This document shows positions 1 through 64,000 of a stretch of 64,000 nt of DNA, in pieces; position 1 is the stretch's first letter, and every line of letters starts with the position of its first letter. Source of the DNA: Bacteroidales bacterium (GTDB lineage: Bacteria; Bacillota; Clostridia; Lachnospirales; Lachnospiraceae). Position numbers and translations under genes: made by a program. The stretch spans positions 1 through 64,000 of the forward strand of contig JAMPFJ010000001.1 of the NCBI GenBank assembly GCA_023664535.1, in the 5' to 3' direction. The notes beneath the pieces were generated by a model that searched no databases, was not told where the DNA came from, and saw only the letters and a program-made list of their open reading frames with translations.

Positions 1-1
1 T

Positions 2-607
2 GTGGCTCGCAAAAAAAATGAAATTTTTTTTATTCCTTACTTGACACAAGCAGACCTTTTGTTGATTCATCAGCCGGCAGGTGATTATGTCGCAGGATAC
101 AAATTGATGGAAAAGGCATACAAAGAGGGAAAAGTGAAAGCAATCGGCTTATCCAATTTTAATGAGGAACAGATTCGGGAGATTTTAAGCATCAGTGAGG
201 TTAAGCCGGCTATTTTGCAGACAGAGGTACATCCGTATTCACAGGAAAAGAAATTGAAAGATTTTCTGGCGAAAGAGGAGATTGTGATTCAGGCATGGTA
301 TCCGTTAGGGCATGGCGATACGGCACTGATTCAGGAACCGGTATTTTCAAAACTGGCAGAAAAGTATGGCAAGAGTAATGCACAGATTATTCTCCGCTGG
401 CATGTGCAGGCAGGAAACGTGGTCATTCCGGGTTCTAAAAATCCGGACCATATCCGTGCTAATTTTGATTTGTTTGATTTTGAACTGACGGCAGAGGAGA
501 TGCAGGAAATACAGGCACTCAACAAGGATAAGAGATATTATACCAGCACGCCGGAAATGCTGAAAGGCTATGCAGAGATGGTGCCGCCTGTGGATGAACA
601 GAAATAG
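2..607 (+). CDS. Aldo/keto reductase, C-terminal part (5' end cut by window edge or truncated)
   Basis: C-terminal two thirds of an NADP-dependent aldo/keto reductase, which reduces carbonyls to alcohols in the cytosol. The LLLIHQP strand carries the tetrad His. It is followed by a GKVKAIGLSNF segment, the QTEVHP strand, an AWYPLGHG loop and the cofactor-binding segment around VVIPGSKNP. The catalytic Asp, Tyr and Lys of the tetrad lie upstream of what is visible. Roughly the first 17 residues (a GTG start, then a Phe/Ile-rich stretch) do not look like this family, so the gene may be 5'-truncated or frameshifted rather than just cut by the window. Family call is confident; intactness is not. 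Confidence 0.85.
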   Translation: MARKKNEIFFIPYLTQADLLLIHQPAGDYVAGYKLMEKAYKEGKVKAIGLSNFNEEQIREILSISEVKPAILQTEVHPYSQEKKLKDFLAKEEIVIQAWYPLGHGDTALIQEPVFSKLAEKYGKSNAQIILRWHVQAGNVVIPGSKNPDHIRANFDLFDFELTAEEMQEIQALNKDKRYYTSTPEMLKGYAEMVPPVDEQK

Positions 608-694
608 TGTAAGAAGAACGCACACAGTAATATGCTGTTATAGCATTCTTCCCATCGAGAACGGAATGGTTACTTATATCGGGAGGCATGAAAG

Positions 695-961
695 ATGGAT
701 ATCAGAAAAATCATTCTATGCTTTGCCATTGTCATACTGGTTGTGGTGGGAACAACATGCAGCCTGAGACAGTCGGAAAAGCCAGATAATACTGCACCGG
801 GAAAGGATGGGGAAGCGGTGGATGCATCAGAAGATATTCCGGATACATTGGAGAAGGTGCCGGATGAATATAAAAATACATCGGACAAGGCAGTGTTTAC
901 ACTGGATTCTACCGTAAAGGAAGTGATATCCAATCCTGCTATTCCCGGACAGAAAAAATAA
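695..961 (+). CDS. Small exported protein of unknown function (88 aa)
   Basis: I do not recognise a family. Residues 3-21 form one hydrophobic signal or anchor helix ending in GTTC. The Cys at 22 could be a lipoprotein cysteine, but Gly at -3 and Thr at -1 make a poor lipobox. The rest is short, polar and acidic (Asp, Glu, Pro, Lys). The last 20 residues (FTLDSTVKEVISNPA) resemble the lead-in to secreted alpha/beta-hydrolase domains, which would make this a truncated remnant; that is a weak inference. A GGGAGG ribosome site lies about 10 nt before the ATG. The PadR promoter begins only 15 nt after the stop. Confidence 0.5.
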   Translation: MDIRKIILCFAIVILVVVGTTCSLRQSEKPDNTAPGKDGEAVDASEDIPDTLEKVPDEYKNTSDKAVFTLDSTVKEVISNPAIPGQKK

Positions 962-976
962 ATCGGTACAGGGAGC

Positions 977-1026
977 TTGACATATATCGGTTATCTATAT
1001 ATAATATATATAGATAACCGATATAT
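977..1026 (+). promoter_or_regulatory. Consensus promoter inside a 45-bp perfect palindrome (probable PadR operator)
   Basis: TTGACA (977-982), a 17-nt spacer and TATAAT (1000-1005) make a perfect SigA-type promoter. Bases 982-1026 form a perfect inverted repeat with 22-bp arms around the single central base 1004; the core of each arm is CGGTTATCTA / TAGATAACCG. Because the arms cover the whole spacer and the -10, a dimer bound here would exclude RNA polymerase. It lies 40 bp before the padR gene, so autoregulation is the natural reading. The length of the symmetry is unusual. Confidence 0.85.
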
Positions 1027-1066
1027 AGATGGGTTGTCGGTGAAAATGAAAAAGGAGGAATAGAAG

Positions 1067-1450
1067 ATGGCAATGGATAAAAGTCTTATTTCCGGCAGCA
1101 CGACGATGCTGGTCTTAAAGTTATTGTCGGAGAGGGATATGTATGGATATGAAATGATAGAGGCTCTGCGCAGCCGTTCACAAAATGTATTTGAACTGAA
1201 GGCAGGGACGCTGTATCCTCTGTTACATGGTCTGGAGCAGAAAAAACTGCTTACCGTATATGAAAAAGAAGCCGGCGGGAAAGTCCGGAAATATTACGGG
1301 ATAACGAAGGAGGGGCGCAAAAAGCTGGAAGAAAAAAAACGGGAATGGGAGACGTATTCCCAGGCAGTTTCCAATGTACTGAACCGGGGAAGGGTTGCAA
1401 TAGGTGGCGGATTTGGCACTGCCTGTCCGGAACAGGGGGTGCAGGGATGA
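1067..1450 (+). CDS. PadR-family transcriptional regulator
   Basis: Winged-helix DNA-binding repressor of 127 residues. Residues 8-85 carry the PadR core: STTMLVLKLL, the YGYEMIEAL helix, the signature AGTLYPLLHGLE, and the wing with RKYYGITKEGRKKLEE. Residues 85-105 would form the C-terminal dimerisation helix. The last 20 or so residues are Gly-rich and atypical. AAGGAGG about 8 nt upstream sets the ATG. The stop overlaps the next start (ATGA), so it is translationally coupled to the HAAS-SEDS gene, the usual arrangement in which PadR controls a HAAS-domain membrane protein. The palindromic promoter just upstream is the likely operator. Confidence 0.93.
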   Translation: MAMDKSLISGSTTMLVLKLLSERDMYGYEMIEALRSRSQNVFELKAGTLYPLLHGLEQKKLLTVYEKEAGGKVRKYYGITKEGRKKLEEKKREWETYSQAVSNVLNRGRVAIGGGFGTACPEQGVQG

Positions 1451-2781
1451 AGGCGGAAGAATATCTTACCTTGTTAACGGAACAAATCCGATGTAAAAAG
1501 GCAAAAGCCGGGGTGCGGGATGAGCTTTTGCAGCATATCAATGACCAGAAAGAAAGCCTGCTCAAGGAGGGGATGACCGAAGAGGAGGCGGAGACAGAGG
1601 CGGTCCGTCAGATGGGGGACCCGGTGGAAGCGGGGATGGAGCTTGACCGCATACATAAACCGCAGATGGAGTGGGGCATAATTGCGCTGGCGGCATTTTT
1701 AAGTATTATCGGTGTTGTTGTACAATATCTGCTGAAAAATCATTTTGGAAAAAACTGCTTTTTACCGAGTACAGGAAAGGCGCTGGTTTCCCTGGCTGTG
1801 GGAATGGCATGTATGACCGGTATCTGTATCATGGACTACCGTGTGATTGGCAGGAATGCCGGGAAAATCTATCTGGCTTTGCTGGCAGTTCTTTTTTGGG
1901 GAACCTGTTTTTACGGTTTGCGGATTAACGGGGTATATGTTATTTATCTGCGGGATTCGTCGTCATTGCTGTGTCTGCTTTTTATTCCGCTGTACGGTGC
2001 TGTTTGCAGCCGGTATTACGGACAGGGGTATGGAGCAGTCCTGAAAAGTATTCTCTGGATGCAGCCGGTATTTCTGGTTATTCTTCTTGGACTGGGTGGA
2101 GTGCCGATGCTTATGGTTACAGGCTTGTCCTTTGTCATTATACTCTCCGCCGCCGTGTGTAAATCATGGTTTAAGGTGTCGAAAAGGCTTGTCCTTTCCG
2201 TATTGTGGGGCGGAACGCTTTTAACGCCGATAGCCGGCGTCGTAATGATTTCCCGCTGGGGCTCGGGACATCTGCAAAGCAGAATGCAGGTATGGCTTCA
2301 TCCGTACAGGGTGGATGCCGAGCATCAGTATGGGAGAATTGTAAAGGAATTTTTAGCAGAAAATCAATGGATAGGCACCAATGCCATGCTGGAACAGGAA
2401 AATTGGGAGAGATGGCTGCCGGACGGAAGCAATTATGCCCTTGCCTATATCGGAGCATATTATGGCATATTGGCAGGAGTTGTACTGGTAGGACTGATGG
2501 CGCTTCTCCTTATCCGGGGACTGCACATCTCCCTTATGCAGAAAAACCGGCTGGGGATGATTATGGGAGCCGGCTGTGCCGTTCCGATGCTTATTGAGCT
2601 GATATTTTATGTGTTGTGCAATTTAGGGATACTGTCCAGTACCATGTACTGTCCCTTTATTACTTATGGGGGAACCGGAATGCTGGTGACCTGTATCCTG
2701 TTAGGGATTATGCTCAGCATATACCGCTATCAGAATGTTATCTTCGGGCAAAGCACCTTCAATCCTGCTGTCCACCAGTAA
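1447..2781 (+). CDS. HAAS-domain protein fused to a SEDS (FtsW/RodA/SpoVE-like) membrane domain, catalytic Asp replaced
   Basis: 444-residue protein in two parts. Residues 1-65 are a soluble helical HAAS (permease-prefix) domain with the marks EEEAETEAVRQMGDP. The remainder is a polytopic SEDS domain ending in ITYGGTGMLVT...LLGIMLSIYRY, the signature of FtsW, RodA and SpoVE glycan polymerases. In active family members the fourth large outer loop has LPE-x-x-x-D, as in the FtsW of this window (Asp277). Here the aligned stretch is LPDGSNY, with Tyr330 at the catalytic Asp position. The protein may therefore be a non-polymerising SEDS homologue. Its start overlaps the padR stop by ATGA, so the two form a repressor/membrane-protein cassette. 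A role in envelope sensing is inference. Confidence 0.85.
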   Translation: MKAEEYLTLLTEQIRCKKAKAGVRDELLQHINDQKESLLKEGMTEEEAETEAVRQMGDPVEAGMELDRIHKPQMEWGIIALAAFLSIIGVVVQYLLKNHFGKNCFLPSTGKALVSLAVGMACMTGICIMDYRVIGRNAGKIYLALLAVLFWGTCFYGLRINGVYVIYLRDSSSLLCLLFIPLYGAVCSRYYGQGYGAVLKSILWMQPVFLVILLGLGGVPMLMVTGLSFVIILSAAVCKSWFKVSKRLVLSVLWGGTLLTPIAGVVMISRWGSGHLQSRMQVWLHPYRVDAEHQYGRIVKEFLAENQWIGTNAMLEQENWERWLPDGSNYALAYIGAYYGILAGVVLVGLMALLLIRGLHISLMQKNRLGMIMGAGCAVPMLIELIFYVLCNLGILSSTMYCPFITYGGTGMLVTCILLGIMLSIYRYQNVIFGQSTFNPAVHQ

Positions 2782-2841
2782 AAAAGATTTCCCAAAAGAG
2801 AAAATCCGTGTATAATGGAAGAAAAAACGGAATGGGGAAAC

Positions 2842-3837
2842 ATGAAGTCGAAACAATATCATTTTATCATCAATCCATCTGCGTCTTCCGGAAACGGCTT
2901 GAAGCTGTGGAGCAGGGTGGAGGCAGCGTTAAAGCAGGAGGAGATTTTATATCAGGCGCATATTCTGCATAATGCAGACGAGGTGGTAAAACTTGTCCGG
3001 AGGCTGACAGGACAGGAAGAAACAGCAGGCATGCGCTGGGACGGTGAAACAGCAGGTCTGCGCCGGGACAGTGAAACGGCAAAGACCGGCGGCGTACAGG
3101 ACTGCCATCTTGTGGTTCTTGGCGGTGACGGCACGTTAAATGCGGTTTTAAACGGAATAATTTCTTTTGAACATACGGTTCTTTCCTGTATACAGACAGG
3201 CTCCGGCAACGACTTTGCAAGAAATATGGGAGTTTGTAAAAATGCAGAAAAGGCATTGTATGGGATTTTACACCATGACGATGAAGAACTGCTGGATTAT
3301 GGCGTAATGGCTGAAGACGGAAGGCGTTTTTTAATCAGCAGCGGCACCGGCTATGATGCGGATATCTGTGAGGAGGTCAGCAGAAGCAGGTTAAAGGGGC
3401 TGTTGAATAAAATACATCTGGGTAAGCTTGTTTATGTGACGGTGGGTGTGAAACAGATATTTACAAGAAAATCGGTAAATGCGGTAATCCGCATGGATGA
3501 CGAAGAACAGATTAGGGTTTCCAATCTGTTCTTTGTTGTGGGAATGATACAGGAAAAAGAGGGAGGCGGAGTTCCCTTTTGTCCCGGTGCTGATGCCGGG
3601 GACGGACTGCTGGATATCTGTCTGGTAAGGGATATGCCAAAATGGAAGCTTCTGCTTGCCGTGATGCTGGTCTATGCGAAGAAGCATTTTCTTTTCCGGA
3701 ATATCACGGCGCACAGATGTAGGAGGATTGCGATAAAAACGGAAGCACCCCAGTGGTTTCATCTGGACGGTGAAACACCCGGCAGGATACAGGAAATCAC
3801 CCTGGAATGCAGAACCGGTCTGCGTTTTTTGAAGTGA
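2842..3837 (+). CDS. Diacylglycerol kinase / YegS-DgkB-type lipid kinase
   Basis: Cytosolic lipid kinase, about 331 residues, that phosphorylates diacylglycerol or a related lipid using ATP and so recycles lipid head-group by-products. The start gives FIINPSASSGNG, the first nucleotide loop. The catalytic loop is VVLGGDGTLNAVLNGI, followed by QTGSGNDFARNM. The C-terminal beta-sandwich ends in the HLDGE element (WFHLDGETPG), as in the family. The ATG at 2842 is chosen over the in-frame ATG at 2815 because the family begins there and GGGGA precedes it. Between the first helix pair and GGDGT there is a polar insertion encoded by a tandem DNA repeat, absent from typical members. Confidence 0.9.
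   Translation: MKSKQYHFIINPSASSGNGLKLWSRVEAALKQEEILYQAHILHNADEVVKLVRRLTGQEETAGMRWDGETAGLRRDSETAKTGGVQDCHLVVLGGDGTLNAVLNGIISFEHTVLSCIQTGSGNDFARNMGVCKNAEKALYGILHHDDEELLDYGVMAEDGRRFLISSGTGYDADICEEVSRSRLKGLLNKIHLGKLVYVTVGVKQIFTRKSVNAVIRMDDEEQIRVSNLFFVVGMIQEKEGGGVPFCPGADAGDGLLDICLVRDMPKWKLLLAVMLVYAKKHFLFRNITAHRCRRIAIKTEAPQWFHLDGETPGRIQEITLECRTGLRFLK
3019..3083 (+). repeat. 27-bp coding tandem repeat (2.4 copies) in the lipid kinase gene
   Basis: Units 3019-3045 and 3046-3072 share the plan GAAACAGCAGG-N2-TGCGC-N-GGGAC-N-GT, and a third partial unit starts at 3073. In frame they give 9-residue repeats: ETAGMRWDG, ETAGLRRDS, ETAKTGG. Confidence 0.85.
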
Positions 3838-3896
3838 TAATCATAAGATTGCATGCTTTTGGCTATACTGACAGAGAAAAGAAAGCAGGTGTAGCG

Positions 3897-5111
3897 ATGT
3901 ATCGAATTGATGAAGAAAAACAAAGGGAGAAATATATACTGTTAATTCCGGCGATGCTGGATGCGCACTTTCCGTTATTAAAATATGCGTTTTATTCCAA
4001 AAGGTATCATCCGGTGATTATGGAGGAAAACGAGGGAATCACGAATCTGGGATTAAAATATGCCCATAATGATTTATGTTATCCCGCTATTTTAATTGTC
4101 GGGCAGATTTTAAAAGCCCTGCAGAGCGGAAAATATGACGTGAACCGGACGGTTATCTTGGAACCGCAGGCGGGGGATGCCTGCAGGGGGTCAAATTATA
4201 TTCCGGTGATACGGAAAGCGCTGGATGATGCGGGATTTCCCATGGTGCCGGTAATTTCTTTAAACGTTACCAATCTGGAAAGGAAGCGCCGCCTTCCGAT
4301 TACGCCGGATTTACTGATTCGTGCCGTGGCGGCAGCTTATTATGGGGATTTGCTGATGATTCTTTCCAACCAGACGGAGCCGTATGAAACAAACAGGGGG
4401 GATACGGCAAAGCACTTGGCAAAATGGACGGATATTCTTGCCGGGGAGCTTAGGCAGGGGAAGCATTTGTCCGTCCGCTGCATAAGAGAGCGTTTTGACA
4501 AAATTACTGAGGATTTTCACCGGATTTCCCGGACGGATAAGCCGATGCAAAAAATCGGCGTGGTCGGGGAGCTGTATATCAAATACTGTCATTTGGGAAA
4601 CTGGAATCTGGAGCAGTTTCTAAAAAGACAGGATTGTGAATATTATATTAACGGGATTACCTGGTATGCCCTTTATTATATGGACACGCATTTACTTTCG
4701 GAGGGCGGACAGGAAAAAAGGGGAGCTTTGGCAGCGGGAATGCGGCAGATTTTCCAATATTTCCTGGGGCTGCAGAAAAATATGGTCAATGCGTTGAAAA
4801 GCAGGGGCTTTTACTGTATGGATGCCTATGATGTGTTTAAGAAAAAGGCGGAGGGCTATGTGACCGGTCAGTGTTCTGTCGGTGACGGCTGGCTGATAGG
4901 GGCAGAGTTTGCCAATCATGCATTAAACGGGTACAACCGGATTATCTGCGGACAGCCCTTTGGATGCCTGCCCAGCCATGTGTGCGGGAGAGGGCTGTAT
5001 CCTGCCATCCGCAGAAAGCTTCCGGATACGCAGTATATCAGTGTGGATTATGATGCCAGTGGGACGGATACACTGGTGAAGAGCAGAATCAGGATGCTGC
5101 TGTCGTTTTAG
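3897..5111 (+). CDS. 2-hydroxyacyl-CoA dehydratase-like Fe-S protein, stand-alone
   Basis: A 404-residue protein matching the last segment of the large HgdC/YjiL-type activase-dehydratase fusion proteins. Conserved cysteines sit in NDLCYPA (Cys61), GDACRGSNY (Cys96) and, near residues 357-362, FGCLPSHVCGRG. These are the likely ligands of a [4Fe-4S] cluster. The family dehydrates 2-hydroxyacyl-CoA esters or reductively activates partners in anaerobes. Here the module stands alone, with no activase or dehydratase subunits nearby, so the substrate is unknown. Start at ATG 3897 after GCAGGTG; the frame is open upstream to 3807 but that part overlaps the kinase gene. Confidence 0.8.
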   Translation: MYRIDEEKQREKYILLIPAMLDAHFPLLKYAFYSKRYHPVIMEENEGITNLGLKYAHNDLCYPAILIVGQILKALQSGKYDVNRTVILEPQAGDACRGSNYIPVIRKALDDAGFPMVPVISLNVTNLERKRRLPITPDLLIRAVAAAYYGDLLMILSNQTEPYETNRGDTAKHLAKWTDILAGELRQGKHLSVRCIRERFDKITEDFHRISRTDKPMQKIGVVGELYIKYCHLGNWNLEQFLKRQDCEYYINGITWYALYYMDTHLLSEGGQEKRGALAAGMRQIFQYFLGLQKNMVNALKSRGFYCMDAYDVFKKKAEGYVTGQCSVGDGWLIGAEFANHALNGYNRIICGQPFGCLPSHVCGRGLYPAIRRKLPDTQYISVDYDASGTDTLVKSRIRMLLSF

Positions 5112-5119
5112 GAGAAGAG

Positions 5120-5881
5120 ATGATGAAGGATTTCTTTCTGTTTGAAACGGAATTACCGGAGGGCAGCGGATTTCCGTTATTCGGAGTATGCCATCGGTTA
5201 TGGCTTCTTGCCCTGTTGGTAATAATCTGCATCAGCGGCAGATGGTATGGAAAACAAAGCGGCAGGCGTCAGGAGCGGATTAATCATATTATGGGGGTTA
5301 TCTTTCCGCTAATCGCAGTTTACCGGGATACGGTGCTTGTGCTTACCGGGCATTTTGCCAGAGGTTTTCTGCCCTTTCACCTGTGTAGCATGGCGTTGTG
5401 GATTGCGGCATTTTACTGCTGGAAACCGTCACGGTTTCTCGGCGTGGTTTATCTTCTGCTCTGTGTTCCGGGGGCAGTAGGGGCGCTGCTTTTTCCCAAC
5501 TGGGATGCGTATCCCTTTTTTAATTATATGCATATTCACGGTTTTATTTCCCACGGATTGATTGTGGCGTTCGGTATCTGGCTGTTTCTGGGGAAAAGAG
5601 TTGTGCCGGGGTGGAATGATTTTTGGATGCCGGTAGTATTCGGAATTGCCGGGTTTATTTTGCTGCCGCCGCTTAACCGTTTTCTTGGAACCAATTTCTG
5701 GTTTTTAAACAGGCCGTCCCACGGCTCGCCGCTGGTAGGCATTTTCCATATTACGGGGGAAGAATGGTATATGGCGGGATATTTCTTATTCTGCATGGTA
5801 ATCGTGGCAGTCTGGCAGGGTATGCTTGGTATTTTTTCCCGGCTGGTCTGGCGGGAGAAAAAACAGGGTAATTTACATTGA
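5120..5881 (+). CDS. YwaF / TIGR02206 family integral membrane protein
   Basis: A 253-residue membrane protein with about seven hydrophobic segments (first near residues 27-45, last near 215-235). Family marks are FPLFGVCHR at the N-terminus, LPFHLCSMA in the middle, NYMHIHGFISHGL, and PLNRFLGTNFWFLNRPSHGSPL, with conserved His and Asn that suggest a buried active or binding site. The function of the family is not established. It begins 8 nt after the dehydratase-like gene, so the two are probably co-transcribed. The two adjacent ATG codons at 5120 and 5123 are equally good starts. Confidence 0.8.
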   Translation: MMKDFFLFETELPEGSGFPLFGVCHRLWLLALLVIICISGRWYGKQSGRRQERINHIMGVIFPLIAVYRDTVLVLTGHFARGFLPFHLCSMALWIAAFYCWKPSRFLGVVYLLLCVPGAVGALLFPNWDAYPFFNYMHIHGFISHGLIVAFGIWLFLGKRVVPGWNDFWMPVVFGIAGFILLPPLNRFLGTNFWFLNRPSHGSPLVGIFHITGEEWYMAGYFLFCMVIVAVWQGMLGIFSRLVWREKKQGNLH

Positions 5882-5972
5882 ATTTTGTTTCTTTTTCGCC
5901 TATAATGGACATGAGGAAAAACAGTATCGGGTAAAGAAAAGTATTTGCCCGGAAAACAAAGGAGGAAAACAG

Positions 5973-6506
5973 ATGGAGGATAGATATGGGCTTGACCAAT
6001 ACGTAAGGAGTATTCCGGATTTCCCGGAGCCGGGGATTATTTTCCGGGATATTACTTCGATTATCCAAAGTCCGGAAGGATTGAAAAAGTCTGTCGACGG
6101 AATGATAGAAAGCCTTAAGGATGTGGAATTTGATTTGGTGGTGGGACCGGAAGCAAGAGGGTTTATTTTTGGTATGCCGGCTGCCTATGCGCTGGGAAAG
6201 GGATTTGTGCCTGTGCGGAAAAAGGGAAAGCTGCCATGCGAGACCATTCAAAAGGAATACGCGCTGGAATACGGAAGTGCGGTTATCGAGATGCATAAGG
6301 ATGCGGTTAAGCCGGGTGACCGGGTGGTGATTATCGACGATTTGATGGCGACGGGCGGAACCATTGAGGCAATTACCCAGATGGTGGAAAGTCTTGGCGG
6401 CGAGGTGGTAAAGATACAGTTTGTTATGGAGCTGGCAGGATTAAAGGGCAGAGAGAAACTGGGGCGTTATTCCGTCGATTCCCTGCTTATCTATGACGGA
6501 AAGTAA
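5973..6506 (+). CDS. apt: Adenine phosphoribosyltransferase
   Basis: Cytosolic purine-salvage enzyme that makes AMP from adenine and PRPP. At 177 residues it has the usual length. Visible are the adenine-site start YVRSIPDFPEPGIIFRDIT, the VVGPEARGFIFG loop, the flexible RKKGKLP loop and the PRPP-binding motif VVIIDDLMATGGT. The ATG at 5973 follows GGAGG by 7 nt; the frame stays open upstream to 5826 but that stretch has no family similarity. The end overlaps the open frame of the next gene, but the likely nfeD start lies 65 nt downstream. Confidence 0.96.
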   Translation: MEDRYGLDQYVRSIPDFPEPGIIFRDITSIIQSPEGLKKSVDGMIESLKDVEFDLVVGPEARGFIFGMPAAYALGKGFVPVRKKGKLPCETIQKEYALEYGSAVIEMHKDAVKPGDRVVIIDDLMATGGTIEAITQMVESLGGEVVKIQFVMELAGLKGREKLGRYSVDSLLIYDGK

Positions 6507-6570
6507 GAAAGCCTGGTTTATTGAAGAAGCGGCGGGGGTTTTAGTCAGGGAAATAGGGAGGTACACAGGG

Positions 6571-7029
6571 ATGGAAGCAATATGCTGGTTGTTATTGGCA
6601 TCAATTTTTATTGTAATTGAGATTATTACGCTGGGGCTTACGACAATCTGGTTTGGCGGCGGGGCATTTGTGGCAGCGGTTGCCGCAGCATGCGGCGCAA
6701 GCCTGCCGGTACAGATTATTCTGTTCATGGTAGTGTCGTTGGCGCTGTTGTTTTTGACAAGACCGATAGCGGTAAAGCATTTGGATGTAAATACGCAGAA
6801 AACGAATGTGGAAGCGTTGATAGGACAGAATGCAGTTGTTTTACAGGAGATTAATAATCTGGCGGAGACCGGACAGGCGAAGATTAACGGTGTGGAATGG
6901 ACCGCGCGGACAAAGGAGGACGGAATAACCGTTCCTGCCGGGGAAACCGTGAAGGTAGTGGAGATTCAAGGCGTCAAGCTGCTGGTGGAAAAAGTGGAAC
7001 AGCAGGAGAAAGTAACTGAAACGGAATAG
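6571..7029 (+). CDS. NfeD-like membrane protein
   Basis: Short NfeD protein of 152 residues. It has three closely spaced membrane helices (about residues 4-24, 28-48 and 50-68, with the loop TTIWFGGGAFVAA) and then a cytosolic OB-fold beta-barrel (residues 85-140, IGQNAVVLQEI...VEWTAR...VKVVEIQGVKLLVEK). NfeD proteins work with SPFH scaffolds in membrane organisation, and an SPFH gene follows directly. The ATG at 6571 is preceded by GGGAGG; the frame is open back to 6493 but that part overlaps apt. Confidence 0.88.
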   Translation: MEAICWLLLASIFIVIEIITLGLTTIWFGGGAFVAAVAAACGASLPVQIILFMVVSLALLFLTRPIAVKHLDVNTQKTNVEALIGQNAVVLQEINNLAETGQAKINGVEWTARTKEDGITVPAGETVKVVEIQGVKLLVEKVEQQEKVTETE

Positions 7030-7083
7030 GTTTCAATTATTTTATAGTAAACGATTATTTTAAGAAGAGAAAGGGAGAAAATT

Positions 7084-8001
7084 ATGGAATTTTTAGTATT
7101 TCTGGTATTCGTCGTGATTGTTGTCATTGTGAGCAGTATCCGCATTGTGCCGCAGGCGCACGCCTATGTTATTGAACGGTTAGGTACGTATACCGGTACA
7201 TGGTCTGTCGGCATGCATTTTAAAGTGCCCCTGATTGATAAGGTGGCAAAGCGGGTAACGTTGAAGGAGCAGGTTGTGGATTTTGCACCCCAGCCGGTTA
7301 TCACGAAGGATAACGTAACGATGCGGATTGATACCGTTGTATTTTTCCAGATAACGGACCCGAAGCTGTTTTGTTACGGTGTGGAGAATCCGATTATGGC
7401 GATTGAAAATCTGACTGCAACAACGCTGCGTAACATTATCGGTGATTTGGAGCTGGATGAAACCCTTACTTCCAGAGAAACCATCAATACCAAGATGCGG
7501 GCAACGCTTGACGAGGCAACTGACCCATGGGGAATTAAGGTAAACCGTGTGGAGCTGAAAAATATTATTCCCCCGGCAGCAATACAGGATGCTATGGAGA
7601 AGCAGATGAAAGCGGAGCGTGAAAGACGTGAGCAGATTCTGATTGCAGAGGGAGAGAAGAAGTCTGCGGTGCTTCGTGCAGAGGGACAGAAGGAGTCGGT
7701 TATCTTAGAGGCGGAAGCAGAAAAGCAGTCGGCAATTCTTCGTGCAGAGGCAAAGAAGGAAGCGACAATCCGGGAAGCCGAAGGTCAGGCACAGGCAATC
7801 CTTGCTATCCAGCAGGCAAATGCAGACGGTATCCGCCTGTTAAACGAAGCCGCACCGTCCGGCGAGGTTATTCAGTTGAAGAGCCTGGAGGCATTCAGTA
7901 AGGCGGCAGACGGGAAGGCGACAAAGATTATTATTCCGTCAGAGATTCAAGGTCTTGCAGGGCTGGCAAAATCTGTGGTTGAAGTAGCAAAAGAAAATTA
8001 A
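7084..8001 (+). CDS. SPFH / stomatin-prohibitin family membrane scaffold protein
   Basis: A 305-residue SPFH protein (QmcA/paraslipin type) that would form membrane-bound oligomeric rings. It has one N-terminal membrane helix (residues 2-20), then the SPFH domain with YVIERLGTY, VPLIDKV, VDFAPQPVITKDNVTMRID and VFFQITDP. A long charged helix follows, then SLEAFSKAADGKATKIIIPSEI. Residues about 188-245 contain five consecutive 11-residue repeats of the form AExxKxxxIxR, which would pack as an amphipathic helix. It pairs with nfeD, 54 nt upstream. A terminator ends the unit. Confidence 0.93.
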   Translation: MEFLVFLVFVVIVVIVSSIRIVPQAHAYVIERLGTYTGTWSVGMHFKVPLIDKVAKRVTLKEQVVDFAPQPVITKDNVTMRIDTVVFFQITDPKLFCYGVENPIMAIENLTATTLRNIIGDLELDETLTSRETINTKMRATLDEATDPWGIKVNRVELKNIIPPAAIQDAMEKQMKAERERREQILIAEGEKKSAVLRAEGQKESVILEAEAEKQSAILRAEAKKEATIREAEGQAQAILAIQQANADGIRLLNEAAPSGEVIQLKSLEAFSKAADGKATKIIIPSEIQGLAGLAKSVVEVAKEN

Positions 8002-8027
8002 CATACCCTGTGGGGAAAACGAAAAAT

Positions 8028-8083
8028 AAAGCCGGTTAAACTTAGGAAAAGTAAAAAAATTCTTAAGTCTGACCGGCTTTTTC
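8028..8083 (+). terminator. Rho-independent terminator after the SPFH gene
   Basis: AAAGCCGGT (8028-8036) pairs with ACCGGCTTT (8072-8080), with further inner pairing CTTA/TAAG, and the right arm runs into TTTTT. Confidence 0.85.
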
Positions 8084-8121
8084 TGATGGAAAGGGTCAAG
8101 CCACCGGCTAAGGATTAGGTA

Positions 8122-8150
8122 TGGACGAATGAAAGAGAATTGAGTATAAT
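8122..8150 (+). promoter_or_regulatory. Probable promoter for the AI-2E-type permease gene
   Basis: A perfect TATAAT (8145-8150) lies 17 nt after TGGACG (8122-8127, 4 of 6 matches to the -35). It follows the SPFH terminator and precedes the permease by 100 nt. Confidence 0.55.
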
Positions 8151-8249
8151 CAAATAAGCCGGCCGCGTAACTGCATGACGGTCTGTTTGGGTAAACGGCT
8201 GTTTTGGCGGCAAAACAACGGCAAATGATAAGCATGGGAGGAATGCGGC

Positions 8250-9548
8250 TTGAAATGGAAGATTGAGAAAAAATATGTAAGGATTGGATTCGTGGCATTA
8301 TGTGTTATTGTGCTGGCAATTTTGTTTAATAATATGCTGGTACATGAAACAAGGTTCCAGGAGATTAAGACCGTAGTGAACGGAACGCTGTGGCCTATTA
8401 TTGTGGGAAGCATAATGGCGTATCTGCTCAATCCAATATTAAATTTCTTTGAGGGATATTTATTTACCCCGCTGGCAGGCATACTGTTTAAAGGGGAGAA
8501 AAGAGAAAACCTGAGGCGGAAGTTTTCCCGGGGGTTTTCTGTATTTTGTACGCTGATTCTGTTTCTCATTATTGTAATCGGCGGTCTGTATCTGGTTATT
8601 CCACAGGTTTACCAATCCCTTGGCAAGCTGGTAAAGGATGCCCCGGGTTATTATGATACCATAGCAAAATGGGTAAATTCACTGGACAAGGATAAGTCGG
8701 AAGTCAGTAAGTACCTGTTATTGGCATTGGACAGGATATACTCGCAGGCGATTGACTATCTGAATAAGGATATTCTGCCGAACATGGATAAAATTGTTGC
8801 CGGAATTACCTCGGGAATTGTGGGCGGCTTGAAAATGGTACTGAATATTATTCTTGCCATCATTATTTCCATTTATGTGATGGCGGAGAAAGAGGTTCTG
8901 GTTTCCGTCGGGAAAAAGCTGACCTACAGCCTGTTCAGCCGGAAAAATGCGAACAGGGTATTGCAGGGCATCCGCTATGCAGACCAGGTATTCGGCGGGT
9001 TTATTAACGGAAAAATTATTGATTCATTTATTATCGGGGCAATCTGTTATCTGTTCATGGTTATCGTAGGCTTTGACTATGAGGTGCTGATTAGCATTGT
9101 GATTGGCGTTACCAATATCATTCCCTATTTTGGACCGTTTATCGGCGCCATTCCCAGTATATTGATTCTGTTAATGACAGATTTTAGGCAGGGCTTGATT
9201 TTTGCGGTATTTGTTGTTATCTTACAGCAGATAGACGGAAATATTCTTGGTCCGGTTATCCTGGGCGACCGTTTAAAAATTTCCAGCATGTGGATTCTGT
9301 TTGCCATTCTGATTGGCGGCGGCTTCTTCGGCGTAAAGGGAATGATTCTGGGTGCTCCCTGCTTTGCCTGTATTTATGCTCTGGTGGGTACCCTGTGCAA
9401 GGCAAGGCTTGAGGAAAAGAATCTTCCTGTTGAGACGGCGGCATATTATCATATCGACCAGATTTTAAACGAGGGCGGAGTGATTAAAGTATCCACGGAA
9501 ACAGTGCAGACTGAGGAAGACATTCATGAGGAGGATGCAGAGAAATGA
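8250..9548 (+). CDS. AI-2E family transporter (YdiK/TqsA/PerM type)
   Basis: A 432-residue polytopic membrane protein. It has paired N-terminal helices (WPIIVGSIMAYLLNPIL), a long amphipathic middle region and the conserved C-terminal block VIGVTNIIPYFGPFIGAIPSI, then DGNILGPVILGDRL and ILIGGGFFGVKGMILGAP. The family exports small molecules or ions; only some members have been linked to autoinducer-2, so the substrate cannot be named. The start is TTG at 8250, with GGGAGG 10 nt upstream. Its stop overlaps the patatin ATG. Confidence 0.9.
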   Translation: MKWKIEKKYVRIGFVALCVIVLAILFNNMLVHETRFQEIKTVVNGTLWPIIVGSIMAYLLNPILNFFEGYLFTPLAGILFKGEKRENLRRKFSRGFSVFCTLILFLIIVIGGLYLVIPQVYQSLGKLVKDAPGYYDTIAKWVNSLDKDKSEVSKYLLLALDRIYSQAIDYLNKDILPNMDKIVAGITSGIVGGLKMVLNIILAIIISIYVMAEKEVLVSVGKKLTYSLFSRKNANRVLQGIRYADQVFGGFINGKIIDSFIIGAICYLFMVIVGFDYEVLISIVIGVTNIIPYFGPFIGAIPSILILLMTDFRQGLIFAVFVVILQQIDGNILGPVILGDRLKISSMWILFAILIGGGFFGVKGMILGAPCFACIYALVGTLCKARLEEKNLPVETAAYYHIDQILNEGGVIKVSTETVQTEEDIHEEDAEK

Positions 9549-10420
9549 TACAGGAGGAATTAAGGACAAGAAAAGCCGGCCTGGTGTTGGAGGGCGGTGC
9601 GTCGAGAGGGGTTTTCACAGCGGGGGCTCTGGATTACCTGTTGGAAAGGGATTTTTTCTTTCCCTATGTTATTGGCGTGTCAGCGGGTGCATGTAACGGG
9701 GTAAGCTATGTTTCCAGACAAAAGGGGAGAAGCTTTAACTGTATGGCGCCGGAACGGAAAGAGGACCAATATAAGAATACAGTCAAAGAGGCGATTAGGC
9801 AGCGGAGCGTTTACGATATGGATAAATTATTCGGGACATTTCCGAAAGAAACCTTCCCTTACGATTTTGATACGTATATCAAAGGAGGAATGGAATGTGA
9901 AATGGTAGTTACCAATGTCTATACCGGTAAAGCGGAATATATGACAGACAGGGAAAGCCCGGAGCGTCTCTGCACTATCTGCCGGGCGTCCTCCAGCCTT
10001 CCGGTTATGGCGCCGATGGTCATGATTGACGGGATTCCCTATCTGGACGGCGGACTGGCGGATTCTATACCGTTAAAGCGCGCATTGCGCACAGGACATA
10101 AGAAGAATGTGCTGATTCTGACCAGACCTTACGGATACCGGAAAAAATTCCCCAGCAAAAGCGCAAGGCTGTATATTGCCCTGTTTAAGGATTATCCCAA
10201 TCTGGTAAAGGCAATCTACTACAGACCCTATTATTACAATAAAACCATGGATGCGATTGAACGTCTGGAAAAAGAGGGCAGGATTTTTGTCCTGCGTCCG
10301 GTTATGCCCTGCCCAGGAAGAACGGAAATGAACCATGAAAAGCTGACGGCATTTTATCATCATGGGTATAATACCATGGAAATGCAGTTTGCAGACATGA
10401 AACGTTTTTTGGGATTATAA
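9545..10420 (+). CDS. Patatin-like phospholipase
   Basis: Cytosolic or peripheral-membrane lipid acyl hydrolase of 291 residues (YjjU/RssA-like). The oxyanion loop is LEGGASRGVFTAGAL (residues 16-30), the nucleophile elbow is GVSAG and the catalytic Asp is in YLDGGLADSIP, giving the Ser-Asp dyad. The C-terminal part carries two tyrosine-rich helices (YYRPYYYNK). It overlaps the upstream transporter by ATGA, which implies translational coupling. The physiological lipid is unknown. Confidence 0.92.
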   Translation: MIQEELRTRKAGLVLEGGASRGVFTAGALDYLLERDFFFPYVIGVSAGACNGVSYVSRQKGRSFNCMAPERKEDQYKNTVKEAIRQRSVYDMDKLFGTFPKETFPYDFDTYIKGGMECEMVVTNVYTGKAEYMTDRESPERLCTICRASSSLPVMAPMVMIDGIPYLDGGLADSIPLKRALRTGHKKNVLILTRPYGYRKKFPSKSARLYIALFKDYPNLVKAIYYRPYYYNKTMDAIERLEKEGRIFVLRPVMPCPGRTEMNHEKLTAFYHHGYNTMEMQFADMKRFLGL

Positions 10421-10433
10421 AGAAAACGGGGCA

Positions 10434-10613
10434 TTACACAAAACGGTTAAGCTTCTCATCATAAGTATAATCGATGGAGGAGAGCGTGGAAGAAATGGTA
10501 TCCATATCCAGCTCCATATCCAGACAGAGCTCGTTCAGGCTGCCGTATTCGTCGCGCAGCTTTGTATTGATGTAGCTTAGCAGCATCATTGGGTCGTGGG
10601 GAATCGTTGCCAT
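10434..10613 (-). CDS. DUF4250 domain protein (59 aa)
   Basis: A complete small gene on the minus strand, convergent with the patatin gene and only 13 nt from it. The product starts MATIPHDPMMLLSYINTKLR and continues DEYGSLNELC, with IDYTYDEKLNRFV at the end. That is the whole-length pattern of the DUF4250 family, which is widespread in Clostridia and of unknown function. AAGGAGG lies 8 nt upstream of the ATG. The palindromic element at 10635-10864 sits directly upstream and would contain or replace its promoter. Confidence 0.85.
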   Translation of the reverse strand: MATIPHDPMMLLSYINTKLRDEYGSLNELCLDMELDMDTISSTLSSIDYTYDEKLNRFV

Positions 10614-10634
10614 TATTTTATCCTCCTTTTATGA

Positions 10635-10864
10635 TTAGTTTACCTTTAGGTAATTGCGAAACTCCTAATTTCCAAAATCCAGTTGTGCAATATAGACAAT
10701 ATCATAAACAAGGCGCTTTGGAGCCGCCAGTGCTTAGCGAGGTTTTTTCGAGCTTAGCACTGTTGCGAGCGACAAGCAGCGCAAGCGTGCCTGTATTGAT
10801 TTGTCTATATTGTACAACGGACATCATGAAAAGCTTAAGTTTCGCAAATATCTGTTAGTTTACC
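10635..10864. mobile_element. MITE-like palindromic element flanked by a 10-bp direct repeat
   Basis: TTAGTTTACC occurs at 10635-10644 and again at 10855-10864, like a target-site duplication. Inside are nested inverted repeats. TAATTGCGAAACT (10651-10663) faces AGTTTCGCAAATA (10838-10850). GTTGTGCAATATAGACAA (10682-10699) faces TTGTCTATATTGTACAAC (10801-10818), with one mismatch. A GC-rich core has a further short stem (CAGTGCT/AGCACTG). No protein is encoded. It fills the gap between DUF4250 and the DUF389 gene. A non-autonomous element is the best reading; a cis-regulatory structure is the alternative. Confidence 0.65.
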
Positions 10865-10922
10865 CTGTTATTAAAGCGGATAACCAATAAATTGTCAAGC
10901 AAAAAGAGAAAGAGAGAACAAA

Positions 10923-12446
10923 ATGAACAAGAAAGAGGCATTCAACGAAAAGGCTGAAGCGGTTAAGGTGCAGATTGAGGAAAAAACCATTAAAAATGTG
11001 CGGAAGAGTACATACAGCTTTAAGAGGCTGTTCCATGCAGCGTTTAATTTAAGTGCAGACCAGGCAGATTATGAGGAAATTGTGGAGAGGATTGAATCGG
11101 GAGTAGTTTTGCGGGGAACAAACATGTGTATTCTGATTCTGGCGATTTTTATTGCGTCAGTTGGACTAAACATGAATTCTACGGCGGTGATTATTGGAGC
11201 GATGCTGGTATCTCCGCTTATGGGGGCAATTATGGGAATCGGATTTTCCATTGCCATTTATGACATGAATCTGCTTAAGCGGTCAGCGACAATTCTTTTG
11301 TTTGAGATAGTTGTGGCGTTGGCGACGTCGACGATTTATTTTGTGATTTCCCCGATAAAGACGGCAAGTGCAGAGCTTCTGGCAAGAACCAGCCCTACGG
11401 CATGGGATGTCATTATTGCGGTTTGCGGCGGTCTTGCCGGAATGATTGGAACCACCCGTAAAGAGAAATCCAATATTATTCCCGGTGTGGCGATTGCAAC
11501 AGCATTGATGCCGCCCCTTTGCACCTCCGGCTATGGGCTTGCGGCGGGGAACCTGCGGTATTTTGCCGGGGCAATGTACCTGTTTTGCATTAACGGTGTG
11601 TTTATCGCCATTTCTACCATGCTGATTACCGTGTTTCTCCGTATACCCTCCAAGAACACAACGAATGACGAGACGAAAAAGCAGATTGCAAAGCGTGTAA
11701 TTTTAGTGGCGGTTGCCGCAATCGTGCCCTCCGTATTTCTCGGAGCGGACATTGTGAAAAAATCCGTATTTGACGGCAATGTCAATAATTTTGTTGAACG
11801 TGAATTTCAATTTGAGAATACGCAGGTGGTTAAATACAATGTGGATGAAGAAAATAAGGAATTGAGGGTGGCGGTAATCGGTACTACGCTGGATGCAGCG
11901 GAGATTGCCAATCTGGAGCGTTCCATGAAGGGATACCATATTGACAATCTGATGCTTAAGGTACAGCAGACAGAAGTAAAAGCGGGAATTACGACAGATG
12001 AATTAGAGGCGTATGTGAAGAGCGAAACCAGCCAGCTTACTGCGGAAAATGCGGCGGATTATCAGGATTTAAAGGGTCAGCTTATTGCGGCAAATTCTGA
12101 ATTATCGGCATATAAGGAAAAGGAGATTGAAGTGGAGACTTTACAGGAAGAAATATCGGTATTGTATCCTTCGGTTACCGCTATGCAGGCAGGTTACCTG
12201 AACCAGGGGGAAAATGAGGTGCTGACTGTAATTCTGGAGGTGGAAAAGCCGCTTTCCGTAAAGGACATGAGACGGGTAAACAAATGGCTGGCAAAGCGTC
12301 TGGCAGTGGAGGAGCTTATTTTGTATCAGAATGCCGGGGGTATACTATATCCGGCGGATTACCGTATTCCTGAGGAAAAAGCGGATAAGGAAGAGCAGAC
12401 TACGGAAAACGCCAGTGAGGCTGCGGAGCCGGCAGAGGGAAATTAA
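10923..12446 (+). CDS. DUF389 / TIGR00341 family membrane protein
   Basis: A 507-residue protein. Its central membrane domain (about residues 60-285) has roughly six helices and the family motifs NMNSTAVIIGAMLVSPLMGAI, CGGLAGMIGTTR and GVAIATALMPPLCTSGYGLA. A C-terminal cytosolic part follows, with a coiled-coil-like stretch near residues 375-410 and an acidic tail (Glu-rich, last 30 residues). The family's function is unknown. The start ATG follows an AGAGAAAGAGAG ribosome site. No terminator separates it from argJ, but argJ has its own promoter. Confidence 0.88.
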   Translation: MNKKEAFNEKAEAVKVQIEEKTIKNVRKSTYSFKRLFHAAFNLSADQADYEEIVERIESGVVLRGTNMCILILAIFIASVGLNMNSTAVIIGAMLVSPLMGAIMGIGFSIAIYDMNLLKRSATILLFEIVVALATSTIYFVISPIKTASAELLARTSPTAWDVIIAVCGGLAGMIGTTRKEKSNIIPGVAIATALMPPLCTSGYGLAAGNLRYFAGAMYLFCINGVFIAISTMLITVFLRIPSKNTTNDETKKQIAKRVILVAVAAIVPSVFLGADIVKKSVFDGNVNNFVEREFQFENTQVVKYNVDEENKELRVAVIGTTLDAAEIANLERSMKGYHIDNLMLKVQQTEVKAGITTDELEAYVKSETSQLTAENAADYQDLKGQLIAANSELSAYKEKEIEVETLQEEISVLYPSVTAMQAGYLNQGENEVLTVILEVEKPLSVKDMRRVNKWLAKRLAVEELILYQNAGGILYPADYRIPEEKADKEEQTTENASEAAEPAEGN

Positions 12447-12473
12447 GTGCGGACTTTATGCATAAATATTTAC

Positions 12474-12502
12474 TTGACATGAATAATTATGCAATATATA
12501 AT
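12474..12502 (+). promoter_or_regulatory. argJ promoter with overlapping ARG box
   Basis: TTGACA (12474-12479), 17 nt, TATAAT (12497-12502). The spacer holds ATGAATAATTATGCAAT (12479-12495), which matches the ArgR operator consensus of ATGAAT plus an AT-rich centre plus TGCAA. A repressor bound here would cover the -35 and spacer. This predicts arginine repression of argJ. Confidence 0.8.
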
Positions 12503-12547
12503 AGTAAAAATCTGATGCAGGGTATACAGGTCAAGGAGGAAACAGTT

Positions 12548-13786
12548 ATGGAACAGGTTGAAGGATTTACTTATACGGACGGAGGCGTTTGTGCGGCAAA
12601 GGGATTTCGGGCAAACGGAGTGCACTGTGGTTTATACAGTGAAGAGGGGAAAAATGATTTGGCGCTGCTGGTCAGCGATACCCTTTGCCATACCGCCGCA
12701 GTATATACAACGAATAAAGTAAAAGGGGCGCCGCTTATCGTTACTAAGCGGCATCTGGAAATGACAAATGGCGGGGCGAGAGCAGTGATTGCCAATTCAA
12801 AAAATGCCAATACCTGTAATGCGGACGGCGAAGAAAAGGCGCAGCGGATGACGGAACTGGCATCTGCCGGGCTTGGCATTCCGGCGGATGAAGTGCTGGT
12901 GGCGTCTACCGGGGTTATCGGTCAGCCGCTTCCGATAGAACCGATTAAAGCGCATATTGGCGAACTGGTAAAGGGATTGTCTTATGAGGGAAATGCAAAG
13001 GCGGTCAATGCCATTATGACAACGGATACCGTACCTAAGGAAGCGGCGGTAACTTTTGTTTTAGGGGGAATAACCTGTAGCCTGGGTGGAATGGCAAAGG
13101 GAAGCGGAATGATTCATCCCAATATGGCGACCACACTGAATTTTCTGACGACGGATGCCGCCATATCCACGGAAATGATACAAAAGGCGCTTTACGAGGT
13201 GACGAAGGTTACCTATAACTGCTTAAGCATTGACGGCGATACCTCAACAAACGATATGGTCTGCGTAATGGCAAACGGAATGGCAGGCAACAGGGAGATT
13301 ATATCCGAGGATGAGGATTATGCCGTTTTTAAACAGGCGCTCTATCTTGTCATGATGAATCTGACCCGAATGCTTGCCAAGGACGGAGAGGGAGCAACGA
13401 AGCTGATTGAGTGTACGGTGTCGGAGGCGGAGACTGTGGAGAAGGCGATTGTGATTGCCAAAAGCGTAATCCGTTCCCCGCTGTTTAAATGCGCAGTTTT
13501 TGGTGAGGATGCAAACTGGGGGCGTATTCTCTGTGCGATAGGCTATGCGGAGGCGGACTTTGATATCCATAAGGTGGACGTGGAACTCGCTTCGGTGAAG
13601 GGTGTTCTTCCGGTCTGCCAAAATGGGGCAGGCATTCCGTTTTCGGAGGAGCTGGCAAAGGAAATTCTCCAGGAAGATGAGATTTTTGTCAATATTTTCC
13701 TGCACGAAGGCGGATGCCGGGCGAAAGCATGGGGCTGTGATTTGACCTATGACTATGTAAAAATAAACGGGGATTACCGCTCATAG
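12548..13786 (+). CDS. argJ: Bifunctional glutamate N-acetyltransferase / amino-acid acetyltransferase
   Basis: Cytosolic arginine-pathway enzyme that moves acetyl from N-acetylornithine to glutamate (cyclic route); some members also use acetyl-CoA. It has 412 residues. The self-cleavage motif is HPNMATTL, cut before Thr195, which becomes the nucleophile of the beta chain. Upstream are SKNANTCNAD and VASTGVIGQPLP; downstream are LSIDGDTSTNDM and FGEDANWGRILCAIGYA. The ATG at 12548 has AAGGAGG 8 nt upstream; the frame is open back to 12458 but that segment is the promoter region. The methionine of the usual ATML motif is Thr here, which should be tolerated. Confidence 0.96.
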   Translation: MEQVEGFTYTDGGVCAAKGFRANGVHCGLYSEEGKNDLALLVSDTLCHTAAVYTTNKVKGAPLIVTKRHLEMTNGGARAVIANSKNANTCNADGEEKAQRMTELASAGLGIPADEVLVASTGVIGQPLPIEPIKAHIGELVKGLSYEGNAKAVNAIMTTDTVPKEAAVTFVLGGITCSLGGMAKGSGMIHPNMATTLNFLTTDAAISTEMIQKALYEVTKVTYNCLSIDGDTSTNDMVCVMANGMAGNREIISEDEDYAVFKQALYLVMMNLTRMLAKDGEGATKLIECTVSEAETVEKAIVIAKSVIRSPLFKCAVFGEDANWGRILCAIGYAEADFDIHKVDVELASVKGVLPVCQNGAGIPFSEELAKEILQEDEIFVNIFLHEGGCRAKAWGCDLTYDYVKINGDYRS

Positions 13787-13833
13787 CGTTATTTTCGAAG
13801 ATGAGTAAGCATTACCCGAAGGAGGAAGCATAA

Positions 13834-14601
13834 ATGTATCAGCTTTTAATCTGTTTTATTGCGGGAGCGGGAGCCGGACTGGGAACAGGATTTGCCGGCA
13901 TGAGCGCCGCTGCGGTAATCAGTCCGATGTTAATTACCTTTTTGGGACTTCCCGCCTATGAAGCGGTGGGGATTGCGCTGGCAAGCGACGTGCTTGCCAG
14001 TGCAGTAAGCGCATATACTTATGGGAAAAATAAAAATCTGGATATTCGAAACGGTTTAGTGATGATGGCTGCCGTTTTGCTGTTTACGATGGTGGGAAGC
14101 TGGACGGCAAGCCTTGTTCCCAATACCACGATGGGAAGCTTTTCCGTGTTTATGACGCTTATGCTGGGAATCAAATTTATCGTAAAGCCGGTGATGACCA
14201 CAAAGGAATCCATGGAGGCAGTCAGCGGAAAAAAGAGGATTGTCCAATCCGTGATAAGCGGCGTAATCGTCGGGTTTATCTGCGGGTTTGTCGGCGCAGG
14301 CGGTGGAATGATGATGCTGTTGATTTTAACCAGTGTTCTGGGATACGAGTTAAAAACGGCAGTGGGAACCAGCGTATTTATCATGGCATTTACTGCGTTT
14401 ACCGGTGCCGCCAGCCATTTTGTCATAGGGGGAATGCCGGACTTTCCGTGCCTTTTGTTTTGCGTGGTATCGACGCTGCTGTGGGCAAGGATTGCGGCGA
14501 AGCTTGCCAACAGGGCGAGTGCAATAACCTTGAACCGTGCCACCGGAGCCGTTCTTACGGTTCTTGGCGCAGCTATTCTTGCCGTAAACTATTTAAAGTA
14601 G
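13834..14601 (+). CDS. TSUP (TauE/SafE) family permease
   Basis: A 255-residue membrane protein with about eight helices, built as two repeats. Each repeat starts with a Gly-rich re-entrant motif (AGAGAGLGTGFAGMSAA at residue 7 and GFVGAGGGMMML at 150). The family exports or imports sulfite, sulfoacetate or other sulfur-containing organic anions; the substrate cannot be read from sequence. GGAGG lies upstream of the ATG. No sulfur genes are adjacent. Confidence 0.87.
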   Translation: MYQLLICFIAGAGAGLGTGFAGMSAAAVISPMLITFLGLPAYEAVGIALASDVLASAVSAYTYGKNKNLDIRNGLVMMAAVLLFTMVGSWTASLVPNTTMGSFSVFMTLMLGIKFIVKPVMTTKESMEAVSGKKRIVQSVISGVIVGFICGFVGAGGGMMMLLILTSVLGYELKTAVGTSVFIMAFTAFTGAASHFVIGGMPDFPCLLFCVVSTLLWARIAAKLANRASAITLNRATGAVLTVLGAAILAVNYLK

Positions 14602-14660
14602 CGTCTGCATAAGATAAAGGAAAACAGGCAGACTATGAAAAAAGCCAAGGAGAGAAAAAG

Positions 14661-16130
14661 ATGGGCGTATTATCAGGACTGGAACCGGAAAGGGTGTTTT
14701 ACTATTTTGAACAAATCTGCGGTATCCCCCATGGTTCTTACCGGGAAAAGGAAATCAGCGATTATCTGACCGCATTTGCGAAAGAGCATGCGTTTACGGT
14801 ATATCAGGATTCCCTGTATAATGTAGTGATGCTTGTTCCGGCAAGCGAAGGCTACGAACAGGAAGAGCCGTTGATTTTACAGGGGCATATGGATATGGTG
14901 TGTGTAAAAAAGCGGGATGCTGCCATAGATATGGATAAGGAGGGACTGACTCTTTTGGTGGAGGGGGATTATATCACGGCAAAGGATACTACGCTGGGCG
15001 GAGACGACGGTATTGCCGTGGCGTATATGCTTGCGATTGCAGAAAGCGATTCCATTCCCCATCCGCCGCTGGAGCTGGTGATAACCGTGTCGGAGGAAGT
15101 GGGCATGGAGGGTGCGGCAGGCATTGACCTTTCCATGCTGAAGGGACACCGGATGCTGAACTTAGATTCAGAGGAGGAAGGCGTCTTTCTTGGCAGCTGC
15201 GCAGGGGGAGTCAGTCTGTTGAGCAGGCTTTCGGTGGTAAGGGAGCAGTCCCCGGAAGTGGGATGGTTTACCCTTTCCGTAACCGGTCTTTTAGGCGGGC
15301 ATTCCGGCTGTGAGATTGATAAGGGAAGAGCAAATGCAAACAAGATTCTGGGCAGGATTCTCTATGAGATGAAAAAACAGATTAACGTTTATCTGTATGA
15401 GGCGGCAGGCGGGAAAAAAGATAATGCAATTCCGGTAGAGGCATATGCGGTTGTCGGCATCACGGAGGGAGAGCGAGGGAAAGCGGAGCAGCTTCTGGAA
15501 ACTCTCAATCAGACGTTAAAGGAGGAATATGCCGGCGCTGACGGGGATATTGAAGCGGGTCTTTTGCCGGCGGAAGAGATGTCCTGCAAAACGGTATTGG
15601 ACAGCGCAAGCTTTTCTAAAGTGGTTACGCTGTTAATGGTATTGCCGGACGGCGTTCAGGGGATGAGCATGACCGTACCGGGTCTGGTGGAAACTTCGTT
15701 AAATCTGGGGGTGTTAAAGCTTAATCAGAATGAGTTGTTTTTGCAGCACGCCCTCCGGAGCAGCGTGACCACGAAAAAGCGGTATTTGGCGGACCGGGTG
15801 GAAAGCCTGGTTGCCGAACTGGGCGGAAGCGTGGAGAGAAAAGGAGAATATCCGGCATGGGAATACCGGGAGGACTCCGTAATCCGTCCGGCTGCGGTAA
15901 AGCTGTATGAAAGGCTGTATGGGAAAAAGCCGGTGGTGATGGGGATTCATGCCGGCCTGGAATGCGGGCTGCTTGCCGCAAAAATTGAAAATCTGGACTG
16001 CATTTCTTTGGGACCGGATATTTTGGATATCCATACGACAGAGGAACGGTTAAGTATATCATCAACCCGGAGGGTCTATAAATTTTTATTGGAGCTGTTA
16101 AAGCAAAAGGAGGAGAAGCTATGCGGGTAG
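14661..16130 (+). CDS. pepD: Aminoacyl-histidine dipeptidase (beta-Ala-His dipeptidase, M20 family)
   Basis: Cytosolic zinc dipeptidase of 489 residues with broad specificity (Xaa-His and similar dipeptides). Metal ligands are recognisable in LQGHMDMVC (His, Asp), [10 protein letters not shown] (bridging Asp), SEEVGMEGA (catalytic and ligand Glu) and LNLDSEEEG. The lid/dimerisation domain lies at about 195-390, with [18 protein letters not shown]. The C-terminal ligand His is in HAGLECGLL or DIHTTEE. AGGAGA lies upstream of the ATG. Its last 10 bases overlap ispF, so the two are co-translated. Confidence 0.93.
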
Positions 16131-16669
16131 GAATGGGCTATGATGTCCACCAGCTGGTGGAGGGAAGAAAACTGATTTTGGGCGGGGTCAACGTGCCTTA
16201 CGAAAAGGGGCTGCTGGGACATTCGGATGCGGATGTCCTTACCCATGCCATTATGGATGCCCTGCTGGGAGCGGCGGCGCTTGGCGATATCGGGAAGCAT
16301 TTTCCGGATACAGACGAGGCGTATAAAGGGGCGGACAGCATCTGTTTGTTGAGACAGGTGAAAAAGCTGCTGGATGAAAAACAGTACGTTATCAGTAACA
16401 TTGACGCCACCGTCATTGCGCAGAGACCTAAGCTGGCGGCATTTATTCCGGATATGGTAACGACTGTTGCGGAAGCATTGGAGCTGGCGCAAAGCCAGGT
16501 GAATATTAAGGCAACTACGGAAGAGGGGCTGGGATTTACCGGAGCCGGAGAGGGGATAAGCGCCCAGGCTGTCTGCCTGCTGGAAACCGTGGAAAACTAT
16601 TGTTATGACGAGATGACAGAGTGGAACCAAAAGGCCTGCGAGGGCTGCAAAGGATGCCCGATGGCGTAG
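16121..16669 (+). CDS. ispF: 2-C-methyl-D-erythritol 2,4-cyclodiphosphate synthase with Cys-rich C-terminal tail
   Basis: Fifth step of the non-mevalonate isoprenoid pathway: it cyclises CDP-methylerythritol 2-phosphate. Active as a trimer with zinc. Residues 1-158 are a standard Isp[10 protein letters not shown] (metal Asp8 and His10), [34 protein letters not shown], and [17 protein letters not shown]. The protein then runs about 24 residues beyond the usual end and finishes [10 protein letters not shown], a CxxCxxC pattern that could bind metal. The start overlaps pepD; AAGGAGGAG precedes the ATG. Confidence 0.95.
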
Positions 16670-16720
16670 GAATCCGTGGTGGTTGATGGTCTGTAATAAT
16701 GCTAATCAGGCGAAGGACAG

Positions 16721-17830
16721 GTGGAGGCAATGGATGAACCGATAGAAAAGCTGATATTACCGGAGGAAAAGAACCGGGCGGCAGGTGAACTGCGGAAGCT
16801 GTGGAGGCAGTGTTTTCAGGATGCACCGGAGTATGAGGAATTTTATTTCCGGCAGGTATACCGGGATAATACGGTTTACCGTATCGGGAAAAAAGGAATG
16901 CTGCATCTGAATCCCTATTTGTGCAGGGTACGGGACTATCGCATGGTGCTTTCTTATATTGTTGGCGTGGCGACTGCCCCGGACTGCCGGAGAAAGGGGA
17001 TAATGCGCCAGCTGCTCTCGGCTGCCCTGAGGGATTTGTATGAAAAGGGACAGCCCTTTACTTATCTGATGCCGGCAGATGTCCGTTACTACGAGCCCTT
17101 TGAGTTTATCTCTATTTCCGAAAAACAGGAGGAAATGGTCTGTTCCCCAAAATGGGCAGGAGGAAAAGTGCATTTTGTTTCCTATGATGAGGGAAATTTT
17201 GCGGAGCAGCTGAAGGCGCTGCTTCAGGAAATCGATGAAATGCTGGGAAAACGGTTTAGTGTTTTTGCGGTGCATGACCGGAAATATTTTGAGCGTCTGT
17301 ACGAGGAGAAGCATTGCCAGGCAGGAAACCTTGTGTTTTGTTTTGACGAGGGGGAAGAGCTGCAGGGTTTTTTTGCCTATGCCATGGACGGAGAAAAAAT
17401 GGTGGTGGAGCAGTATCTGGTTAAAGAGGGACGGGATGAAAAAGAATGCAGGGAGGCTGCCGCAGCATGGACTTGGCAGTACCGTGCAGACATGGACGGA
17501 GCATCCCCGGACAGGGAAAATATTTTACTGGTGCATCAATTCCCGTTTATGGCAAGGGTTGTGGAGGCAGAGAGGTTTTTAACCGTATTTGCCGGATGCT
17601 TTGCCGGGTTTGCCGCAGAAGGAAAACGGATTATGCTGACAGATAATATTCTTTCCGGCAATAATGGGATTTACCGGTTTGAAAAAAAAGGAGAGGAAAT
17701 CAGGGTAATCCGGGAAAAGGGAGATGTAAAGCCGGGGACGGTGAGGCTGACGGCGGGAGAGCTTGCAGCACTTGTTTTCCGGCAAACGAATCATGGGGAA
17801 AACTGCATTTTCTTTTCGGAGATTGTGTAA
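16721..17830 (+). CDS. Eis-like GNAT N-acetyltransferase
   Basis: About 369 residues in the layout of Eis-type enzymes. An N-terminal GNAT domain has the acetyl-CoA loop GVATAPDCRRKGIMRQLLSAAL (residues 85-106) and YLMPADVRYYEPFEF after it. A second, degenerate GNAT-like part follows, and then a C-terminal SCP2-like domain (FAAEGKRIMLTDNI...AGELAALVF). Such enzymes acetylate amino groups of small molecules; the substrate is unknown. The start is either GTG 16721 or ATG 16730; the ribosome site (GAAGGA or GGTGGAGG) does not decide it. Confidence 0.82.
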   Translation: MEAMDEPIEKLILPEEKNRAAGELRKLWRQCFQDAPEYEEFYFRQVYRDNTVYRIGKKGMLHLNPYLCRVRDYRMVLSYIVGVATAPDCRRKGIMRQLLSAALRDLYEKGQPFTYLMPADVRYYEPFEFISISEKQEEMVCSPKWAGGKVHFVSYDEGNFAEQLKALLQEIDEMLGKRFSVFAVHDRKYFERLYEEKHCQAGNLVFCFDEGEELQGFFAYAMDGEKMVVEQYLVKEGRDEKECREAAAAWTWQYRADMDGASPDRENILLVHQFPFMARVVEAERFLTVFAGCFAGFAAEGKRIMLTDNILSGNNGIYRFEKKGEEIRVIREKGDVKPGTVRLTAGELAALVFRQTNHGENCIFFSEIV

Positions 17831-17856
17831 TGCCTGCGGGGAAGCTAAGATATGCA

Positions 17857-17885
17857 TTGACAAAACCAAAGGTTAAAAATATACT
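17857..17885 (+). promoter_or_regulatory. Promoter of the cysS operon
   Basis: TTGACA (17857-17862), 17-nt spacer, TATACT (17880-17885), 78 nt before cysS. I see no T-box leader in the short gap. Confidence 0.8.
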
Positions 17886-17963
17886 AAATAAAGGTATTTC
17901 CTGTCCGGAAAGGACAAAATGTGCAAAGCGAACAGATTGGGAAACCGGGAAGGATAGAAGGTA

Positions 17964-19370
17964 ATGAAGATTTTTAATACGATGACACGGAAAAAGGAAG
18001 AATTTGTTCCGATTAACGGAAATAAAGTGGGGATTTATGTGTGCGGTCCCACCGTATATGATTATATTCATATCGGCAATGCGCGTCCGATGATTGTATT
18101 TGATACGTTGAGAAGATATTTGCAGTATAAAGGCTATGCGGTAAATTATGTGTCCAACTTTACCGACGTAGATGACAAGATTATCAAGCGCGCCATGGAA
18201 GAGGGCGTTACCTCTGCGGAAATTTCCGAGCGTTACATTGAAGAGGTAAAAAAGGACATGCAGGCGTTAAACGTTATGGAGGCAACTACGCATCCAAAAG
18301 CGACGGAAGAGATTCCGGATATGATTGAGATGATAAAAACGCTGATAGATAAGGGTCATGCCTATGAAGTGAACGGAACGGTATATTTCCGGACGAGAAG
18401 CTTTCCCGGTTACGGCAAGCTGTCCAAGAAGAATATTGACGATTTGGAGGCAGGACACAGGGACATTCAGGTAGCGGGAGAGGACGAGAAAGAGGATTTT
18501 CTGGATTTTGTTCTCTGGAAACCCAAAAAAGAGGGTGAGCCCTCGTGGCAGTCGCCCTGGGGCGAAGGCAGACCGGGCTGGCATTTGGAGTGTTCGGTTA
18601 TGTCGAAGAAATATATCGGGGATATCATTGACATCCACGCAGGAGGGGAGGATTTGATTTTTCCCCATCATGAAAATGAGATTGCCCAGAGCGAAGCGGC
18701 AAATGACGTGGAATTTGCAAGATACTGGATGCATAATGCATTTTTAAAGATTGACGGGGAAAAGATGTCCAAATCGCTTGGGAATTTCTTTACGATTCGG
18801 GATATAGGGAAAAAATATCCGTTACAGGTAATCCGGTTCTTTATGTTAAGCGCCCACTACAGAAGTCCGCTGAATTTTTCGGATACCTTAGTCGAGGCAT
18901 CCAAAACGTCACTGGCACGTATTCTGACGGCAATGGACAGATTGGAGGATGCGTTAACGGCTGCCGAAGAGAGGGAGATGACGGAAGAGGAGCAGGAAAT
19001 GATTTCCCGGATTGGGGAATATGTAAAAAAATATGAAGAGGCAATGGAGGATGATTTGAATACCGCAGACGCCATTTCAGTCATTTTTGAGATGGTGAAG
19101 TTCGCAAACAGCAGTATTTCAAAGGAAAATGCAAGGGCTGTTGTACAGGAAGCATACGAAACGATTGGGAAGGTTTGTGATATTTTAGGGATAATCACCA
19201 AGACAGAGGAAGAGATATTGGACAGCGATATTGAAGCGTTAATTGCGGAGCGTCAGGCGGCGAGAAAGGCAAAGGATTTTGCCCGGGCAGATGAAATCCG
19301 TGACACACTGGCAAAGCAGGGGATTATTCTGGAGGACACGCGCGAGGGGGTAAAATGGAAGAGAGCATAG
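17964..19370 (+). CDS. cysS: Cysteine--tRNA ligase
   Basis: Class I aminoacyl-tRNA synthetase of 468 residues that charges tRNA-Cys. Zinc and ATP-site motifs are YVCGPTVYDYIHIGNARP (HIGH variant HIGN), the zinc-ligand segment GRPGWHLECSVMS, HAGGEDLIFPHHENEIAQSEA and the KMSKS loop KMSKSLGNFFT. The C-terminal helical domain is complete and ends with LEDTREGVKWKR. The ATG at 17964 follows GAAGG. It overlaps mrnC by 16 nt, the usual Firmicutes order cysS-mrnC-rlmB. Confidence 0.97.
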   Translation: MKIFNTMTRKKEEFVPINGNKVGIYVCGPTVYDYIHIGNARPMIVFDTLRRYLQYKGYAVNYVSNFTDVDDKIIKRAMEEGVTSAEISERYIEEVKKDMQALNVMEATTHPKATEEIPDMIEMIKTLIDKGHAYEVNGTVYFRTRSFPGYGKLSKKNIDDLEAGHRDIQVAGEDEKEDFLDFVLWKPKKEGEPSWQSPWGEGRPGWHLECSVMSKKYIGDIIDIHAGGEDLIFPHHENEIAQSEAANDVEFARYWMHNAFLKIDGEKMSKSLGNFFTIRDIGKKYPLQVIRFFMLSAHYRSPLNFSDTLVEASKTSLARILTAMDRLEDALTAAEEREMTEEEQEMISRIGEYVKKYEEAMEDDLNTADAISVIFEMVKFANSSISKENARAVVQEAYETIGKVCDILGIITKTEEEILDSDIEALIAERQAARKAKDFARADEIRDTLAKQGIILEDTREGVKWKRA

Positions 19371-19807
19371 ATAACTTTCAGTATTTTAAAGAAAGCTTTC
19401 GGATGGAGCACGGGAATCCGGAAGGCTATTCGCCCCTGGCGCTGGCGTATATCGGAGACAGTATTTTTGACGTTATGGTAAGGACGCTGGAGGTCAGCAG
19501 GGGAAATAAACAGGTGAATAAATATCATCGAGATGTGAGCCGGGTTGTCTGCGCACCCGCCCAGGCGAAAATGGTTCTGGCGATTTTTGACCGGCTGACC
19601 GAGGAGGAGCAGGCGGTTTATAAGCGGGGAAGAAACGCCAATTCCTACACAAAAGCTAAAAATGCGTCCAGGGCGGATTACCGCAATGCCACAGGGTTTG
19701 AAGCGTTACTGGGTTATCTGTATCTGAAGGAGGAATTTAAACGGCTGACGGATGTGGTGAATATGAGCCTTGCGGCATTGGAGGGCGAAGTAAAGGAAAT
19801 CGGTTAG
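19355..19807 (+). CDS. mrnC: Mini-ribonuclease 3
   Basis: A 150-residue RNase III catalytic domain without a dsRNA-binding domain; it matures 23S rRNA ends in Firmicutes. The catalytic signature is LALAYIGDSIFDVMVR (residues 28-43), followed by VNKYHRDVSRVVCAPAQA, the RGRNANSYTKAKNAS segment and the second acidic cluster ATGFEALLGYLYL. It starts inside the end of cysS and is followed by rlmB after 14 nt, so it is part of one operon. Confidence 0.95.
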   Translation: MEESIDNFQYFKESFRMEHGNPEGYSPLALAYIGDSIFDVMVRTLEVSRGNKQVNKYHRDVSRVVCAPAQAKMVLAIFDRLTEEEQAVYKRGRNANSYTKAKNASRADYRNATGFEALLGYLYLKEEFKRLTDVVNMSLAALEGEVKEIG

Positions 19808-19821
19808 AAAAAGGAGTTAAT

Positions 19822-20568
19822 ATGCGGTACGAGGAATATACAATAGAGGGAAGAAATGCGGTTACAGAGGCATTCCGCGCAGGAAAAACCATTGATAAAT
19901 TATATGTGCTGGACGGCTGCCATGACGGAGCGGTGAATACGATAAAGGCTCTGGCAAGAAAACAGGATACTATAGTCAACTATGTGACAAAGGAAAGGCT
20001 TGAACAGATGTCTGTCACCGGTAAACATCAGGGAGTGATTGCTCAGGCGGCGGCATATGAATATGCGGAGGTTGAGGATATTTTGCAGGCGGCAGAGGCT
20101 AAGGGGGAGGATGCGTTTATTTTTCTTCTGGATGAGATAGAGGACCCTCATAATCTTGGCGCGATTATCCGTACAGCTAATCTTTGCGGTGCCCATGGCG
20201 TGATTATCCCCAAACGCCGTGCGGCAGGGCTTACCGCCACGGTGGTAAAGGCTTCCGCAGGTGCCATTAATTACACTCCGGTGGCAAAGGTTACCAATAT
20301 AGCAAAGACGATTGAGGAGTTAAAGGAAAAAGGGATATGGTTTGTCTGTGCAGATATGGAGGGAGAAGTAATGTACCGCCATAATCTGACCGGACCTGTC
20401 GGACTGGTTATCGGAAATGAAGGAAGCGGGGTAAGCCGTCTGGTGAAGGAGAAGTGTGATTATGCAGCGTCCATTCCGATGAAAGGGGATATTGATTCGT
20501 TAAACGCTTCGGTGGCAGCGGGAGTGCTGGCTTATGAGATTGTGAGACAGCGGCTGCAGGGAAAGTAA
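19822..20568 (+). CDS. rlmB: 23S rRNA (guanosine-2'-O-)-methyltransferase, TrmH/RlmB type
   Basis: SPOUT-fold methyltransferase of 248 residues, likely modifying G2251 of 23S rRNA. The N-terminal substrate-binding domain begins IEGRNAVTEAF. The SPOUT knot motifs are LDEIEDPHNLGAIIRTANLCGAHG, LVIGNEGSGVSRLV and IPMKGDIDSLNASVAAGVLAYE. It has the expected length. It is the last gene of the cysS-mrnC-rlmB operon. The exact target nucleotide is inferred from the family. Confidence 0.92.
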   Translation: MRYEEYTIEGRNAVTEAFRAGKTIDKLYVLDGCHDGAVNTIKALARKQDTIVNYVTKERLEQMSVTGKHQGVIAQAAAYEYAEVEDILQAAEAKGEDAFIFLLDEIEDPHNLGAIIRTANLCGAHGVIIPKRRAAGLTATVVKASAGAINYTPVAKVTNIAKTIEELKEKGIWFVCADMEGEVMYRHNLTGPVGLVIGNEGSGVSRLVKEKCDYAASIPMKGDIDSLNASVAAGVLAYEIVRQRLQGK

Positions 20569-20615
20569 CAAAAAAGTGCAGTGCTAAAGAGCAGCAAAAA
20601 AATAAAAAAAAACTC

Positions 20616-20644
20616 TTTACAAGCATACCAATTTTTGATATTAT
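20616..20644 (+). promoter_or_regulatory. Promoter of the tRNA-Thr gene
   Basis: TTTACA (20616-20621), 17-nt spacer, TATTAT (20639-20644); the tRNA starts 20 nt later. Confidence 0.7.
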
Positions 20645-20663
20645 AGACAAGTCGCAAAGACAA

Positions 20664-20736
20664 GCTGGCGTGGCACAGTCGGTAGCGCACCTCATTGGTA
20701 GTGAGGAGGTCACGGGTTCGATTCCCGTCGCTAGCT
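20664..20736 (+). tRNA. tRNA-Thr, anticodon GGT
   Basis: A 73-nt cloverleaf. The acceptor stem is GCTGGCG/CGCTAGC (one G-T pair). The D arm contains AGTCGGTA. The anticodon stem CCTCA/TGAGG has loop TTGGTAG with GGT at 20697-20699. The T arm is ACGGG-TTCGATT-CCCGT, and the discriminator is T. CCA is not encoded. One A-C mismatch is seen in the D stem. It reads ACC and ACT codons. Confidence 0.95.
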
Positions 20737-20765
20737 TTAAACAATAAAAGCATACAAATAGAAAC

Positions 20766-20799
20766 GGGCGGAAAAATCAAGGTTTTCCCGCCCATTTTT
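20766..20799 (+). terminator. Terminator after tRNA-Thr
   Basis: GGGCGG (20766-20771) pairs with CCGCCC (20788-20793), with extra AAAA/TTTT pairing inside, then ATTTTTG. Confidence 0.85.
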
Positions 20800-20821
20800 G
20801 TCGTTAACCTCCCGTTGGGAC

Positions 20822-20850
20822 TTGAAAAATAGCAGGCATAATGTTAGAAT
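20822..20850 (+). promoter_or_regulatory. Promoter of the YebC-family gene
   Basis: TTGAAA (20822-20827), 17 nt, TAGAAT (20845-20850), 48 nt before the ATG. Confidence 0.65.
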
Positions 20851-20897
20851 ATAGAACGCATGTGAAGATGTAAAATAAAAGATAGGAGTCGGAAAAG

Positions 20898-21626
20898 ATG
20901 TCAGGACATTCAAAATTTGCAAATATAAAACATAAAAAAGAGAAGAACGATGCGGCAAAGGGAAAGATTTTTACCATTATTGGGAGAGAAATTGCCGTTG
21001 CCGTGAAGGAAGGCGGCGCAGACCCCAATAATAATTCCAAGCTTCGGGATGTGATTGCCAAGGCAAAGGCAAATAACATGCCTAATGATACTATTGAGCG
21101 GGGAATCAAGAAAGCGGCGGGGGATGCCAACGCAGTAAATTATGTGTCAATTACCTATGAGGGGTACGGACCAAACGGTACGGCAATTATTGTGGATGCG
21201 CTGACGGATAACAAGAACAGAACAGCGTCAAATGTAAGGAATGCTTTTACCAAGGGAGGCGGAAATGTAGGAACTCCCGGATGTGTATCCTTTATGTTTG
21301 ATAAAAAGGGACAGATTATCATTGATAAAGAGGAATGCAGTCTGGAAGCAGACGATTTGATGATGATGGCACTGGATGCAGGAGCGGAGGATTTTGCAGA
21401 GGAAGAGGACAGCTTTGAAATCCTGACTGCTCCGGATGATTTTTCTGTCGTGCGGGAAGCGCTGGAGGCAGAGAAGATACCGATGGCATCGGCAGAGGTC
21501 ACCATGGTTCCGCAGACCTGGGTTGAGCTGACCGGGGAAGAGGATATTAAGAAAATCAACAAAATATTGGATTTATTGGATGAGGATGATGATGTCCAGG
21601 CGGTATATCACAACTGGGATGAATAA
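20898..21626 (+). CDS. YebC/PmpR family protein (translation factor or DNA-binding regulator)
   Basis: A 242-residue cytosolic protein of the TACO1/YebC family. The start [21 protein letters not shown] is the family hallmark, followed by [39 protein letters not shown] and [28 protein letters not shown]. The later [17 protein letters not shown] strand and acidic C-terminus are standard. The family includes members described as transcription regulators and others that help ribosomes through difficult sequences. Which applies here is open. GGAG lies before the ATG. Confidence 0.94.
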
Positions 21627-21689
21627 ATGAAAATTGACATATAGGCTGGATTTTAATCGAAATTTAACGGCTAAAACGAGGATTGGAAA

Positions 21690-21718
21690 AGCTCTGTCAT
21701 AATGGCAGGGCTTTTTTT
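21690..21718 (+). terminator. Terminator after the YebC-family gene
   Basis: AGCTCTGTCAT pairs with ATGGCAGGGCT (two G-T pairs), then TTTTTT. Confidence 0.85.
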
Positions 21719-21719
21719 G

Positions 21720-21745
21720 TCGAATAGGAAATTCCTCCTATTCGA
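21720..21745. repeat. 9-bp inverted repeat next to the terminator
   Basis: TCGAATAGG (21720-21728) and CCTATTCGA (21737-21745), 8-nt loop, then TAAAAA. It may be a second terminator-like hairpin or one edge of the accessory segment that follows. Confidence 0.6.
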
Positions 21746-22015
21746 TAAAAACGCTCCGCGAGGATGTGCACGCAAATGCGGCAAAAGCATTGCCAATTCG
21801 GGTATGCAACGGAAAGTGGCATAAAAAAAGTCAAATGTATACAACTGTTGGTGGCGCAATTTGGGCTTTTTCGTTATGGTTGTCACATAGTCAGCAAACC
21901 CGTGGCACAGCCAATGGGACTGACCCTCGCGGCATTCGTTAAATGGATATGCTTGCATGTCCGTCTGGTTCACTGCCTGCGGGAATAAAATAAAAAGAGA
22001 GGTAGTTACATTATT
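21746..22015. other. Unexplained 270-bp spacer before the ABC transporter island
   Basis: No convincing gene. Two overlapping open frames cross it: 74 codons on + (21764-21988) and 125 codons on - (21671-22048). Neither has a good ribosome site or a recognisable domain. The base mix is more GC-rich than the island that follows, with clusters such as GGCACAGCCAATGGGAC. It may be a decayed gene end or a conserved element carried with the island. No clear promoter was found, although the ABC genes must be transcribed from here. Confidence 0.4.
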
Positions 22016-22777
22016 ATGAGCAGGCAAGTAGTCATATCGGCAAAGCATTTGAAAAAAGCGTTTGGCAAAGGCGATAGTATTCAGGTTATTTATTCGGACT
22101 TGGATATTGATATTTACAAGGGGGATTTTACGGTTATCATGGGTTCATCGGGAGCTGGCAAATCTACTTTGATGTATTCCCTTTCCGGAATGGATAAACC
22201 GGATGGCGGGGAGATTGCCTTTGACGGAACAGATATCACGAAGTTAAGCAGTGACAAGCTGGCTGTGTTTCGGCGGAAGCAGTGTGGATTTGTATTCCAG
22301 CAGATTTATCTGATTGATAAGATGAACCTTATGGATAATGTCGTTACGGCAGGGGTGCTGACAAGCAAAGACAGGGAGGATATCAAAAATCGGGCAAAGG
22401 AGCTGTTTTCGCTGGTAAATATTCCTGAAACAACGTGGAAAAAGACATCTTCCCAGATTTCAGGAGGCGAAGCGCAAAGGGCAGGTATTGTCAGGGCGGT
22501 AATCAACAGTCCGAACGTACTTTTTGCGGACGAGCCGACCGGTGCGTTAAATTCGGCAAATTCGGCAGCGGTCCTGGATGTTTTTACTTCGCTTCATAAT
22601 AAAGGGCAGAGCATCGTCATGGTTACGCACGACAAAAAATCAGCGCTGCGGGGGAATCGTATCATTTATATTAAAGACGGAAAAATTTTTGGCGAGTGTG
22701 ATTTGGGGAAATTTGAGCAGGATAATCTTGAAAGAACCGAAAAACTTGAGCAATTCATTAAAGAAATGGGGTGGTAA
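22016..22777 (+). CDS. ABC transporter ATP-binding protein (MacB/BceA type)
   Basis: A 253-residue ATPase that powers the FtsX-type permease encoded next. Walker A is MGSSGAGKSTLM (around residue 45), the Q-loop is FVFQQIYLID, the signature is SQISGGEAQRAGI (ISGGE in place of LSGGQ), Walker B is VLFADEPTGALNS, and the switch His is in MVTHDKK. A 22-nt gap-free arrangement with the permease (overlap of 7 nt) and a downstream XRE regulator suggest a peptide- or lipid-extruding or antimicrobial-response unit. No histidine kinase or response regulator accompanies it. AGAGAGG lies upstream of the ATG. Confidence 0.95.
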   Translation: MSRQVVISAKHLKKAFGKGDSIQVIYSDLDIDIYKGDFTVIMGSSGAGKSTLMYSLSGMDKPDGGEIAFDGTDITKLSSDKLAVFRRKQCGFVFQQIYLIDKMNLMDNVVTAGVLTSKDREDIKNRAKELFSLVNIPETTWKKTSSQISGGEAQRAGIVRAVINSPNVLFADEPTGALNSANSAAVLDVFTSLHNKGQSIVMVTHDKKSALRGNRIIYIKDGKIFGECDLGKFEQDNLERTEKLEQFIKEMGW

Positions 22778-25014
22778 TTTTGAAGAAAATATCCACGCTT
22801 ATCCTGCATAATCTGAAAAAAGCAAAGGGACAGTACATATCCTTTGGGGTGTTTATCTGTTTGACTGCATTTATTATCAATATTGCCCTTGTGCTTGCTT
22901 TCCAGACCTTTAACGCCTATGACAGCCTGTTTGATAAGCTGGACACGGCGGACATCAATTTTATCATTCCACAGCTTCAGGATAATGAGGAGCTGCTTAC
23001 AGAGGTGGAGGAAATTGACGGGGTATCACTTGTTGAAAAGCATGAAGGGGTATTTCTTCCGGTGACAGTCCGCGAGTTTGCAGGGTCAGATTTTGACATG
23101 AATACGGTGTTCTACAATCTTGATGAGGATAGAACACTGAACCTGCTTGAGGTTACGGAATATTCCGAAAAGGGCGGCAGTTCTGTTTATATTCCCATGT
23201 ATATGAAGGAATTAGGCGGGTTTACGGAAGGGGGCAGCATTACTTATTCCATAGATGGCAAGGAGCATACCTATGATATTGGCGGAAGCTTATTGGAAAT
23301 GCAGTATGGAAATTACGGTACCGGGCTGATTGGCGGATATTTTCCGGAGGATGTCTATGAGGATTTTGCAGATGAATATAGTAATCATAGCATTGCAGAA
23401 TATTCATTAAAAACTACCGATACCGCTGATTTGGGCGAGATGAAAAATACAATATCGGAAATGCTAAAGGATAAAGGCATTGCATTATTGAATATCAATG
23501 ACAGGACCACCTCAAAACAGACCAGAACAATGGTTTGTACCCTGCTTATCGTTATATTTTTGGCGCTTGCCGCAATTATACTTGTAGTGAGTATCTTTCT
23601 CAGTAACTTTCGGATACGGAGTGCAATCGAGGACGAGCTGGCGCAGATGGGGGTATTAAAAGCGATTGGTTATACAAGCCATATGATTATCGCTTCAGCG
23701 ATAATGCCCTACACACTTGTCGGCATTATTTCCTCAGTACTTGGAATAGTCCTGTCTTATGCAGTTCTGCCTGTTGTAGCAGATATTTTAGCAATCCAAT
23801 CAGGATTTTCCTACACTCCGGAGTTTGATATAATGACTTTACTTATTGTAATGCTGATGCTGACGTCTGCAATATTGATTTTTTCCTATATTTCAGCAAG
23901 GAAAATACATCGATTGGAGCCGATAAATGCGATAAGAGGTATCACCGGAGAGGAATCGGCAGGACAAAATGTATTATTATTTATTGTCGCATTTGGTATA
24001 ATGGTGTTGTTGTCTTTCGCAGGAACGCTCCTGTATAATGTAAATGTCAAGCCGGATAATTTTATGAATACGCTTTCAGAGGAATCGCCATCCGTTATTT
24101 TTACGGCGGAGGATGGAAAAATGGCGGAGCTTAAGGAAACTCTTCAAGAAGACAGCAGGGTAAAGCTTTTTCTGGAATATGCTTCTATATCTGTAAGTTA
24201 TGCAGATGGAAGCCTGACTGCTTTTGTGTGTGAAGATTTTTCAAAAGTAACAAATGACATCTGCTATGAAAGCAGTAACCCGGTGAAGGATAATGAAATT
24301 GCAGTAGGAAATGCGATTTCGGAGGATTACCCTATCGGTAGTGAAATAGAGATAACCGCCGGCTCTGAATCCGCAGTTTACAAAGTGACCGGATATATTC
24401 AGAGTGTAAATAATGCCGGTTCGGTATGTGAACTGACAAGTAAGGGATACGAAAAAATCGGTGAAAAAACAAATTCAGCCAATGTTTACTTATATGATAA
24501 AAATGCCGGTGCATTTATCGATGAGTATGAGGAAAACTACGGTGAAGTCATTAAATCATCAGTAAATTATGAACAGATGAGCGAAAATGGAAGAATGATG
24601 TATACCAGTATTGTTTCTGTAATTGTGATTATCCTGTTTGTGATTTCGGTTCTGATGGTGTTGCTGGTCATGTATGTCATCATCAATTCAATGATAAGCA
24701 GACGCAGACAGGAATTTGGCATATATAAAGCAATCGGGTATATAAACAGGCAGCTTACGATTAAGACAGCACTTAGTTTTATCCCTGTTGTGGCTGTGGC
24801 GTCAATCATTTCGGCAATAGCCGGATTGTGGTATCTTCCTGCAATCAATAATACCATTTTCTCTCTGATTGGAGCTGTAAAGAATCATTTTGAAGTATCG
24901 GTCTGGATATTGCTTGCTTTTGCCGTTGCGTTTACTGCCGTGGCATTTGTAATCAGTGTACTTCTTTCAGCACCGATTAAAAAAATTACCGCATATTCAC
25001 TGTTAAAGGAGTAA
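22771..25014 (+). CDS. FtsX-like ABC transporter permease
   Basis: About 747 residues with two FtsX/MacB domains. The first membrane helix (about 25-45) is followed by some 200 extracellular residues, then three helices near 255-390 (RSAIEDELAQMGVLKAIGYT, the coupling segment). A second extracellular domain of about 170 residues follows, then the last helices from about 610, with the repeat SRRRQEFGIYKAIGY. The start is GTG 22771 or, with better spacing from GGGGTGG, TTG 22780. It ends shortly before the XRE gene. The substrate is unknown; the architecture suits antimicrobial-peptide detoxification or lipoprotein/peptide export. Confidence 0.9.
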   Translation: MVILKKISTLILHNLKKAKGQYISFGVFICLTAFIINIALVLAFQTFNAYDSLFDKLDTADINFIIPQLQDNEELLTEVEEIDGVSLVEKHEGVFLPVTVREFAGSDFDMNTVFYNLDEDRTLNLLEVTEYSEKGGSSVYIPMYMKELGGFTEGGSITYSIDGKEHTYDIGGSLLEMQYGNYGTGLIGGYFPEDVYEDFADEYSNHSIAEYSLKTTDTADLGEMKNTISEMLKDKGIALLNINDRTTSKQTRTMVCTLLIVIFLALAAIILVVSIFLSNFRIRSAIEDELAQMGVLKAIGYTSHMIIASAIMPYTLVGIISSVLGIVLSYAVLPVVADILAIQSGFSYTPEFDIMTLLIVMLMLTSAILIFSYISARKIHRLEPINAIRGITGEESAGQNVLLFIVAFGIMVLLSFAGTLLYNVNVKPDNFMNTLSEESPSVIFTAEDGKMAELKETLQEDSRVKLFLEYASISVSYADGSLTAFVCEDFSKVTNDICYESSNPVKDNEIAVGNAISEDYPIGSEIEITAGSESAVYKVTGYIQSVNNAGSVCELTSKGYEKIGEKTNSANVYLYDKNAGAFIDEYEENYGEVIKSSVNYEQMSENGRMMYTSIVSVIVIILFVISVLMVLLVMYVIINSMISRRRQEFGIYKAIGYINRQLTIKTALSFIPVVAVASIISAIAGLWYLPAINNTIFSLIGAVKNHFEVSVWILLAFAVAFTAVAFVISVLLSAPIKKITAYSLLKE

Positions 25015-25036
25015 TGGAACTCCGGAAAGGATTAGT

Positions 25037-25915
25037 ATGAATTTTTCTGAAAAATTAAAAGAAATAAGAAAAAAAGAGGGTATTTCACAGGAGCAGCTTG
25101 CCGAAAGAATCGGTGTTTCCAGGCAGGCTATCACGAAGTGGGAAACCGGAAAAGGTTTACCGGATGTTGAAAATATAGTAATCATAGCAGAGATTTTTAA
25201 GACTACGATAGATGAACTGCTTATGGATTCCGTTGCAAAGGCAGCTCCGGAAACAATGGTGTATACCAGTGAAACAATTTATGACATCGACTGTGAGAAA
25301 CATTTTGATGTCAATATTGGCAGCGCAGCTACAATTATGCTGTCATCGGGGGAGGATGAGAAGCTGCATGTCAAGTTGTCCTCTGACACCCTTGTGAATT
25401 TAGAATCCATATTTAAGATAAAGCTGGATGAGAAGAAAAACAAGCTGGATGTGCTTTGCCTTAATAAGAATAAGTTAAGCCGCTATGAAGCAGAGGATTC
25501 GCTGACCGTTGAGATTACTCTTCCGAATAAGTATTCGGATATCTGTGAGATTGCCGCCAGCGTTAAGCTTCTGGCAATAAAGAATCTTCACCTGAACCGC
25601 TTGGAATACGACGGTGATGCAGAGCATGTCCTGATTGCAGACAGCAGTGGAAGTCTGGAATTAACGGCAAAGACAGATTATGAAATTACCGTTGATAAAA
25701 TTACGGGAAAATTGGATATTAACCAATGGAAGGCAAAAGCGATTGTTCATATACCGGAAGAAAATATGGTCAATGTGGTAAATAAAGGCAGAAAATGTAA
25801 TGTCTACTATGTAAAAGAGGGAAAGGCGGCAGAGTATGAAAATGCTGTCGATAGTGAGAATGAAATCAGTATTTCGGGAATATTTTCGGAGCTGGTTGTG
25901 GATTTGACAAAATAA
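25037..25915 (+). CDS. XRE-family regulator with C-terminal DUF4097-like beta domain
   Basis: A 292-residue protein. Residues 4-62 are a Cro/CI-type helix-turn-helix (LKEIRKKEGISQEQLAERIGV, SRQAITKWETGKGLP). The rest is a run of short beta strands with alternating polar and hydrophobic residues, resembling the right-handed beta-solenoid of DUF4097-type domains that usually sense or bind at the envelope. No membrane helix is seen, so it should be cytosolic. It lies 22 nt after the permease gene and is probably co-expressed; control of the ABC genes is likely but inferred. AAAGGA precedes the ATG. Confidence 0.85.
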   Translation: MNFSEKLKEIRKKEGISQEQLAERIGVSRQAITKWETGKGLPDVENIVIIAEIFKTTIDELLMDSVAKAAPETMVYTSETIYDIDCEKHFDVNIGSAATIMLSSGEDEKLHVKLSSDTLVNLESIFKIKLDEKKNKLDVLCLNKNKLSRYEAEDSLTVEITLPNKYSDICEIAASVKLLAIKNLHLNRLEYDGDAEHVLIADSSGSLELTAKTDYEITVDKITGKLDINQWKAKAIVHIPEENMVNVVNKGRKCNVYYVKEGKAAEYENAVDSENEISISGIFSELVVDLTK

Positions 25916-25937
25916 AAGGAAGCAGTAATAAGAGTAA

Positions 25938-26009
25938 GAAAGGACAAGTCGTGAAAATGGCTTGTCCTTTCTGCGTATCTGACGATTTTGCTGTGGTCAG
26001 CAAAATCGT
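25938..26009. repeat. Two perfect hairpins between the XRE gene and the toxin-antitoxin pair
   Basis: GAAAGGACAAG (25938-25948) pairs with CTTGTCCTTTC (25961-25971). ACGATTTTGCTG (25982-25993) pairs with CAGCAAAATCGT (25998-26009), a perfect 12-bp stem with a 4-nt loop. Neither ends in a clear T-tract. The first probably ends XRE transcription. Confidence 0.75.
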
Positions 26010-26061
26010 AGACGTTGGAAGAGTTGCTAAAATCATTGCGGAATAGTATTTTTTGCAAAGC

Positions 26062-26092
26062 GCTTGCATTTCGCAAGCAAAAAGGATATACT
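26062..26092 (+). promoter_or_regulatory. Toxin-antitoxin promoter with inverted repeat over the -35
   Basis: TTGCAT (26064-26069), 17 nt, TATACT (26087-26092). The inverted repeat GCTTGC (26062-26067) / GCAAGC (26073-26078) spans the -35, a likely site for autoregulation by the antitoxin. Confidence 0.7.
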
Positions 26093-26114
26093 AATGATAA
26101 AGGAGGCGATTGTT

Positions 26115-26420
26115 ATGGCACGAACATCAAATGTATTTGCACGAGTGGAACCTGAAATCAAAGAGCAGGCGGAGCAGGTGCTTGAACGTTTGGGAATCCC
26201 TATGTCTAATGCTGTGGGTATGTTTTTGAGACAGGTGGTTTTGCAAAGAGGTATTCCGTTTGAAATGAAGCTGCCGCAGACGGCACCGCTGAATTACGGC
26301 TCTCTTACCAGAGAACAGTTTGATGCGGAAATGGAAAAAGGCATGGCTGATGTTAAGGCGGGCAGAGTTTATTCAGCAGATACCATTGAAGCGGAAATGA
26401 AGAGAGACTTTGGCGTATGA
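26115..26420 (+). CDS. RelB/DinJ family antitoxin
   Basis: A 101-residue antitoxin. The N-terminal ribbon-helix-helix (residues 5-45, VFARVEPEIKEQAEQVLERLG, MSNAVGMFLRQVV) would bind the promoter repeat as a dimer. The C-terminal tail (DAEMEKGMADVKAGRVYSADTI) would wrap the toxin. AAAGGAGG about 10 nt upstream picks the ATG at 26115 over earlier in-frame codons. It overlaps the toxin gene by ATGA, the classic layout for a type II module. Confidence 0.93.
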   Translation: MARTSNVFARVEPEIKEQAEQVLERLGIPMSNAVGMFLRQVVLQRGIPFEMKLPQTAPLNYGSLTREQFDAEMEKGMADVKAGRVYSADTIEAEMKRDFGV

Positions 26421-26743
26421 GTTGGGATATTGTATATACAGCACAGGCAAGACAAGACTTGCGTGATATTTATGAATATATAGCATTAGAGCTGCTTGTG
26501 CCAGAAAATGCGGCAGGGCAAACTCAGCGGATTATGAAAACGATTCGTTCCCTTGAAGAAATGCCTATGCGTCATCAACTTTATGAAGAAGAACCGTGGC
26601 ATAGTCGGGGAATCCGATTTTTGCCTGTAGATAATTATCTGATATTCTATCTGCCGGAAGAACCTCAGAATACAATAAATATTGTCCGAATTATGTATGG
26701 CGGCAGAGATGTACGCAGACAGTTAAGCGAAACGGTTTTATGA
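26417..26743 (+). CDS. RelE/ParE superfamily toxin
   Basis: A 108-residue toxin. Marks are the N-terminal strand WDIVYTAQARQDLRDIYEYI, a helical region with SLEEMPMRHQLYEEE, and the core RGIRFLPVDNYLIFYLPEEPQNTINIVRIMYGGRD. This is the RelE/ParE fold; without structural comparison it is uncertain whether it cuts ribosomal mRNA or poisons gyrase. Coupled to the antitoxin by a 4-nt overlap. The module may stabilise this accessory region. Confidence 0.92.
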   Translation: MSWDIVYTAQARQDLRDIYEYIALELLVPENAAGQTQRIMKTIRSLEEMPMRHQLYEEEPWHSRGIRFLPVDNYLIFYLPEEPQNTINIVRIMYGGRDVRRQLSETVL

Positions 26744-26860
26744 TTTTTGGATTCATAAGTGTAGATTCTTCCGTAAGTTTCGGTTCATTTGCGCTGAATA
26801 GGCGTAAACTGAAGAAAAAGACCGCTTTATAGAATTATAGAAAGCTCTTGGCTGTGGTCA

Positions 26861-26889
26861 AGAGAAGATATATATGGAGAGTATATCTT
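26861..26889. other. Long AT-rich gap after the toxin gene (26744-27210), with a small hairpin
   Basis: The 467-nt gap holds no gene. I see AAGATATA/TATATCTT around 26865-26889, a promoter at 26931-26959, and a strong hairpin pair at 27048-27124, each listed or described here. The rest is featureless. Confidence 0.5.
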
Positions 26890-26930
26890 GTATCCTCTCT
26901 CAAAAATATATACAATATATTGAACGGATA

Positions 26931-26959
26931 TTGACAAAAGAAATGTTTTCTGATAGTAT
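26931..26959 (+). promoter_or_regulatory. Probable promoter for ychF
   Basis: TTGACA (26931-26936), 17 nt, TAGTAT (26954-26959). This gives a leader of about 245 nt before ychF that includes the 27048-27124 hairpins. Confidence 0.6.
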
Positions 26960-27047
26960 CCAAACACGAACGAAAGGGGTATTGTAGGAAATACATACGA
27001 GTATCAATATAAATTTTTGTTGCAGACAGGGCTTAGTTTTCTCGCTC

Positions 27048-27124
27048 GTTGGCTTCGCCAACTAAAATTTCAAATAGATATTTTCGCTCATGCAAGCATG
27101 GCTCAAAATCTATTTTGAAATTTT
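27048..27124. repeat. Double hairpin element upstream of ychF
   Basis: First hairpin: GTTGGC-TTC-GCCAAC (27048-27062). Second: a long near-palindrome from AAAATTTC (27064) to GAAATTTT (27124), with inner arms AAATAGAT/ATCTATTT and a CATGC-AA-GCATG centre. It encodes nothing. It may be a REP/MITE-type repeat or a structured leader. Confidence 0.7.
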
Positions 27125-27210
27125 GAAGGGTTCAGATTGGTATGTAACCAAAGCCATGAGAGGCAAAACTCAGTAAAATAAAAGAAAATCCAAAGGAGAT
27201 TAGGATAAAG

Positions 27211-28308
27211 ATGAAATTAGGCATCGTCGGACTTCCCAATGTAGGGAAAAGTACATTATTTAATTCATTAACAAAGGCGGGAGCGGAATCGGCGAATTAT
27301 CCGTTCTGTACCATTGACCCCAATATAGGCGTAGTTCCGGTACCGGATGAAAGAATTGACGTTTTGACAAAGATGTACAATTCCAAAAAGACTGTTCCGG
27401 CAGTGATTGAATTTGTGGATATTGCGGGTCTGGTAAAGGGCGCATCCAAGGGGGAAGGGCTTGGAAATCAATTTCTGTCCAATATCAGGGAGGTAGACGC
27501 CATTGTTCATGTGGTGCGCTGCTTTGAGGATTCCAATGTTGTGCATGTGGACGGAAATATCGACCCATTACGGGATATTGAGACCATTAACTTTGAATTG
27601 ATTTTCTCGGATATTGAGATTTTGGACAGGCGAATAGCAAAAAATTCCCGGGCTGCCAATAACAATAAAGAGATTGCCAAAGAAGTGGCGCTGATGAAGA
27701 GAATTAAGGAGCATCTCGAAAACGGGAAGCTTGCCATTACCTTTGAGACGGAAGGCGAAGACGAGGAGGCATGGATGGCAGAATATAATCTGCTGACCAG
27801 AAAGCCGGTTATTTTTGCTGCCAATGTGGCGGAGGATGATTTGGCGGATGATGGTGGAAATAATGCATATGTGCAGGTTGTCAAAGAATATGCAGCGGAG
27901 TATGGCGCTGAAGTATTTGCGGTATGCGCCCAGATTGAACAGGAAATTTCCGAACTGGAGGATGATGAACGGAAAATGTTTCTGGAGGATTTAGGACTTT
28001 CCGAATCCGGTCTGGATAAATTGATTCGTGCAAGCTATTCTCTGCTGGGGCTTATTTCCTATCTTACCTCGGGAGAGGATGAGACGAGGGCCTGGACGAT
28101 AAGAAAAGGAACAAAAGCGCCTCAGGCAGCCGGAAAAATCCATACGGATTTTGAACGTGGATTTATCCGGGCCGAAGTGGTCAATTATAAAGATTTGGTG
28201 GAAAACGGCTCCATGACTGCGGCAAGGGAAAAAGGGCTTGTGCGTTCCGAGGGAAAGGAATATGTTGTACAGGATGGGGACGTTATTCTGTTTAAGTTTA
28301 ATGTTTAG
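27211..28308 (+). CDS. ychF: Redox-regulated ATPase YchF (OLA1 type)
   Basis: A 365-residue ribosome-associated P-loop ATPase of the Obg family. G1 is GLPNVGKSTLFN (residues 6-17), the G2/G3 region is YPFCTIDPN and DIAGLVKGASKGEGLGNQFL, and the nucleotide-specificity motif NVAEDD sits in place of NKxD, which gives ATP preference. The C-terminal TGS domain is complete (FERGFIRAEVV, EYVVQDGDVILFKFNV). AAAGGAGA lies upstream of the ATG. It is followed after 14 nt by lgt. Confidence 0.97.
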   Translation: MKLGIVGLPNVGKSTLFNSLTKAGAESANYPFCTIDPNIGVVPVPDERIDVLTKMYNSKKTVPAVIEFVDIAGLVKGASKGEGLGNQFLSNIREVDAIVHVVRCFEDSNVVHVDGNIDPLRDIETINFELIFSDIEILDRRIAKNSRAANNNKEIAKEVALMKRIKEHLENGKLAITFETEGEDEEAWMAEYNLLTRKPVIFAANVAEDDLADDGGNNAYVQVVKEYAAEYGAEVFAVCAQIEQEISELEDDERKMFLEDLGLSESGLDKLIRASYSLLGLISYLTSGEDETRAWTIRKGTKAPQAAGKIHTDFERGFIRAEVVNYKDLVENGSMTAAREKGLVRSEGKEYVVQDGDVILFKFNV

Positions 28309-28322
28309 GCAGGGAGAGGCTT

Positions 28323-29246
28323 ATGTATGAAATAAGGTTTCCCCATTTGGGGATTGTGTTAAACAATGTGCCGGACGGTTTTTCTATTGGCGGATTTGAA
28401 ATCCGTTTTTACGGTATAGTTATTGCGCTGGGATTTATCCTGGGATATCTGCTGATTGCCAGAGAGGCAAAACGGACAAACCAGGATTCGGAAATGTATC
28501 TGGATTACATGCTTTGGCTGGTGGTGCCGGCAATTTTAGGAGCCAGAATATATTATGTGCTGTTCAGTCTGGATGATTATATTAAAGAGGGGCAGTCTCT
28601 GAAGGATACAATATTCGGCATGTTAAACATTCGTGGCGGCGGACTGGCAATTTACGGAGGTGTTATTGCAGGAATTATCACTCTTCTGATTTTTGCCCAT
28701 AAACGGAAAGTGAATACCATGCTGATGCTGGATACCTGTGCCATGGGACTGCTGGTGGGACAGATTCTTGGCAGATGGGGCAATTTTTTTAACCGGGAAG
28801 CCTTTGGAGGATACACGGATTCATTGTTTGCCATGGCGATTCCGGTGGAATGGTTTGGTGGTAAAAATTTTCTTCTCAGCTCAGTTAACCACGGGATTAT
28901 TACCCAGGAGATGATTGACCAGGTGCAGGTTATCGGTGGGAAAGAGTTTCTTCAGATGCATCCGACATTCCTCTATGAGTCGGCATGGAATCTGGTGGTA
29001 TTACTGGTGATTTTTCTCTATCGAAGATATAAAACCTTTGATGGGGAATTGTTTGCAATGTATATATGGGGATATGGGCTGGGGCGTGTCTGGATTGAAG
29101 GTCTCCGGACAGATTCCCTGATGTTTATGGGAATGGATTTTAAAGTATCCCAGCTTTTGGCGGCGCTTTGCGTTGTGGCGGCATCGGTATACATTATTTA
29201 TGAGCGGATGAAGCTTTCCCGGCAGCCGAAGCAGGAAGAGGAATGA
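28323..29246 (+). CDS. lgt: Phosphatidylglycerol--prolipoprotein diacylglyceryl transferase
   Basis: Membrane enzyme, 307 residues, that attaches diacylglycerol to the lipobox cysteine of prolipoproteins. About seven membrane helices. The Lgt signature GRWGNFFNREAFGG (with the essential Arg) is near residue 150. HPTFLYESAWN and the FDGELFAMYIWGYGLGRVWIEGLRTDSL block match the family end. It serves the lipoproteins encoded elsewhere in this window. A terminator lies 47 nt downstream. Confidence 0.96.
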   Translation: MYEIRFPHLGIVLNNVPDGFSIGGFEIRFYGIVIALGFILGYLLIAREAKRTNQDSEMYLDYMLWLVVPAILGARIYYVLFSLDDYIKEGQSLKDTIFGMLNIRGGGLAIYGGVIAGIITLLIFAHKRKVNTMLMLDTCAMGLLVGQILGRWGNFFNREAFGGYTDSLFAMAIPVEWFGGKNFLLSSVNHGIITQEMIDQVQVIGGKEFLQMHPTFLYESAWNLVVLLVIFLYRRYKTFDGELFAMYIWGYGLGRVWIEGLRTDSLMFMGMDFKVSQLLAALCVVAASVYIIYERMKLSRQPKQEEE

Positions 29247-29292
29247 AAACGGAAAATCTGTTTAGCAGGAATTGAAGATAAACCATATTGCG

Positions 29293-29340
29293 GCTCCCGC
29301 ATATCTGTAGATGTTACGGATGTGCGGGAGCTTTTCTGTT
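29293..29340 (+). terminator. Terminator after lgt
   Basis: GCTCCCGCAT (29293-29302) pairs with ATGTGCGGGAGC (one bulge, to 29331), then TTTTCTGTT. Confidence 0.85.
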
Positions 29341-29404
29341 GCCAAAATCTGGAAGTGCATTTGGAAAGAAAGAGCAAAGTGGAGGGGAAGTGGGGGAAAT
29401 GCGA

Positions 29405-29443
29405 AAAAGTGGGGAGAGAAATCCACTTTTCCCCACTATTTTT
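29405..29443. terminator. Second hairpin with two exclusive stems and a T-tract
   Basis: AAAAGTGG (29405-29412) can pair with CCACTTTT (29423-29430), while the overlapping AGTGGGG (29408-29414) can pair with CCCCACT (29431-29437). ATTTTTTTG follows, so the second pairing is a terminator. The rest of the lgt-mraZ gap up to 29634 has no gene that I can see. Confidence 0.6.
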
Positions 29444-29634
29444 TTGTCGATATCCGGTAAATGGTGTCACAGTCTGTCAAAACACAAGATATGCACGACA
29501 AATGAGTGGATGACACAAGATGTTGGGAGAAAATGACGAAAAAGGAAAGGGAGAAACAAGAGGAGTTATGCATATTGCACAAAAAACAACAAAAAATATT
29601 GGTTAGTTTTGCGGAAAACTGCGGTTTTTTATCC

Positions 29635-29710
29635 TTGCAATCTGTAATTCTATGGGGTACAATAGTGGTTGTAAGTGGTAGATAGTGGCTGTTAGTGGTA
29701 AATAGTGGTG
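29635..29710 (+). promoter_or_regulatory. mraZ (dcw) promoter with a five-copy MraZ operator
   Basis: TTGCAA (29635-29640), 17 nt, TACAAT (29658-29663). From 29661 come five direct repeats with an exact 10-bp period, all containing AGTGG: at 29664, 29674, 29684, 29694 and 29704. MraZ is known to bind direct repeats of a TGGG/GTGG-type core at this period in its own promoter. Autorepression of the dcw cluster is therefore expected. Confidence 0.85.
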
Positions 29711-29773
29711 GATTTATCTTATAACAGCAGTAACACTTACCGGCGAAGGATGGAAGAAGGGAAGGTGATGGTC

Positions 29774-30220
29774 ATGTCCAGAGGGTTAAAAGGCGAATAC
29801 AGCCATTCAGTGGATGCCAAGGGCAGAATGATTGTACCTTCAAAACTCAGAGAGCAGTTAGGCGTGACCTTCGTCGTGACAAAAGGAATGGACAAGTGTC
29901 TGTTTGCCTATCCTGTCAACGAGTGGGAAATTTTTGAAGGCAAATTGAGACAGCTTCCGACAACAAATGAGAAATCGAGACAGTTCAAGAGATTCTTTCT
30001 GGGGAGCGCCATTGATTGTGAGGTAGACAATCAGGGCAGGATTCTTCTTCCAGCAAATTTAAGAGAATTTGCAGGCATTACGAAGGATGTAACGGTGGTT
30101 GGTGTTGGCGAACGTGCCGAAATCTGGAGTAAGGAAAAATGGGAGGAGCAGAACAATATTGATGATATTGATTTCAATGAGATTGCCCAGGGAATCGAAG
30201 ATTTAGGAATAATCATCTGA
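29774..30220 (+). CDS. mraZ: Transcriptional regulator MraZ
   Basis: Cytosolic AbrB-like DNA-binding protein that forms rings and represses its own cell-division operon. The two pseudo-repeats are both present: EYSHSVDAKGRMIVPSKLRE near the start and CEVDNQGRILLPANLRE in the second half. About 148 residues from ATG 29774, chosen because GGGAAGG lies 8 nt upstream; ATG 29768 is also in frame but too close to it. The frame is open back to 29705 but that region is the operator. First gene of the dcw cluster. Confidence 0.93.
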   Translation: MSRGLKGEYSHSVDAKGRMIVPSKLREQLGVTFVVTKGMDKCLFAYPVNEWEIFEGKLRQLPTTNEKSRQFKRFFLGSAIDCEVDNQGRILLPANLREFAGITKDVTVVGVGERAEIWSKEKWEEQNNIDDIDFNEIAQGIEDLGIII

Positions 30221-30257
30221 TGTTTTGAAAAAATTGATTGGATGAAGGAGGATAAAC

Positions 30258-31199
30258 GTGGAATTTTCACATAAGTCGGTACTGCTTAAGGAAACAATAG
30301 AAGGGCTTGCAATAAAGGAAGACGGAACTTATGTGGATGGCACTTTAGGCGGCGGCGGGCATGCATTTTATGTGTGTGAGCGTTTATCCGGTAAAGGCAG
30401 GTTCATAGGAATAGATCAGGATGCTGCCGCTGTTGAGGCGGCGGGCATCCGGCTATTACCATATCAAAATAAAGTAAAGATAGACATTGTAAGAAGCAAT
30501 TACGAAAAAACCCCAAAGATTCTGAAAGAATTTGGCATTGACGGTGTTGATGGAATTCTTTTGGATCTTGGGGTATCCTCCTATCAGCTGGATACACCGG
30601 AAAGAGGATTTACCTACAGAGAGGATGCACCTCTCGATATGAGAATGGACCAGAGGCAGGAGATTACTGCTAAAGATATAGTAAACGAATACTCGGAAGC
30701 GGAGCTTTTCCGGATGATTCGGGACTATGGCGAAGAAAAATTTGCCAGAAATATTGCCAGACATATCTGTATGGCAAGAAAAAAACAGATTATTGAGACA
30801 ACCTTTGAACTAAATAATATTATAAAGGCTGCTATACCAATTAGAGCTAGGTCTGCAGGAGGGCACCCTTCCAAAAGAACGTATCAAGCTATCAGGATTG
30901 AATTAAATCGGGAACTGACCATTCTCGAACAATCCATCGACCAGATGATAGATTTGTTACAGCCGGGGGGCCGAATTTGCATAATTACGTTCCATTCGTT
31001 AGAAGATCGGATTGTAAAAAGGATTTTTAAGACCAATGAGAATCCTTGTACATGCCCTCCCGACTTTCCTAAATGCGTATGTGGTAAGGTTTCCAAAGGA
31101 AAAGTGGTCACCAGGAAGCCGATATTACCGTCTGAGGAAGAATTAGAGGAAAACCGAAGAAGCAAAAGTGCGAAGCTTCGTATTTTTGAACGAGCATAG
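30258..31199 (+). CDS. rsmH: 16S rRNA (cytosine1402-N4)-methyltransferase
   Basis: SAM-dependent methyltransferase, 313 residues. The N-terminus has [18 protein letters not shown], the SAM motif is [11 protein letters not shown], and [33 protein letters not shown] is fully conserved. The C-terminus shows [14 protein letters not shown], with two CxCP-type cysteines ([13 protein letters not shown]). The start is GTG 30258 after AAGGAGG. It is the second dcw gene and should follow MraZ control. Confidence 0.96.
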
Positions 31200-31291
31200 T
31201 TGGTATTTAAGTGATAGATAATGAGCAAATGATTAAATTAAGGATTTATTTTCGTCAGATGAAACGTATTTAGAAAAGGGGAATGAAAGAA

Positions 31292-31759
31292 TTGGATTCA
31301 AGGAAGATGGAAAGAGGTTATTACGTAGAGGGGAATACAGCCAGAAAGCTGAATACGGTACCGGAAAGGGTAGAACGGCCGGAGCGTGAGGAACGCCGGG
31401 TCAATGAAAAACATGTACGCAATACCAGGCGCGCAAGAGCGTTTGATTTAAAATACACCGTTGCGTTGGTCGTGGCGACAGTCTTTTTATTTTCTTCCTG
31501 TGTCAGTATGCTTACTTTGCAGGCACAGATTTCGGAGCAGAGAAGAGAGATTGCAATTATGGAGAGCAATTTGAATAATCTGGCTGATGCCAATAATGAG
31601 ACGAGTAAACGACTGGACAGCTCGGTGGACTTGAGAGAAGTTTATGAGGTGGCAACAAAAGAACTTGGCATGGAACATCCGAAGAACGGACAGGTTGTTT
31701 CTTATGAAGCAAGCAATCCCGATTATGTAAAGCAATTTAAGGATGTACCCGCAGAATAG
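31292..31759 (+). CDS. ftsL: FtsL-like cell-division protein
   Basis: Short bitopic protein, about 155 residues, in the position and with the shape of FtsL. It has a charged cytosolic N-terminus of about 50 residues (many Arg and Glu), one membrane helix (about 57-77, VALVVATVFLFSSCVSML) and an extracellular coiled coil (ISEQRREIAIMESNLNNLADANNE). Such proteins link the divisome to septal PBPs. Sequence alone rarely proves FtsL; position and topology carry the call. TTG 31292 is preferred because AAAAGGGGA lies about 10 nt before it; ATG 31283 sits almost on that site. Confidence 0.75.
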   Translation: MDSRKMERGYYVEGNTARKLNTVPERVERPEREERRVNEKHVRNTRRARAFDLKYTVALVVATVFLFSSCVSMLTLQAQISEQRREIAIMESNLNNLADANNETSKRLDSSVDLREVYEVATKELGMEHPKNGQVVSYEASNPDYVKQFKDVPAE

Positions 31760-31773
31760 AATCAGGTGAGAAT

Positions 31774-33954
31774 ATGGCGAAGAAGAGAAGACGTTTTCTG
31801 GGCAGAATGCAGTTGAAGCTTTTTGTGGTGGTCGTGACATTAACCATAATATTTTTGGCGTTAATCGGAAGACTTATCTATATCAACGCAAAGGACGGAA
31901 AACGGTATGAAAAGATAGTGCTGGCGCAGCAAAGCTATGACAGTATAGAACTTCCGTACCGGAGAGGCGATATTTTAGACCGGAACGGCACACAGCTTGC
32001 TACTAGTGAGAAGGTCTACAATCTGATTATTGAGCCGAAGAATATTTTACAGAATGATAAAGTGAAAAAGGCAACCATACAGGCATTGGTAAAATATTTT
32101 GACTTGACGGAGGAAGAGATTAACAAAGCCTTAGAGAATACAACGTCACTGTACAAAAAAATGTTAAAATCGCTTGCCTATGAACAGGTGAAGCCCTTTA
32201 ATGATTTTCTGGAGACAGATGAGGCAAAAAATGTAAAGGGTATCTGGTTTGAGGATGAGTATCAGCGATATTATCCGTACAAATCCCTGGCATGCCATGC
32301 CCTGGGCTTTACGGTAAGCGGAAATGTGGGGCAGGGTGGTCTTGAAGGCTATTACAGTGAGGAATTAAACGGCGTTAACGGAAGAGAATATGCGTATCTG
32401 ACCAAGGACATGACGTTGGAGCGCACGACTAAAGCGCCGATTAACGGATATAACGTAATCTCCACTATTGACGCTAACGCACAAAACATTGTGGAAAAAA
32501 AGATTAGCCAGTTTATGAACGAAACCGGAGCAAAAAATGTATCGGTGCTGGTTATGGACCCGAATTCGGGCGAAGTGCTGGCAATGGCAAATTCCAACAG
32601 CTTTGATTTGAATGAGCCCTATGAAGACAGCGCCATACAATATCTGTTTGAAGACAAATATATTGACTATCTGCTTGCAGACGAGATGAAATCCTATTTT
32701 AAGCCGGAGGAAGGGCAGGAACTATCACCGGAAAAAGCGGCGTTAAAGGCAGTGCTGGAAAACAGGGGAATATCGGCGTCAGAGAGAATGGCAGCGCTTA
32801 CGGAAGATTTTCGTCTGGTGTGCCTGAATAAAGCATGGAGAAATTTTATTATTTCAGACGGGTTTGAACCGGGTTCGACCTATAAAACATTTACCATTTC
32901 CGGAGCGCTGGAGGACAGCATACTGAATGGCGGCGAAAGCTTCTTTTGCGGGGGTGATATGGAAGTGGAGGATTATACTATCCGATGCCACAACCATAGC
33001 GGACACGGGCAGGTTACGGTGGAACAGGCGTTGATGCAGTCCTGTAATGTGGCATTGATGCAGATTGCCAAAAGCGAGGGGAGAACCACCTTTGCAAAAT
33101 ACCAGGATGCATTCGGTTTTGGAAAAGCGACCCATGTGGATTTGTCGGGCGAAGCGGAGGGACTGATTTACGGAGAGGATAAATTAAATCCGGTTGAACT
33201 GGCAACCTCCTCGTTCGGTCAGGGGCTGACCGTAACCATGATGCAGATTGGAACGGCGTTTTGCTCTGTAATCAATGGAGGCGACTACTATGAGCCCCAT
33301 ATGGCAAAGCAGATTGTAGATGAAAACGGCGGAATTATCAATAATATCGAACCTGTGATTTTAAGGAAAACGATTTCGGAGGATACATCGGAATTTATGC
33401 GGAACGCACTGTTTAAGGTGGTGGATTCCGGTACGGCGCAGAAGGCAAAGGTTGAAGGCTATACCATAGGCGGAAAGACCGGTACGGCGGAAAAGCTTCC
33501 CCGCGGCAACGGAAAATATCTGCTGTCCTTTATCGGATTTGCACCGGTGGAAAATCCGCAGGTCGTGGTGTACGTTACGGTGGATGAACCGAATGTGGAG
33601 GACCAGTCAAGCTCCGGGCTTGGCACGATTATTGCGCAAAACATATTTGAGGAATTACTTCCCTATATGAATATATACCAGACGGATACCGGGGAAAGCG
33701 CCGGAGACCCGAATGTCGGAGACCAGATAGCAACACCGATATATGATGGAAATATACCGGAAGAGCAGCTTGGACAGGACATGCAGGTCGAAAGTCCGGA
33801 AACGGGAGAAGGCGCAAATCCGGAAGACGGAAGTACCGAAGCACCGGAAGGAGAGGGTGCCGGAACACCGGAAGGCGGAAGTACTGAAGCGCCGGAAGGT
33901 GGAGAAGGCGCAAACCCGGAGGGCGGAGATGCCGGAGCTCCGGCTGCCGAATAG
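31774..33954 (+). CDS. Class B penicillin-binding protein (first of a tandem pair)
   Basis: Septal or sporulation-type transpeptidase, 726 residues, anchored by a helix at about residues 14-34. The pedestal domain has YRRGDILDRNGTQLA. The transpeptidase motifs are all canonical: EPGSTYK (Ser368 nucleophile), SCN, and GGKTGTAEK. An unusual insertion of about 90 residues (Glu-rich, DEMKSYFKPEEG...) precedes the SxxK motif. No PASTA domain is seen. The last 60 residues are a low-complexity Gly/Glu/Pro/Ala tail with repeated EAPEGG. It cross-links lipid-II-derived glycan made by the FtsW encoded downstream. Confidence 0.93.
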   Translation: MAKKRRRFLGRMQLKLFVVVVTLTIIFLALIGRLIYINAKDGKRYEKIVLAQQSYDSIELPYRRGDILDRNGTQLATSEKVYNLIIEPKNILQNDKVKKATIQALVKYFDLTEEEINKALENTTSLYKKMLKSLAYEQVKPFNDFLETDEAKNVKGIWFEDEYQRYYPYKSLACHALGFTVSGNVGQGGLEGYYSEELNGVNGREYAYLTKDMTLERTTKAPINGYNVISTIDANAQNIVEKKISQFMNETGAKNVSVLVMDPNSGEVLAMANSNSFDLNEPYEDSAIQYLFEDKYIDYLLADEMKSYFKPEEGQELSPEKAALKAVLENRGISASERMAALTEDFRLVCLNKAWRNFIISDGFEPGSTYKTFTISGALEDSILNGGESFFCGGDMEVEDYTIRCHNHSGHGQVTVEQALMQSCNVALMQIAKSEGRTTFAKYQDAFGFGKATHVDLSGEAEGLIYGEDKLNPVELATSSFGQGLTVTMMQIGTAFCSVINGGDYYEPHMAKQIVDENGGIINNIEPVILRKTISEDTSEFMRNALFKVVDSGTAQKAKVEGYTIGGKTGTAEKLPRGNGKYLLSFIGFAPVENPQVVVYVTVDEPNVEDQSSSGLGTIIAQNIFEELLPYMNIYQTDTGESAGDPNVGDQIATPIYDGNIPEEQLGQDMQVESPETGEGANPEDGSTEAPEGEGAGTPEGGSTEAPEGGEGANPEGGDAGAPAAE
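33795..33950 (+). repeat. Low-complexity repeat tail of the first PBP gene
   Basis: Imperfect repeats of GAAGGCGGAAGTACTGAAGC- and GGAGAAGGCGCAAA-type units encode a Gly/Glu/Pro/Ala/Thr tail (ANPEDGSTEAPEGEGAG, TPEGGSTEAPEGG, ANPEGGDAGAP). Confidence 0.8.
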
Positions 33955-34038
33955 GCAGAGAGGATTGCTCATATATTTGTCGGCTGAAAATGAAAGACAG
34001 CAGGAACCCACCGGTGGCAGGGTTCCGATGAATAGATA

Positions 34039-34086
34039 AGGCATGGCTTGTTTTGGGAGAAACGGGCCGTGCCTGGGTTTTGTTTC
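34039..34086 (+). terminator. Terminator between the two PBP genes
   Basis: AGGCATGGC (34039-34047) pairs with GCCGTGCCT (34066-34074), one G-T pair, then GGGTTTTGTTT. A weak promoter (TTGCGA 34090-34095, TGTAAT 34112-34117, 16-nt spacer) lies just after it. Confidence 0.7.
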
Positions 34087-34151
34087 ATTTTGCGAATAAC
34101 TTTTTCTTTTTTGTAATAAGCTTATTAAGAGAGAAGCTTAAGGATTATTTC

Positions 34152-35999
34152 ATGCTGAAAACCTTCACCCGGAAGAAAACCTTTATTGTAGGTATCTGCA
34201 TGGTGTCAGCGCTGATTTTACTGATTGGGCGGCTGGGCTATCTGATGATTGCAAAATCCGAATATTATCTGGACAAAGCACAGGCGCTCCACGAGAGGGA
34301 GCGCAGCATTAAGGCAAAACGAGGAATAATCTATGACAGAAACGGTGTGGAATTGGCAGGAAATAAGCCGGTATGCTCTATTTCCGTTATTCATTCCCAG
34401 ATTACCGATGAAGAGCAGGTGATAAGCGCACTCTGCCAAGTGCTTGGCTTGGAGGAAGAAACGGTAAGGAAAAAGGTGGAGGCAAACACTATCCGGGAAA
34501 AAATAAAGAGTAATGTAGAAAAGGAGACTGCGGATAAGCTGCGGGAAATGAAGCTGGACGGCGTAATGATTGACGAGGACTATAAGCGGTATTATCCCTA
34601 CGATACACTGGCAAGCAAGGTGCTGGGCTTTACCGGTTCCGATAATCAGGGAATTGTCGGTTTGGAGGTTGCTTATGAAAGTACGCTGGCAGGGATTCCC
34701 GGAAGCATTTTGACACTGACGGATGCCCATGGGGTGGAGCTGGAAAATGAGGCGGAAAACAGAATAGAGCCGATAGCCGGCAAAAATTTATATACATCGA
34801 TTGATATCAATATGCAGAAATATGCGGAGCAGGCGGCAACAAAGGTGTTAAAGGCAAAACAGGCAAAACGGGTATCCGTTGTCCTGATGAATCCGCAAAA
34901 CGGAGAAATTTATGCGATGGCAAATGTGCCGGAGTATAATTTGAACGACCCTTATACGCTGGTGGATGTGAGGGATTTATACGTAAAGCCGATTGCGGAG
35001 GATGCGGAGGAAGAGACGGAGGAACAGAAGGAAAAAGAGGAAAAGCGTAATGAAAATTTGACAGAAAAGCAAAAGCAGGATGCCTTAAACAATATGTGGA
35101 GAAACTTTTGTATCAATGATACCTATGAGCCCGGTTCCACGTTCAAGCTGGTTACGGCAACGGCGGCTTTGGAAGAGAATGTAGTAAAGCTTACGGATAC
35201 CTTTTCCTGTCCTGGTTTCCGTATGGTGGAGGACAGGAGAATCCGCTGCCATAAGGTTGCCGGACATGGGGCAGAAACCTTTAAAGAGGGATTTATGAAT
35301 TCCTGCAATCCGGTGTTCATTGACGTGGGTGCCAGAGTCGGTGTATCCGCCATGTATGAAAATTATAAAAAACTGGGATTGTTTGAGAAAACAGGAGTGG
35401 ATTTGCCGGGCGAGGCGTCGTCGATTATGCATAAACAGGAAAATGTAAAGGCAGTGGAACTGGCGACCATGAGCTTCGGCCAGTCTTTTCAGATTACGCC
35501 GCTGCAGCTTCTGCGGGCGGCAAGTGCAGTGGTTAATGGGGGGACCCTGGTGACACCGCATTTTGGTCTGTATGAGACAGACGAAAACGGAAATCAGACA
35601 AAAACCTTTTCCTATGAAGAAAAAGAGAATGCCATTGCAAAGAGTACCTCGGATACCATGAAAGAGCTGTTGGAGGCGGTAGTGGCGGAGGGCTCCGGAA
35701 ATAAAGGGCAGGTGGCGGGTTACCGTGTGGGAGGAAAAACAGCGACCTCCGAAAAGCTGCCAAGGGGAACGGGAAAGTACATTTCCTCCTTTCTGGGATT
35801 TGCACCGGCAGATAATCCGCAGATAATCGGAATTGTTTTGATTGATGAACCGGTTGGAGTTTACTATGGCGGGACGATTGCGGCGCCGGTAATGTCAGAG
35901 CTTTTTGAAAATATCCTGCCTTATCTTGGGATAGAGGCGCAGTATTCGGAGGAGGAACTGACGCAGACGACGGTTACTGTAGATTGGGAAGCGGACTGA
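34152..35999 (+). CDS. Class B penicillin-binding protein (SpoVD/FtsI-like) with KTA in place of KTG
   Basis: A 615-residue transpeptidase with one N-terminal helix (about 10-30) and the pedestal motif KAKRGIIYDRNGVELAGN. The nucleophile motif is EPGSTFK (Ser329) and SCN follows. The third motif, normally K-T-G, reads GGKTATSEK, so residue 531 is Ala (codon GCG). The spacing and surroundings (ARGTGKY-like loop, FLGFAPADNPQIIGIVLID) are otherwise typical. No PASTA domain. Start ATG 34152 after AAGGA; the frame is open upstream to 34053 across the terminator. Whether it is division- or spore-specific cannot be told. Confidence 0.9.
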   Translation: MLKTFTRKKTFIVGICMVSALILLIGRLGYLMIAKSEYYLDKAQALHERERSIKAKRGIIYDRNGVELAGNKPVCSISVIHSQITDEEQVISALCQVLGLEEETVRKKVEANTIREKIKSNVEKETADKLREMKLDGVMIDEDYKRYYPYDTLASKVLGFTGSDNQGIVGLEVAYESTLAGIPGSILTLTDAHGVELENEAENRIEPIAGKNLYTSIDINMQKYAEQAATKVLKAKQAKRVSVVLMNPQNGEIYAMANVPEYNLNDPYTLVDVRDLYVKPIAEDAEEETEEQKEKEEKRNENLTEKQKQDALNNMWRNFCINDTYEPGSTFKLVTATAALEENVVKLTDTFSCPGFRMVEDRRIRCHKVAGHGAETFKEGFMNSCNPVFIDVGARVGVSAMYENYKKLGLFEKTGVDLPGEASSIMHKQENVKAVELATMSFGQSFQITPLQLLRAASAVVNGGTLVTPHFGLYETDENGNQTKTFSYEEKENAIAKSTSDTMKELLEAVVAEGSGNKGQVAGYRVGGKTATSEKLPRGTGKYISSFLGFAPADNPQIIGIVLIDEPVGVYYGGTIAAPVMSELFENILPYLGIEAQYSEEELTQTTVTVDWEAD

Positions 36000-36033
36000 A
36001 TAAGAACACAGGACAGAAATATGTGGGTAATGG

Positions 36034-36062
36034 TTGATAAAATAGAAAAAAGGAATTATACT
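36034..36062 (+). promoter_or_regulatory. Internal dcw promoter before mraY
   Basis: TTGATA (36034-36039), 17 nt, TATACT (36057-36062). A small hairpin, CAATACC (36079-36085) / GGTATTG (36093-36099), follows in the leader. Confidence 0.7.
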
Positions 36063-36156
36063 ATTAGGGTATGTGCAGCAATACCTATACAAGGTATTGT
36101 GGTTGGAAAGCAATTTATTCCACAAAAATAGAAATTACTAAAGGGTAGGAAGAATT

Positions 36157-37116
36157 ATGAAATTTGATTTTACAATTTTATTGCCGGTGTTAATTGCATT
36201 TTTTATCAGTGTACTGTTAAGTCCGATGCTGATTCCGTTTTTGAAGAAATTAAAGTTTGGTCAGTTTGTCAGAGACGACGGTCCGGAATCCCATTTAAAA
36301 AAATCGGGGACACCGACGATGGGCGGACTGATTATATTGTTCAGCATTGTGATTACCTCTTTATTTTATATGAAGAGCCATCCGATGATTGTGCCGGTTT
36401 TATTTGTCACACTGGGATTTGGTCTGGTAGGGTTTCTGGATGATTACATCAAGGTGGTCATGAAACGCTCTATGGGACTTCGGGCATGGCAGAAAATGGT
36501 TGGGCAGTTTTTGATTACGGCAGTGTTTGCCTATTATCTTGCGAATTATACGGATGTCGGAACATCAGTGATTATTCCGTTTACGGACGGATATGCATGG
36601 AATCTTGGCTTTTGGTTTTATCCGTTTTTGTTTTTTGTGGTAATCGGAACGGTGAACGGTACAAATTTTACTGATGGACTGGACGGTCTGTTGTCCTCGG
36701 TTACTGCGTTGACCTCCACGTTTTTTACCGTGGTGGCAATCGGAACAGAATCCGGATTGGAGCCGATTACCTGTGCCTGTGTCGGTGCGCTTCTTGGCTT
36801 TTTAGTGTTTAACGTGTATCCGGCAAAGGTATTTATGGGAGATACCGGTTCTCTTGCGCTGGGCGGTCTTGTGGCAGCCACTGCGGTAATGCTCAGAATG
36901 CCGGTTTACATTGTGATTGTCGGTTTTATCTACCTCGTGGAGGTGGTATCGGTAATCATACAGGTAGTCTATTTCAAAAAGACAGGAAAAAGAGTCTTTA
37001 AAATGGCACCGATACATCATCATTTTGAATTGTCCGGCTGGCCGGAGACAAAGGTAGTGGCAATCTTTTCTATTGTGACGGCGGTGTTGTGTCTGATTGG
37101 ACTGGTAGCGGTTTAA
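36157..37116 (+). CDS. mraY: Phospho-N-acetylmuramoyl-pentapeptide-transferase
   Basis: Integral membrane enzyme, 319 residues and about ten helices, that joins UDP-MurNAc-pentapeptide to undecaprenyl phosphate to make lipid I. Conserved motifs are HLKKSGTPTMGGL, the Asp pair in LGFGLVGFLDDYIKV, NFTDGLDGL, VFMGDTGSLALGG and the cytosolic loop MAPIHHHFELSGWPE. GGGTAGGA precedes the ATG. It has its own promoter but lies in line with the PBP genes and murD. Confidence 0.97.
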   Translation: MKFDFTILLPVLIAFFISVLLSPMLIPFLKKLKFGQFVRDDGPESHLKKSGTPTMGGLIILFSIVITSLFYMKSHPMIVPVLFVTLGFGLVGFLDDYIKVVMKRSMGLRAWQKMVGQFLITAVFAYYLANYTDVGTSVIIPFTDGYAWNLGFWFYPFLFFVVIGTVNGTNFTDGLDGLLSSVTALTSTFFTVVAIGTESGLEPITCACVGALLGFLVFNVYPAKVFMGDTGSLALGGLVAATAVMLRMPVYIVIVGFIYLVEVVSVIIQVVYFKKTGKRVFKMAPIHHHFELSGWPETKVVAIFSIVTAVLCLIGLVAV

Positions 37117-37175
37117 CAGTTGATTGTTGATTATCTTTTTCGGATGAAGAGGAAATAGTAATTTTGGAGGAAAGT

Positions 37176-38540
37176 ATGGATTTTCATAAGAAGGTACTGA
37201 TTGCGGGAACAGGAAAAAGCGGAATAAATGCAGGGAAGCTTTTGCAGAAAAAAGGCGCCGAAATTGTTTTTTACGACGATAACGTATCGTTGGATGTAAC
37301 AAAACTGTTGTCTCAGTTTGAGGATGCGGAAAATATCCGCATAATATTGGGAGAAATCAAGGATTCAATTCTTTCGGGAATTGATTTAATGATTATCAGT
37401 CCTGGGATACCGGTGGATTCCAAAATTGCAGATGCCGTGAGGGAACGGCATATCCCGATTTGGGGCGAGATAGAGCTGGCTTACCAGGCAGGACAGGGAA
37501 AGCTTGCCGCAATTACCGGAACGAACGGAAAGACCACCACGACATCGCTGGTGGGGGAAATGTTCAGAAATTACACGGCGGACAGCTTTACGGTGGGGAA
37601 TATCGGAATCCCATATACGGAAGTGGCTTTGGACATGGACGAAAATTCCTATACCGTGGCAGAGGTATCTTCTTTTCAGCTGGAGACCATTGCAGAGTTT
37701 AAGCCCCATGTCAGTGCAGTGTTAAATGTGACGCCGGACCATTTAGACCGGCATTATACAATGGAAAATTATGCGTCGGTGAAGCTGGATGTCTGCAAGA
37801 ACCAGACGGAAGAAGATTATCTTGTGTTAAATTATGATGATCCGGTGACCAGAAAAATGGCGGAGGATAAACGAATCAGGGCAAAGGTTGTCTATTTCAG
37901 CCGGCTGGAAAAGCTGGAAAACGGAGTATACATAGAAGACGGAAATATCCTGTTAAGGGACGGCGGAGAGGTTTTGCGGGTGATTGCCTGCAATGAACTT
38001 GTGCTGCCGGGCAGCCATAATCTGGAAAATTATATGGCAGGGATAGCGGTTGCCTATTATATGGGGATTCCCATGGAGATAATGGTAAAAACCCTGAAGA
38101 GCTTTCAGGGGGTGGCACACCGGATTGAATTTGTGAAAGAAGTAAACGGTGTCGTCTATTACAATGATTCCAAAGGGACAAATCCTGACGCAGCGATAAA
38201 AGGAATCCAGGCAATGAGCCGGAAAACGGTTTTGATTGGCGGCGGCTATGATAAAGGCGTACCCTTTGACGACTGGATAAAGGCATTTGACCACAGGGTA
38301 AAGAAATTGATTTTAATTGGGCAGACGGCGGAGACGATTGCAAAGACAGCGGAAAAATGCGGGTTTTATGAGGTAGAGATTGTTGACGGGCTGAAGGAAG
38401 CCGTGGTGAGGAGCGCAGAGCTTGCCGAGCCGGGGGAGGCGGTTTTGTTATCTCCTGCCTGTGCAAGCTGGGGAATGTTTGATAATTATGAACAGCGTGG
38501 AAACCGGTTTAAAGAGTATGTGAATGAGTTAGGAGCATAG
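37176..38540 (+). CDS. murD: UDP-N-acetylmuramoyl-L-alanine--D-glutamate ligase
   Basis: Cytosolic Mur ligase, 454 residues, that adds D-Glu to UDP-MurNAc-Ala. The UDP-binding domain begins KKVLIAGTGKSGINAGKLL. The ATP loop is AITGTNGKTTTTSLVGE; the metal/carbamate region is VAEVSSFQLE, NVTPDHLDRH and FQGVAHRIE. The C-terminal part has YNDSKGTNPDA and LLSPACASWGMFDNYEQRG. ATG 37176 follows GGAGGAAA; an in-frame TTG at 37164 overlaps that ribosome site. Confidence 0.97.
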   Translation: MDFHKKVLIAGTGKSGINAGKLLQKKGAEIVFYDDNVSLDVTKLLSQFEDAENIRIILGEIKDSILSGIDLMIISPGIPVDSKIADAVRERHIPIWGEIELAYQAGQGKLAAITGTNGKTTTTSLVGEMFRNYTADSFTVGNIGIPYTEVALDMDENSYTVAEVSSFQLETIAEFKPHVSAVLNVTPDHLDRHYTMENYASVKLDVCKNQTEEDYLVLNYDDPVTRKMAEDKRIRAKVVYFSRLEKLENGVYIEDGNILLRDGGEVLRVIACNELVLPGSHNLENYMAGIAVAYYMGIPMEIMVKTLKSFQGVAHRIEFVKEVNGVVYYNDSKGTNPDAAIKGIQAMSRKTVLIGGGYDKGVPFDDWIKAFDHRVKKLILIGQTAETIAKTAEKCGFYEVEIVDGLKEAVVRSAELAEPGEAVLLSPACASWGMFDNYEQRGNRFKEYVNELGA

Positions 38541-38543
38541 TAT

Positions 38544-39698
38544 ATGGCTGAAAGGAACCCTGCAGGCGTGAGAAAACGGAATAGAAATAAAGGGAAACTG
38601 TTTGCTAAAGGGAATTTCTTTGATTACGCTTTAGTGTTTATTGTTTTATTTCTGGTGGCATTCGGACTGGTTATGGTATTTAGCGCCAGCTCCTACAAGG
38701 CGGAGCTGGACCCCAATATTCAGGATGCTGCTTACTATTTGAAACGGCAGGGAATATTTGCGCTTCTGGGAATAGCGGCGATGCTGTTTGTGGCAAAGCT
38801 GGATTACCATTGCTGGCAAAAGATAACCCTGCTGATGATGTACGGCATTATTGCACTGCTGCTTTTGGTTTTGCTCATTGGAAGTGATTCCCACGGGGCG
38901 ACGAGATGGATTGGAGTAGGCGCTTTTCGTTTTCAGCCCTCAGAGGCGGCGAAAATAGTGATTATCCTCTTTACGGCACATATGTCCACCATTAAGGCGG
39001 CGAGAATCGGAGAATTTAAAATTATGGCAAAGGTGATGGTGCTTCCGATGATAGCCATTGCGCTGATTGCCAGCGAGAATTTGAGTACGGCGATTATCTG
39101 TGCAGCAATTACCATGATGATTGTATTTGTTACCAGTCCGAAGGTGAAGCAGTTTGTCCTGATGGGAGTTATCGTTGTGGCGCTGATGGGAATCTTTTTG
39201 ATGGTGGCGTCTTACCGCATGGAGCGGATTAAGATATGGCTTCATCCGGAGGACTATGAGAGGGGATATCAGACATTACAGGCACTTTATGCCATCGGCT
39301 CCGGCGGGATTTTCGGAAAGGGGCTGGGGCAGAGTATCCAGAAGCTGGACTTTCTTCCGGAATCCCATAATGATATGATTTTTTCCATTATCTGTGAGGA
39401 GCTTGGACTTTTCGGCGCAATTTGCGTGGTTGCCCTTTTTGTCCTGCTAGTCTGGAAATGCGTAACGATTGCGCTTAGTGCCCCGGATTTGTTCGGCGCA
39501 TTGATTGTGGTAGGTGTGATTACCCATATTGCTGTTCAGGTGATTATCAATATTGCGGTGGTGACCAATTCGCTTCCGCCTACCGGTGTCCCCCTGCCCT
39601 TTATCAGCTATGGAGGAACGGCACTGTTCGGTCTGCTGGTTGAGATGGGGCTGGTTTTGTCGGTGGCTAGACAGATACGTGTTCCGAAAGAGTACTAA
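38544..39698 (+). CDS. ftsW: FtsW/SpoVE family peptidoglycan glycosyltransferase
   Basis: SEDS glycan polymerase, 384 residues, about ten membrane helices after a basic N-terminus. It works with the class B PBPs encoded upstream. Motifs: SSYKAELDPN..AAYYLKRQ, GSDSHGATRWIGVGAFRFQPSEAAK, and the catalytic loop LDFLPESHNDMIFS with Asp277 intact. The end is GVPLPFISYGGTALFG. Starts 3 nt after murD. This locus could serve division or, like spoVE, the spore cortex. Confidence 0.93.
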   Translation: MAERNPAGVRKRNRNKGKLFAKGNFFDYALVFIVLFLVAFGLVMVFSASSYKAELDPNIQDAAYYLKRQGIFALLGIAAMLFVAKLDYHCWQKITLLMMYGIIALLLLVLLIGSDSHGATRWIGVGAFRFQPSEAAKIVIILFTAHMSTIKAARIGEFKIMAKVMVLPMIAIALIASENLSTAIICAAITMMIVFVTSPKVKQFVLMGVIVVALMGIFLMVASYRMERIKIWLHPEDYERGYQTLQALYAIGSGGIFGKGLGQSIQKLDFLPESHNDMIFSIICEELGLFGAICVVALFVLLVWKCVTIALSAPDLFGALIVVGVITHIAVQVIINIAVVTNSLPPTGVPLPFISYGGTALFGLLVEMGLVLSVARQIRVPKEY

Positions 39699-39747
39699 AA
39701 AGTCACATAATGCGGAAGTCTGCATAGTATAGTATATATGGCTGAGA

Positions 39748-41013
39748 TTGGATGTGGCTTCCGTGAAGGCGATTAGTGTAAAAGAAACCGACAGATTGAA
39801 AGGCAGTATAGAAATCCAGGGCTCGAAAAATACGGTATTGCCAATTATGGCGGCGTCATTGTTAAGTCCGGGAATATCCGTAATTTATAATTGTCCGATG
39901 ATTGAGGACGTACAGGTGATGTGCAGACTGTTGGAGTGCCTTCATGTCAAGACAACGCTTTCCCGGAATGTTTTGCAAATCGATACGACCCAGGCGGAAT
40001 ATGAACCGCTGCCATATGAGCTGACAAGGAAGCTTCGTTCATCGGTTTTACTATTGGGTCCTGTGCTGGCAAGATGGCACAGAGCCGAAATCGGAATGCC
40101 GGGAGGCTGTGCCATCGGGCTTCGCCCTATAGATATTCATTTAGAAGGTTTTGTCAAAATGAATGTGGACGTCAACCTCCACAATGACATATTATCCTGT
40201 AACACATATTATCTGCAGGGCTGCGAGTATCATCTGCGGTTTCCCAGTGTCGGCGCCACGGAAAATCTGATTATGGCAGCAACGGGGGCAAAGGGCAGGA
40301 CGATTTTAAGAGGCGTCGCCAGGGAGCCGGAAATCATTGAGCTTTGCAATTATCTGTTATCTATGGGTGCGCTGATTGAGGGAGTAGGTACGGATGTTTT
40401 GATTATTAAAGGAACTAAGGAGCTGACCTCCTGTGATTACTGCAATGTCTATGACCGGATTGTGGCAGGTACTTATTTGTTAATGGCTGCTGCTGTTCCC
40501 AGCGAGATAAAACTGTTGGGGATAGAGGATATACATTATATGAAAAATATTATAAAAACGGCATCGGGGCTTGGAGTGAACGTGGTTAAATTTGACCACT
40601 ATCTGAGTGTGCAGTCTTTCGGGCAGGTGGCCGGAGGAGACTATGAGACGGGAATTTATCCGGAATTTCCGACAGACCTTCTGCCGGTGCTTATCACCGT
40701 TTTACTGAAGGCGGAGGAGGGCGGAAGCGTTGCGGAAACGGTATTTGAAAACCGGCTTGGCATCGTTGGAGAACTGGAAAAATTAGAGGCAAAGCTCTAT
40801 GTGAAAAACCAGAGAGTATGGATTGAGGGCGGTGCAAGGCTTCAGGGGCATACGGTAAAGGCGACGGATTTACGGCAGGGGGCGGCGCTGGTCGTAGCAG
40901 GTTTGATTAGCAAAGGATATACGACAATCACCGATATCTCCTATATTGAGAGGGGGTATGAGGATATTGTAAGGGATTTGCAATGTCTGGGAGTGGAGAT
41001 TGCCTATATATAG
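39748..41013 (+). CDS. murA: UDP-N-acetylglucosamine 1-carboxyvinyltransferase
   Basis: First committed enzyme of peptidoglycan synthesis; transfers enolpyruvate from PEP to UDP-GlcNAc. About 421 residues. Start of the fold: GSIEIQGSKNTVLPIMAASLL. The catalytic loop MPGGCAIGLRPIDIH has the Cys (residue 121 from this start; Cys115 in E. coli) that fosfomycin attacks. Later motifs: SVGATENLIMAA, DYETGIYPEFPTDLLP, VFENR and LRQGAALVVAGL. The start is uncertain: TTG 39748 or GTG 39754/39763, with no strong ribosome site in the 50-nt gap after ftsW. Confidence 0.95.
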   Translation: MDVASVKAISVKETDRLKGSIEIQGSKNTVLPIMAASLLSPGISVIYNCPMIEDVQVMCRLLECLHVKTTLSRNVLQIDTTQAEYEPLPYELTRKLRSSVLLLGPVLARWHRAEIGMPGGCAIGLRPIDIHLEGFVKMNVDVNLHNDILSCNTYYLQGCEYHLRFPSVGATENLIMAATGAKGRTILRGVAREPEIIELCNYLLSMGALIEGVGTDVLIIKGTKELTSCDYCNVYDRIVAGTYLLMAAAVPSEIKLLGIEDIHYMKNIIKTASGLGVNVVKFDHYLSVQSFGQVAGGDYETGIYPEFPTDLLPVLITVLLKAEEGGSVAETVFENRLGIVGELEKLEAKLYVKNQRVWIEGGARLQGHTVKATDLRQGAALVVAGLISKGYTTITDISYIERGYEDIVRDLQCLGVEIAYI

Positions 41014-41021
41014 GGTGAGTG

Positions 41022-41771
41022 ATGAGTGAAGGACAGGATAATGTAATTCAATTTAAGCGAAGAAAGAAAGGCATTTTTGCCGGAGTTTTTCTTGTGGCAG
41101 CTGCGATATGCCTTGTGGTTTTGTTTACCTGTTTTCATATCGATGATATTGAGGTGACGGGGAATAAGCATTATACGCCCAAGGAGATTAAAAATTTTGT
41201 GTTATCGGAGGGGTACATTGATAATACCGTACTGCTGATGCTGAAAAATAAGCTTCGCCCGATTAAGAACATTCCTTTCATTGCGAAGCTGGATATTGAA
41301 TATGTCAATGCAAACAAAATCACGGTTACGGTATATGAAAAGGCTATGGCAGGCTGTGTGGAGTATATGAATCAGTATGTGTATTTTGACCAGGACGGAT
41401 ATGTGCTGGAAATATCACAGACAAAGCTTTCGGATGCGCCGTGCATAAACGGCATGGAATTCAGCACGATGGAGCTCCATGAAAGGCTGCCGGTGGATGA
41501 TGAAGACCGGTTTAAATTGATTTTAAAGCTGACGCAGCTGTTAAACAAATATGAATTGCAAGTCGATTCCATTAAATTTACCTCGGACGAAGAAGTTGTA
41601 ATGGAATATCAGAATATACGGATTGAACTTGGCGACGGTAGTAATCTGGAGGAACAGCTAATCGATTTGAAAAAAATATTAGAGGGATTGGAGGGAAAAA
41701 AGGGGACATTATATTTGCAAGATTTCGATGCGGCAACAGGAAAGGCAACTTTTAAAGAGAATAAATCCTGA
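41022..41771 (+). CDS. ftsQ: FtsQ/DivIB-type cell-division protein
   Basis: Bitopic divisome protein, 249 residues. A basic cytosolic N-terminus (FKRRKKG), one helix (about residues 18-38), a POTRA domain starting IDDIEVTGNKHYTPKEIKNFVLSEG, then the beta domain (VYFDQDGYVLEIS..., VDSIKFTSDEEVVMEYQNIRIELGDGS). It stabilises the FtsL/FtsB-PBP complex. ATG 41022 or the adjoining GTG 41019, after AGGGTG. It lies between murA and ftsZ, the usual order. Confidence 0.88.
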   Translation: MSEGQDNVIQFKRRKKGIFAGVFLVAAAICLVVLFTCFHIDDIEVTGNKHYTPKEIKNFVLSEGYIDNTVLLMLKNKLRPIKNIPFIAKLDIEYVNANKITVTVYEKAMAGCVEYMNQYVYFDQDGYVLEISQTKLSDAPCINGMEFSTMELHERLPVDDEDRFKLILKLTQLLNKYELQVDSIKFTSDEEVVMEYQNIRIELGDGSNLEEQLIDLKKILEGLEGKKGTLYLQDFDAATGKATFKENKS

Positions 41772-41820
41772 AATTAAGCGAAAAATCTTGAAAATTTAGC
41801 AATATTCATAAAATAGAGGG

Positions 41821-41849
41821 TTGATTATTTTACTAAAAAACAGTATTAT
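41821..41849 (+). promoter_or_regulatory. ftsZ promoter
   Basis: TTGATT (41821-41826), 17 nt, TATTAT (41844-41849), in the 130-nt gap between ftsQ and ftsZ. Confidence 0.65.
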
Positions 41850-41903
41850 ATAAGTGTATGTTTACTGATAATGAAAGAAAAATTTAAAAAGGAGGATACT
41901 ACC

Positions 41904-43265
41904 TTGCTTGAAATAAAAACATTGGAAGAAAAGGGACCTGCAAAGATTTTAGTTATCGGTGTGGGTGGAGCAGGAAATAACGCAGTTAATCGAATGGTGG
42001 ACGAGAACATCAAAGGGGTGGACTTGATTGCCGTTAATACAGATAAACAGGTACTGGCAACAGCAAAAGCACCGACAAAGATTCAAATCGGTGAAAAGCT
42101 TACCAAAGGACTTGGTGCAGGAGCGAAGCCCGAGGTGGGAGCAGGAGCTATTGAAGAAAATCGGGAAGAGATTACGGAGCTGGTAAAGGATGCGGATATG
42201 GTGTTTGTTACCTGCGGTATGGGTGGTGGAACCGGAACCGGCGCTGCACCTGTTGTTGCGGAGATATCCAAAAACCTCGGTATTCTGACGGTGGGTGTGG
42301 TGACAAAGCCTTTTTCTTTTGAAGGTAAGCCTCGAATGAACAATGCGCTTGCCGGTATTGACCGGTTAAAGGACAATGTAGATACTTTGATTGTTGTACC
42401 GAATGATAAGCTGTTACAGATTTGTGATAAAAAGACAACGATTCCGGACGCATTAAAGAAAGCGGACGAGGTATTGCAGCAGGGTGTTCAGGGTGTGACG
42501 GATTTGATTCAGAATCCGGGAATTATCAACCTTGATTTTGCGGATTTGCAGTCGGTAATGCGGGACAAGGGTATCGCACATATCGGTATCGGACGCGGAA
42601 GCGGTGAGAATAAGGCAGAGGACGCATTGAGGCAGGCAATGGAGTCTCCACTGTTAGAGACCTCCGTTTCTGGAGCTACAGACATTATTATCAATTTCGC
42701 CGGTAACGTTACGATGATGGAGGCTTATGATACGGCAGAATCCCTTCGTGAAGTGGCAGGAGAGGACGCAAATATTATTTTCGGTACAGCGAATAATGAA
42801 GCTTTAGGAGATGAAATCAGCATCACCATTATTGCTACCGGTATTGAACAGGCGAGAAGGAATGCTTATGGCAGCTTCGCAACCACCAGTGCATTTACCA
42901 AGCCGACACCGGTACAGCCTCAGCAGGCGCCACAGCCTTCCGTACAGGCACCGGTACAGCAGCCGGCACAGCCCCAGCATGCGCCGCAGCCTACATATCG
43001 TCCGGCACAGGCAGCACAAGCGGCACCGGCACAGGAAACGGCTCAGTCCGGTTATGGCGTACAGCAGCCGGCACCTACTTATGTGGGACAGCCAATGACG
43101 ACTCCTCAGGCAAAGCAGGCAGCAAAACCGTCTTTCTTAAATGGGACGCAGGGAAGTGCGGGAAATACACCGCAGCCGGCATCCGTTACGACGGCAAGAC
43201 CGCAGACGCCAAGACAGGAGGCAGACGGAACCATTAAGATTCCCGAATTTTTGAAGAGAAGATAA
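41904..43265 (+). CDS. ftsZ: Cell-division GTPase FtsZ
   Basis: Tubulin homologue that forms the Z ring. Residues about 13-320 are the GTPase core: [17 protein letters not shown], the tubulin signature [16 protein letters not shown], the synergy loop with [12 protein letters not shown] Pro/Gln/Ala-rich linker of about 110 residues follows, then the conserved tip KIPEFLKRR that binds FtsA/SepF-type partners. AAGGAGG lies 8 nt before TTG 41904, so that start (453 residues) is preferred; ATG 41871 is in frame upstream but lies before the ribosome site. Confidence 0.96.
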
Positions 43266-43288
43266 TGTATTTCCGATAGAGAAGGCAG

Positions 43289-43321
43289 AAAAAGACATCG
43301 ATTGATTCGGTGTCTTTTTTT
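43289..43321 (+). terminator. Terminator after ftsZ
   Basis: AAAAGACATCGA pairs with TTCGGTGTCTTTT, then TTT. It separates the division genes from the sporulation genes. Confidence 0.85.
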
Positions 43322-43357
43322 GCGGGCGGGAAGAATATGCGGTTGATGGAGAGGGAT

Positions 43358-43391
43358 TTCGACCTTTTTTGAGTGAGGAAACGACTATACT
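43358..43391 (+). promoter_or_regulatory. spoIIGA promoter with a possible Spo0A box
   Basis: TATACT (43386-43391) has no good -35 at 16-18 nt, which is common for activator-dependent promoters. TTCGAC (43358-43363) upstream matches most of the reverse Spo0A box TTCGACAA. Spo0A~P activation of spoIIG is known from Bacillus. Confidence 0.45.
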
Positions 43392-43418
43392 TTTTACTAA
43401 AGAAGCAGGAGGTGAAGC

Positions 43419-44282
43419 TTGCAGATAACTGTTTATCTGGATGTTGTTTTTTTCATCAATTTTACCGTTAATCTTTTTGTTTTATGGTTAACCGGAGTGT
43501 TGCTAAAACAAAAAATAATGATTTGGAGAGTATTTCTTGCCGCATTATCCGGTGCGGCGCTGCTTCTTCCCTGTATTTTATATCCGTTTCTGTTGACGGG
43601 GATTACGGGGGTCGCCCTATGCACGGGAATCAGTATGGGAGCCGTTGCAATCGCCTATGGAAAAAAACATGGGGGATTGATAAAAAAATGGTTCCTGTCC
43701 ACCACGATAATGGTTCTGCTGGGCGGTATCATGAATTATATAAAAAGTATAACGGGTATAATGTCCCTGTCTTTTTCTTTTTGGCTTTTTTTTATGGCGG
43801 TAAGCGGGGGATTAACCGTTTTTTTCATTTACTTATGGAAAAGGATGGTACATAAGGAAAGGGTTATTTATCTTATTAAAATCAGACATAATCAGAACCT
43901 GCGGTTTGAGCATCTTTATCTGGATACGGGGAACATGCTCTGGGACCCGTTGTTTTCCAAACCGGTGATTGTGTTAAGTGAGAGTGTGATATATAGTGTT
44001 CTGACGGATGAGGAAAGGGAGTTTGTTGAAGAGTACCGGAAAAACGGACGGATGAATTATGAAAAAATGATGCTGCCGGAAATACAAAAGAGAGTTTGCT
44101 TTCATGAGATAGCATGTGCAAGCGTAGGAAATTTGTCGGGAAAAATGCTTTGTTTTCTGATAGATGAAATTACGGTTGAGGATACGGGACGAATATTGAA
44201 AAGACAGCCGGTGGTAATCGGACCGGAGGGATTGTTTAACACAAAAAGGTATCAGGGCTTACTGCATAGAGAGTGCATCTGA
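43419..44282 (+). CDS. spoIIGA: Sigma-E processing peptidase SpoIIGA
   Basis: Membrane aspartic protease, 287 residues, that cuts the pro-sequence from pro-SigE after polar septation. Five hydrophobic segments fill residues 5-150. The cytosolic catalytic domain carries YLDTGN with the Asp of the DTG motif (near residue 170), then PVIVLSE, and ends with [11 protein letters not shown]. Start TTG 43419 after a strong AGGAGGTG. The end overlaps the open frame of sigE; the true sigE start is 17 nt later, so the two genes form the spoIIG operon. Confidence 0.93.
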
Positions 44283-44299
44283 AGTATTTGGAGGATCAT

Positions 44300-45040
44300 A
44301 TGGTGAATATAGTCGGTAATGATAAGTTAAAGCTTACCATGATGAGAAATATGGCAAGCATGTTTTTTATGCCAAAAAAAGAGATACATTATATTGGCGG
44401 AGCGGATATTCTGCCGCCGCCGCTGGAACCGGAAGAGGAAAGGGAGCTGTTGGAAAAGCTTGGACAGATAGACGATACGGAGGTAAAAAGTATATTGATT
44501 GAGCGGAATCTCCGGCTGGTAGTGTATATAGCCAAAAAATTTGACAATACCGGCGTAGGAGTGGAGGATTTAATCTCAATCGGGACAATCGGCCTGATAA
44601 AAGCGATTAACACGTTTAAACTGGATAAGAAAATTAAGCTTGCCACTTATGCGTCAAGGTGTATTGAGAATGAAATACTGATGTATCTGCGGAGAAGTGC
44701 AAAAACTAAGGTAGAGGTCTCGATTGACGAGCCGTTAAATGTGGACTGGGACGGAAATGAACTTTTACTATCTGATATTTTAGGTACGGAAGAGGATATT
44801 ATTTACCGTGATTTGGAGGATGAGGTTGATAAAGAATTGTTAAAAAAGGCAATGACGGTACTGACCGACAGGGAGAAAAAGATAATTGACTTAAGATTTG
44901 GCCTGAATAATGAGAACGGGGATGAGATGACGCAGAAGGAGGTGGCGGATTTGCTGGGGATTTCCCAGTCTTATATTTCGAGGCTTGAGAAAAAGATTAT
45001 GAAGAGGCTCAAAAGGGAGATGTTAAGAATCGGCTCATAA
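44300..45040 (+). CDS. sigE: RNA polymerase sporulation sigma factor SigE
   Basis: Mother-cell sigma factor, 246 residues, made as a pro-protein and activated by SpoIIGA. The N-terminal pro-region (about 25-30 residues, [15 protein letters not shown]) precedes [14 protein letters not shown]. Region 2 has [35 protein letters not shown] and [19 protein letters not shown]; region 4 has [15 protein letters not shown] and the helix-turn-helix [28 protein letters not shown] before ATG 44300 fixes the start; an in-frame GTG at 44273 lies inside spoIIGA. Confidence 0.96.
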
Positions 45041-45098
45041 CTTTTTTGGAAAGTATTGGCGAAATTCAAGTTGAATAAATCGGGTTTCATTGGTGAAT

Positions 45099-45128
45099 CC
45101 TTAAAACTATAGAACAGTTTTAAGGAGG
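45099..45128 (+). promoter_or_regulatory. Hairpin covering the sigG Shine-Dalgarno
   Basis: CCTTAAAACT (45099-45108) is a perfect inverse of AGTTTTAAGG (45116-45125), with a 7-nt loop. The right arm contains the first part of the ribosome site AAGGAGG (45122-45128). In the mRNA this would hide the ribosome site. A comparable sigG leader hairpin lowers translation in Bacillus subtilis. Confidence 0.8.
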
Positions 45129-45135
45129 ACGTGAT

Positions 45136-45915
45136 ATGGCACTCAATAAAGTCGTAATCTGTGGAGTAAATACGGCAAAGCTTCCGCTTCTTACCAACGA
45201 AGAGAAAAACGAATTGTTTATCCGGATTGAACAGGGGGATAAGCAGGCGAGAGAGCAGTTGATTGAAGGTAATTTAAGGCTTGTATTAAGTGTCATTCAG
45301 CGGTTTGCCGCATCATCGGAAAATGCGGATGATTTGTTTCAGGTTGGCTGCATTGGTCTGATGAAGGCGATAGATAATTTTGACCGGAGTTTAAATGTTA
45401 AATTTTCTACTTACGCCGTGCCGATGATTATCGGCGAGTGCAGGAGGTATTTAAGGGATAATAACGTGATAAGGGTGTCCCGTTCCCTGCGGGATATTGC
45501 GTATAAGGCAATTTATGCAAAGGAGAGGATGTTAAGGGAGGAGGACAGGGAGCCTACCATTGACGAGGTAGCAAGGGAAATTGAAATGGAAAAGGAAATG
45601 GTGGTGATGGCGTTGGATGCCATTGCAACACCGGTTTCCCTGTATGACCCGGTATACCAGGAGGGAGGAGATACCCTCTATATTATGGACCAGGTAAGCG
45701 ATAAAAAGAACAGGGAAGAAAATTGGATAGAGGATATTTCACTGAAAGAAGCAATGAAAAAATTGTCGGAGAGGGAGTATAATATTATCAGGCTCAGGTT
45801 TTTTGAGGGAAAAACCCAGACAGAGGTTGCAGATGAGATTGCGATTTCCCAGGCACAGGTATCAAGACTGGAGAAATCGGCATTAAAAAGCATGAAAAAT
45901 TATTTGGATATTTAA
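45136..45915 (+). CDS. sigG: RNA polymerase sporulation sigma factor SigG
   Basis: Late forespore sigma factor, 259 residues. The family start MALNKVVICGVNTAKLPLLT is diagnostic. Region 2: GNLRLVLSVIQRFA, DLFQVGCIGLMKAIDNFD, VKFSTYAVPMIIGECRRYLRD; region 4: LSEREYNIIRLRFFEGKTQTEVADEIAISQAQVSRLEK. No pro-sequence. It follows sigE by 95 nt, so read-through from spoIIG is likely. A TGAATA at 45072 could be a -35 for a forespore sigma factor, but the -10 match is weak. The leader hairpin described separately should limit translation. Confidence 0.97.
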   Translation: MALNKVVICGVNTAKLPLLTNEEKNELFIRIEQGDKQAREQLIEGNLRLVLSVIQRFAASSENADDLFQVGCIGLMKAIDNFDRSLNVKFSTYAVPMIIGECRRYLRDNNVIRVSRSLRDIAYKAIYAKERMLREEDREPTIDEVAREIEMEKEMVVMALDAIATPVSLYDPVYQEGGDTLYIMDQVSDKKNREENWIEDISLKEAMKKLSEREYNIIRLRFFEGKTQTEVADEIAISQAQVSRLEKSALKSMKNYLDI

Positions 45916-45926
45916 CGGTAAATGCG

Positions 45927-45955
45927 TTGTCAATCCTTGGAAAATATGCTATAAT
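45927..45955 (+). promoter_or_regulatory. Promoter of the small kinase gene
   Basis: TTGTCA (45927-45932), 17 nt, TATAAT (45950-45955), 80 nt before the ATG. Confidence 0.75.
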
Positions 45956-46034
45956 TTGGCTTGATTATCGTACAATCAGGGGTATAAAAGAAGATTTACA
46001 GCCGAAATGGCATTTAAAGAGGAGGCATATATAC

Positions 46035-46604
46035 ATGAAACATCTAATATTGGTTACGTCACCACCGGCATGTGGCAAGACGTTTATCTCGAAACAGCTT
46101 GCTAAGGCATTGACAAATTGTGTGTATCTGGACAAGGATACATTGATTGTATTATCAAAGCAGATTTTTAAGGTGGCAGGAGAGGAATATAACCGCTCTT
46201 CCGATTTTTTCCAGCGGGAGATTAGGGATTATGAATACTATTGTGTGCTGGATTTGGCGATGGAGGCTTTGGATTATAATGATACCGTGTTAATCAATGC
46301 GCCTTTTTCGGATGAGATTCGGGATGATGAATATCTGAATTCCCTGCGGGAAAAGCTGGCGGCACATGGCGCCGAGCTGGTGGTAATCTGGGTGAACACC
46401 AGAGTGGAAGTGTGCAGGGAGCGTATGGTAAAACGCAATTCGGACAGGGATACATGGAAGCTTGAGCATTGGGATGAATATATTGCCAGTTGTAATTTTA
46501 ATCAGCCGGATAACATAAAGGAACTCATTGTGTTTGAAAATTCTTCTGAGGAGGAGTTTAATGAGTCAATAAACCGTGTCGTAAAACAGTTAAGAGGAGA
46601 GTGA
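46035..46604 (+). CDS. AAA/zeta-like P-loop kinase or ATPase of unknown substrate
   Basis: A 189-residue soluble protein of the small-kinase kind. Residues 3-16 make the P-loop (LVTSPPACGKTFIS; the usual first Gly is Ser). A D in YLDKDTL and the lid-like RVEVCRERMVKRNSDRDTW fit the adenylate-kinase/gluconate-kinase group. VLINAPF and VVIWVNT are the core strands. The phosphate acceptor cannot be read from the sequence. GAGGAGG before ATG 46035 chooses the start, and it has its own promoter. Confidence 0.75.
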   Translation: MKHLILVTSPPACGKTFISKQLAKALTNCVYLDKDTLIVLSKQIFKVAGEEYNRSSDFFQREIRDYEYYCVLDLAMEALDYNDTVLINAPFSDEIRDDEYLNSLREKLAAHGAELVVIWVNTRVEVCRERMVKRNSDRDTWKLEHWDEYIASCNFNQPDNIKELIVFENSSEEEFNESINRVVKQLRGE

Positions 46605-46611
46605 GAACATG

Positions 46612-46638
46612 CGGTGCTTTTTATAAAGCGCCGTTTTT
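46612..46638 (+). terminator. Terminator after the kinase gene
   Basis: CGGTGCTTT-TTAT-AAAGCGCCG followed by TTTTT. A second stem, GTCGGT (46645-46650) / ACCGAC (46675-46680), lies in the short leader of the branching-enzyme gene. Confidence 0.75.
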
Positions 46639-46721
46639 GCGCAGGTCGGTAAGCCGGGAATGACAGGTCAAATGACCGACTACGCAAAAAGCTGATGCAC
46701 GAGAATCTTGAGGAGGAAAAC

Positions 46722-49010
46722 ATGGCAAACAAAAAACCGGTATTTGCGATTAACTGGACAGAGGTAGAGGCGTTGGCAGAAGGGCGTCATGATAATCCAC
46801 ATCACATTTTAGGAATGCATGAGACCATAGACGGAGTTTATATCAATGCATATTTTCCCGGAGCGGAGTCGGTAACGGCAGTTTGTAAGCAGACGAGGAA
46901 AAAATACAGGCTGGTCAGTGACAGAATAGAAGGTTTTTATTCGATAAAGGTGGAAGACCGCCAGAGCTTTGTCTATTTTTTTGAGGTGGTTTATCCGGGA
47001 GAGAAAAAGCGGACGGTAATTGATCCGTATGCCTTTGAACCGGTAATCGACCCGATTGATATCAGTAAATTTAATGACGGAGTTCATTACGAAATATACG
47101 AAAAGCTTGGAGCCCATCCCTGTATGCTGGACGGAATCAAGGGCGTGTTATTTGCAGTATGGGCGCCGCATGCGGTCCGGGTATCCGTAGTAGGAAATTT
47201 TAACAAATGGAACGGAAAAGTACATACAATGCGGAGAATAGAGTATTCCGGTATCTTTGAATTGTTTATTCCCGGGCTTGAGCCGGGAGAAATCTATAAG
47301 TATGAGATTCAGACCAAAGCAGGTTATACGTTTATGAAACCGGACCCCTATGGTAATTTTTCCGAGATGCGCCCGGCAAACGCTTCAAAAATAGCGGATT
47401 TGAGCTACGATTGGAAGGATGCCGCCTATATAGAGAAACAGACAATGGTAAAAAAAGAAATGCCGATGAATATTTACGAGGTGCATTTGGGCTCCTTTAA
47501 AAGACCGGCAGACGGCAGAGAATTTTTTACTTACCGTGAAATTGCAAAAGAGCTTGCGGATTATGTGGCGGATATGGGTTATACCCATATAGAACTGATG
47601 CCGATTATGGAGCATGAGCAGGACAGTTCTTTGGGATATCAGACGGCGGGATTTTATGCGCCTACCTCCCGTTATGGGGAGCCTGTTGATTTCATGTATT
47701 TTGTGGATTATATGCATAGCAAGGGAATCGGTGTGATTTGCGGCTGGGTTCCCAGCCAGTTTCCGATGACGGAAAGCGGAATGGCGAGGTTTGATGGGGA
47801 ACCGCTGTATGAACCGCAGGATTCCAGAAGGAGCGAGAATCCGAGATGGGGAACCTATATTTTCGATTACGAGCGAAAAGAGGTTAAAAATTATCTGATA
47901 TCCAATGCAATCTACTGGGTGTCCAAATATCATTTAGACGGACTGCGGATTGATAATGTGGCTTCCATGCTGTATCTGGATTACGGTAAGCCCTACGGCT
48001 GCTGGATTCCGAACCAGTATGGCGGGAATGAGAATCTGGCTGCTATTGCTTTCTTTAAGGAATTGAATACGATAATGAATGAGCGTTTTCCCAACTGCAT
48101 GATGATTGTAGAGGAGGAGTCCGGCTGGCCGATGTTAACGGAGGCGATAGAAGAGGGCGGTATGGGCTTTGATTACCGGTTTAATATGTCGTGGATGCGG
48201 GACTTGCTGTCCTATATGGCATTAGACCCCTTATACCGGAAATACGAGCATAAAAAGCTGACCAACAGCTTAAGCAACGCCTATGATGAAAAGTATATTT
48301 TGGAGTTTTCCCATACGGAGGTTGTGGGCGGTAAAGGTTCGATTGTGGACCAGATGCCCGGCGGATATGAAGAGAAATTTTCCAATCTCCGTCTGCTTTA
48401 TGGGTATATGATGATGCACCCCGGAAAGAAATTACTGTTTATGGGGCAGGAGTTTGCCCAGTTTAAGGAGTTTAGCGAGGCGGGGGAAATTGACTGGGGC
48501 TTACTGGAGTTTGATGCGCATACGATACTTCGGAATTATGTAAAGGCGCTGAATCATTTATACAAGAAAGAGCCGGCATTGTTTGCGATGGATAACAATG
48601 CAGAGGGATTTCAATGGATAAATGCAAATGCGGCAAATGAAAGCATTGTATCTTTCCTGCGCAGGACGGCGAGGAAAGAGGATACCCTGTTAATTATCTG
48701 TAATTTTACGCCGGTTTCTTATGATAAGTATAAGGTAGGCGTGCCCTTTGCCGGCACCTTTAAGGAGATTTTCTGCAGCGATATGGAAAAGTTTGGCGGG
48801 GACGGCAGTAAGAATCCGGGAGTCCGGGTAAGCAGGAAAAGCGCCTGCGACGGAAGAAGCAATTCGATTACCATAGGACTTGCGCCGCTGTCCATGAGTA
48901 TTTTTAAAATGACGAAAAGCGGAACGGAAGGTGCAAAGAAAACGAAGAAGGATGCGGAAAAGAAAAAGGCACCGGAGAAAGGATTGGCGGGAAAGGGTAA
49001 TAAAAAATGA
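46722..49010 (+). CDS. glgB: 1,4-alpha-glucan branching enzyme homologue with altered active-site residues
   Basis: A 762-residue member of the GlgB family (GH13). The layout is complete: N1 and CBM48 domains (FAVWAPHAVRVSVVGNFNKWNG), barrel, C-terminal beta domain and a Lys-rich tail of about 30 residues. The nucleophile Asp411 (DGLRIDNVASMLYLDY) and acid Glu465 (VEEESGWP) are present. But the usual DWVPGHFP is GWVPSQFP (Gly341, Gln346 replacing Asp and His), and SHDEVV is SHTEVV, so Thr532 replaces the transition-state Asp. Activity is doubtful. ATG 46722 follows GAGGAGG. No other glycogen gene is adjacent. Confidence 0.88.
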   Translation: MANKKPVFAINWTEVEALAEGRHDNPHHILGMHETIDGVYINAYFPGAESVTAVCKQTRKKYRLVSDRIEGFYSIKVEDRQSFVYFFEVVYPGEKKRTVIDPYAFEPVIDPIDISKFNDGVHYEIYEKLGAHPCMLDGIKGVLFAVWAPHAVRVSVVGNFNKWNGKVHTMRRIEYSGIFELFIPGLEPGEIYKYEIQTKAGYTFMKPDPYGNFSEMRPANASKIADLSYDWKDAAYIEKQTMVKKEMPMNIYEVHLGSFKRPADGREFFTYREIAKELADYVADMGYTHIELMPIMEHEQDSSLGYQTAGFYAPTSRYGEPVDFMYFVDYMHSKGIGVICGWVPSQFPMTESGMARFDGEPLYEPQDSRRSENPRWGTYIFDYERKEVKNYLISNAIYWVSKYHLDGLRIDNVASMLYLDYGKPYGCWIPNQYGGNENLAAIAFFKELNTIMNERFPNCMMIVEEESGWPMLTEAIEEGGMGFDYRFNMSWMRDLLSYMALDPLYRKYEHKKLTNSLSNAYDEKYILEFSHTEVVGGKGSIVDQMPGGYEEKFSNLRLLYGYMMMHPGKKLLFMGQEFAQFKEFSEAGEIDWGLLEFDAHTILRNYVKALNHLYKKEPALFAMDNNAEGFQWINANAANESIVSFLRRTARKEDTLLIICNFTPVSYDKYKVGVPFAGTFKEIFCSDMEKFGGDGSKNPGVRVSRKSACDGRSNSITIGLAPLSMSIFKMTKSGTEGAKKTKKDAEKKKAPEKGLAGKGNKK

Positions 49011-49019
49011 AATGGATGG

Positions 49020-49066
49020 CAGGCTGTCGCAGATAGGATTTCCGTAATGTGATAGCCTGATTTCAT
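49020..49066 (+). terminator. Terminator after glgB
   Basis: CAGGCTGTCGCA (49020-49031) pairs with TGTGATAGCCTG (49048-49059), with two G-T/T-G pairs, then ATTTCATTTT. Confidence 0.75.
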
Positions 49067-49102
49067 TTTGTAAGGCAGATATCGTGGAAAGGAATAAAAG
49101 AT

Positions 49103-50005
49103 ATGGTATTAGAGGAAATAAATAACCAGGTGGTGGCAGATGCCGCCAAAAATGCAGAGGAGTCCGCCGGGATAGTAAGGGATACCCTGGACGATATATT
49201 CAACTGGCTGATTGGCAAGTCGGGAAGCGTTGTGGTTGCCGTTCTCTTTATTGCGATAGGCTTGAAGGTTGTAGGCTTTTTGATTAAGCTGTTACGGCGT
49301 TCCTTTGAGCGCTCTAAGATGGAGGTCTCCGTTGCCGGTTTTCTATTATCAATTATCCGGGTGCTTGGCTATACGCTGGTCTTTATTACTGCGGCTACCA
49401 TTGTAGGCTTTGAAGTGACCAGCTTTGTTACGGTACTGGGAACCGCTTCCCTGGCGGTTGGGCTTGCTCTTCAGGGGGCATTGTCTAATCTTGCAGGCGG
49501 GGTATTGATTCTTCTGTTAAAGCCCTTTTCCCTTGGAGATTATATTATCGAGAATAACAAAAATAATGAGGGAACCGTTATTTCCATTGATATTTTTTAT
49601 ACCCGGCTGTTGACCTATGACAATAAGGTTGTCGTGATTCCCAACGGGATTTTGGCGGATAACAGTCTGGTGAATCTGACCAATGAGGAAAAAAGAAAGA
49701 TAGAGGTGAAGATTCCCATTGCTTATGACAGTGAGATGGGCAGGGTAAAGGAGATTATCAATAAAATTCTTTCGGAGGAGGAAAGAATTTTGCAGGAGGA
49801 ACCACAGAATGTATTTATCGATTCCTTTGACGAAAGCGGGATGACGCTGGGGATACGCGCATGGGTAAGGACGGATGATTACTGGAGTACCACATGGGAT
49901 TTGCGGGAAAAGATAAAAACGGCGTTTGATGAACAGCAGATTCAGATACCGTATAACCGTTTGGAAGTAGAGATGTTAAAGGGAAATCCGGAAAAGAACG
50001 GGTGA
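49103..50005 (+). CDS. MscS-family mechanosensitive ion channel
   Basis: A 300-residue small-conductance tension-gated channel. Three helices: about residues 45-65, 80-105 and the pore-lining TM3 with the Gly/Ala pattern VLGTASLAVGLALQGALSNLAGGVLILLLKPFSLGDYI. The cytosolic beta domain follows with GTVISIDIFYTRLLTYDNKVVVIPNGILAD, ending in the alpha/beta C-terminal part (IQIPYNRLEVEML). It releases solutes at low osmolarity. GGAAAGGA is upstream of the ATG. Confidence 0.95.
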   Translation: MVLEEINNQVVADAAKNAEESAGIVRDTLDDIFNWLIGKSGSVVVAVLFIAIGLKVVGFLIKLLRRSFERSKMEVSVAGFLLSIIRVLGYTLVFITAATIVGFEVTSFVTVLGTASLAVGLALQGALSNLAGGVLILLLKPFSLGDYIIENNKNNEGTVISIDIFYTRLLTYDNKVVVIPNGILADNSLVNLTNEEKRKIEVKIPIAYDSEMGRVKEIINKILSEEERILQEEPQNVFIDSFDESGMTLGIRAWVRTDDYWSTTWDLREKIKTAFDEQQIQIPYNRLEVEMLKGNPEKNG

Positions 50006-50025
50006 AGGAAAAATCTGTTGCACAA

Positions 50026-50098
50026 CATAATAAATATGCAAAAAGACGTAATAAATATTCATTTTTGCAGTTGACAAATGAATATACTGTAGTAAAAT
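50026..50098 (+). promoter_or_regulatory. argD promoter with ARG-box-like sites
   Basis: TTGACA (50071-50076), 16 nt, TAAAAT (50093-50098). CATAATAAATATGCAA (50026-50041) matches 12 of 16 positions of the argJ ARG box. ATGAATAT half-sites flank the -35 on both strands. Confidence 0.6.
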
Positions 50099-50182
50099 GT
50101 GATGTGATAAACAAGAGATGGTACATTAGCCGGAAACAGGGCAGGGTATTGGAAGTAACAGGAGCAGAAAAGAGGGATATTG

Positions 50183-51394
50183 ATGAAAGCAAAAGATTAT
50201 GGACTTACCAGACAGGATATTATCGAAATGGCGGATAAATATATGTTAAATATAGGATACCGTTTTCCTATCGTGGTGGAAGAGGCAAAGGATGCGGTTA
50301 TCCGGGATATGGACGGAGACGAATATTTGGATTTTTATGCGGGAATTGCGGTAAACTCGGCGGGGAACTGTAATGAAAAGGTGGTAGCCGCAATCCGGGA
50401 ACAGGCAGGAGAAGCGATGCATACCAGTCTTTATCCCTACTCTGTTCCACAGGCATTGCTGGCAAAGCTGATTTGCGAGAATACCGGAATGGACAGGGTG
50501 TTTTTCCAAAATTCCGGAACAGAAGCCAATGAGGCAATGATTAAGATGGCGAGGAAATACGGTGTAGACCGTTTCGGCGGGGAGCATTACCATATTGTGA
50601 CGGCAAAGAACAGCTTCCACGGCAGAACCTACGGCGCCATGAGTGCAACCGGACAGCCGGATAACGGATGCCAGACAGGCTTTAAACCGATGCTGCCGGG
50701 TTTTTCTTATGCCGATTATAACGATTTGGACAGCTTTACGGCGGCCTGCGGCGAGAATACCGTTGCAGTGATGGTGGAGCCGGTTCAGGGGGAAGGCGGT
50801 GTTTATCCGGCAAAGAAAGAATTTTTACAGGGGCTTCGCCGGCTTTGTGATGAGCGGGGAATGCTTCTGCTGTTTGATGAGGTACAGACCGGCTGGTGCC
50901 GTTGCGGGGAAAACATGGCATATATGTATTACGGAGTGGAGCCGGATGCGGTGACCATGGCAAAGGCGATGGGGGGCGGGCTTCCCATCGGCGCATTGGC
51001 GGCAAAGGAAGAATGTGCAGGGGCGTTAAATCCCGGTTCTCACGGAAGCACGTATTCCGGCAATCCGGTCTGCTGTGCCGCCTCCTATGCGCAGATTACC
51101 GAGCTGCTGGAGCGTAACCTTGCCGGAAATGCAAGAAAAATCGGCGGATATTTCATGGAGAAGCTGAAAACGCTTCCCCACGTAAAGGAAGTGCGCGGAC
51201 TGGGTCTTTTAGTGGGACTGGAATTGGAGGATGTGGACGCCGTTCAGGTGAAAATCAAGGCAATGGAGAAAAAACTGCTGGTGACGGCAACCTCCGGCCG
51301 GATTATCCGCATGGTACCGCCGTTGATTATTACCGAAAAGGAATGTGATAAGGCAGTTTCCATATTACGGGAAGCAATAGAGGAATTGATTTAA
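50183..51394 (+). CDS. argD: Acetylornithine aminotransferase
   Basis: Cytosolic PLP enzyme, 403 residues, class III aminotransferase. Converts N-acetylglutamate semialdehyde to N-acetylornithine. Motifs: FFQNSGTEANEAMIKMARKY, FHGRTYGAM, EPVQGEGGVYPA, LLFDEVQTGWCRCG, and the PLP Lys261 in MAKAMGGGLPIGA. HGSTYSGNPV and a complete C-terminal domain follow. ATG 50183 after AGAGGG; the preceding TTG at 50180 is in frame but less likely. Followed by argH after 78 nt. Confidence 0.95.
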   Translation: MKAKDYGLTRQDIIEMADKYMLNIGYRFPIVVEEAKDAVIRDMDGDEYLDFYAGIAVNSAGNCNEKVVAAIREQAGEAMHTSLYPYSVPQALLAKLICENTGMDRVFFQNSGTEANEAMIKMARKYGVDRFGGEHYHIVTAKNSFHGRTYGAMSATGQPDNGCQTGFKPMLPGFSYADYNDLDSFTAACGENTVAVMVEPVQGEGGVYPAKKEFLQGLRRLCDERGMLLLFDEVQTGWCRCGENMAYMYYGVEPDAVTMAKAMGGGLPIGALAAKEECAGALNPGSHGSTYSGNPVCCAASYAQITELLERNLAGNARKIGGYFMEKLKTLPHVKEVRGLGLLVGLELEDVDAVQVKIKAMEKKLLVTATSGRIIRMVPPLIITEKECDKAVSILREAIEELI

Positions 51395-51472
51395 TTAAGT
51401 ATGGCACATATTGCCACGGATGGGAAATGGTAATCAGATAAAAACAAGTATGCTTGAACGGAGGAAAAAACG

Positions 51473-52852
51473 ATGGCACAGCTTTGGGGCGGACGTTTTA
51501 CAAAGGAAACGAATCAGCTGGTATATAATTTTAATGCATCAATAACCTTTGACCGGAAATTTTACCGGGAAGATATGGAAGGCAGTATGGCGCATGTAAA
51601 AATGCTTGCGGCAGCCGGAATTTTGACGGAGGAGGAACGGGACCGGATTTTGGAAGGAATACAGGGGATTCTTGCCGATGTGGAAAACGGCAGTCTGGAG
51701 ATTACCCCGGAATATGAAGATATCCACAGCTTTGTGGAAGCAAATTTAATCGACCGACTCGGGGATGTGGGAAAAAAGCTTCATACGGGACGCTCGAGAA
51801 ACGACCAGGTGGCTTTGGATATGAAGCTTTATGTAAGAAAGGAAATTGTCAGCCTGAAGGGACTGGTAAAGGATTTGCTTTTTGTCCTGCAAAAGCTGAT
51901 GAAGCAGCATACGGATACCTATATGCCGGGGTTTACGCATTTACAGAAGGCACAGCCCATTACGCTGGCACATCATTTCGGCGCTTATATGGAAATGTTT
52001 AAACGGGATTATAGCCGTCTTTTGGATATTTATGAGCGGATGAATTACTGTCCCCTTGGCGCCGGTGCGCTGGCGGGAACGACATATCCGTTGGACAGAA
52101 GCCTTACGGCAGAGCTGCTGGGGTTTAAGGGACCGACCTTAAACAGTATGGATTCCGTGTCGGACAGGGATTATGTTATTGAGCTGCTTAGTGCAATGTC
52201 TACAATGATGATGCATCTGAGCCGGTTTTCGGAGGAAGTGATTATCTGGAATTCCAACGAATACCGCTTTGTTGAACTGGATGATGCATATAGCACCGGA
52301 AGCTCGATTATGCCGCAAAAAAAGAATCCGGATATTGCAGAGCTGGTTCGGGGAAAAACCGGACGGGTATACGGTGCGTTAATGCAGATGCTTACCACAA
52401 TGAAGGGATTACCGCTGGCGTATAATAAGGATATGCAGGAGGATAAGGAGTTAACCTTTGATGCGATTGATACGGTTAAGGGATGTCTTTTGCTCTTTAC
52501 CGGTATGCTTGAGACGATGAAGGTGAATAAAGAGGCTATGGAAAGGAGTGCAAGGAACGGGTTTACGAATGCCACGGATGCGGCGGACTATCTGGTAAAC
52601 CATGGAGTGCCTTTCCGAGATGCCCATGGTATTGTCGGTCAGCTGGTGCTGTATTGCATTGAGCATGACCTTGCATTGGACGAAATGCCCCTTGCCGAGT
52701 ATAAGAAAATTTCTCCGGTGTTTGAGGAGGATATTTATGAGGCGATAAGCCTCAAAACCTGCGTGGAAAAAAGAGAGACAATCGGTGCACCGGGGAAAAA
52801 GGCACTGGAGCGGGTAATTGCGATTAATGAGGAATATCTTAACGGATTATAG
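51473..52852 (+). CDS. argH: Argininosuccinate lyase
   Basis: Last step of arginine synthesis: splits argininosuccinate to arginine and fumarate. 459 residues, tetramer of the fumarase/aspartase superfamily. Start MAQLWGGRFTKETN; substrate motifs HTGRSRNDQVALDMKLY, HLQKAQPITLAHH, GAGALAGT, and the superfamily signature GSSIMPQKKNPD with the catalytic Ser. GGAGG lies upstream. I found no ARG box in the gap before it, so it is probably expressed with argD. Confidence 0.97.
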   Translation: MAQLWGGRFTKETNQLVYNFNASITFDRKFYREDMEGSMAHVKMLAAAGILTEEERDRILEGIQGILADVENGSLEITPEYEDIHSFVEANLIDRLGDVGKKLHTGRSRNDQVALDMKLYVRKEIVSLKGLVKDLLFVLQKLMKQHTDTYMPGFTHLQKAQPITLAHHFGAYMEMFKRDYSRLLDIYERMNYCPLGAGALAGTTYPLDRSLTAELLGFKGPTLNSMDSVSDRDYVIELLSAMSTMMMHLSRFSEEVIIWNSNEYRFVELDDAYSTGSSIMPQKKNPDIAELVRGKTGRVYGALMQMLTTMKGLPLAYNKDMQEDKELTFDAIDTVKGCLLLFTGMLETMKVNKEAMERSARNGFTNATDAADYLVNHGVPFRDAHGIVGQLVLYCIEHDLALDEMPLAEYKKISPVFEEDIYEAISLKTCVEKRETIGAPGKKALERVIAINEEYLNGL

Positions 52853-52868
52853 AAAAGAGGTATTTTAA

Positions 52869-53120
52869 ATGAATAACACGGATAAGGCAAAGCTGGACGC
52901 AGCAAAAAGAATGTTGAAAGGCAAAATTGATATTGAAGAGGTTTCCATGATGATTGGGCTGCCGGTTGAGGTTTTACAGCCGGTGAAGGAGGAAATTGAG
53001 GAAGAATTCCGCAAAGTATATGGGAATACGGATGCTTATGATTTTAATCTGAATCAGGTTTTATATGACAACTATGATGATGTTGGGGATGATTCGGATA
53101 TTATCGGCAGTGAAGAGTAA
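52869..53120 (+). CDS. Small acidic protein of unknown function (83 aa)
   Basis: I do not recognise the family. The first 50 residues are helical. The segment MLKGKIDIEEVSMMIGLPVEVLQPV has the rhythm of a helix-turn-helix like that at the end of Rpn/PD-(D/E)XK proteins. The last 25 residues are very acidic (DNYDDVGDDSDII). GAGG lies upstream and it fits tightly between argH (16 nt) and nadB (32 nt), so it is a real member of this operon. Confidence 0.65.
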   Translation: MNNTDKAKLDAAKRMLKGKIDIEEVSMMIGLPVEVLQPVKEEIEEEFRKVYGNTDAYDFNLNQVLYDNYDDVGDDSDIIGSEE

Positions 53121-53152
53121 TCAATTCGTGCCGGAGGATAACGGGTGAGAAA

Positions 53153-54466
53153 ATGAAAAAAAATTACGATATTGTGATTGTCGGAAACGGTGCGGCGGGA
53201 TTGTTTGCGGCGGCAAAGCTTCCGGCGGATAAGCAGATTGCGGTAATCACAAAGGCGGGAATGGAAGAAAGTGATTCTTTTCTTGCGCAGGGCGGAATTT
53301 GCGTACTGAAAAGTGAAGAGGATTATTCTTCCTATGTTGAGGATACTCTGCGGGCCGGACATTATGAGAATAACCGTGAAGCGGTAGAGATTATGATTCG
53401 TTCCTCCCAGGATATCATTCGGAATCTGGTGGATTTGGGTGTGGAATTTGAGCGGAAGCAGGGGGAGTTTGCTTTTACCAGAGAGGGAGGACATACGACC
53501 TCCAGGATTTTATATCATGAAGACCTTACGGGGAGGGAAATTACTTCAAAGCTTTTGGCGCATGTACAGCGTCTGCCGAATGTGGGCATATTTCCCTATA
53601 CGACGATGGTGGATATTCTGGAAAAGGATAATACCTGTTACGGAATAGCAGCGGAGCTTGCCGACAAAACAGTGCAGCGAATCTACAGTGACTATACGAT
53701 ATGGGCCTGTGGTGGAATCGGGGGGCTTTACCGCCATTCCACGAATTTTTCCCATTTGACCGGAGATGCCCTTGCTGTCTCGCTAAGACATAATATTGCC
53801 CTGCAAAATGTAGATTATGTGCAGATTCATCCGACCACGCTGTACTCCCAAAAGCCGGGAAGACGGTTTTTAATCTCCGAGTCCGTCCGTGGCGAGGGGG
53901 CGGTTCTGCTGGACAAAAACGGCGAGCGGTTTGTGGATGAGCTTCTGCCGAGGGATTTGCTGACTGACAGGATTAAAGAGCAGATGGAAAAGGACAAAAC
54001 GGAGTATGTCATGCTTTCCCTGGAAAAAATGCTGCCGGAGGATATTGTGAAGCGTTTTCCGAATATTTACCGGTATTGCCTGGAGGAGGGATATGATATT
54101 ACCAAAGAGCCGGTTCCGGTTGTGCCGGCACAGCACTATTTTATGGGCGGGGTAAAGGTGGATTCCCACGGAAAAACCTCCATGAAGCGGTTATATGCGG
54201 CGGGGGAAACAGCGTGCAACGGCGTGCACGGCGCAAACCGGCTTGCCAGCAATTCGTTATTGGAGAGCCTTGTCTGGGCAAAGCGTGGGGCGGAAGAGAT
54301 TGCGCAAAATTATGAGGCGGTTCCGGAGGGAGAGTATTCGGACGCTGATTTTTCCGGCGGAAACCTTTGGGAAAAGCCGTACAGTGAATATGCCGGGCGT
54401 TATCATGACAGCGTGCGGAAAAAAATTGAGGCGGACAGTATAATGAGGAAAGAGGGTAAAGAATGA
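53153..54466 (+). CDS. nadB: L-aspartate oxidase
   Basis: FAD enzyme of de novo NAD synthesis that oxidises aspartate to iminoaspartate; in anaerobes fumarate serves as acceptor. 437 residues, shorter than many (about 530), because the C-terminal helical domain is reduced. FAD loop YDIVIVGNGAAGLFAAAKL; EGGHTTSRILYHEDLTGREI; ATGGIGGLY-type loop CGGIGGLYRHSTN; HPTTLY; VRGEGAVLLDKNGERF; HYFMGGVKVD; NGVHGANRLASNSLLE. The stop overlaps the nadC ATG. Fumarate made by argH could feed this enzyme, an attractive but unproven link. Confidence 0.94.
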   Translation: MKKNYDIVIVGNGAAGLFAAAKLPADKQIAVITKAGMEESDSFLAQGGICVLKSEEDYSSYVEDTLRAGHYENNREAVEIMIRSSQDIIRNLVDLGVEFERKQGEFAFTREGGHTTSRILYHEDLTGREITSKLLAHVQRLPNVGIFPYTTMVDILEKDNTCYGIAAELADKTVQRIYSDYTIWACGGIGGLYRHSTNFSHLTGDALAVSLRHNIALQNVDYVQIHPTTLYSQKPGRRFLISESVRGEGAVLLDKNGERFVDELLPRDLLTDRIKEQMEKDKTEYVMLSLEKMLPEDIVKRFPNIYRYCLEEGYDITKEPVPVVPAQHYFMGGVKVDSHGKTSMKRLYAAGETACNGVHGANRLASNSLLESLVWAKRGAEEIAQNYEAVPEGEYSDADFSGGNLWEKPYSEYAGRYHDSVRKKIEADSIMRKEGKE

Positions 54467-55314
54467 GAGAGCTGATGAACCTTAATATAGACGAACCAAT
54501 CCTGCGGGCGTTGCGGGAGGATATTACCGGTGAGGATATTACCACGAATGCGGTTATGCGCACCGCCCAGTCAGGCGAGGTGGATTTGATTTGTAAGCAG
54601 GACGGAATCCTTGCCGGTTTGGAGGTATTTAAACGTGTATTTGAGCTGCTGGATGAAAAGACGGCATTTAAAATGCATGCGCAGGATGGGGATGAGGTAA
54701 AGAACGGTCAGATTTTAGGAAAGGTAAGAGGGGACATCCGTGTTTTGTTGGAGGGGGAGCGGACGGCGCTTAATTATCTGCAAAGAATGAGCGGGATTGC
54801 CACATACACCCATTCCATTGCGGTGTTGCTTGAGGGGAGTGGGACAAAGCTTCTGGATACCAGGAAAACCACGCCCAATATGCGGATATTTGAAAAATAT
54901 GCGGTAAAAGTGGGAGGAGGCTGTAACCACCGGTTTAACCTGTCCGACGGAATTTTATTAAAGGATAACCATATCGGAGCGGCGGGAGGCGTTGCGGAGG
55001 CGGTAAGAATGGCGAAGGAGTATGCCCCCTTTGTCCGTAAGATTGAGGTTGAAGTGGAAAATCTGGATATGGTGAGGGAAGCGCTGGCGGCAGGTGCAGA
55101 TATCATTATGCTGGATAATATGGATAAAGAGACCATGAAAGAGGCAGTCCGTATCATTGACGGCAGGGCAAAAACGGAGTGCTCCGGAAATGTGACAAAG
55201 GAAAATGCTGCCAGTCTGGTTGACATCGGGGTGGACTACATTTCTTCCGGTGCGTTAACCCATTCGGCGCCGATTCTGGACTTATCGCTGAAAAATCTGC
55301 ATAAGACAGATTAG
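54463..55314 (+). CDS. nadC: Nicotinate-nucleotide pyrophosphorylase (quinolinate phosphoribosyltransferase)
   Basis: Makes nicotinate mononucleotide from quinolinate and PRPP. 283 residues. Motifs: REDITGEDITTNAV, ERTALNYLQRMSGIAT, LLDTRKTTPNMRIFEKYAVKVGGGCNHRFNLSDGILLKDNH, VEVENLDMVREAL, IMLDNMD and ECSGNVT. Coupled to nadB by ATGA. nadA is not between or beside these genes, so quinolinate synthase must be encoded elsewhere. A strong bidirectional terminator follows. Confidence 0.97.
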   Translation: MRELMNLNIDEPILRALREDITGEDITTNAVMRTAQSGEVDLICKQDGILAGLEVFKRVFELLDEKTAFKMHAQDGDEVKNGQILGKVRGDIRVLLEGERTALNYLQRMSGIATYTHSIAVLLEGSGTKLLDTRKTTPNMRIFEKYAVKVGGGCNHRFNLSDGILLKDNHIGAAGGVAEAVRMAKEYAPFVRKIEVEVENLDMVREALAAGADIIMLDNMDKETMKEAVRIIDGRAKTECSGNVTKENAASLVDIGVDYISSGALTHSAPILDLSLKNLHKTD

Positions 55315-55324
55315 ATACCGACGA

Positions 55325-55408
55325 AAAAAAGGCTGTTGCACGAAGGTTTATTTCCTGCTTTGCATGGTGCAAAGCAGATATTTCCCCTTCGTGCGGCAGC
55401 CTTTTTTC
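55325..55408. terminator. Bidirectional, branched terminator between nadC and argG
   Basis: The outer arms AAAGGCTGTTGCACGAAGG and CCTTCGTGCGGCAGCCTTT pair (two G-T). Inside sits a perfect 10-bp hairpin, CTGCTTTGCA-TGG-TGCAAAGCAG (55355-55377). A- and T-tracts flank both sides, so it can end transcription of both convergent genes. Confidence 0.85.
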
Positions 55409-55419
55409 TACAGCATTAT

Positions 55420-56628
55420 TTATTTTTTTGCGTCTAACATTGCACGGACCTTTGTGGAAAGACCGAACAGATTGATAAAGCCTTCCGCATCCTTATGGTC
55501 ATATAAGTCACCGGTAGTAAAGCTTGCCAGTGATTCGGAATACAGGGAGTATGGAGAAGTGGTGCCGGCTTTAATGATATTTCCCTTGTACAGCTTAAAT
55601 TTAACTTCACCGGTTACGCGCTCCTGGGTAGAGGTGACAAAAGCCTGTAACGCCTCGCGAAGCGGTGACCACCATTTTCCTTCGTATACCACATCGGCAA
55701 ACTTATCGCCAATGGTCTTTTTAAATGCCAGTGTCTCCCGGTCAAGGATTAATTCCTCCAGCTGCTCGTGGGCTTCCATCAAAATGGTTCCGCCGGGAGT
55801 TTCGTATACGCCGCGGGATTTCATTCCCACTACACGGTTTTCTACAATATCCACAATACCGATGCCGTGTTTACCGCCTAAACGATTCAGCTCACGGATA
55901 ATATCGGAAACCTTCATTTCTTTTCCGTTCACGGATTTCGGAACACCCTTTTCAAAGGTAAGGGTAACATATTCGGCTTCGTCGGGAGCCTTTTCCGGAT
56001 AGGTGCCAAGAACCAGTAAATGCTCATAATTCGGTTCGCTGGCAGGGTCCTCCAATTCCAGTCCTTCATGGCTGATATGCCATAAATTACGGTCGCGGCT
56101 GTAAGAAGAGTCAGCGGAAAACGGCAGGTTAATTCCATGCTGGCGGCAGTATTCAATCTCCTCCTCACGGGAGTTCATGGTCCATTCATCCTGTCTCCAT
56201 GCGGCAATGATTTTCAGCTCGGGACCAAATGCCTTGATGGCAAGCTCAAAGCGGACCTGGTCATTTCCTTTACCCGTAGCGCCGTGGCAAATTGCCGTAG
56301 CGCCTTCCTTGTGGGCAATATCTACCAAAATCTTACCGATTAGTGGTCTTGCCATAGAAGTGCCTAATAAATATTTATTCTCGTAAACGGCGCCTGCCTG
56401 CACGGTAGGAACGATATATTCATCGCAAAATTCATCGACAACATCCAGAACGTAGCACTTGGAAGCGCCGCTTGCCTTTGCTCTTTCCTCTAAACCCTCC
56501 AGTTCGCTTTCCTGTCCCACATCAATGCATACGCAGATTACGTCATAGTCGTAATTCTCCTTTAACCATGGGATAATGGCAGTGGTATCCAGTCCACCGG
56601 AATAAGCCAAAATAACTTTTTCTTTCAT
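55420..56628 (-). CDS. argG: Argininosuccinate synthase
   Basis: Joins citrulline and aspartate with ATP. 402 residues. ATP loop [20 protein letters not shown] (residues 4-23); [47 protein letters not shown]; and the C-terminal oligomerisation helix, complete. AAGGAGG sits 9 nt before the codon at 56628; an ATG at 56646 is in frame but overlaps that ribosome site. It is transcribed away from argC-argB, with ARG boxes in the shared region. Confidence 0.96.
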
Positions 56629-56660
56629 GTAAAAGTCCTCCTTCAAAATATCTATTGACT

Positions 56661-56690
56661 AATATACAACCAAAGTGAATGTTGTGCAAC
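56661..56690 (-). promoter_or_regulatory. argG promoter with overlapping ARG box
   Basis: On the minus strand TTGCAC (56689-56684), 17 nt, TATATT (56666-56661). The + strand GTGAATGTTGTGCAAC (56675-56690) is an ARG-box match that covers the -35. Confidence 0.7.
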
Positions 56691-56729
56691 CTTTTTTTAA
56701 CAGAAAATATAGAAAAATGTGAAAAATAA

Positions 56730-56748
56730 CTTGCATAATATTCATAAC
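56730..56748. promoter_or_regulatory. ARG box between argG and argC
   Basis: CTTGCATAATATTCATAAC; its reverse complement contains ATGAATATTATGCAA, nearly the argJ box. It lies between the divergent promoters and could serve both. Confidence 0.75.
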
Positions 56749-56837
56749 AAATGTATAATTATTAAAATATTAGCAAAGGGATTGACACTATACAGAAAAA
56801 GGAAAGAGTGTTATAATTAAAATTCGGGTTTCTTTTC

Positions 56838-56865
56838 TTGACACAGAGAAGAGAGAAAATATACA
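56838..56865 (+). promoter_or_regulatory. Probable argC promoter
   Basis: TTGACA (56838-56843), 16 nt, TATACA (56860-56865). An alternative is TATACA (56789-56794), 17 nt, TATAAT (56812-56817). Confidence 0.55.
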
Positions 56866-56920
56866 CTGTGCAGGGCGCAGTATAAAATTAAGAAAAAGAC
56901 GGATAAGGAAGGAAAAGGAT

Positions 56921-57961
56921 ATGATTAAAGCAGGAATCATCGGTTCGACAGGATATGCCGGTCAGGAGCTGGTAAGATTATTGTTAGGACACAGGGAAGC
57001 GGAGATAGTATGGTATGGTTCCAGAAGCTATATTGATAAACAATACTATCAGGTTTTTGGAAATATGTTCGAGCTTGTGGACGCCAAATGCTTAGATGAC
57101 AATATGGAGGAGCTGGCGAAGAAGGCGGATGTAATTTTTACGGCAACACCCCAGGGCTTATGCGCTTCTCTTGTTAATGAAGATATTTTGTCTGCGGTAA
57201 AAATTATTGATTTGAGCGCCGACTTTCGGATTAAGGATGTGGCGGTTTATGAAAAATGGTATGGCATCAGCCATAAGTCGCCGGAATTTATTGGGGAAGC
57301 GGTTTACGGCCTGTGTGAAATCAACAGGGAGCAGATAAAAGGAAAACGGCTGGTGGCAAATCCGGGATGCTACACAACCTGCTCGATTCTTTCCCTGTAT
57401 CCGCTGGTAAAGGAAGGAATAATTGATGTAGACAGCATAATCATTGATGCAAAGTCGGGAACCTCCGGAGCGGGAAGAGGAGCAAAAATCGGGAATCTGT
57501 ACTGTGAAGTAAATGAAAATATGAAAGCATACGGAGTAACCACTCACCGGCATACCCCGGAGATAGAGGAACAGCTGGGATATGCCTGCGGTAAGGACGT
57601 CGTCCTTACGTTTACCCCGCATCTGGTACCGATGAACCGGGGAATTTTAGTGACCGCTTACGCCGGACTGGAAAAAGATTATTCAGAGGATGAAATCCGG
57701 GCGGTGTATAACCGGTACTATGGCGGGGAAACCTTTATCCGGGTTTTGGATGAAGACGTTCCGCCGGAAACCCGATGGGTAGAGGGCAGTAATTTTGTAG
57801 ACATAAACGTTAAGCTGGATGAGCGGACAAAAAGAGTGGTGGTTATGGGCGCCCTGGATAATCTAATCAAGGGAGCTGCCGGGCAGGCGGTACAGAATAT
57901 GAATCTGGTTTTCGGACTGCCGGAAACCATGGGCTTGGAGCAGGCACCGCTATTTCCGTAA
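56921..57961 (+). CDS. argC: N-acetyl-gamma-glutamyl-phosphate reductase
   Basis: Third step of arginine synthesis, NADPH-dependent. 346 residues. NADP loop AGIIGSTGYAGQELVRLL; FTATPQGLCASLV; IDLSADFRIKD; catalytic Cys in NPGCYTTCSILSLYPL; SGTSGAGRGA; HRHTPEIEEQL; and the closing DNLIKGAAGQAVQNMNLVFGL. AAGGAAGGA before the ATG. Followed by argB after 37 nt, an argCB operon driven from the argG-argC region. Confidence 0.97.
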   Translation: MIKAGIIGSTGYAGQELVRLLLGHREAEIVWYGSRSYIDKQYYQVFGNMFELVDAKCLDDNMEELAKKADVIFTATPQGLCASLVNEDILSAVKIIDLSADFRIKDVAVYEKWYGISHKSPEFIGEAVYGLCEINREQIKGKRLVANPGCYTTCSILSLYPLVKEGIIDVDSIIIDAKSGTSGAGRGAKIGNLYCEVNENMKAYGVTTHRHTPEIEEQLGYACGKDVVLTFTPHLVPMNRGILVTAYAGLEKDYSEDEIRAVYNRYYGGETFIRVLDEDVPPETRWVEGSNFVDINVKLDERTKRVVVMGALDNLIKGAAGQAVQNMNLVFGLPETMGLEQAPLFP

Positions 57962-57998
57962 AAGGTATTGAAAACAGCAGCAAGGAGAGGATAAAAGG

Positions 57999-58889
57999 AT
58001 GATTAACAAGAATAATAATATGGAACAGGTAATTGTAAAGGCGCAGACCTTAATTGAGGCACTGCCGTATATACAGAAATTTAACGGTAAAAAGATTGTA
58101 GTGAAGTATGGCGGAAGCGCCATGCTGGATGAGGATTTGAAATATAATGTGATTAAGGACGTCGCTTTACTTAAGCTGATAGGCTTGAAGCCGATTATTG
58201 TACACGGCGGAGGAAAGGAAATCAGTAAATGGGTAGAAAAGATTGGAAAGGAGCCGGAGTTTATTAACGGGCTGCGGGTGACGGATGCCGAGACCATGGA
58301 GATAGCGGAAATGGTACTGTCAAAGGTAAATAAGGGGCTTGTCCAGATGATGCAGAAGCTCGGTCTGAATGCGGTGGGAATCAGCGGAAAGGACGCAGGG
58401 CTGATTACCGTAACCAAGAGATTTCCGGGGGGAAAGGATATTGGTTATGTCGGAGAGGTCAAGAGCGTGAACAGCAGGATTTTGGACACGCTGATTGACA
58501 ATGATTTTATTCCGGTAATTGCGCCGATTGGCTCGTCGGAGGATTTTGAAGGGTATAATATTAACGCTGATGATGCGGCATGTGCGGTGGCAAAGGCAAT
58601 TACGGCGGAAAAATTGGTATTCCTCACCGATATTGAGGGGGTATTCGTTGACCCGGACGATAAGAATACGTTGATTTCCGAAATGGATATCCGTGAGGCA
58701 AAAGCGTTTATTGAGAAAGGGATTGTAGGGGGAGGAATGCTTCCGAAGCTTGCGAACTGTATCGATGCCATTGAACACGGGGTTTCCAGAGTCCATGTTC
58801 TGGACGGACGCGTGGAGCATTGCCTGCTGCTGGAATTTTTCACCGAAAAAGGTATCGGGACTGCTATTTTGAAAGAGCCCCTGTTTTAA
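57999..58889 (+). CDS. argB: Acetylglutamate kinase
   Basis: Second step of arginine synthesis: phosphorylates N-acetylglutamate. 296 residues of the amino-acid-kinase fold. [21 protein letters not shown] (Lys of the ATP site), [54 protein letters not shown] and [18 protein letters not shown]. The N-terminal helix before the core suggests an arginine-sensitive form, but that is not provable here. ATG 57999 after AGGAGAGG. Confidence 0.97.
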
Positions 58890-58903
58890 AAGAGGAATAC
58901 GGA

Positions 58904-60250
58904 ATGAAAAGAAAATGGATGGTTTATTTGCTGATTGGCATGCTGTTTACGGTGCTTCTGGCAGGCTGCGGGAAAAAACCTGCGGTGGGGGAAGAATCCG
59001 ATGCGCCGGCGGACTATAAAGGAATGATGCGGAAATGGAAGCAGGAAGCGGTTTCCGAAACGCTTACCTGCTGGTATACCAGTGATACCGATAATCAGTG
59101 GCTCAGTGAAGCGGCAAAGGAATTTGAACAGGAATACGGGATTAAGGTCAATCCGGTTTATTATGACGGGGTGAGCCTTTTTGATGATATGAATCAGGCA
59201 AACCTAAGCGGCAGCGGTCCGGACGTCTATATTATGGGAAACGACCAGCTGGAGCTGGCAAGAAACAGCGGTATGCTGGCGGAAAATACCGTCTTTGACG
59301 ATACATTTTGGAAAGAACATTATCCGGAGACAGCAAAGAAGGCGTTAACCTATCAGAACAGGCAGTATGGTTATCCGGTATATTTTGACACCTACTGTCT
59401 CGTCTATGATGCCAATCTGTTAGAAAATGCACCGGCGTCTATTGACGATATTCTGGCGTTTCTGGATGAGTATGAGGACACCGGCTCCACGAAAGCGATT
59501 TTTCGGTGGGATGTGGCTGACCCCTATATCAATACGATGTTTATTGCCTCCTATGCCGAACTGTTTGGCGATAACGGGGATGACGGTACGGTATTTCGGG
59601 TAAATCAGGAGAAGTCCGTTGCGGCAATGGAATATTTCCAGTCGCTGAGCGCATATCTGTGGATGGACAAAAGCAATATTTCCCATGATACGGTGATAAA
59701 CCGGATTAAGGATAAAACGCTGGTATTGGGCTTATGCAAGTCGGACATTCTTCCGGTGCTTTATGAAATGAACAAAGAAAGCAGCGCCGATAAACAGGAA
59801 GAGCTTCCGGAAGAGGCGGAGAATGGGGAAACGGAAGAGGAGCAGGAAGAAACAAAGGAGGAGACGAATTATCAGATATCCTATGTGCCGAGCCTTACTG
59901 CCGAGCTTTCTTCCACGACATTGTCCACCACCTACGGAGCATTCGTAAACCCCTATGCGCAGGATGAGGCGGCGGGAAATATGTTTGCCCTTTATTTAAG
60001 CTATGCACATCCGGAAAAGCAGTATGCAGGAAACGGCAGGCTTCCGGTTATCAATCAGCAGGACGGTTTTGATGCGATGCAGTCTGTTTTATATGCCCAG
60101 TATCTGAATTCGATGCCGGTTCCCAAGGTTATGGTGTTAGGGGACTATCTGACGGAAAGCGGAATTGCTTTTGATGCAATATGGTCGGGAAAGGATGCGG
60201 GGGAACAGCTTGACTGGCTGCAAAAGACAATGGAACAGAAAATAAAATAA
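58904..60250 (+). CDS. Extracellular solute-binding lipoprotein (family 1, sugar type), orphan
   Basis: A 448-residue secreted lipoprotein. Signal peptide residues 1-21 with the lipobox LLAGC. The mature part has the family 1 binding-protein fold: LTCWYTSDTDNQWLSEAAKEFEQEYGIKVNPVYYDG, SGSGPDVYIMGNDQLELARNSGM, YGYPVYFDTYCLVYDANLL, and a C-terminal lobe with GNGRLPVI. An acidic insertion of about 25 residues (ELPEEAENGETEEEQEE) interrupts the second half. No ABC permease or ATPase is adjacent. It follows argB by 14 nt, so it may be co-transcribed with it. ATG 58904 after AGAGGA. Confidence 0.85.
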   Translation: MKRKWMVYLLIGMLFTVLLAGCGKKPAVGEESDAPADYKGMMRKWKQEAVSETLTCWYTSDTDNQWLSEAAKEFEQEYGIKVNPVYYDGVSLFDDMNQANLSGSGPDVYIMGNDQLELARNSGMLAENTVFDDTFWKEHYPETAKKALTYQNRQYGYPVYFDTYCLVYDANLLENAPASIDDILAFLDEYEDTGSTKAIFRWDVADPYINTMFIASYAELFGDNGDDGTVFRVNQEKSVAAMEYFQSLSAYLWMDKSNISHDTVINRIKDKTLVLGLCKSDILPVLYEMNKESSADKQEELPEEAENGETEEEQEETKEETNYQISYVPSLTAELSSTTLSTTYGAFVNPYAQDEAAGNMFALYLSYAHPEKQYAGNGRLPVINQQDGFDAMQSVLYAQYLNSMPVPKVMVLGDYLTESGIAFDAIWSGKDAGEQLDWLQKTMEQKIK

Positions 60251-60311
60251 ATGAATAAAAAACAGGATAAGCCACGCATACTATTTTCAGGAAAAAACAG
60301 GAGGGAAATAT

Positions 60312-60752
60312 ATGTGGGGCTTTTTAATTGCTATGCTGTCCGGTGCGCTGATGAGTGTTCAGGGAGTGTTCAATACCGGAGTGACGAAGGAGAGCGGTCC
60401 GTGGCTGACGAACTGTTTTGTACAGTTCACCGGGTTTTTGGTCTGTCTTGGACTTTTTCTTTTTATGGAGCAGGGAAAAATACCGATTGGGGATTTGTTT
60501 AAGGTAGAGCGCAAATATATGCTGCTGGGAGGAGTAATCGGCGCATTTATCACTTATACGGTGATTCAGAGTATGTCCTCCTTGGGACCGGCAAAGGCGA
60601 TAATGGCGATTGTGGTCACCCAGGTGCTGGTAGGATACTTAATCGAATTATTCGGGCTCTTTGGGGTGGAGAAGGTTCCTTTTTCCATGAGTAAGCTGAT
60701 TGGTGTGTGCATTGCCATCGCAGGGCTCGTCGTCTTTAAATGGGAAGCATGA
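60312..60752 (+). CDS. DUF606/YdcZ-type DMT family membrane protein
   Basis: A 146-residue membrane protein of four to five helices. N-terminus MWGFLIAMLSGALMSVQGVFNTG is the DUF606 hallmark; PWLTNCFVQFTGFLVCLGLFL, LLGGVIGAFITYTVIQSM and LGPAKAIMAIVVTQVLVGYLIE follow. Half-size drug/metabolite transporters such as this are thought to work as dimers. Substrate unknown. GGAGGGAA upstream of the ATG. Confidence 0.88.
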   Translation: MWGFLIAMLSGALMSVQGVFNTGVTKESGPWLTNCFVQFTGFLVCLGLFLFMEQGKIPIGDLFKVERKYMLLGGVIGAFITYTVIQSMSSLGPAKAIMAIVVTQVLVGYLIELFGLFGVEKVPFSMSKLIGVCIAIAGLVVFKWEA

Positions 60753-60767
60753 AGAATTTACTGTTGA

Positions 60768-60797
60768 AAAAAGAGGCGGTTTATTCCGCCTCTTTTT
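60768..60797. terminator. Bidirectional terminator between the DMT and chemotaxis genes
   Basis: AAAAAGAGGCGG (60768-60779) pairs with CCGCCTCTTTTT (60786-60797), loop TTTATT. The right arm covers the last codons and the stop of the receptor gene on the other strand. Confidence 0.9.
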
Positions 60798-62820
60798 GCG
60801 TGTCGCTGCCCGAAAGGGTAAAGCTGCTGATTAAATCGTCAAGGGTGTATGCCTGGGCGGAGAGCTCCTCACTGGTAGCGGAGCATTCTTCCGCAGTAGA
60901 GGAGTTATTTTCCACGACGCCGGCAATCTGCTCAATTCCCTGGTTAATCTGTGCCATGCTTTCTGCCTGGCTTTCATTTGCGTGGGCAACGTCTTCAATA
61001 TCTTCAACAATCGTATCAATTTCTTTAATTACCTGATTGATGGCAGTGGTAGTATGCTCTACGATAACCGTGCCGTTTTCAATTTCATTAAGTGCGGTTT
61101 GAATCAGGGTTCTGGTGTTTTCTACCGCATCGGCACTCTGCTTGGCAAGCTGTCCGATTTCATTTGCCACAACCGCAAAGCCTGCGCCGCTTTCTCCTGC
61201 CCGTGCCGCTTCAATGGAAGCATTCAGTGAAAGGAGATTCGTCTGAGCGGCGATGGCGTCTATGGCAGCGATAATGTTGTTGATTTCCTGTGAGGTGGAA
61301 CTGATACGCTCCATTGCCTGGTTCATTTCCTGCATCCTTGCAGAGCTTTGCTGTGCCTTGGCGCCGATGTTTTTTGCCGTGCTGCTGGCGATTGATGCAT
61401 TGTTGGCATTATCCTTTGCGGAGTTGGCTGCCTCGGTGATGGTTGCATATAATTCCTGTACTACGCCCGCCTGTTCCGTTGCGCCGGTTGCCAAATCCGT
61501 TGCGCTTTCCGCAAGCTGGCCGGAGCCTGCGGCTACCTGGTCGGAAGCATCTTTAATGCTGGAAATCGTGGAGGTTAAGGACTGTTTAATTCCGCTCAGC
61601 GATTCTAAAATAGCGGCAAAATCGCCGATGTAACGGTCGGGGGCAGTTGAGTCAACATCAAAATTGCCCGATGCCATTTCCTTTAACATATAGTCAATAT
61701 CATGGATAATGACATTTACTCCGTCAACGAGGCTGGCGGAAGCTGCTGCCAGAATGCTTGTCTCGTCATCGGGATTTGCCTCCGGAATCGGTGAAGTCAA
61801 ATCACCCCCGGCGATGGCGGTTAAACGGTCTGCACAGGCACGGATAGGGGTGCCCAGCCGGTTGGCAAGGGTGCGGGTTCTCCATAAACCGATACAGGTG
61901 GAAACCATGATGCCGAAGATGGTAATCAGAATGCCGACAACGGTATCCAGCATGAAATCATTGACGGGTGCGCTGATGGCAATGCTCCAGCCGTTGCTTC
62001 CGTCCAACGGCGCATAGGCGAGCACCGAACGTCTACCGTTGTTCCGGTAGGTTCCGATTCCCGAGCTGCCGGCAATCATTTCCTTTTCCAGTTTGGCAAG
62101 CTTCTTCAGGGAACGGTCCTCCTCGGAAAGGGCAATGCTGTTTTCGTTATTCTTAATTTTTTCAACGTCGTTATGGGCAATAATGTTGCCGGTGGAATCA
62201 ATCATGTAGGCAAAGCTTTTTTTACTGACGGAAATGTCGTTTACTACATTATTTAAAAATGCGGGGTCCGGAACAATATAAACACAGCCTGCCACCTCGG
62301 AGCCTGCAACGCCGTCCTTCCACAGGGGAGCGGCAACAATAATGGTAAGGTCACCGGTGATTTTGCTGACTAACGGCTCGCTAATCCAGGCTTCCCCTCT
62401 GAGTGCGGCCTGGAAATAGGTGCGTTCATTATAATCCTTGCCGTCAAAAATACTTAATCCGTCGAGACCCAGAATATTTCCCCGTTCCAGATTATAGTAT
62501 TCCGCTTTCTGGTTGATAATTTCCTGCTTGTCCTCAACGGAAAGCGAAGCATCGGAGAGTCTCGGGTCGCAGCCGATTTCTGTGACAATATTGGTATAGG
62601 AGGTTAATTCCCATTCCGCTTTGTCCGCAACAATTTGAACTGAGTCTTTCAGCGTATTTTTCATCAGCTTATAGGTACTGGAATAATTCAGATAACAGGA
62701 TATTATACCCAATGAAATCAAGGAAATAATTAAGATTCGCAGTATTACCTGAAGAAGCTTTTCCTTTATGTTGGTGCTGCGGGAATGAAAAATAGTTAAT
62801 AGCTCGTGCAAAATAATCAT
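60781..62820 (-). CDS. Methyl-accepting chemotaxis protein (dCache-HAMP-signalling)
   Basis: A 679-residue receptor. First helix about residues 24-46, then an outer double-Cache sensor (LSIFDGKDYNERTYFQAALRGEAWIS, VAAPLWKDG), second helix about 275-300 and a HAMP domain with ANRLGTPIRACADRLTAIAGGDL. The cytosolic coiled-coil signalling domain carries the hairpin tip AQTNLLSLNASIEAARAGESGAGFAVVANEIGQLA. It would feed CheA/CheW, none of which are in the window. The ligand is unknown. AGGGGG about 10 nt before the ATG. Confidence 0.94.
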   Translation of the reverse strand: MIILHELLTIFHSRSTNIKEKLLQVILRILIISLISLGIISCYLNYSSTYKLMKNTLKDSVQIVADKAEWELTSYTNIVTEIGCDPRLSDASLSVEDKQEIINQKAEYYNLERGNILGLDGLSIFDGKDYNERTYFQAALRGEAWISEPLVSKITGDLTIIVAAPLWKDGVAGSEVAGCVYIVPDPAFLNNVVNDISVSKKSFAYMIDSTGNIIAHNDVEKIKNNENSIALSEEDRSLKKLAKLEKEMIAGSSGIGTYRNNGRRSVLAYAPLDGSNGWSIAISAPVNDFMLDTVVGILITIFGIMVSTCIGLWRTRTLANRLGTPIRACADRLTAIAGGDLTSPIPEANPDDETSILAAASASLVDGVNVIIHDIDYMLKEMASGNFDVDSTAPDRYIGDFAAILESLSGIKQSLTSTISSIKDASDQVAAGSGQLAESATDLATGATEQAGVVQELYATITEAANSAKDNANNASIASSTAKNIGAKAQQSSARMQEMNQAMERISSTSQEINNIIAAIDAIAAQTNLLSLNASIEAARAGESGAGFAVVANEIGQLAKQSADAVENTRTLIQTALNEIENGTVIVEHTTTAINQVIKEIDTIVEDIEDVAHANESQAESMAQINQGIEQIAGVVENNSSTAEECSATSEELSAQAYTLDDLISSFTLSGSDTQKEAE

Positions 62821-62885
62821 AAGTGGTATCCCCCTGTATTTTCTTGATATAAACGACCTGTCAGCGGTCGATTATCTATTCGTCT

Positions 62886-62914
62886 ATTCTATAAGTTTTG
62901 TACGGAATTGTCAA
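62886..62914 (-). promoter_or_regulatory. Promoter of the chemotaxis receptor gene
   Basis: On the minus strand TTGACA (62914-62909), 17 nt, TAGAAT (62891-62886). Confidence 0.75.
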
Positions 62915-62985
62915 ATTATTGTTGGTTATTTGTCTGTTTTTATGGAAATTACGGTGAAAATATTGTTAACTGGCATAAAAAGTGG

Positions 62986-63015
62986 TTGTAAATTCGCTCT
63001 TTTTTCGGTATGATA
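62986..63015 (+). promoter_or_regulatory. Probable promoter for comEA and its leader
   Basis: TTGTAA (62986-62991), 18 nt, TATGAT (63010-63015). Transcription from here would include the structured 63051-63172 region. Confidence 0.5.
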
Positions 63016-63050
63016 CAGATAACATTTTATTTTTCAAAACCTACTCCTGA

Positions 63051-63172
63051 ATAGTACCGTAGCAGTTACAGGTATCATTAGGGATGAGCAAAAGCGTACA
63101 CGGCGGTGATTTGTCTGTTATTGCACAACGGATAGCTGGGAAAGCAGAGCTTTGCTCATGGCTGTACTATTG
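63051..63172 (+). ncRNA. Candidate structured leader RNA upstream of comEA
   Basis: Outer stem AATAGTAC (63051-63058) with GTACTATT (63165-63172). Next stem ATGAGCAAAAGC (63085-63096) with GCTTTGCTCAT (63150-63160), one bulged A. The 53 nt inside are GC-rich and may form more stems. The left arm of the outer stem can also pair locally (GTACC with GGTAT at about 63071-63076), so two exclusive folds are possible. It does not match the riboswitch motifs I know well. It ends 8 nt before the AAGGAGTG ribosome site. Confidence 0.55.
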
Positions 63173-63189
63173 AAAAGGAGTGAGTGTGA

Positions 63190-63780
63190 ATGAAAGTAAA
63201 ACAGAGAATACAAGCGGTTGGAGCAGTTTTTTTCCTGCTTCTTCTGGCTGGCTGCGGGCAGCAGACAGAAATGTGGAAGACGGCAGAAGAAAGAGAGGCA
63301 GATAACACCGCAGCCGTACAACCGGGTACGGAGGAAGAAGGCGGAATTAAAGAGAACCGGGATACAGAGATATATGTATATGTCTGTGGATATGTAAAAA
63401 ATCCGGGGGTATACCGGCTGCCTCAGGATGCCAGAATATGCGATGCCCTAGAACAGGCGGGCGGTGTTTTGGCGGAAGGGAATCCGGAAGGGCTTAATCA
63501 GGCGGAACGCGTGACGGACGGACAGACTGTTTATGTTTCGTCGGCAGAACGGGAAGAAGAGGATATGCAGCAGGCTTTGGAGACCGACGGAAGAGTAAAT
63601 ATCAATCTGGCAGGCGTGGAGGAGCTGATGACGCTTCCGGGAATAGGGGAGGCGAAAGCTTTAACTATTCTTGAGTACAGAACGGAGCATGGGAGCTTCA
63701 ATGCGATAGAGGATTTAATGACGATACCGGGAATTAAGGAAGGGGTATTTAATAAAATACGGGACAGGATAAAAGTATAG
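63190..63780 (+). CDS. comEA: ComEA-like DNA-binding lipoprotein
   Basis: A 196-residue surface protein for uptake of DNA. Signal peptide with lipobox LLAGC (Cys22). An SLBB domain (about residues 58-115) starts IYVYVCGYVKNPGVYRLPQDARICDALEQAGG, and the C-terminal double helix-hairpin-helix is VNINLAGVEELMTLPGIGEAKALTILEYR...FNAIEDLMTIPGI. ComEA proteins usually have one membrane helix; this one should be lipid-anchored, which relies on Lgt (encoded at 28.3 kb). GGAGTGAG precedes the ATG. Confidence 0.92.
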   Translation: MKVKQRIQAVGAVFFLLLLAGCGQQTEMWKTAEEREADNTAAVQPGTEEEGGIKENRDTEIYVYVCGYVKNPGVYRLPQDARICDALEQAGGVLAEGNPEGLNQAERVTDGQTVYVSSAEREEEDMQQALETDGRVNINLAGVEELMTLPGIGEAKALTILEYRTEHGSFNAIEDLMTIPGIKEGVFNKIRDRIKV

Positions 63781-63835
63781 CTGTTTAATTGTTTGCCGGA
63801 TGAAACCGGCTGCGGAATATAGAGGAGTGTCGGAA

Positions 63836-64000
63836 ATGAAAAAGGTACTGGTGGTAGACGACGAGAAATTAATTGTAAAGGGAATCAAGTTTTCGTTGGA
63901 GCAGGACGAGATGCAGGTAACGACCGCATATGACGGCGAAGAAGCGTTGGAGCTTGCAAGAAATAATGAATTTGATATTATTTTGCTGGATATCATGCTT
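63836..64000 (+). CDS. Response regulator receiver domain (3' end beyond window)
   Basis: Only the first 55 residues are visible: KKVLVVDDEKLIVKGIKFSLEQD with the two acidic residues of the phosphorylation site, and IILLDIML with the phospho-accepting Asp at about residue 52. The C-terminal effector domain is outside, so the output is unknown; the spacing is typical of OmpR-type regulators. GAGGAG before the ATG. Confidence 0.9.
   Translation, partial: MKKVLVVDDEKLIVKGIKFSLEQDEMQVTTAYDGEEALELARNNEFDIILLDIML

Follow-up and report, generated by a model that had tools for sequence, protein, structure and literature searches.

The position of sigG in this Lachnospiraceae genome raises the question of how the product of a gene that sits in an operon active in the wrong cell is kept from being made there. 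When produced in the wrong cell, a sigma factor may be toxic or throw development off course, and earlier work had left open how the clostridial read-through message is silenced. In the window, by which is meant the whole 64,000-nt stretch of DNA that was analysed, sigG (45136..45915, plus strand; NF006071 equivalog above cut-off) starts with ATG at 45136 and lies directly 3' of spoIIGA and sigE across a terminator-free gap, which is the arrangement of the B. subtilis type. Assignment of sigE (44300..45040, plus strand) follows from TIGR02835/NF006158 above cut-off, and that of spoIIGA, the pro-SigE protease gene (43419..44282, plus strand, TTG start), from its position together with a weak match to TIGR02854 (E 2.5e-26) under the curated cut-off. 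Upstream of spoIIGA, the 0A-box-like TTCGACC (43358-43364) and TATACT (43386-43391) form a motif pair that marks a probable Spo0A-controlled spoIIG promoter (43358..43391, plus strand) and candidate source of read-through. Most of 18 congeners also have the TTCGAC...TATACT pair upstream of spoIIGA, and the arrangement is consistent with a Spo0A-driven promoter giving read-through into sigG. No terminator-like site was found by a scan of the sequence between sigE and sigG, and because spoIIGA-sigE lies upstream and a terminator is absent, polymerase could run into sigG.

A sporulation cascade is plausible in this organism, since SASP genes, a SigF-like gene and a tandem of two Spo0A-like genes are present in its genome. 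The tandem Spo0A-family genes (G000:C11:166197-166967 and 167094-167876; L290 and L291) both exceed the curated cut-off, and within the window FtsZ was also identified by a curated model. Named relatives are for the most part uncultured Lachnospiraceae.

About 57 nt downstream of the sigE end (stop at 45040) begins a perfect inverted repeat that covers the sigG ribosome site. Its 5' arm, TCCTTAAAACT (45098..45108, plus strand), and its 3' arm, AGTTTTAAGGA (45116..45126, plus strand), form 11 bp around a 7-nt loop, ATAGAAC (45109..45115, plus strand). The sigG Shine-Dalgarno sequence is AAGGAGG (45122..45128, plus strand), of which AAGGA (5/7) lies in the 3' arm and is paired with the anti-SD TCCTT that opens the 5' arm. 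The sequence-only reading had reported a perfect 10-bp hairpin at 45099-45128 taking in AAGG of the AAGGAGG; its existence and position are confirmed, while the pair T45098-A45126 lengthens the stem to 11 bp and the paired stretch of the ribosome site by one base, to AAGGA. Among the 57 leaders of the window, that of sigG is alone in having such a stem (the runner-up perfect ribosome-site stem measures 7 bp), and none of 2000 shuffles of the sigG leader reached 10 bp. The segment 45060-45180 folds with a minimum free energy of -25.6 kcal/mol (z -2.6 against shuffles). Scored on the segment from the -10 box to the start codon, the interaction energy between the 5' side and the ribosome-site side is -10.6 kcal/mol, where shuffled 5' sides give -4.9 +/- 1.8 kcal/mol (p=0.005); this measure superseded a base-pair count with a longer 5' segment, which gave p=0.2 on the window leader. 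Rfam covariance models, including those of riboswitches and thermometers, had no match above gathering score on 44900-45300.

The bearing of this hairpin on sigG depends on where it lies relative to the sigG promoter. A promoter of the forespore type, GAATA-N15-GTGAATCCTT, is present between sigE and sigG, with its -35 element GAATA at 45073..45077 and its -10 element GTGAATCCTT at 45093..45102, both on the plus strand and separated by a 15-nt spacer. It is the sole perfect match in the genome to GNATA-N15-GTNAATCMTT, and the matches with one mismatch elsewhere in the genome are mostly not upstream of genes. For comparison, 228 distinct sigG leaders were assembled; they came from the genus, from the family at one genome per genus, from the class, and from named genome contigs. 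The form GNATA-N15-GTRAATCMTT was found before sigG in 216 of them, as opposed to 3 of 228 after shuffling; these same 228 leaders were the training set of the promoter matrix, and position and contrast therefore weigh more than score. The 5' arm opens with the last five bases of the -10 box, exactly those that pair with the Shine-Dalgarno sequence. Forespore transcription of sigG would, judging from the position of the -10 box, start about 7 nt past it, in the loop near 45109 (about 45107-45112). The stem thus pairs the ribosome site and requires sequence upstream of the predicted sigG start; with -10 box sequence in the 5' arm, a message born at the sigG promoter should lack that arm and be unable to fold the hairpin. 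Opening the Shine-Dalgarno sequence is calculated to cost 7-10 kcal/mol in RNA with the whole hairpin, as opposed to 3.4-4.3 kcal/mol for starts from 45102 on and 3.4 kcal/mol for those at 45108 or later, and because this cost is low for any such start the exact start base is immaterial to the conclusion. RNA of 45109-45180 shows only weak pairing of the ribosome site and folds no better than shuffles (z -0.6). The sequence-only reading had held a sole sigG start downstream of 45108 to be incompatible with its proposal; the predicted forespore start does fall there, near 45109, but it should not give the only message, since read-through RNA is also expected.

With a probability of roughly 0.83, the hairpin serves as a filter of transcript origin, locking the sigG Shine-Dalgarno sequence in RNA that has been read through from spoIIG and being absent from the forespore message. 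RNA polymerase that sets out from the Spo0A-type spoIIG promoter, which is on in the mother cell and before septation, could enter sigG, and in the resulting long RNA the sigG -10 box, copied as RNA, would pair with the sigG Shine-Dalgarno sequence and block ribosome entry. In the forespore, RNA polymerase with SigF, and later SigG, would initiate at the sigG promoter downstream of the -10 box, and the RNA, being without the anti-SD arm, would be translated. One sequence would hence have two roles, as a promoter element in DNA and as a translational lock in RNA. Of this picture, the hairpin with its covariation, the promoter, the overlap of the two and the tie to neighbour orientation are computational results; the precise start, the occurrence of read-through in this organism and the block to translation are inferred.

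Conservation of the stem was followed within the genus and beyond it. The sequence-only reading had suggested surveying clostridial sigG leaders for compensatory changes, and these are present: across 21 leaders from the genus, pairing of the stem is retained through 24 double-sided changes against 8.9 expected, a number reached in 0 of 500 shuffles. Within that alignment 90% of cells are paired, and slid controls are much lower. The pairs next to the -10 box, which join it to the Shine-Dalgarno sequence, are nearly invariant in the genus while the distal pairs covary, and they hardly vary, as expected, because this sequence has two jobs; their variation appears only between genera. There, CCTT -10 boxes stand opposite AAGG in the Shine-Dalgarno sequence and CATT -10 boxes pair with AATGATTC, AATG(ATTC), immediately before GGAGG, such that the sequence differs and the complementarity stays. 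The two arms of a leader pair better with each other than do arms exchanged between species, both at sigE-adjacent loci (p=2e-9) and at other loci with a co-directional upstream gene (p=5e-10), with a smaller effect at divergent loci (p=1e-5). Of 133 significant hairpins, 119 use the -10 box as 5' arm and 129 pair the Shine-Dalgarno sequence or the start codon; species differ in register, in the length of the arms and in that of the loop (from a few nt to more than 80), with complementarity retained. Several leaders (L023/L032, L058, L066, L105 and L189) carry long inserts between the arms, some of them structured, and the arms are still complementary. The expectation that the device is general in Clostridia is thus borne out by complementarity and compensatory changes across leaders.

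The gene that precedes sigG is not the same throughout the survey. In more than half of the collected leaders sigG does not follow sigE, and at the Lachnospiraceae loci L034-L196 it lies mostly away from spoIIGA-sigE, beside many unrelated genes. Across Clostridia, complementarity between the -10 box and the ribosome site is kept where the upstream gene is co-directional and largely lost where it is divergent. The mean z is -1.7 with sigE upstream (n=93), -2.1 with another co-directional gene (n=63) and -0.6 with a divergent gene (n=57), and co-directional and divergent loci differ with p=1e-6 in a Mann-Whitney U test and with p=1.4e-5 when one genome is taken per genus. Phylogenetic generalised least squares gives p=6.7e-5, with about 35 parsimony changes of neighbour orientation on the tree. 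Upstream genes were called heuristically for this comparison, and stricter gene-length cuts widen the contrast (z -2.5 vs -0.8). The co-directional neighbours other than sigE, named from recognisable sequence and not from curated models, are unrelated to one another and include an MBL exonuclease, NAPRT, a CoA ligase, CoaX and an ABC ATPase. Still, 18% of the divergent loci have p<=0.05. For sigE-adjacent leaders from outside Lachnospiraceae, a 60-nt test that allows the whole promoter region as 5' arm gives 56% as significant; hairpins there with their 5' arm in the promoter spacer had been overlooked by the test confined to the -10 box. At the sigE-adjacent leaders L204-L208, L222, L229 and L232, from other clostridial families, a hairpin was not detected, and these may have other means of silencing, or none.

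The dependence on orientation fits insulation from read-through, because neither a brake acting in the forespore nor a DNA operator predicts such a dependence, although the link could in principle follow some other feature of co-directional neighbours. The likely role of the hairpin is to protect sigG against read-through at the wrong time or in the wrong cell, and not to slow the forespore programme. The sequence-only reading had taken the latter view, namely that a hairpin within the forespore sigG message damps translation and so delays the late forespore programme, and there is a precedent for it in the 5-bp ribosome-site hairpin that lowers translation 2-4-fold in the promoter-born message of B. 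subtilis (Mearls 2018, PMC5942855). Here, however, the 5' arm shares 5 nt with the -10 box and extends to about the predicted start, RNA from 45109 has no more structure than its shuffles, and a brake in the forespore has no reason to track the orientation of the upstream gene. The companion features of the B. subtilis case are also absent, the spacer being 15 and not 14 nt and the start codon ATG and not GTG, and the proposal of damping is abandoned as very unlikely.

Three further explanations were weighed and turned down. A terminator, or a stabiliser of the 3' end of the upstream mRNA, would track co-directional neighbours just as insulation does, and a spoIIGA-sigE transcript exists in C. 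acetobutylicum and B. subtilis (PMC3789822); yet the 3' arm is followed by GGACGTGATATG with no T run, a scan for intrinsic terminators found none, a T run follows only 4 of the 133 hairpins, and 3' arms fall on the Shine-Dalgarno sequence or start codon and 5' arms on the -10 box. This role is even less probable than a brake, with a minor stabilising effect on spoIIG mRNA being possible. That the repeat is instead a DNA operator, placed over the promoter for a repressor or activator, might be proposed from its perfect symmetry and its extent from the -10 box through the ribosome site. Sequence, arm and loop lengths and register vary while complementarity stays, however, and this, together with 3' arms that end at the Shine-Dalgarno sequence or start codon in 129 of the 133 hairpins and with the dependence on neighbour orientation, leaves an operator slightly less credible again. 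Complementarity by mere chance, the CCTT of the -10 box and the AAGG of the Shine-Dalgarno sequence each being a fixed motif, has in its favour that CCTT-type -10 boxes are inherently complementary to the ribosome site, but it would have to produce 11 perfect pairs where no shuffle made even 10, covariation of distal pairs lying outside both motifs, and the matching AATG(ATTC) before GGAGG in lineages with CATT -10 boxes. The hairpin is, moreover, mostly missing from divergent loci, which share the promoter and the Shine-Dalgarno sequence, and chance is the least believable of all these explanations.

Insulation of sigG from read-through has a counterpart in B. subtilis, where two structures of the sigG leader have been told apart, a small one of 5 bp within the message from the sigG promoter and a large read-through hairpin (Mearls 2018, PMC5942855). 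According to that account of the earlier work (Masuda 1988; Sun 1991, cited in PMC5942855), the large hairpin occurs in spoIIG read-through RNA only and was proposed in 1988/1991 to block translation of sigG from it; sigG RNA that arises early by read-through is stated to go untranslated in B. subtilis (Jones 2008, PMC2530871). For B. subtilis and C. acetobutylicum, RNAs spanning spoIIGA-sigE-sigG, spoIIGA-sigE and sigG have been described, and for C. difficile two promoters, with the comment that the fine tuning of the locus needs more study (Saujet 2013, PMC3789822). The sequence-only reading had looked to B. subtilis for a counterpart of different sequence, and such a counterpart exists, but it is not the small damping hairpin that had been named. 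Both that hairpin and the window structure occlude the sigG ribosome site; the former forms in the promoter-born message, whereas the latter, with the -10 box in its 5' arm, needs sequence upstream of the start. The large spoIIIG (sigG) hairpin of B. subtilis, as it is described in the citing paper, likewise lies between sigE and sigG and is confined to read-through RNA, whose translation it was proposed to block, and differs in having more than 20 bp, as opposed to a compact 11 bp of other sequence with the -10 box in the 5' arm. The clostridial hairpin thus belongs with the known read-through hairpin of B. subtilis, and what is new is the comparative evidence for its function.

Analogous arrangements are known outside sporulation. 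In phage T4 gene e and I-TevI, the long early RNA hides the Shine-Dalgarno sequence, the 5' arm harbours, at the DNA level, a late promoter, and the late RNA escapes the hairpin and is translated (PMC3014915, PMC2988022). The likeness to sigG, with the gene's own promoter in the 5' arm and the Shine-Dalgarno sequence in the 3' arm, is one of mechanism, without homology: the promoters are phage late promoters, and the T4 switch is between early and late, unlike that of the window sigG, which would be between the predivisional or mother cell and the forespore. A hairpin in the IS10/Tn10 transposase gene also blocks translation of RNA from external promoters, and this is a gene of a mobile element and, unlike sigG, encodes no developmental sigma factor.

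The SASP genes of the genus provide a related observation. One of them, for which the upstream gene was called co-directional at 15 of 16 loci, shows a hairpin over the ribosome site at every one of the 16, each with p<0.01. For its paralog, where the neighbour is divergent at 12 of 13 loci, none of the 13 shows such a hairpin; the family-wide SASP contrast goes in the same direction and is not significant (p=0.11). In the present genome the former gene is L299 (G000:C4 near 32953-33108, minus strand; orthologs among L314-L328), in which a long AGTTCCC...GGGAACT hairpin with an inner palindrome sequesters the ribosome site; the paralog L298, with its divergent neighbour, is without this hairpin. 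Leaders of both SASP genes (L298-L313; in L298 at about 1420-1455) contain CAAATAMTAT followed by a palindrome, e.g. ACAACATgaaaATGTTGT or AAGACATgagaATGTCTT, which may be part of the promoter or an operator. These SASP observations are a lead and not a result. Arms with a dual use, as promoter and as anti-SD, could be a general insulation device of clostridial forespore genes, built or kept by selection where the neighbour is co-directional and otherwise decaying, a tentative proposal with the odds somewhat against it.

For sigG itself, the survey offers a concrete mechanism by which a read-through message could be silenced, and the approximately 35 changes of orientation amount to a natural experiment in which the structure tracks possible read-through. 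It also corrects the impression, gained from promoter-born leaders alone, that ribosome-site hairpins of sigG are uncommon in Clostridia. An old observation from Bacillus is thereby extended to gut Clostridia with new evolutionary evidence.
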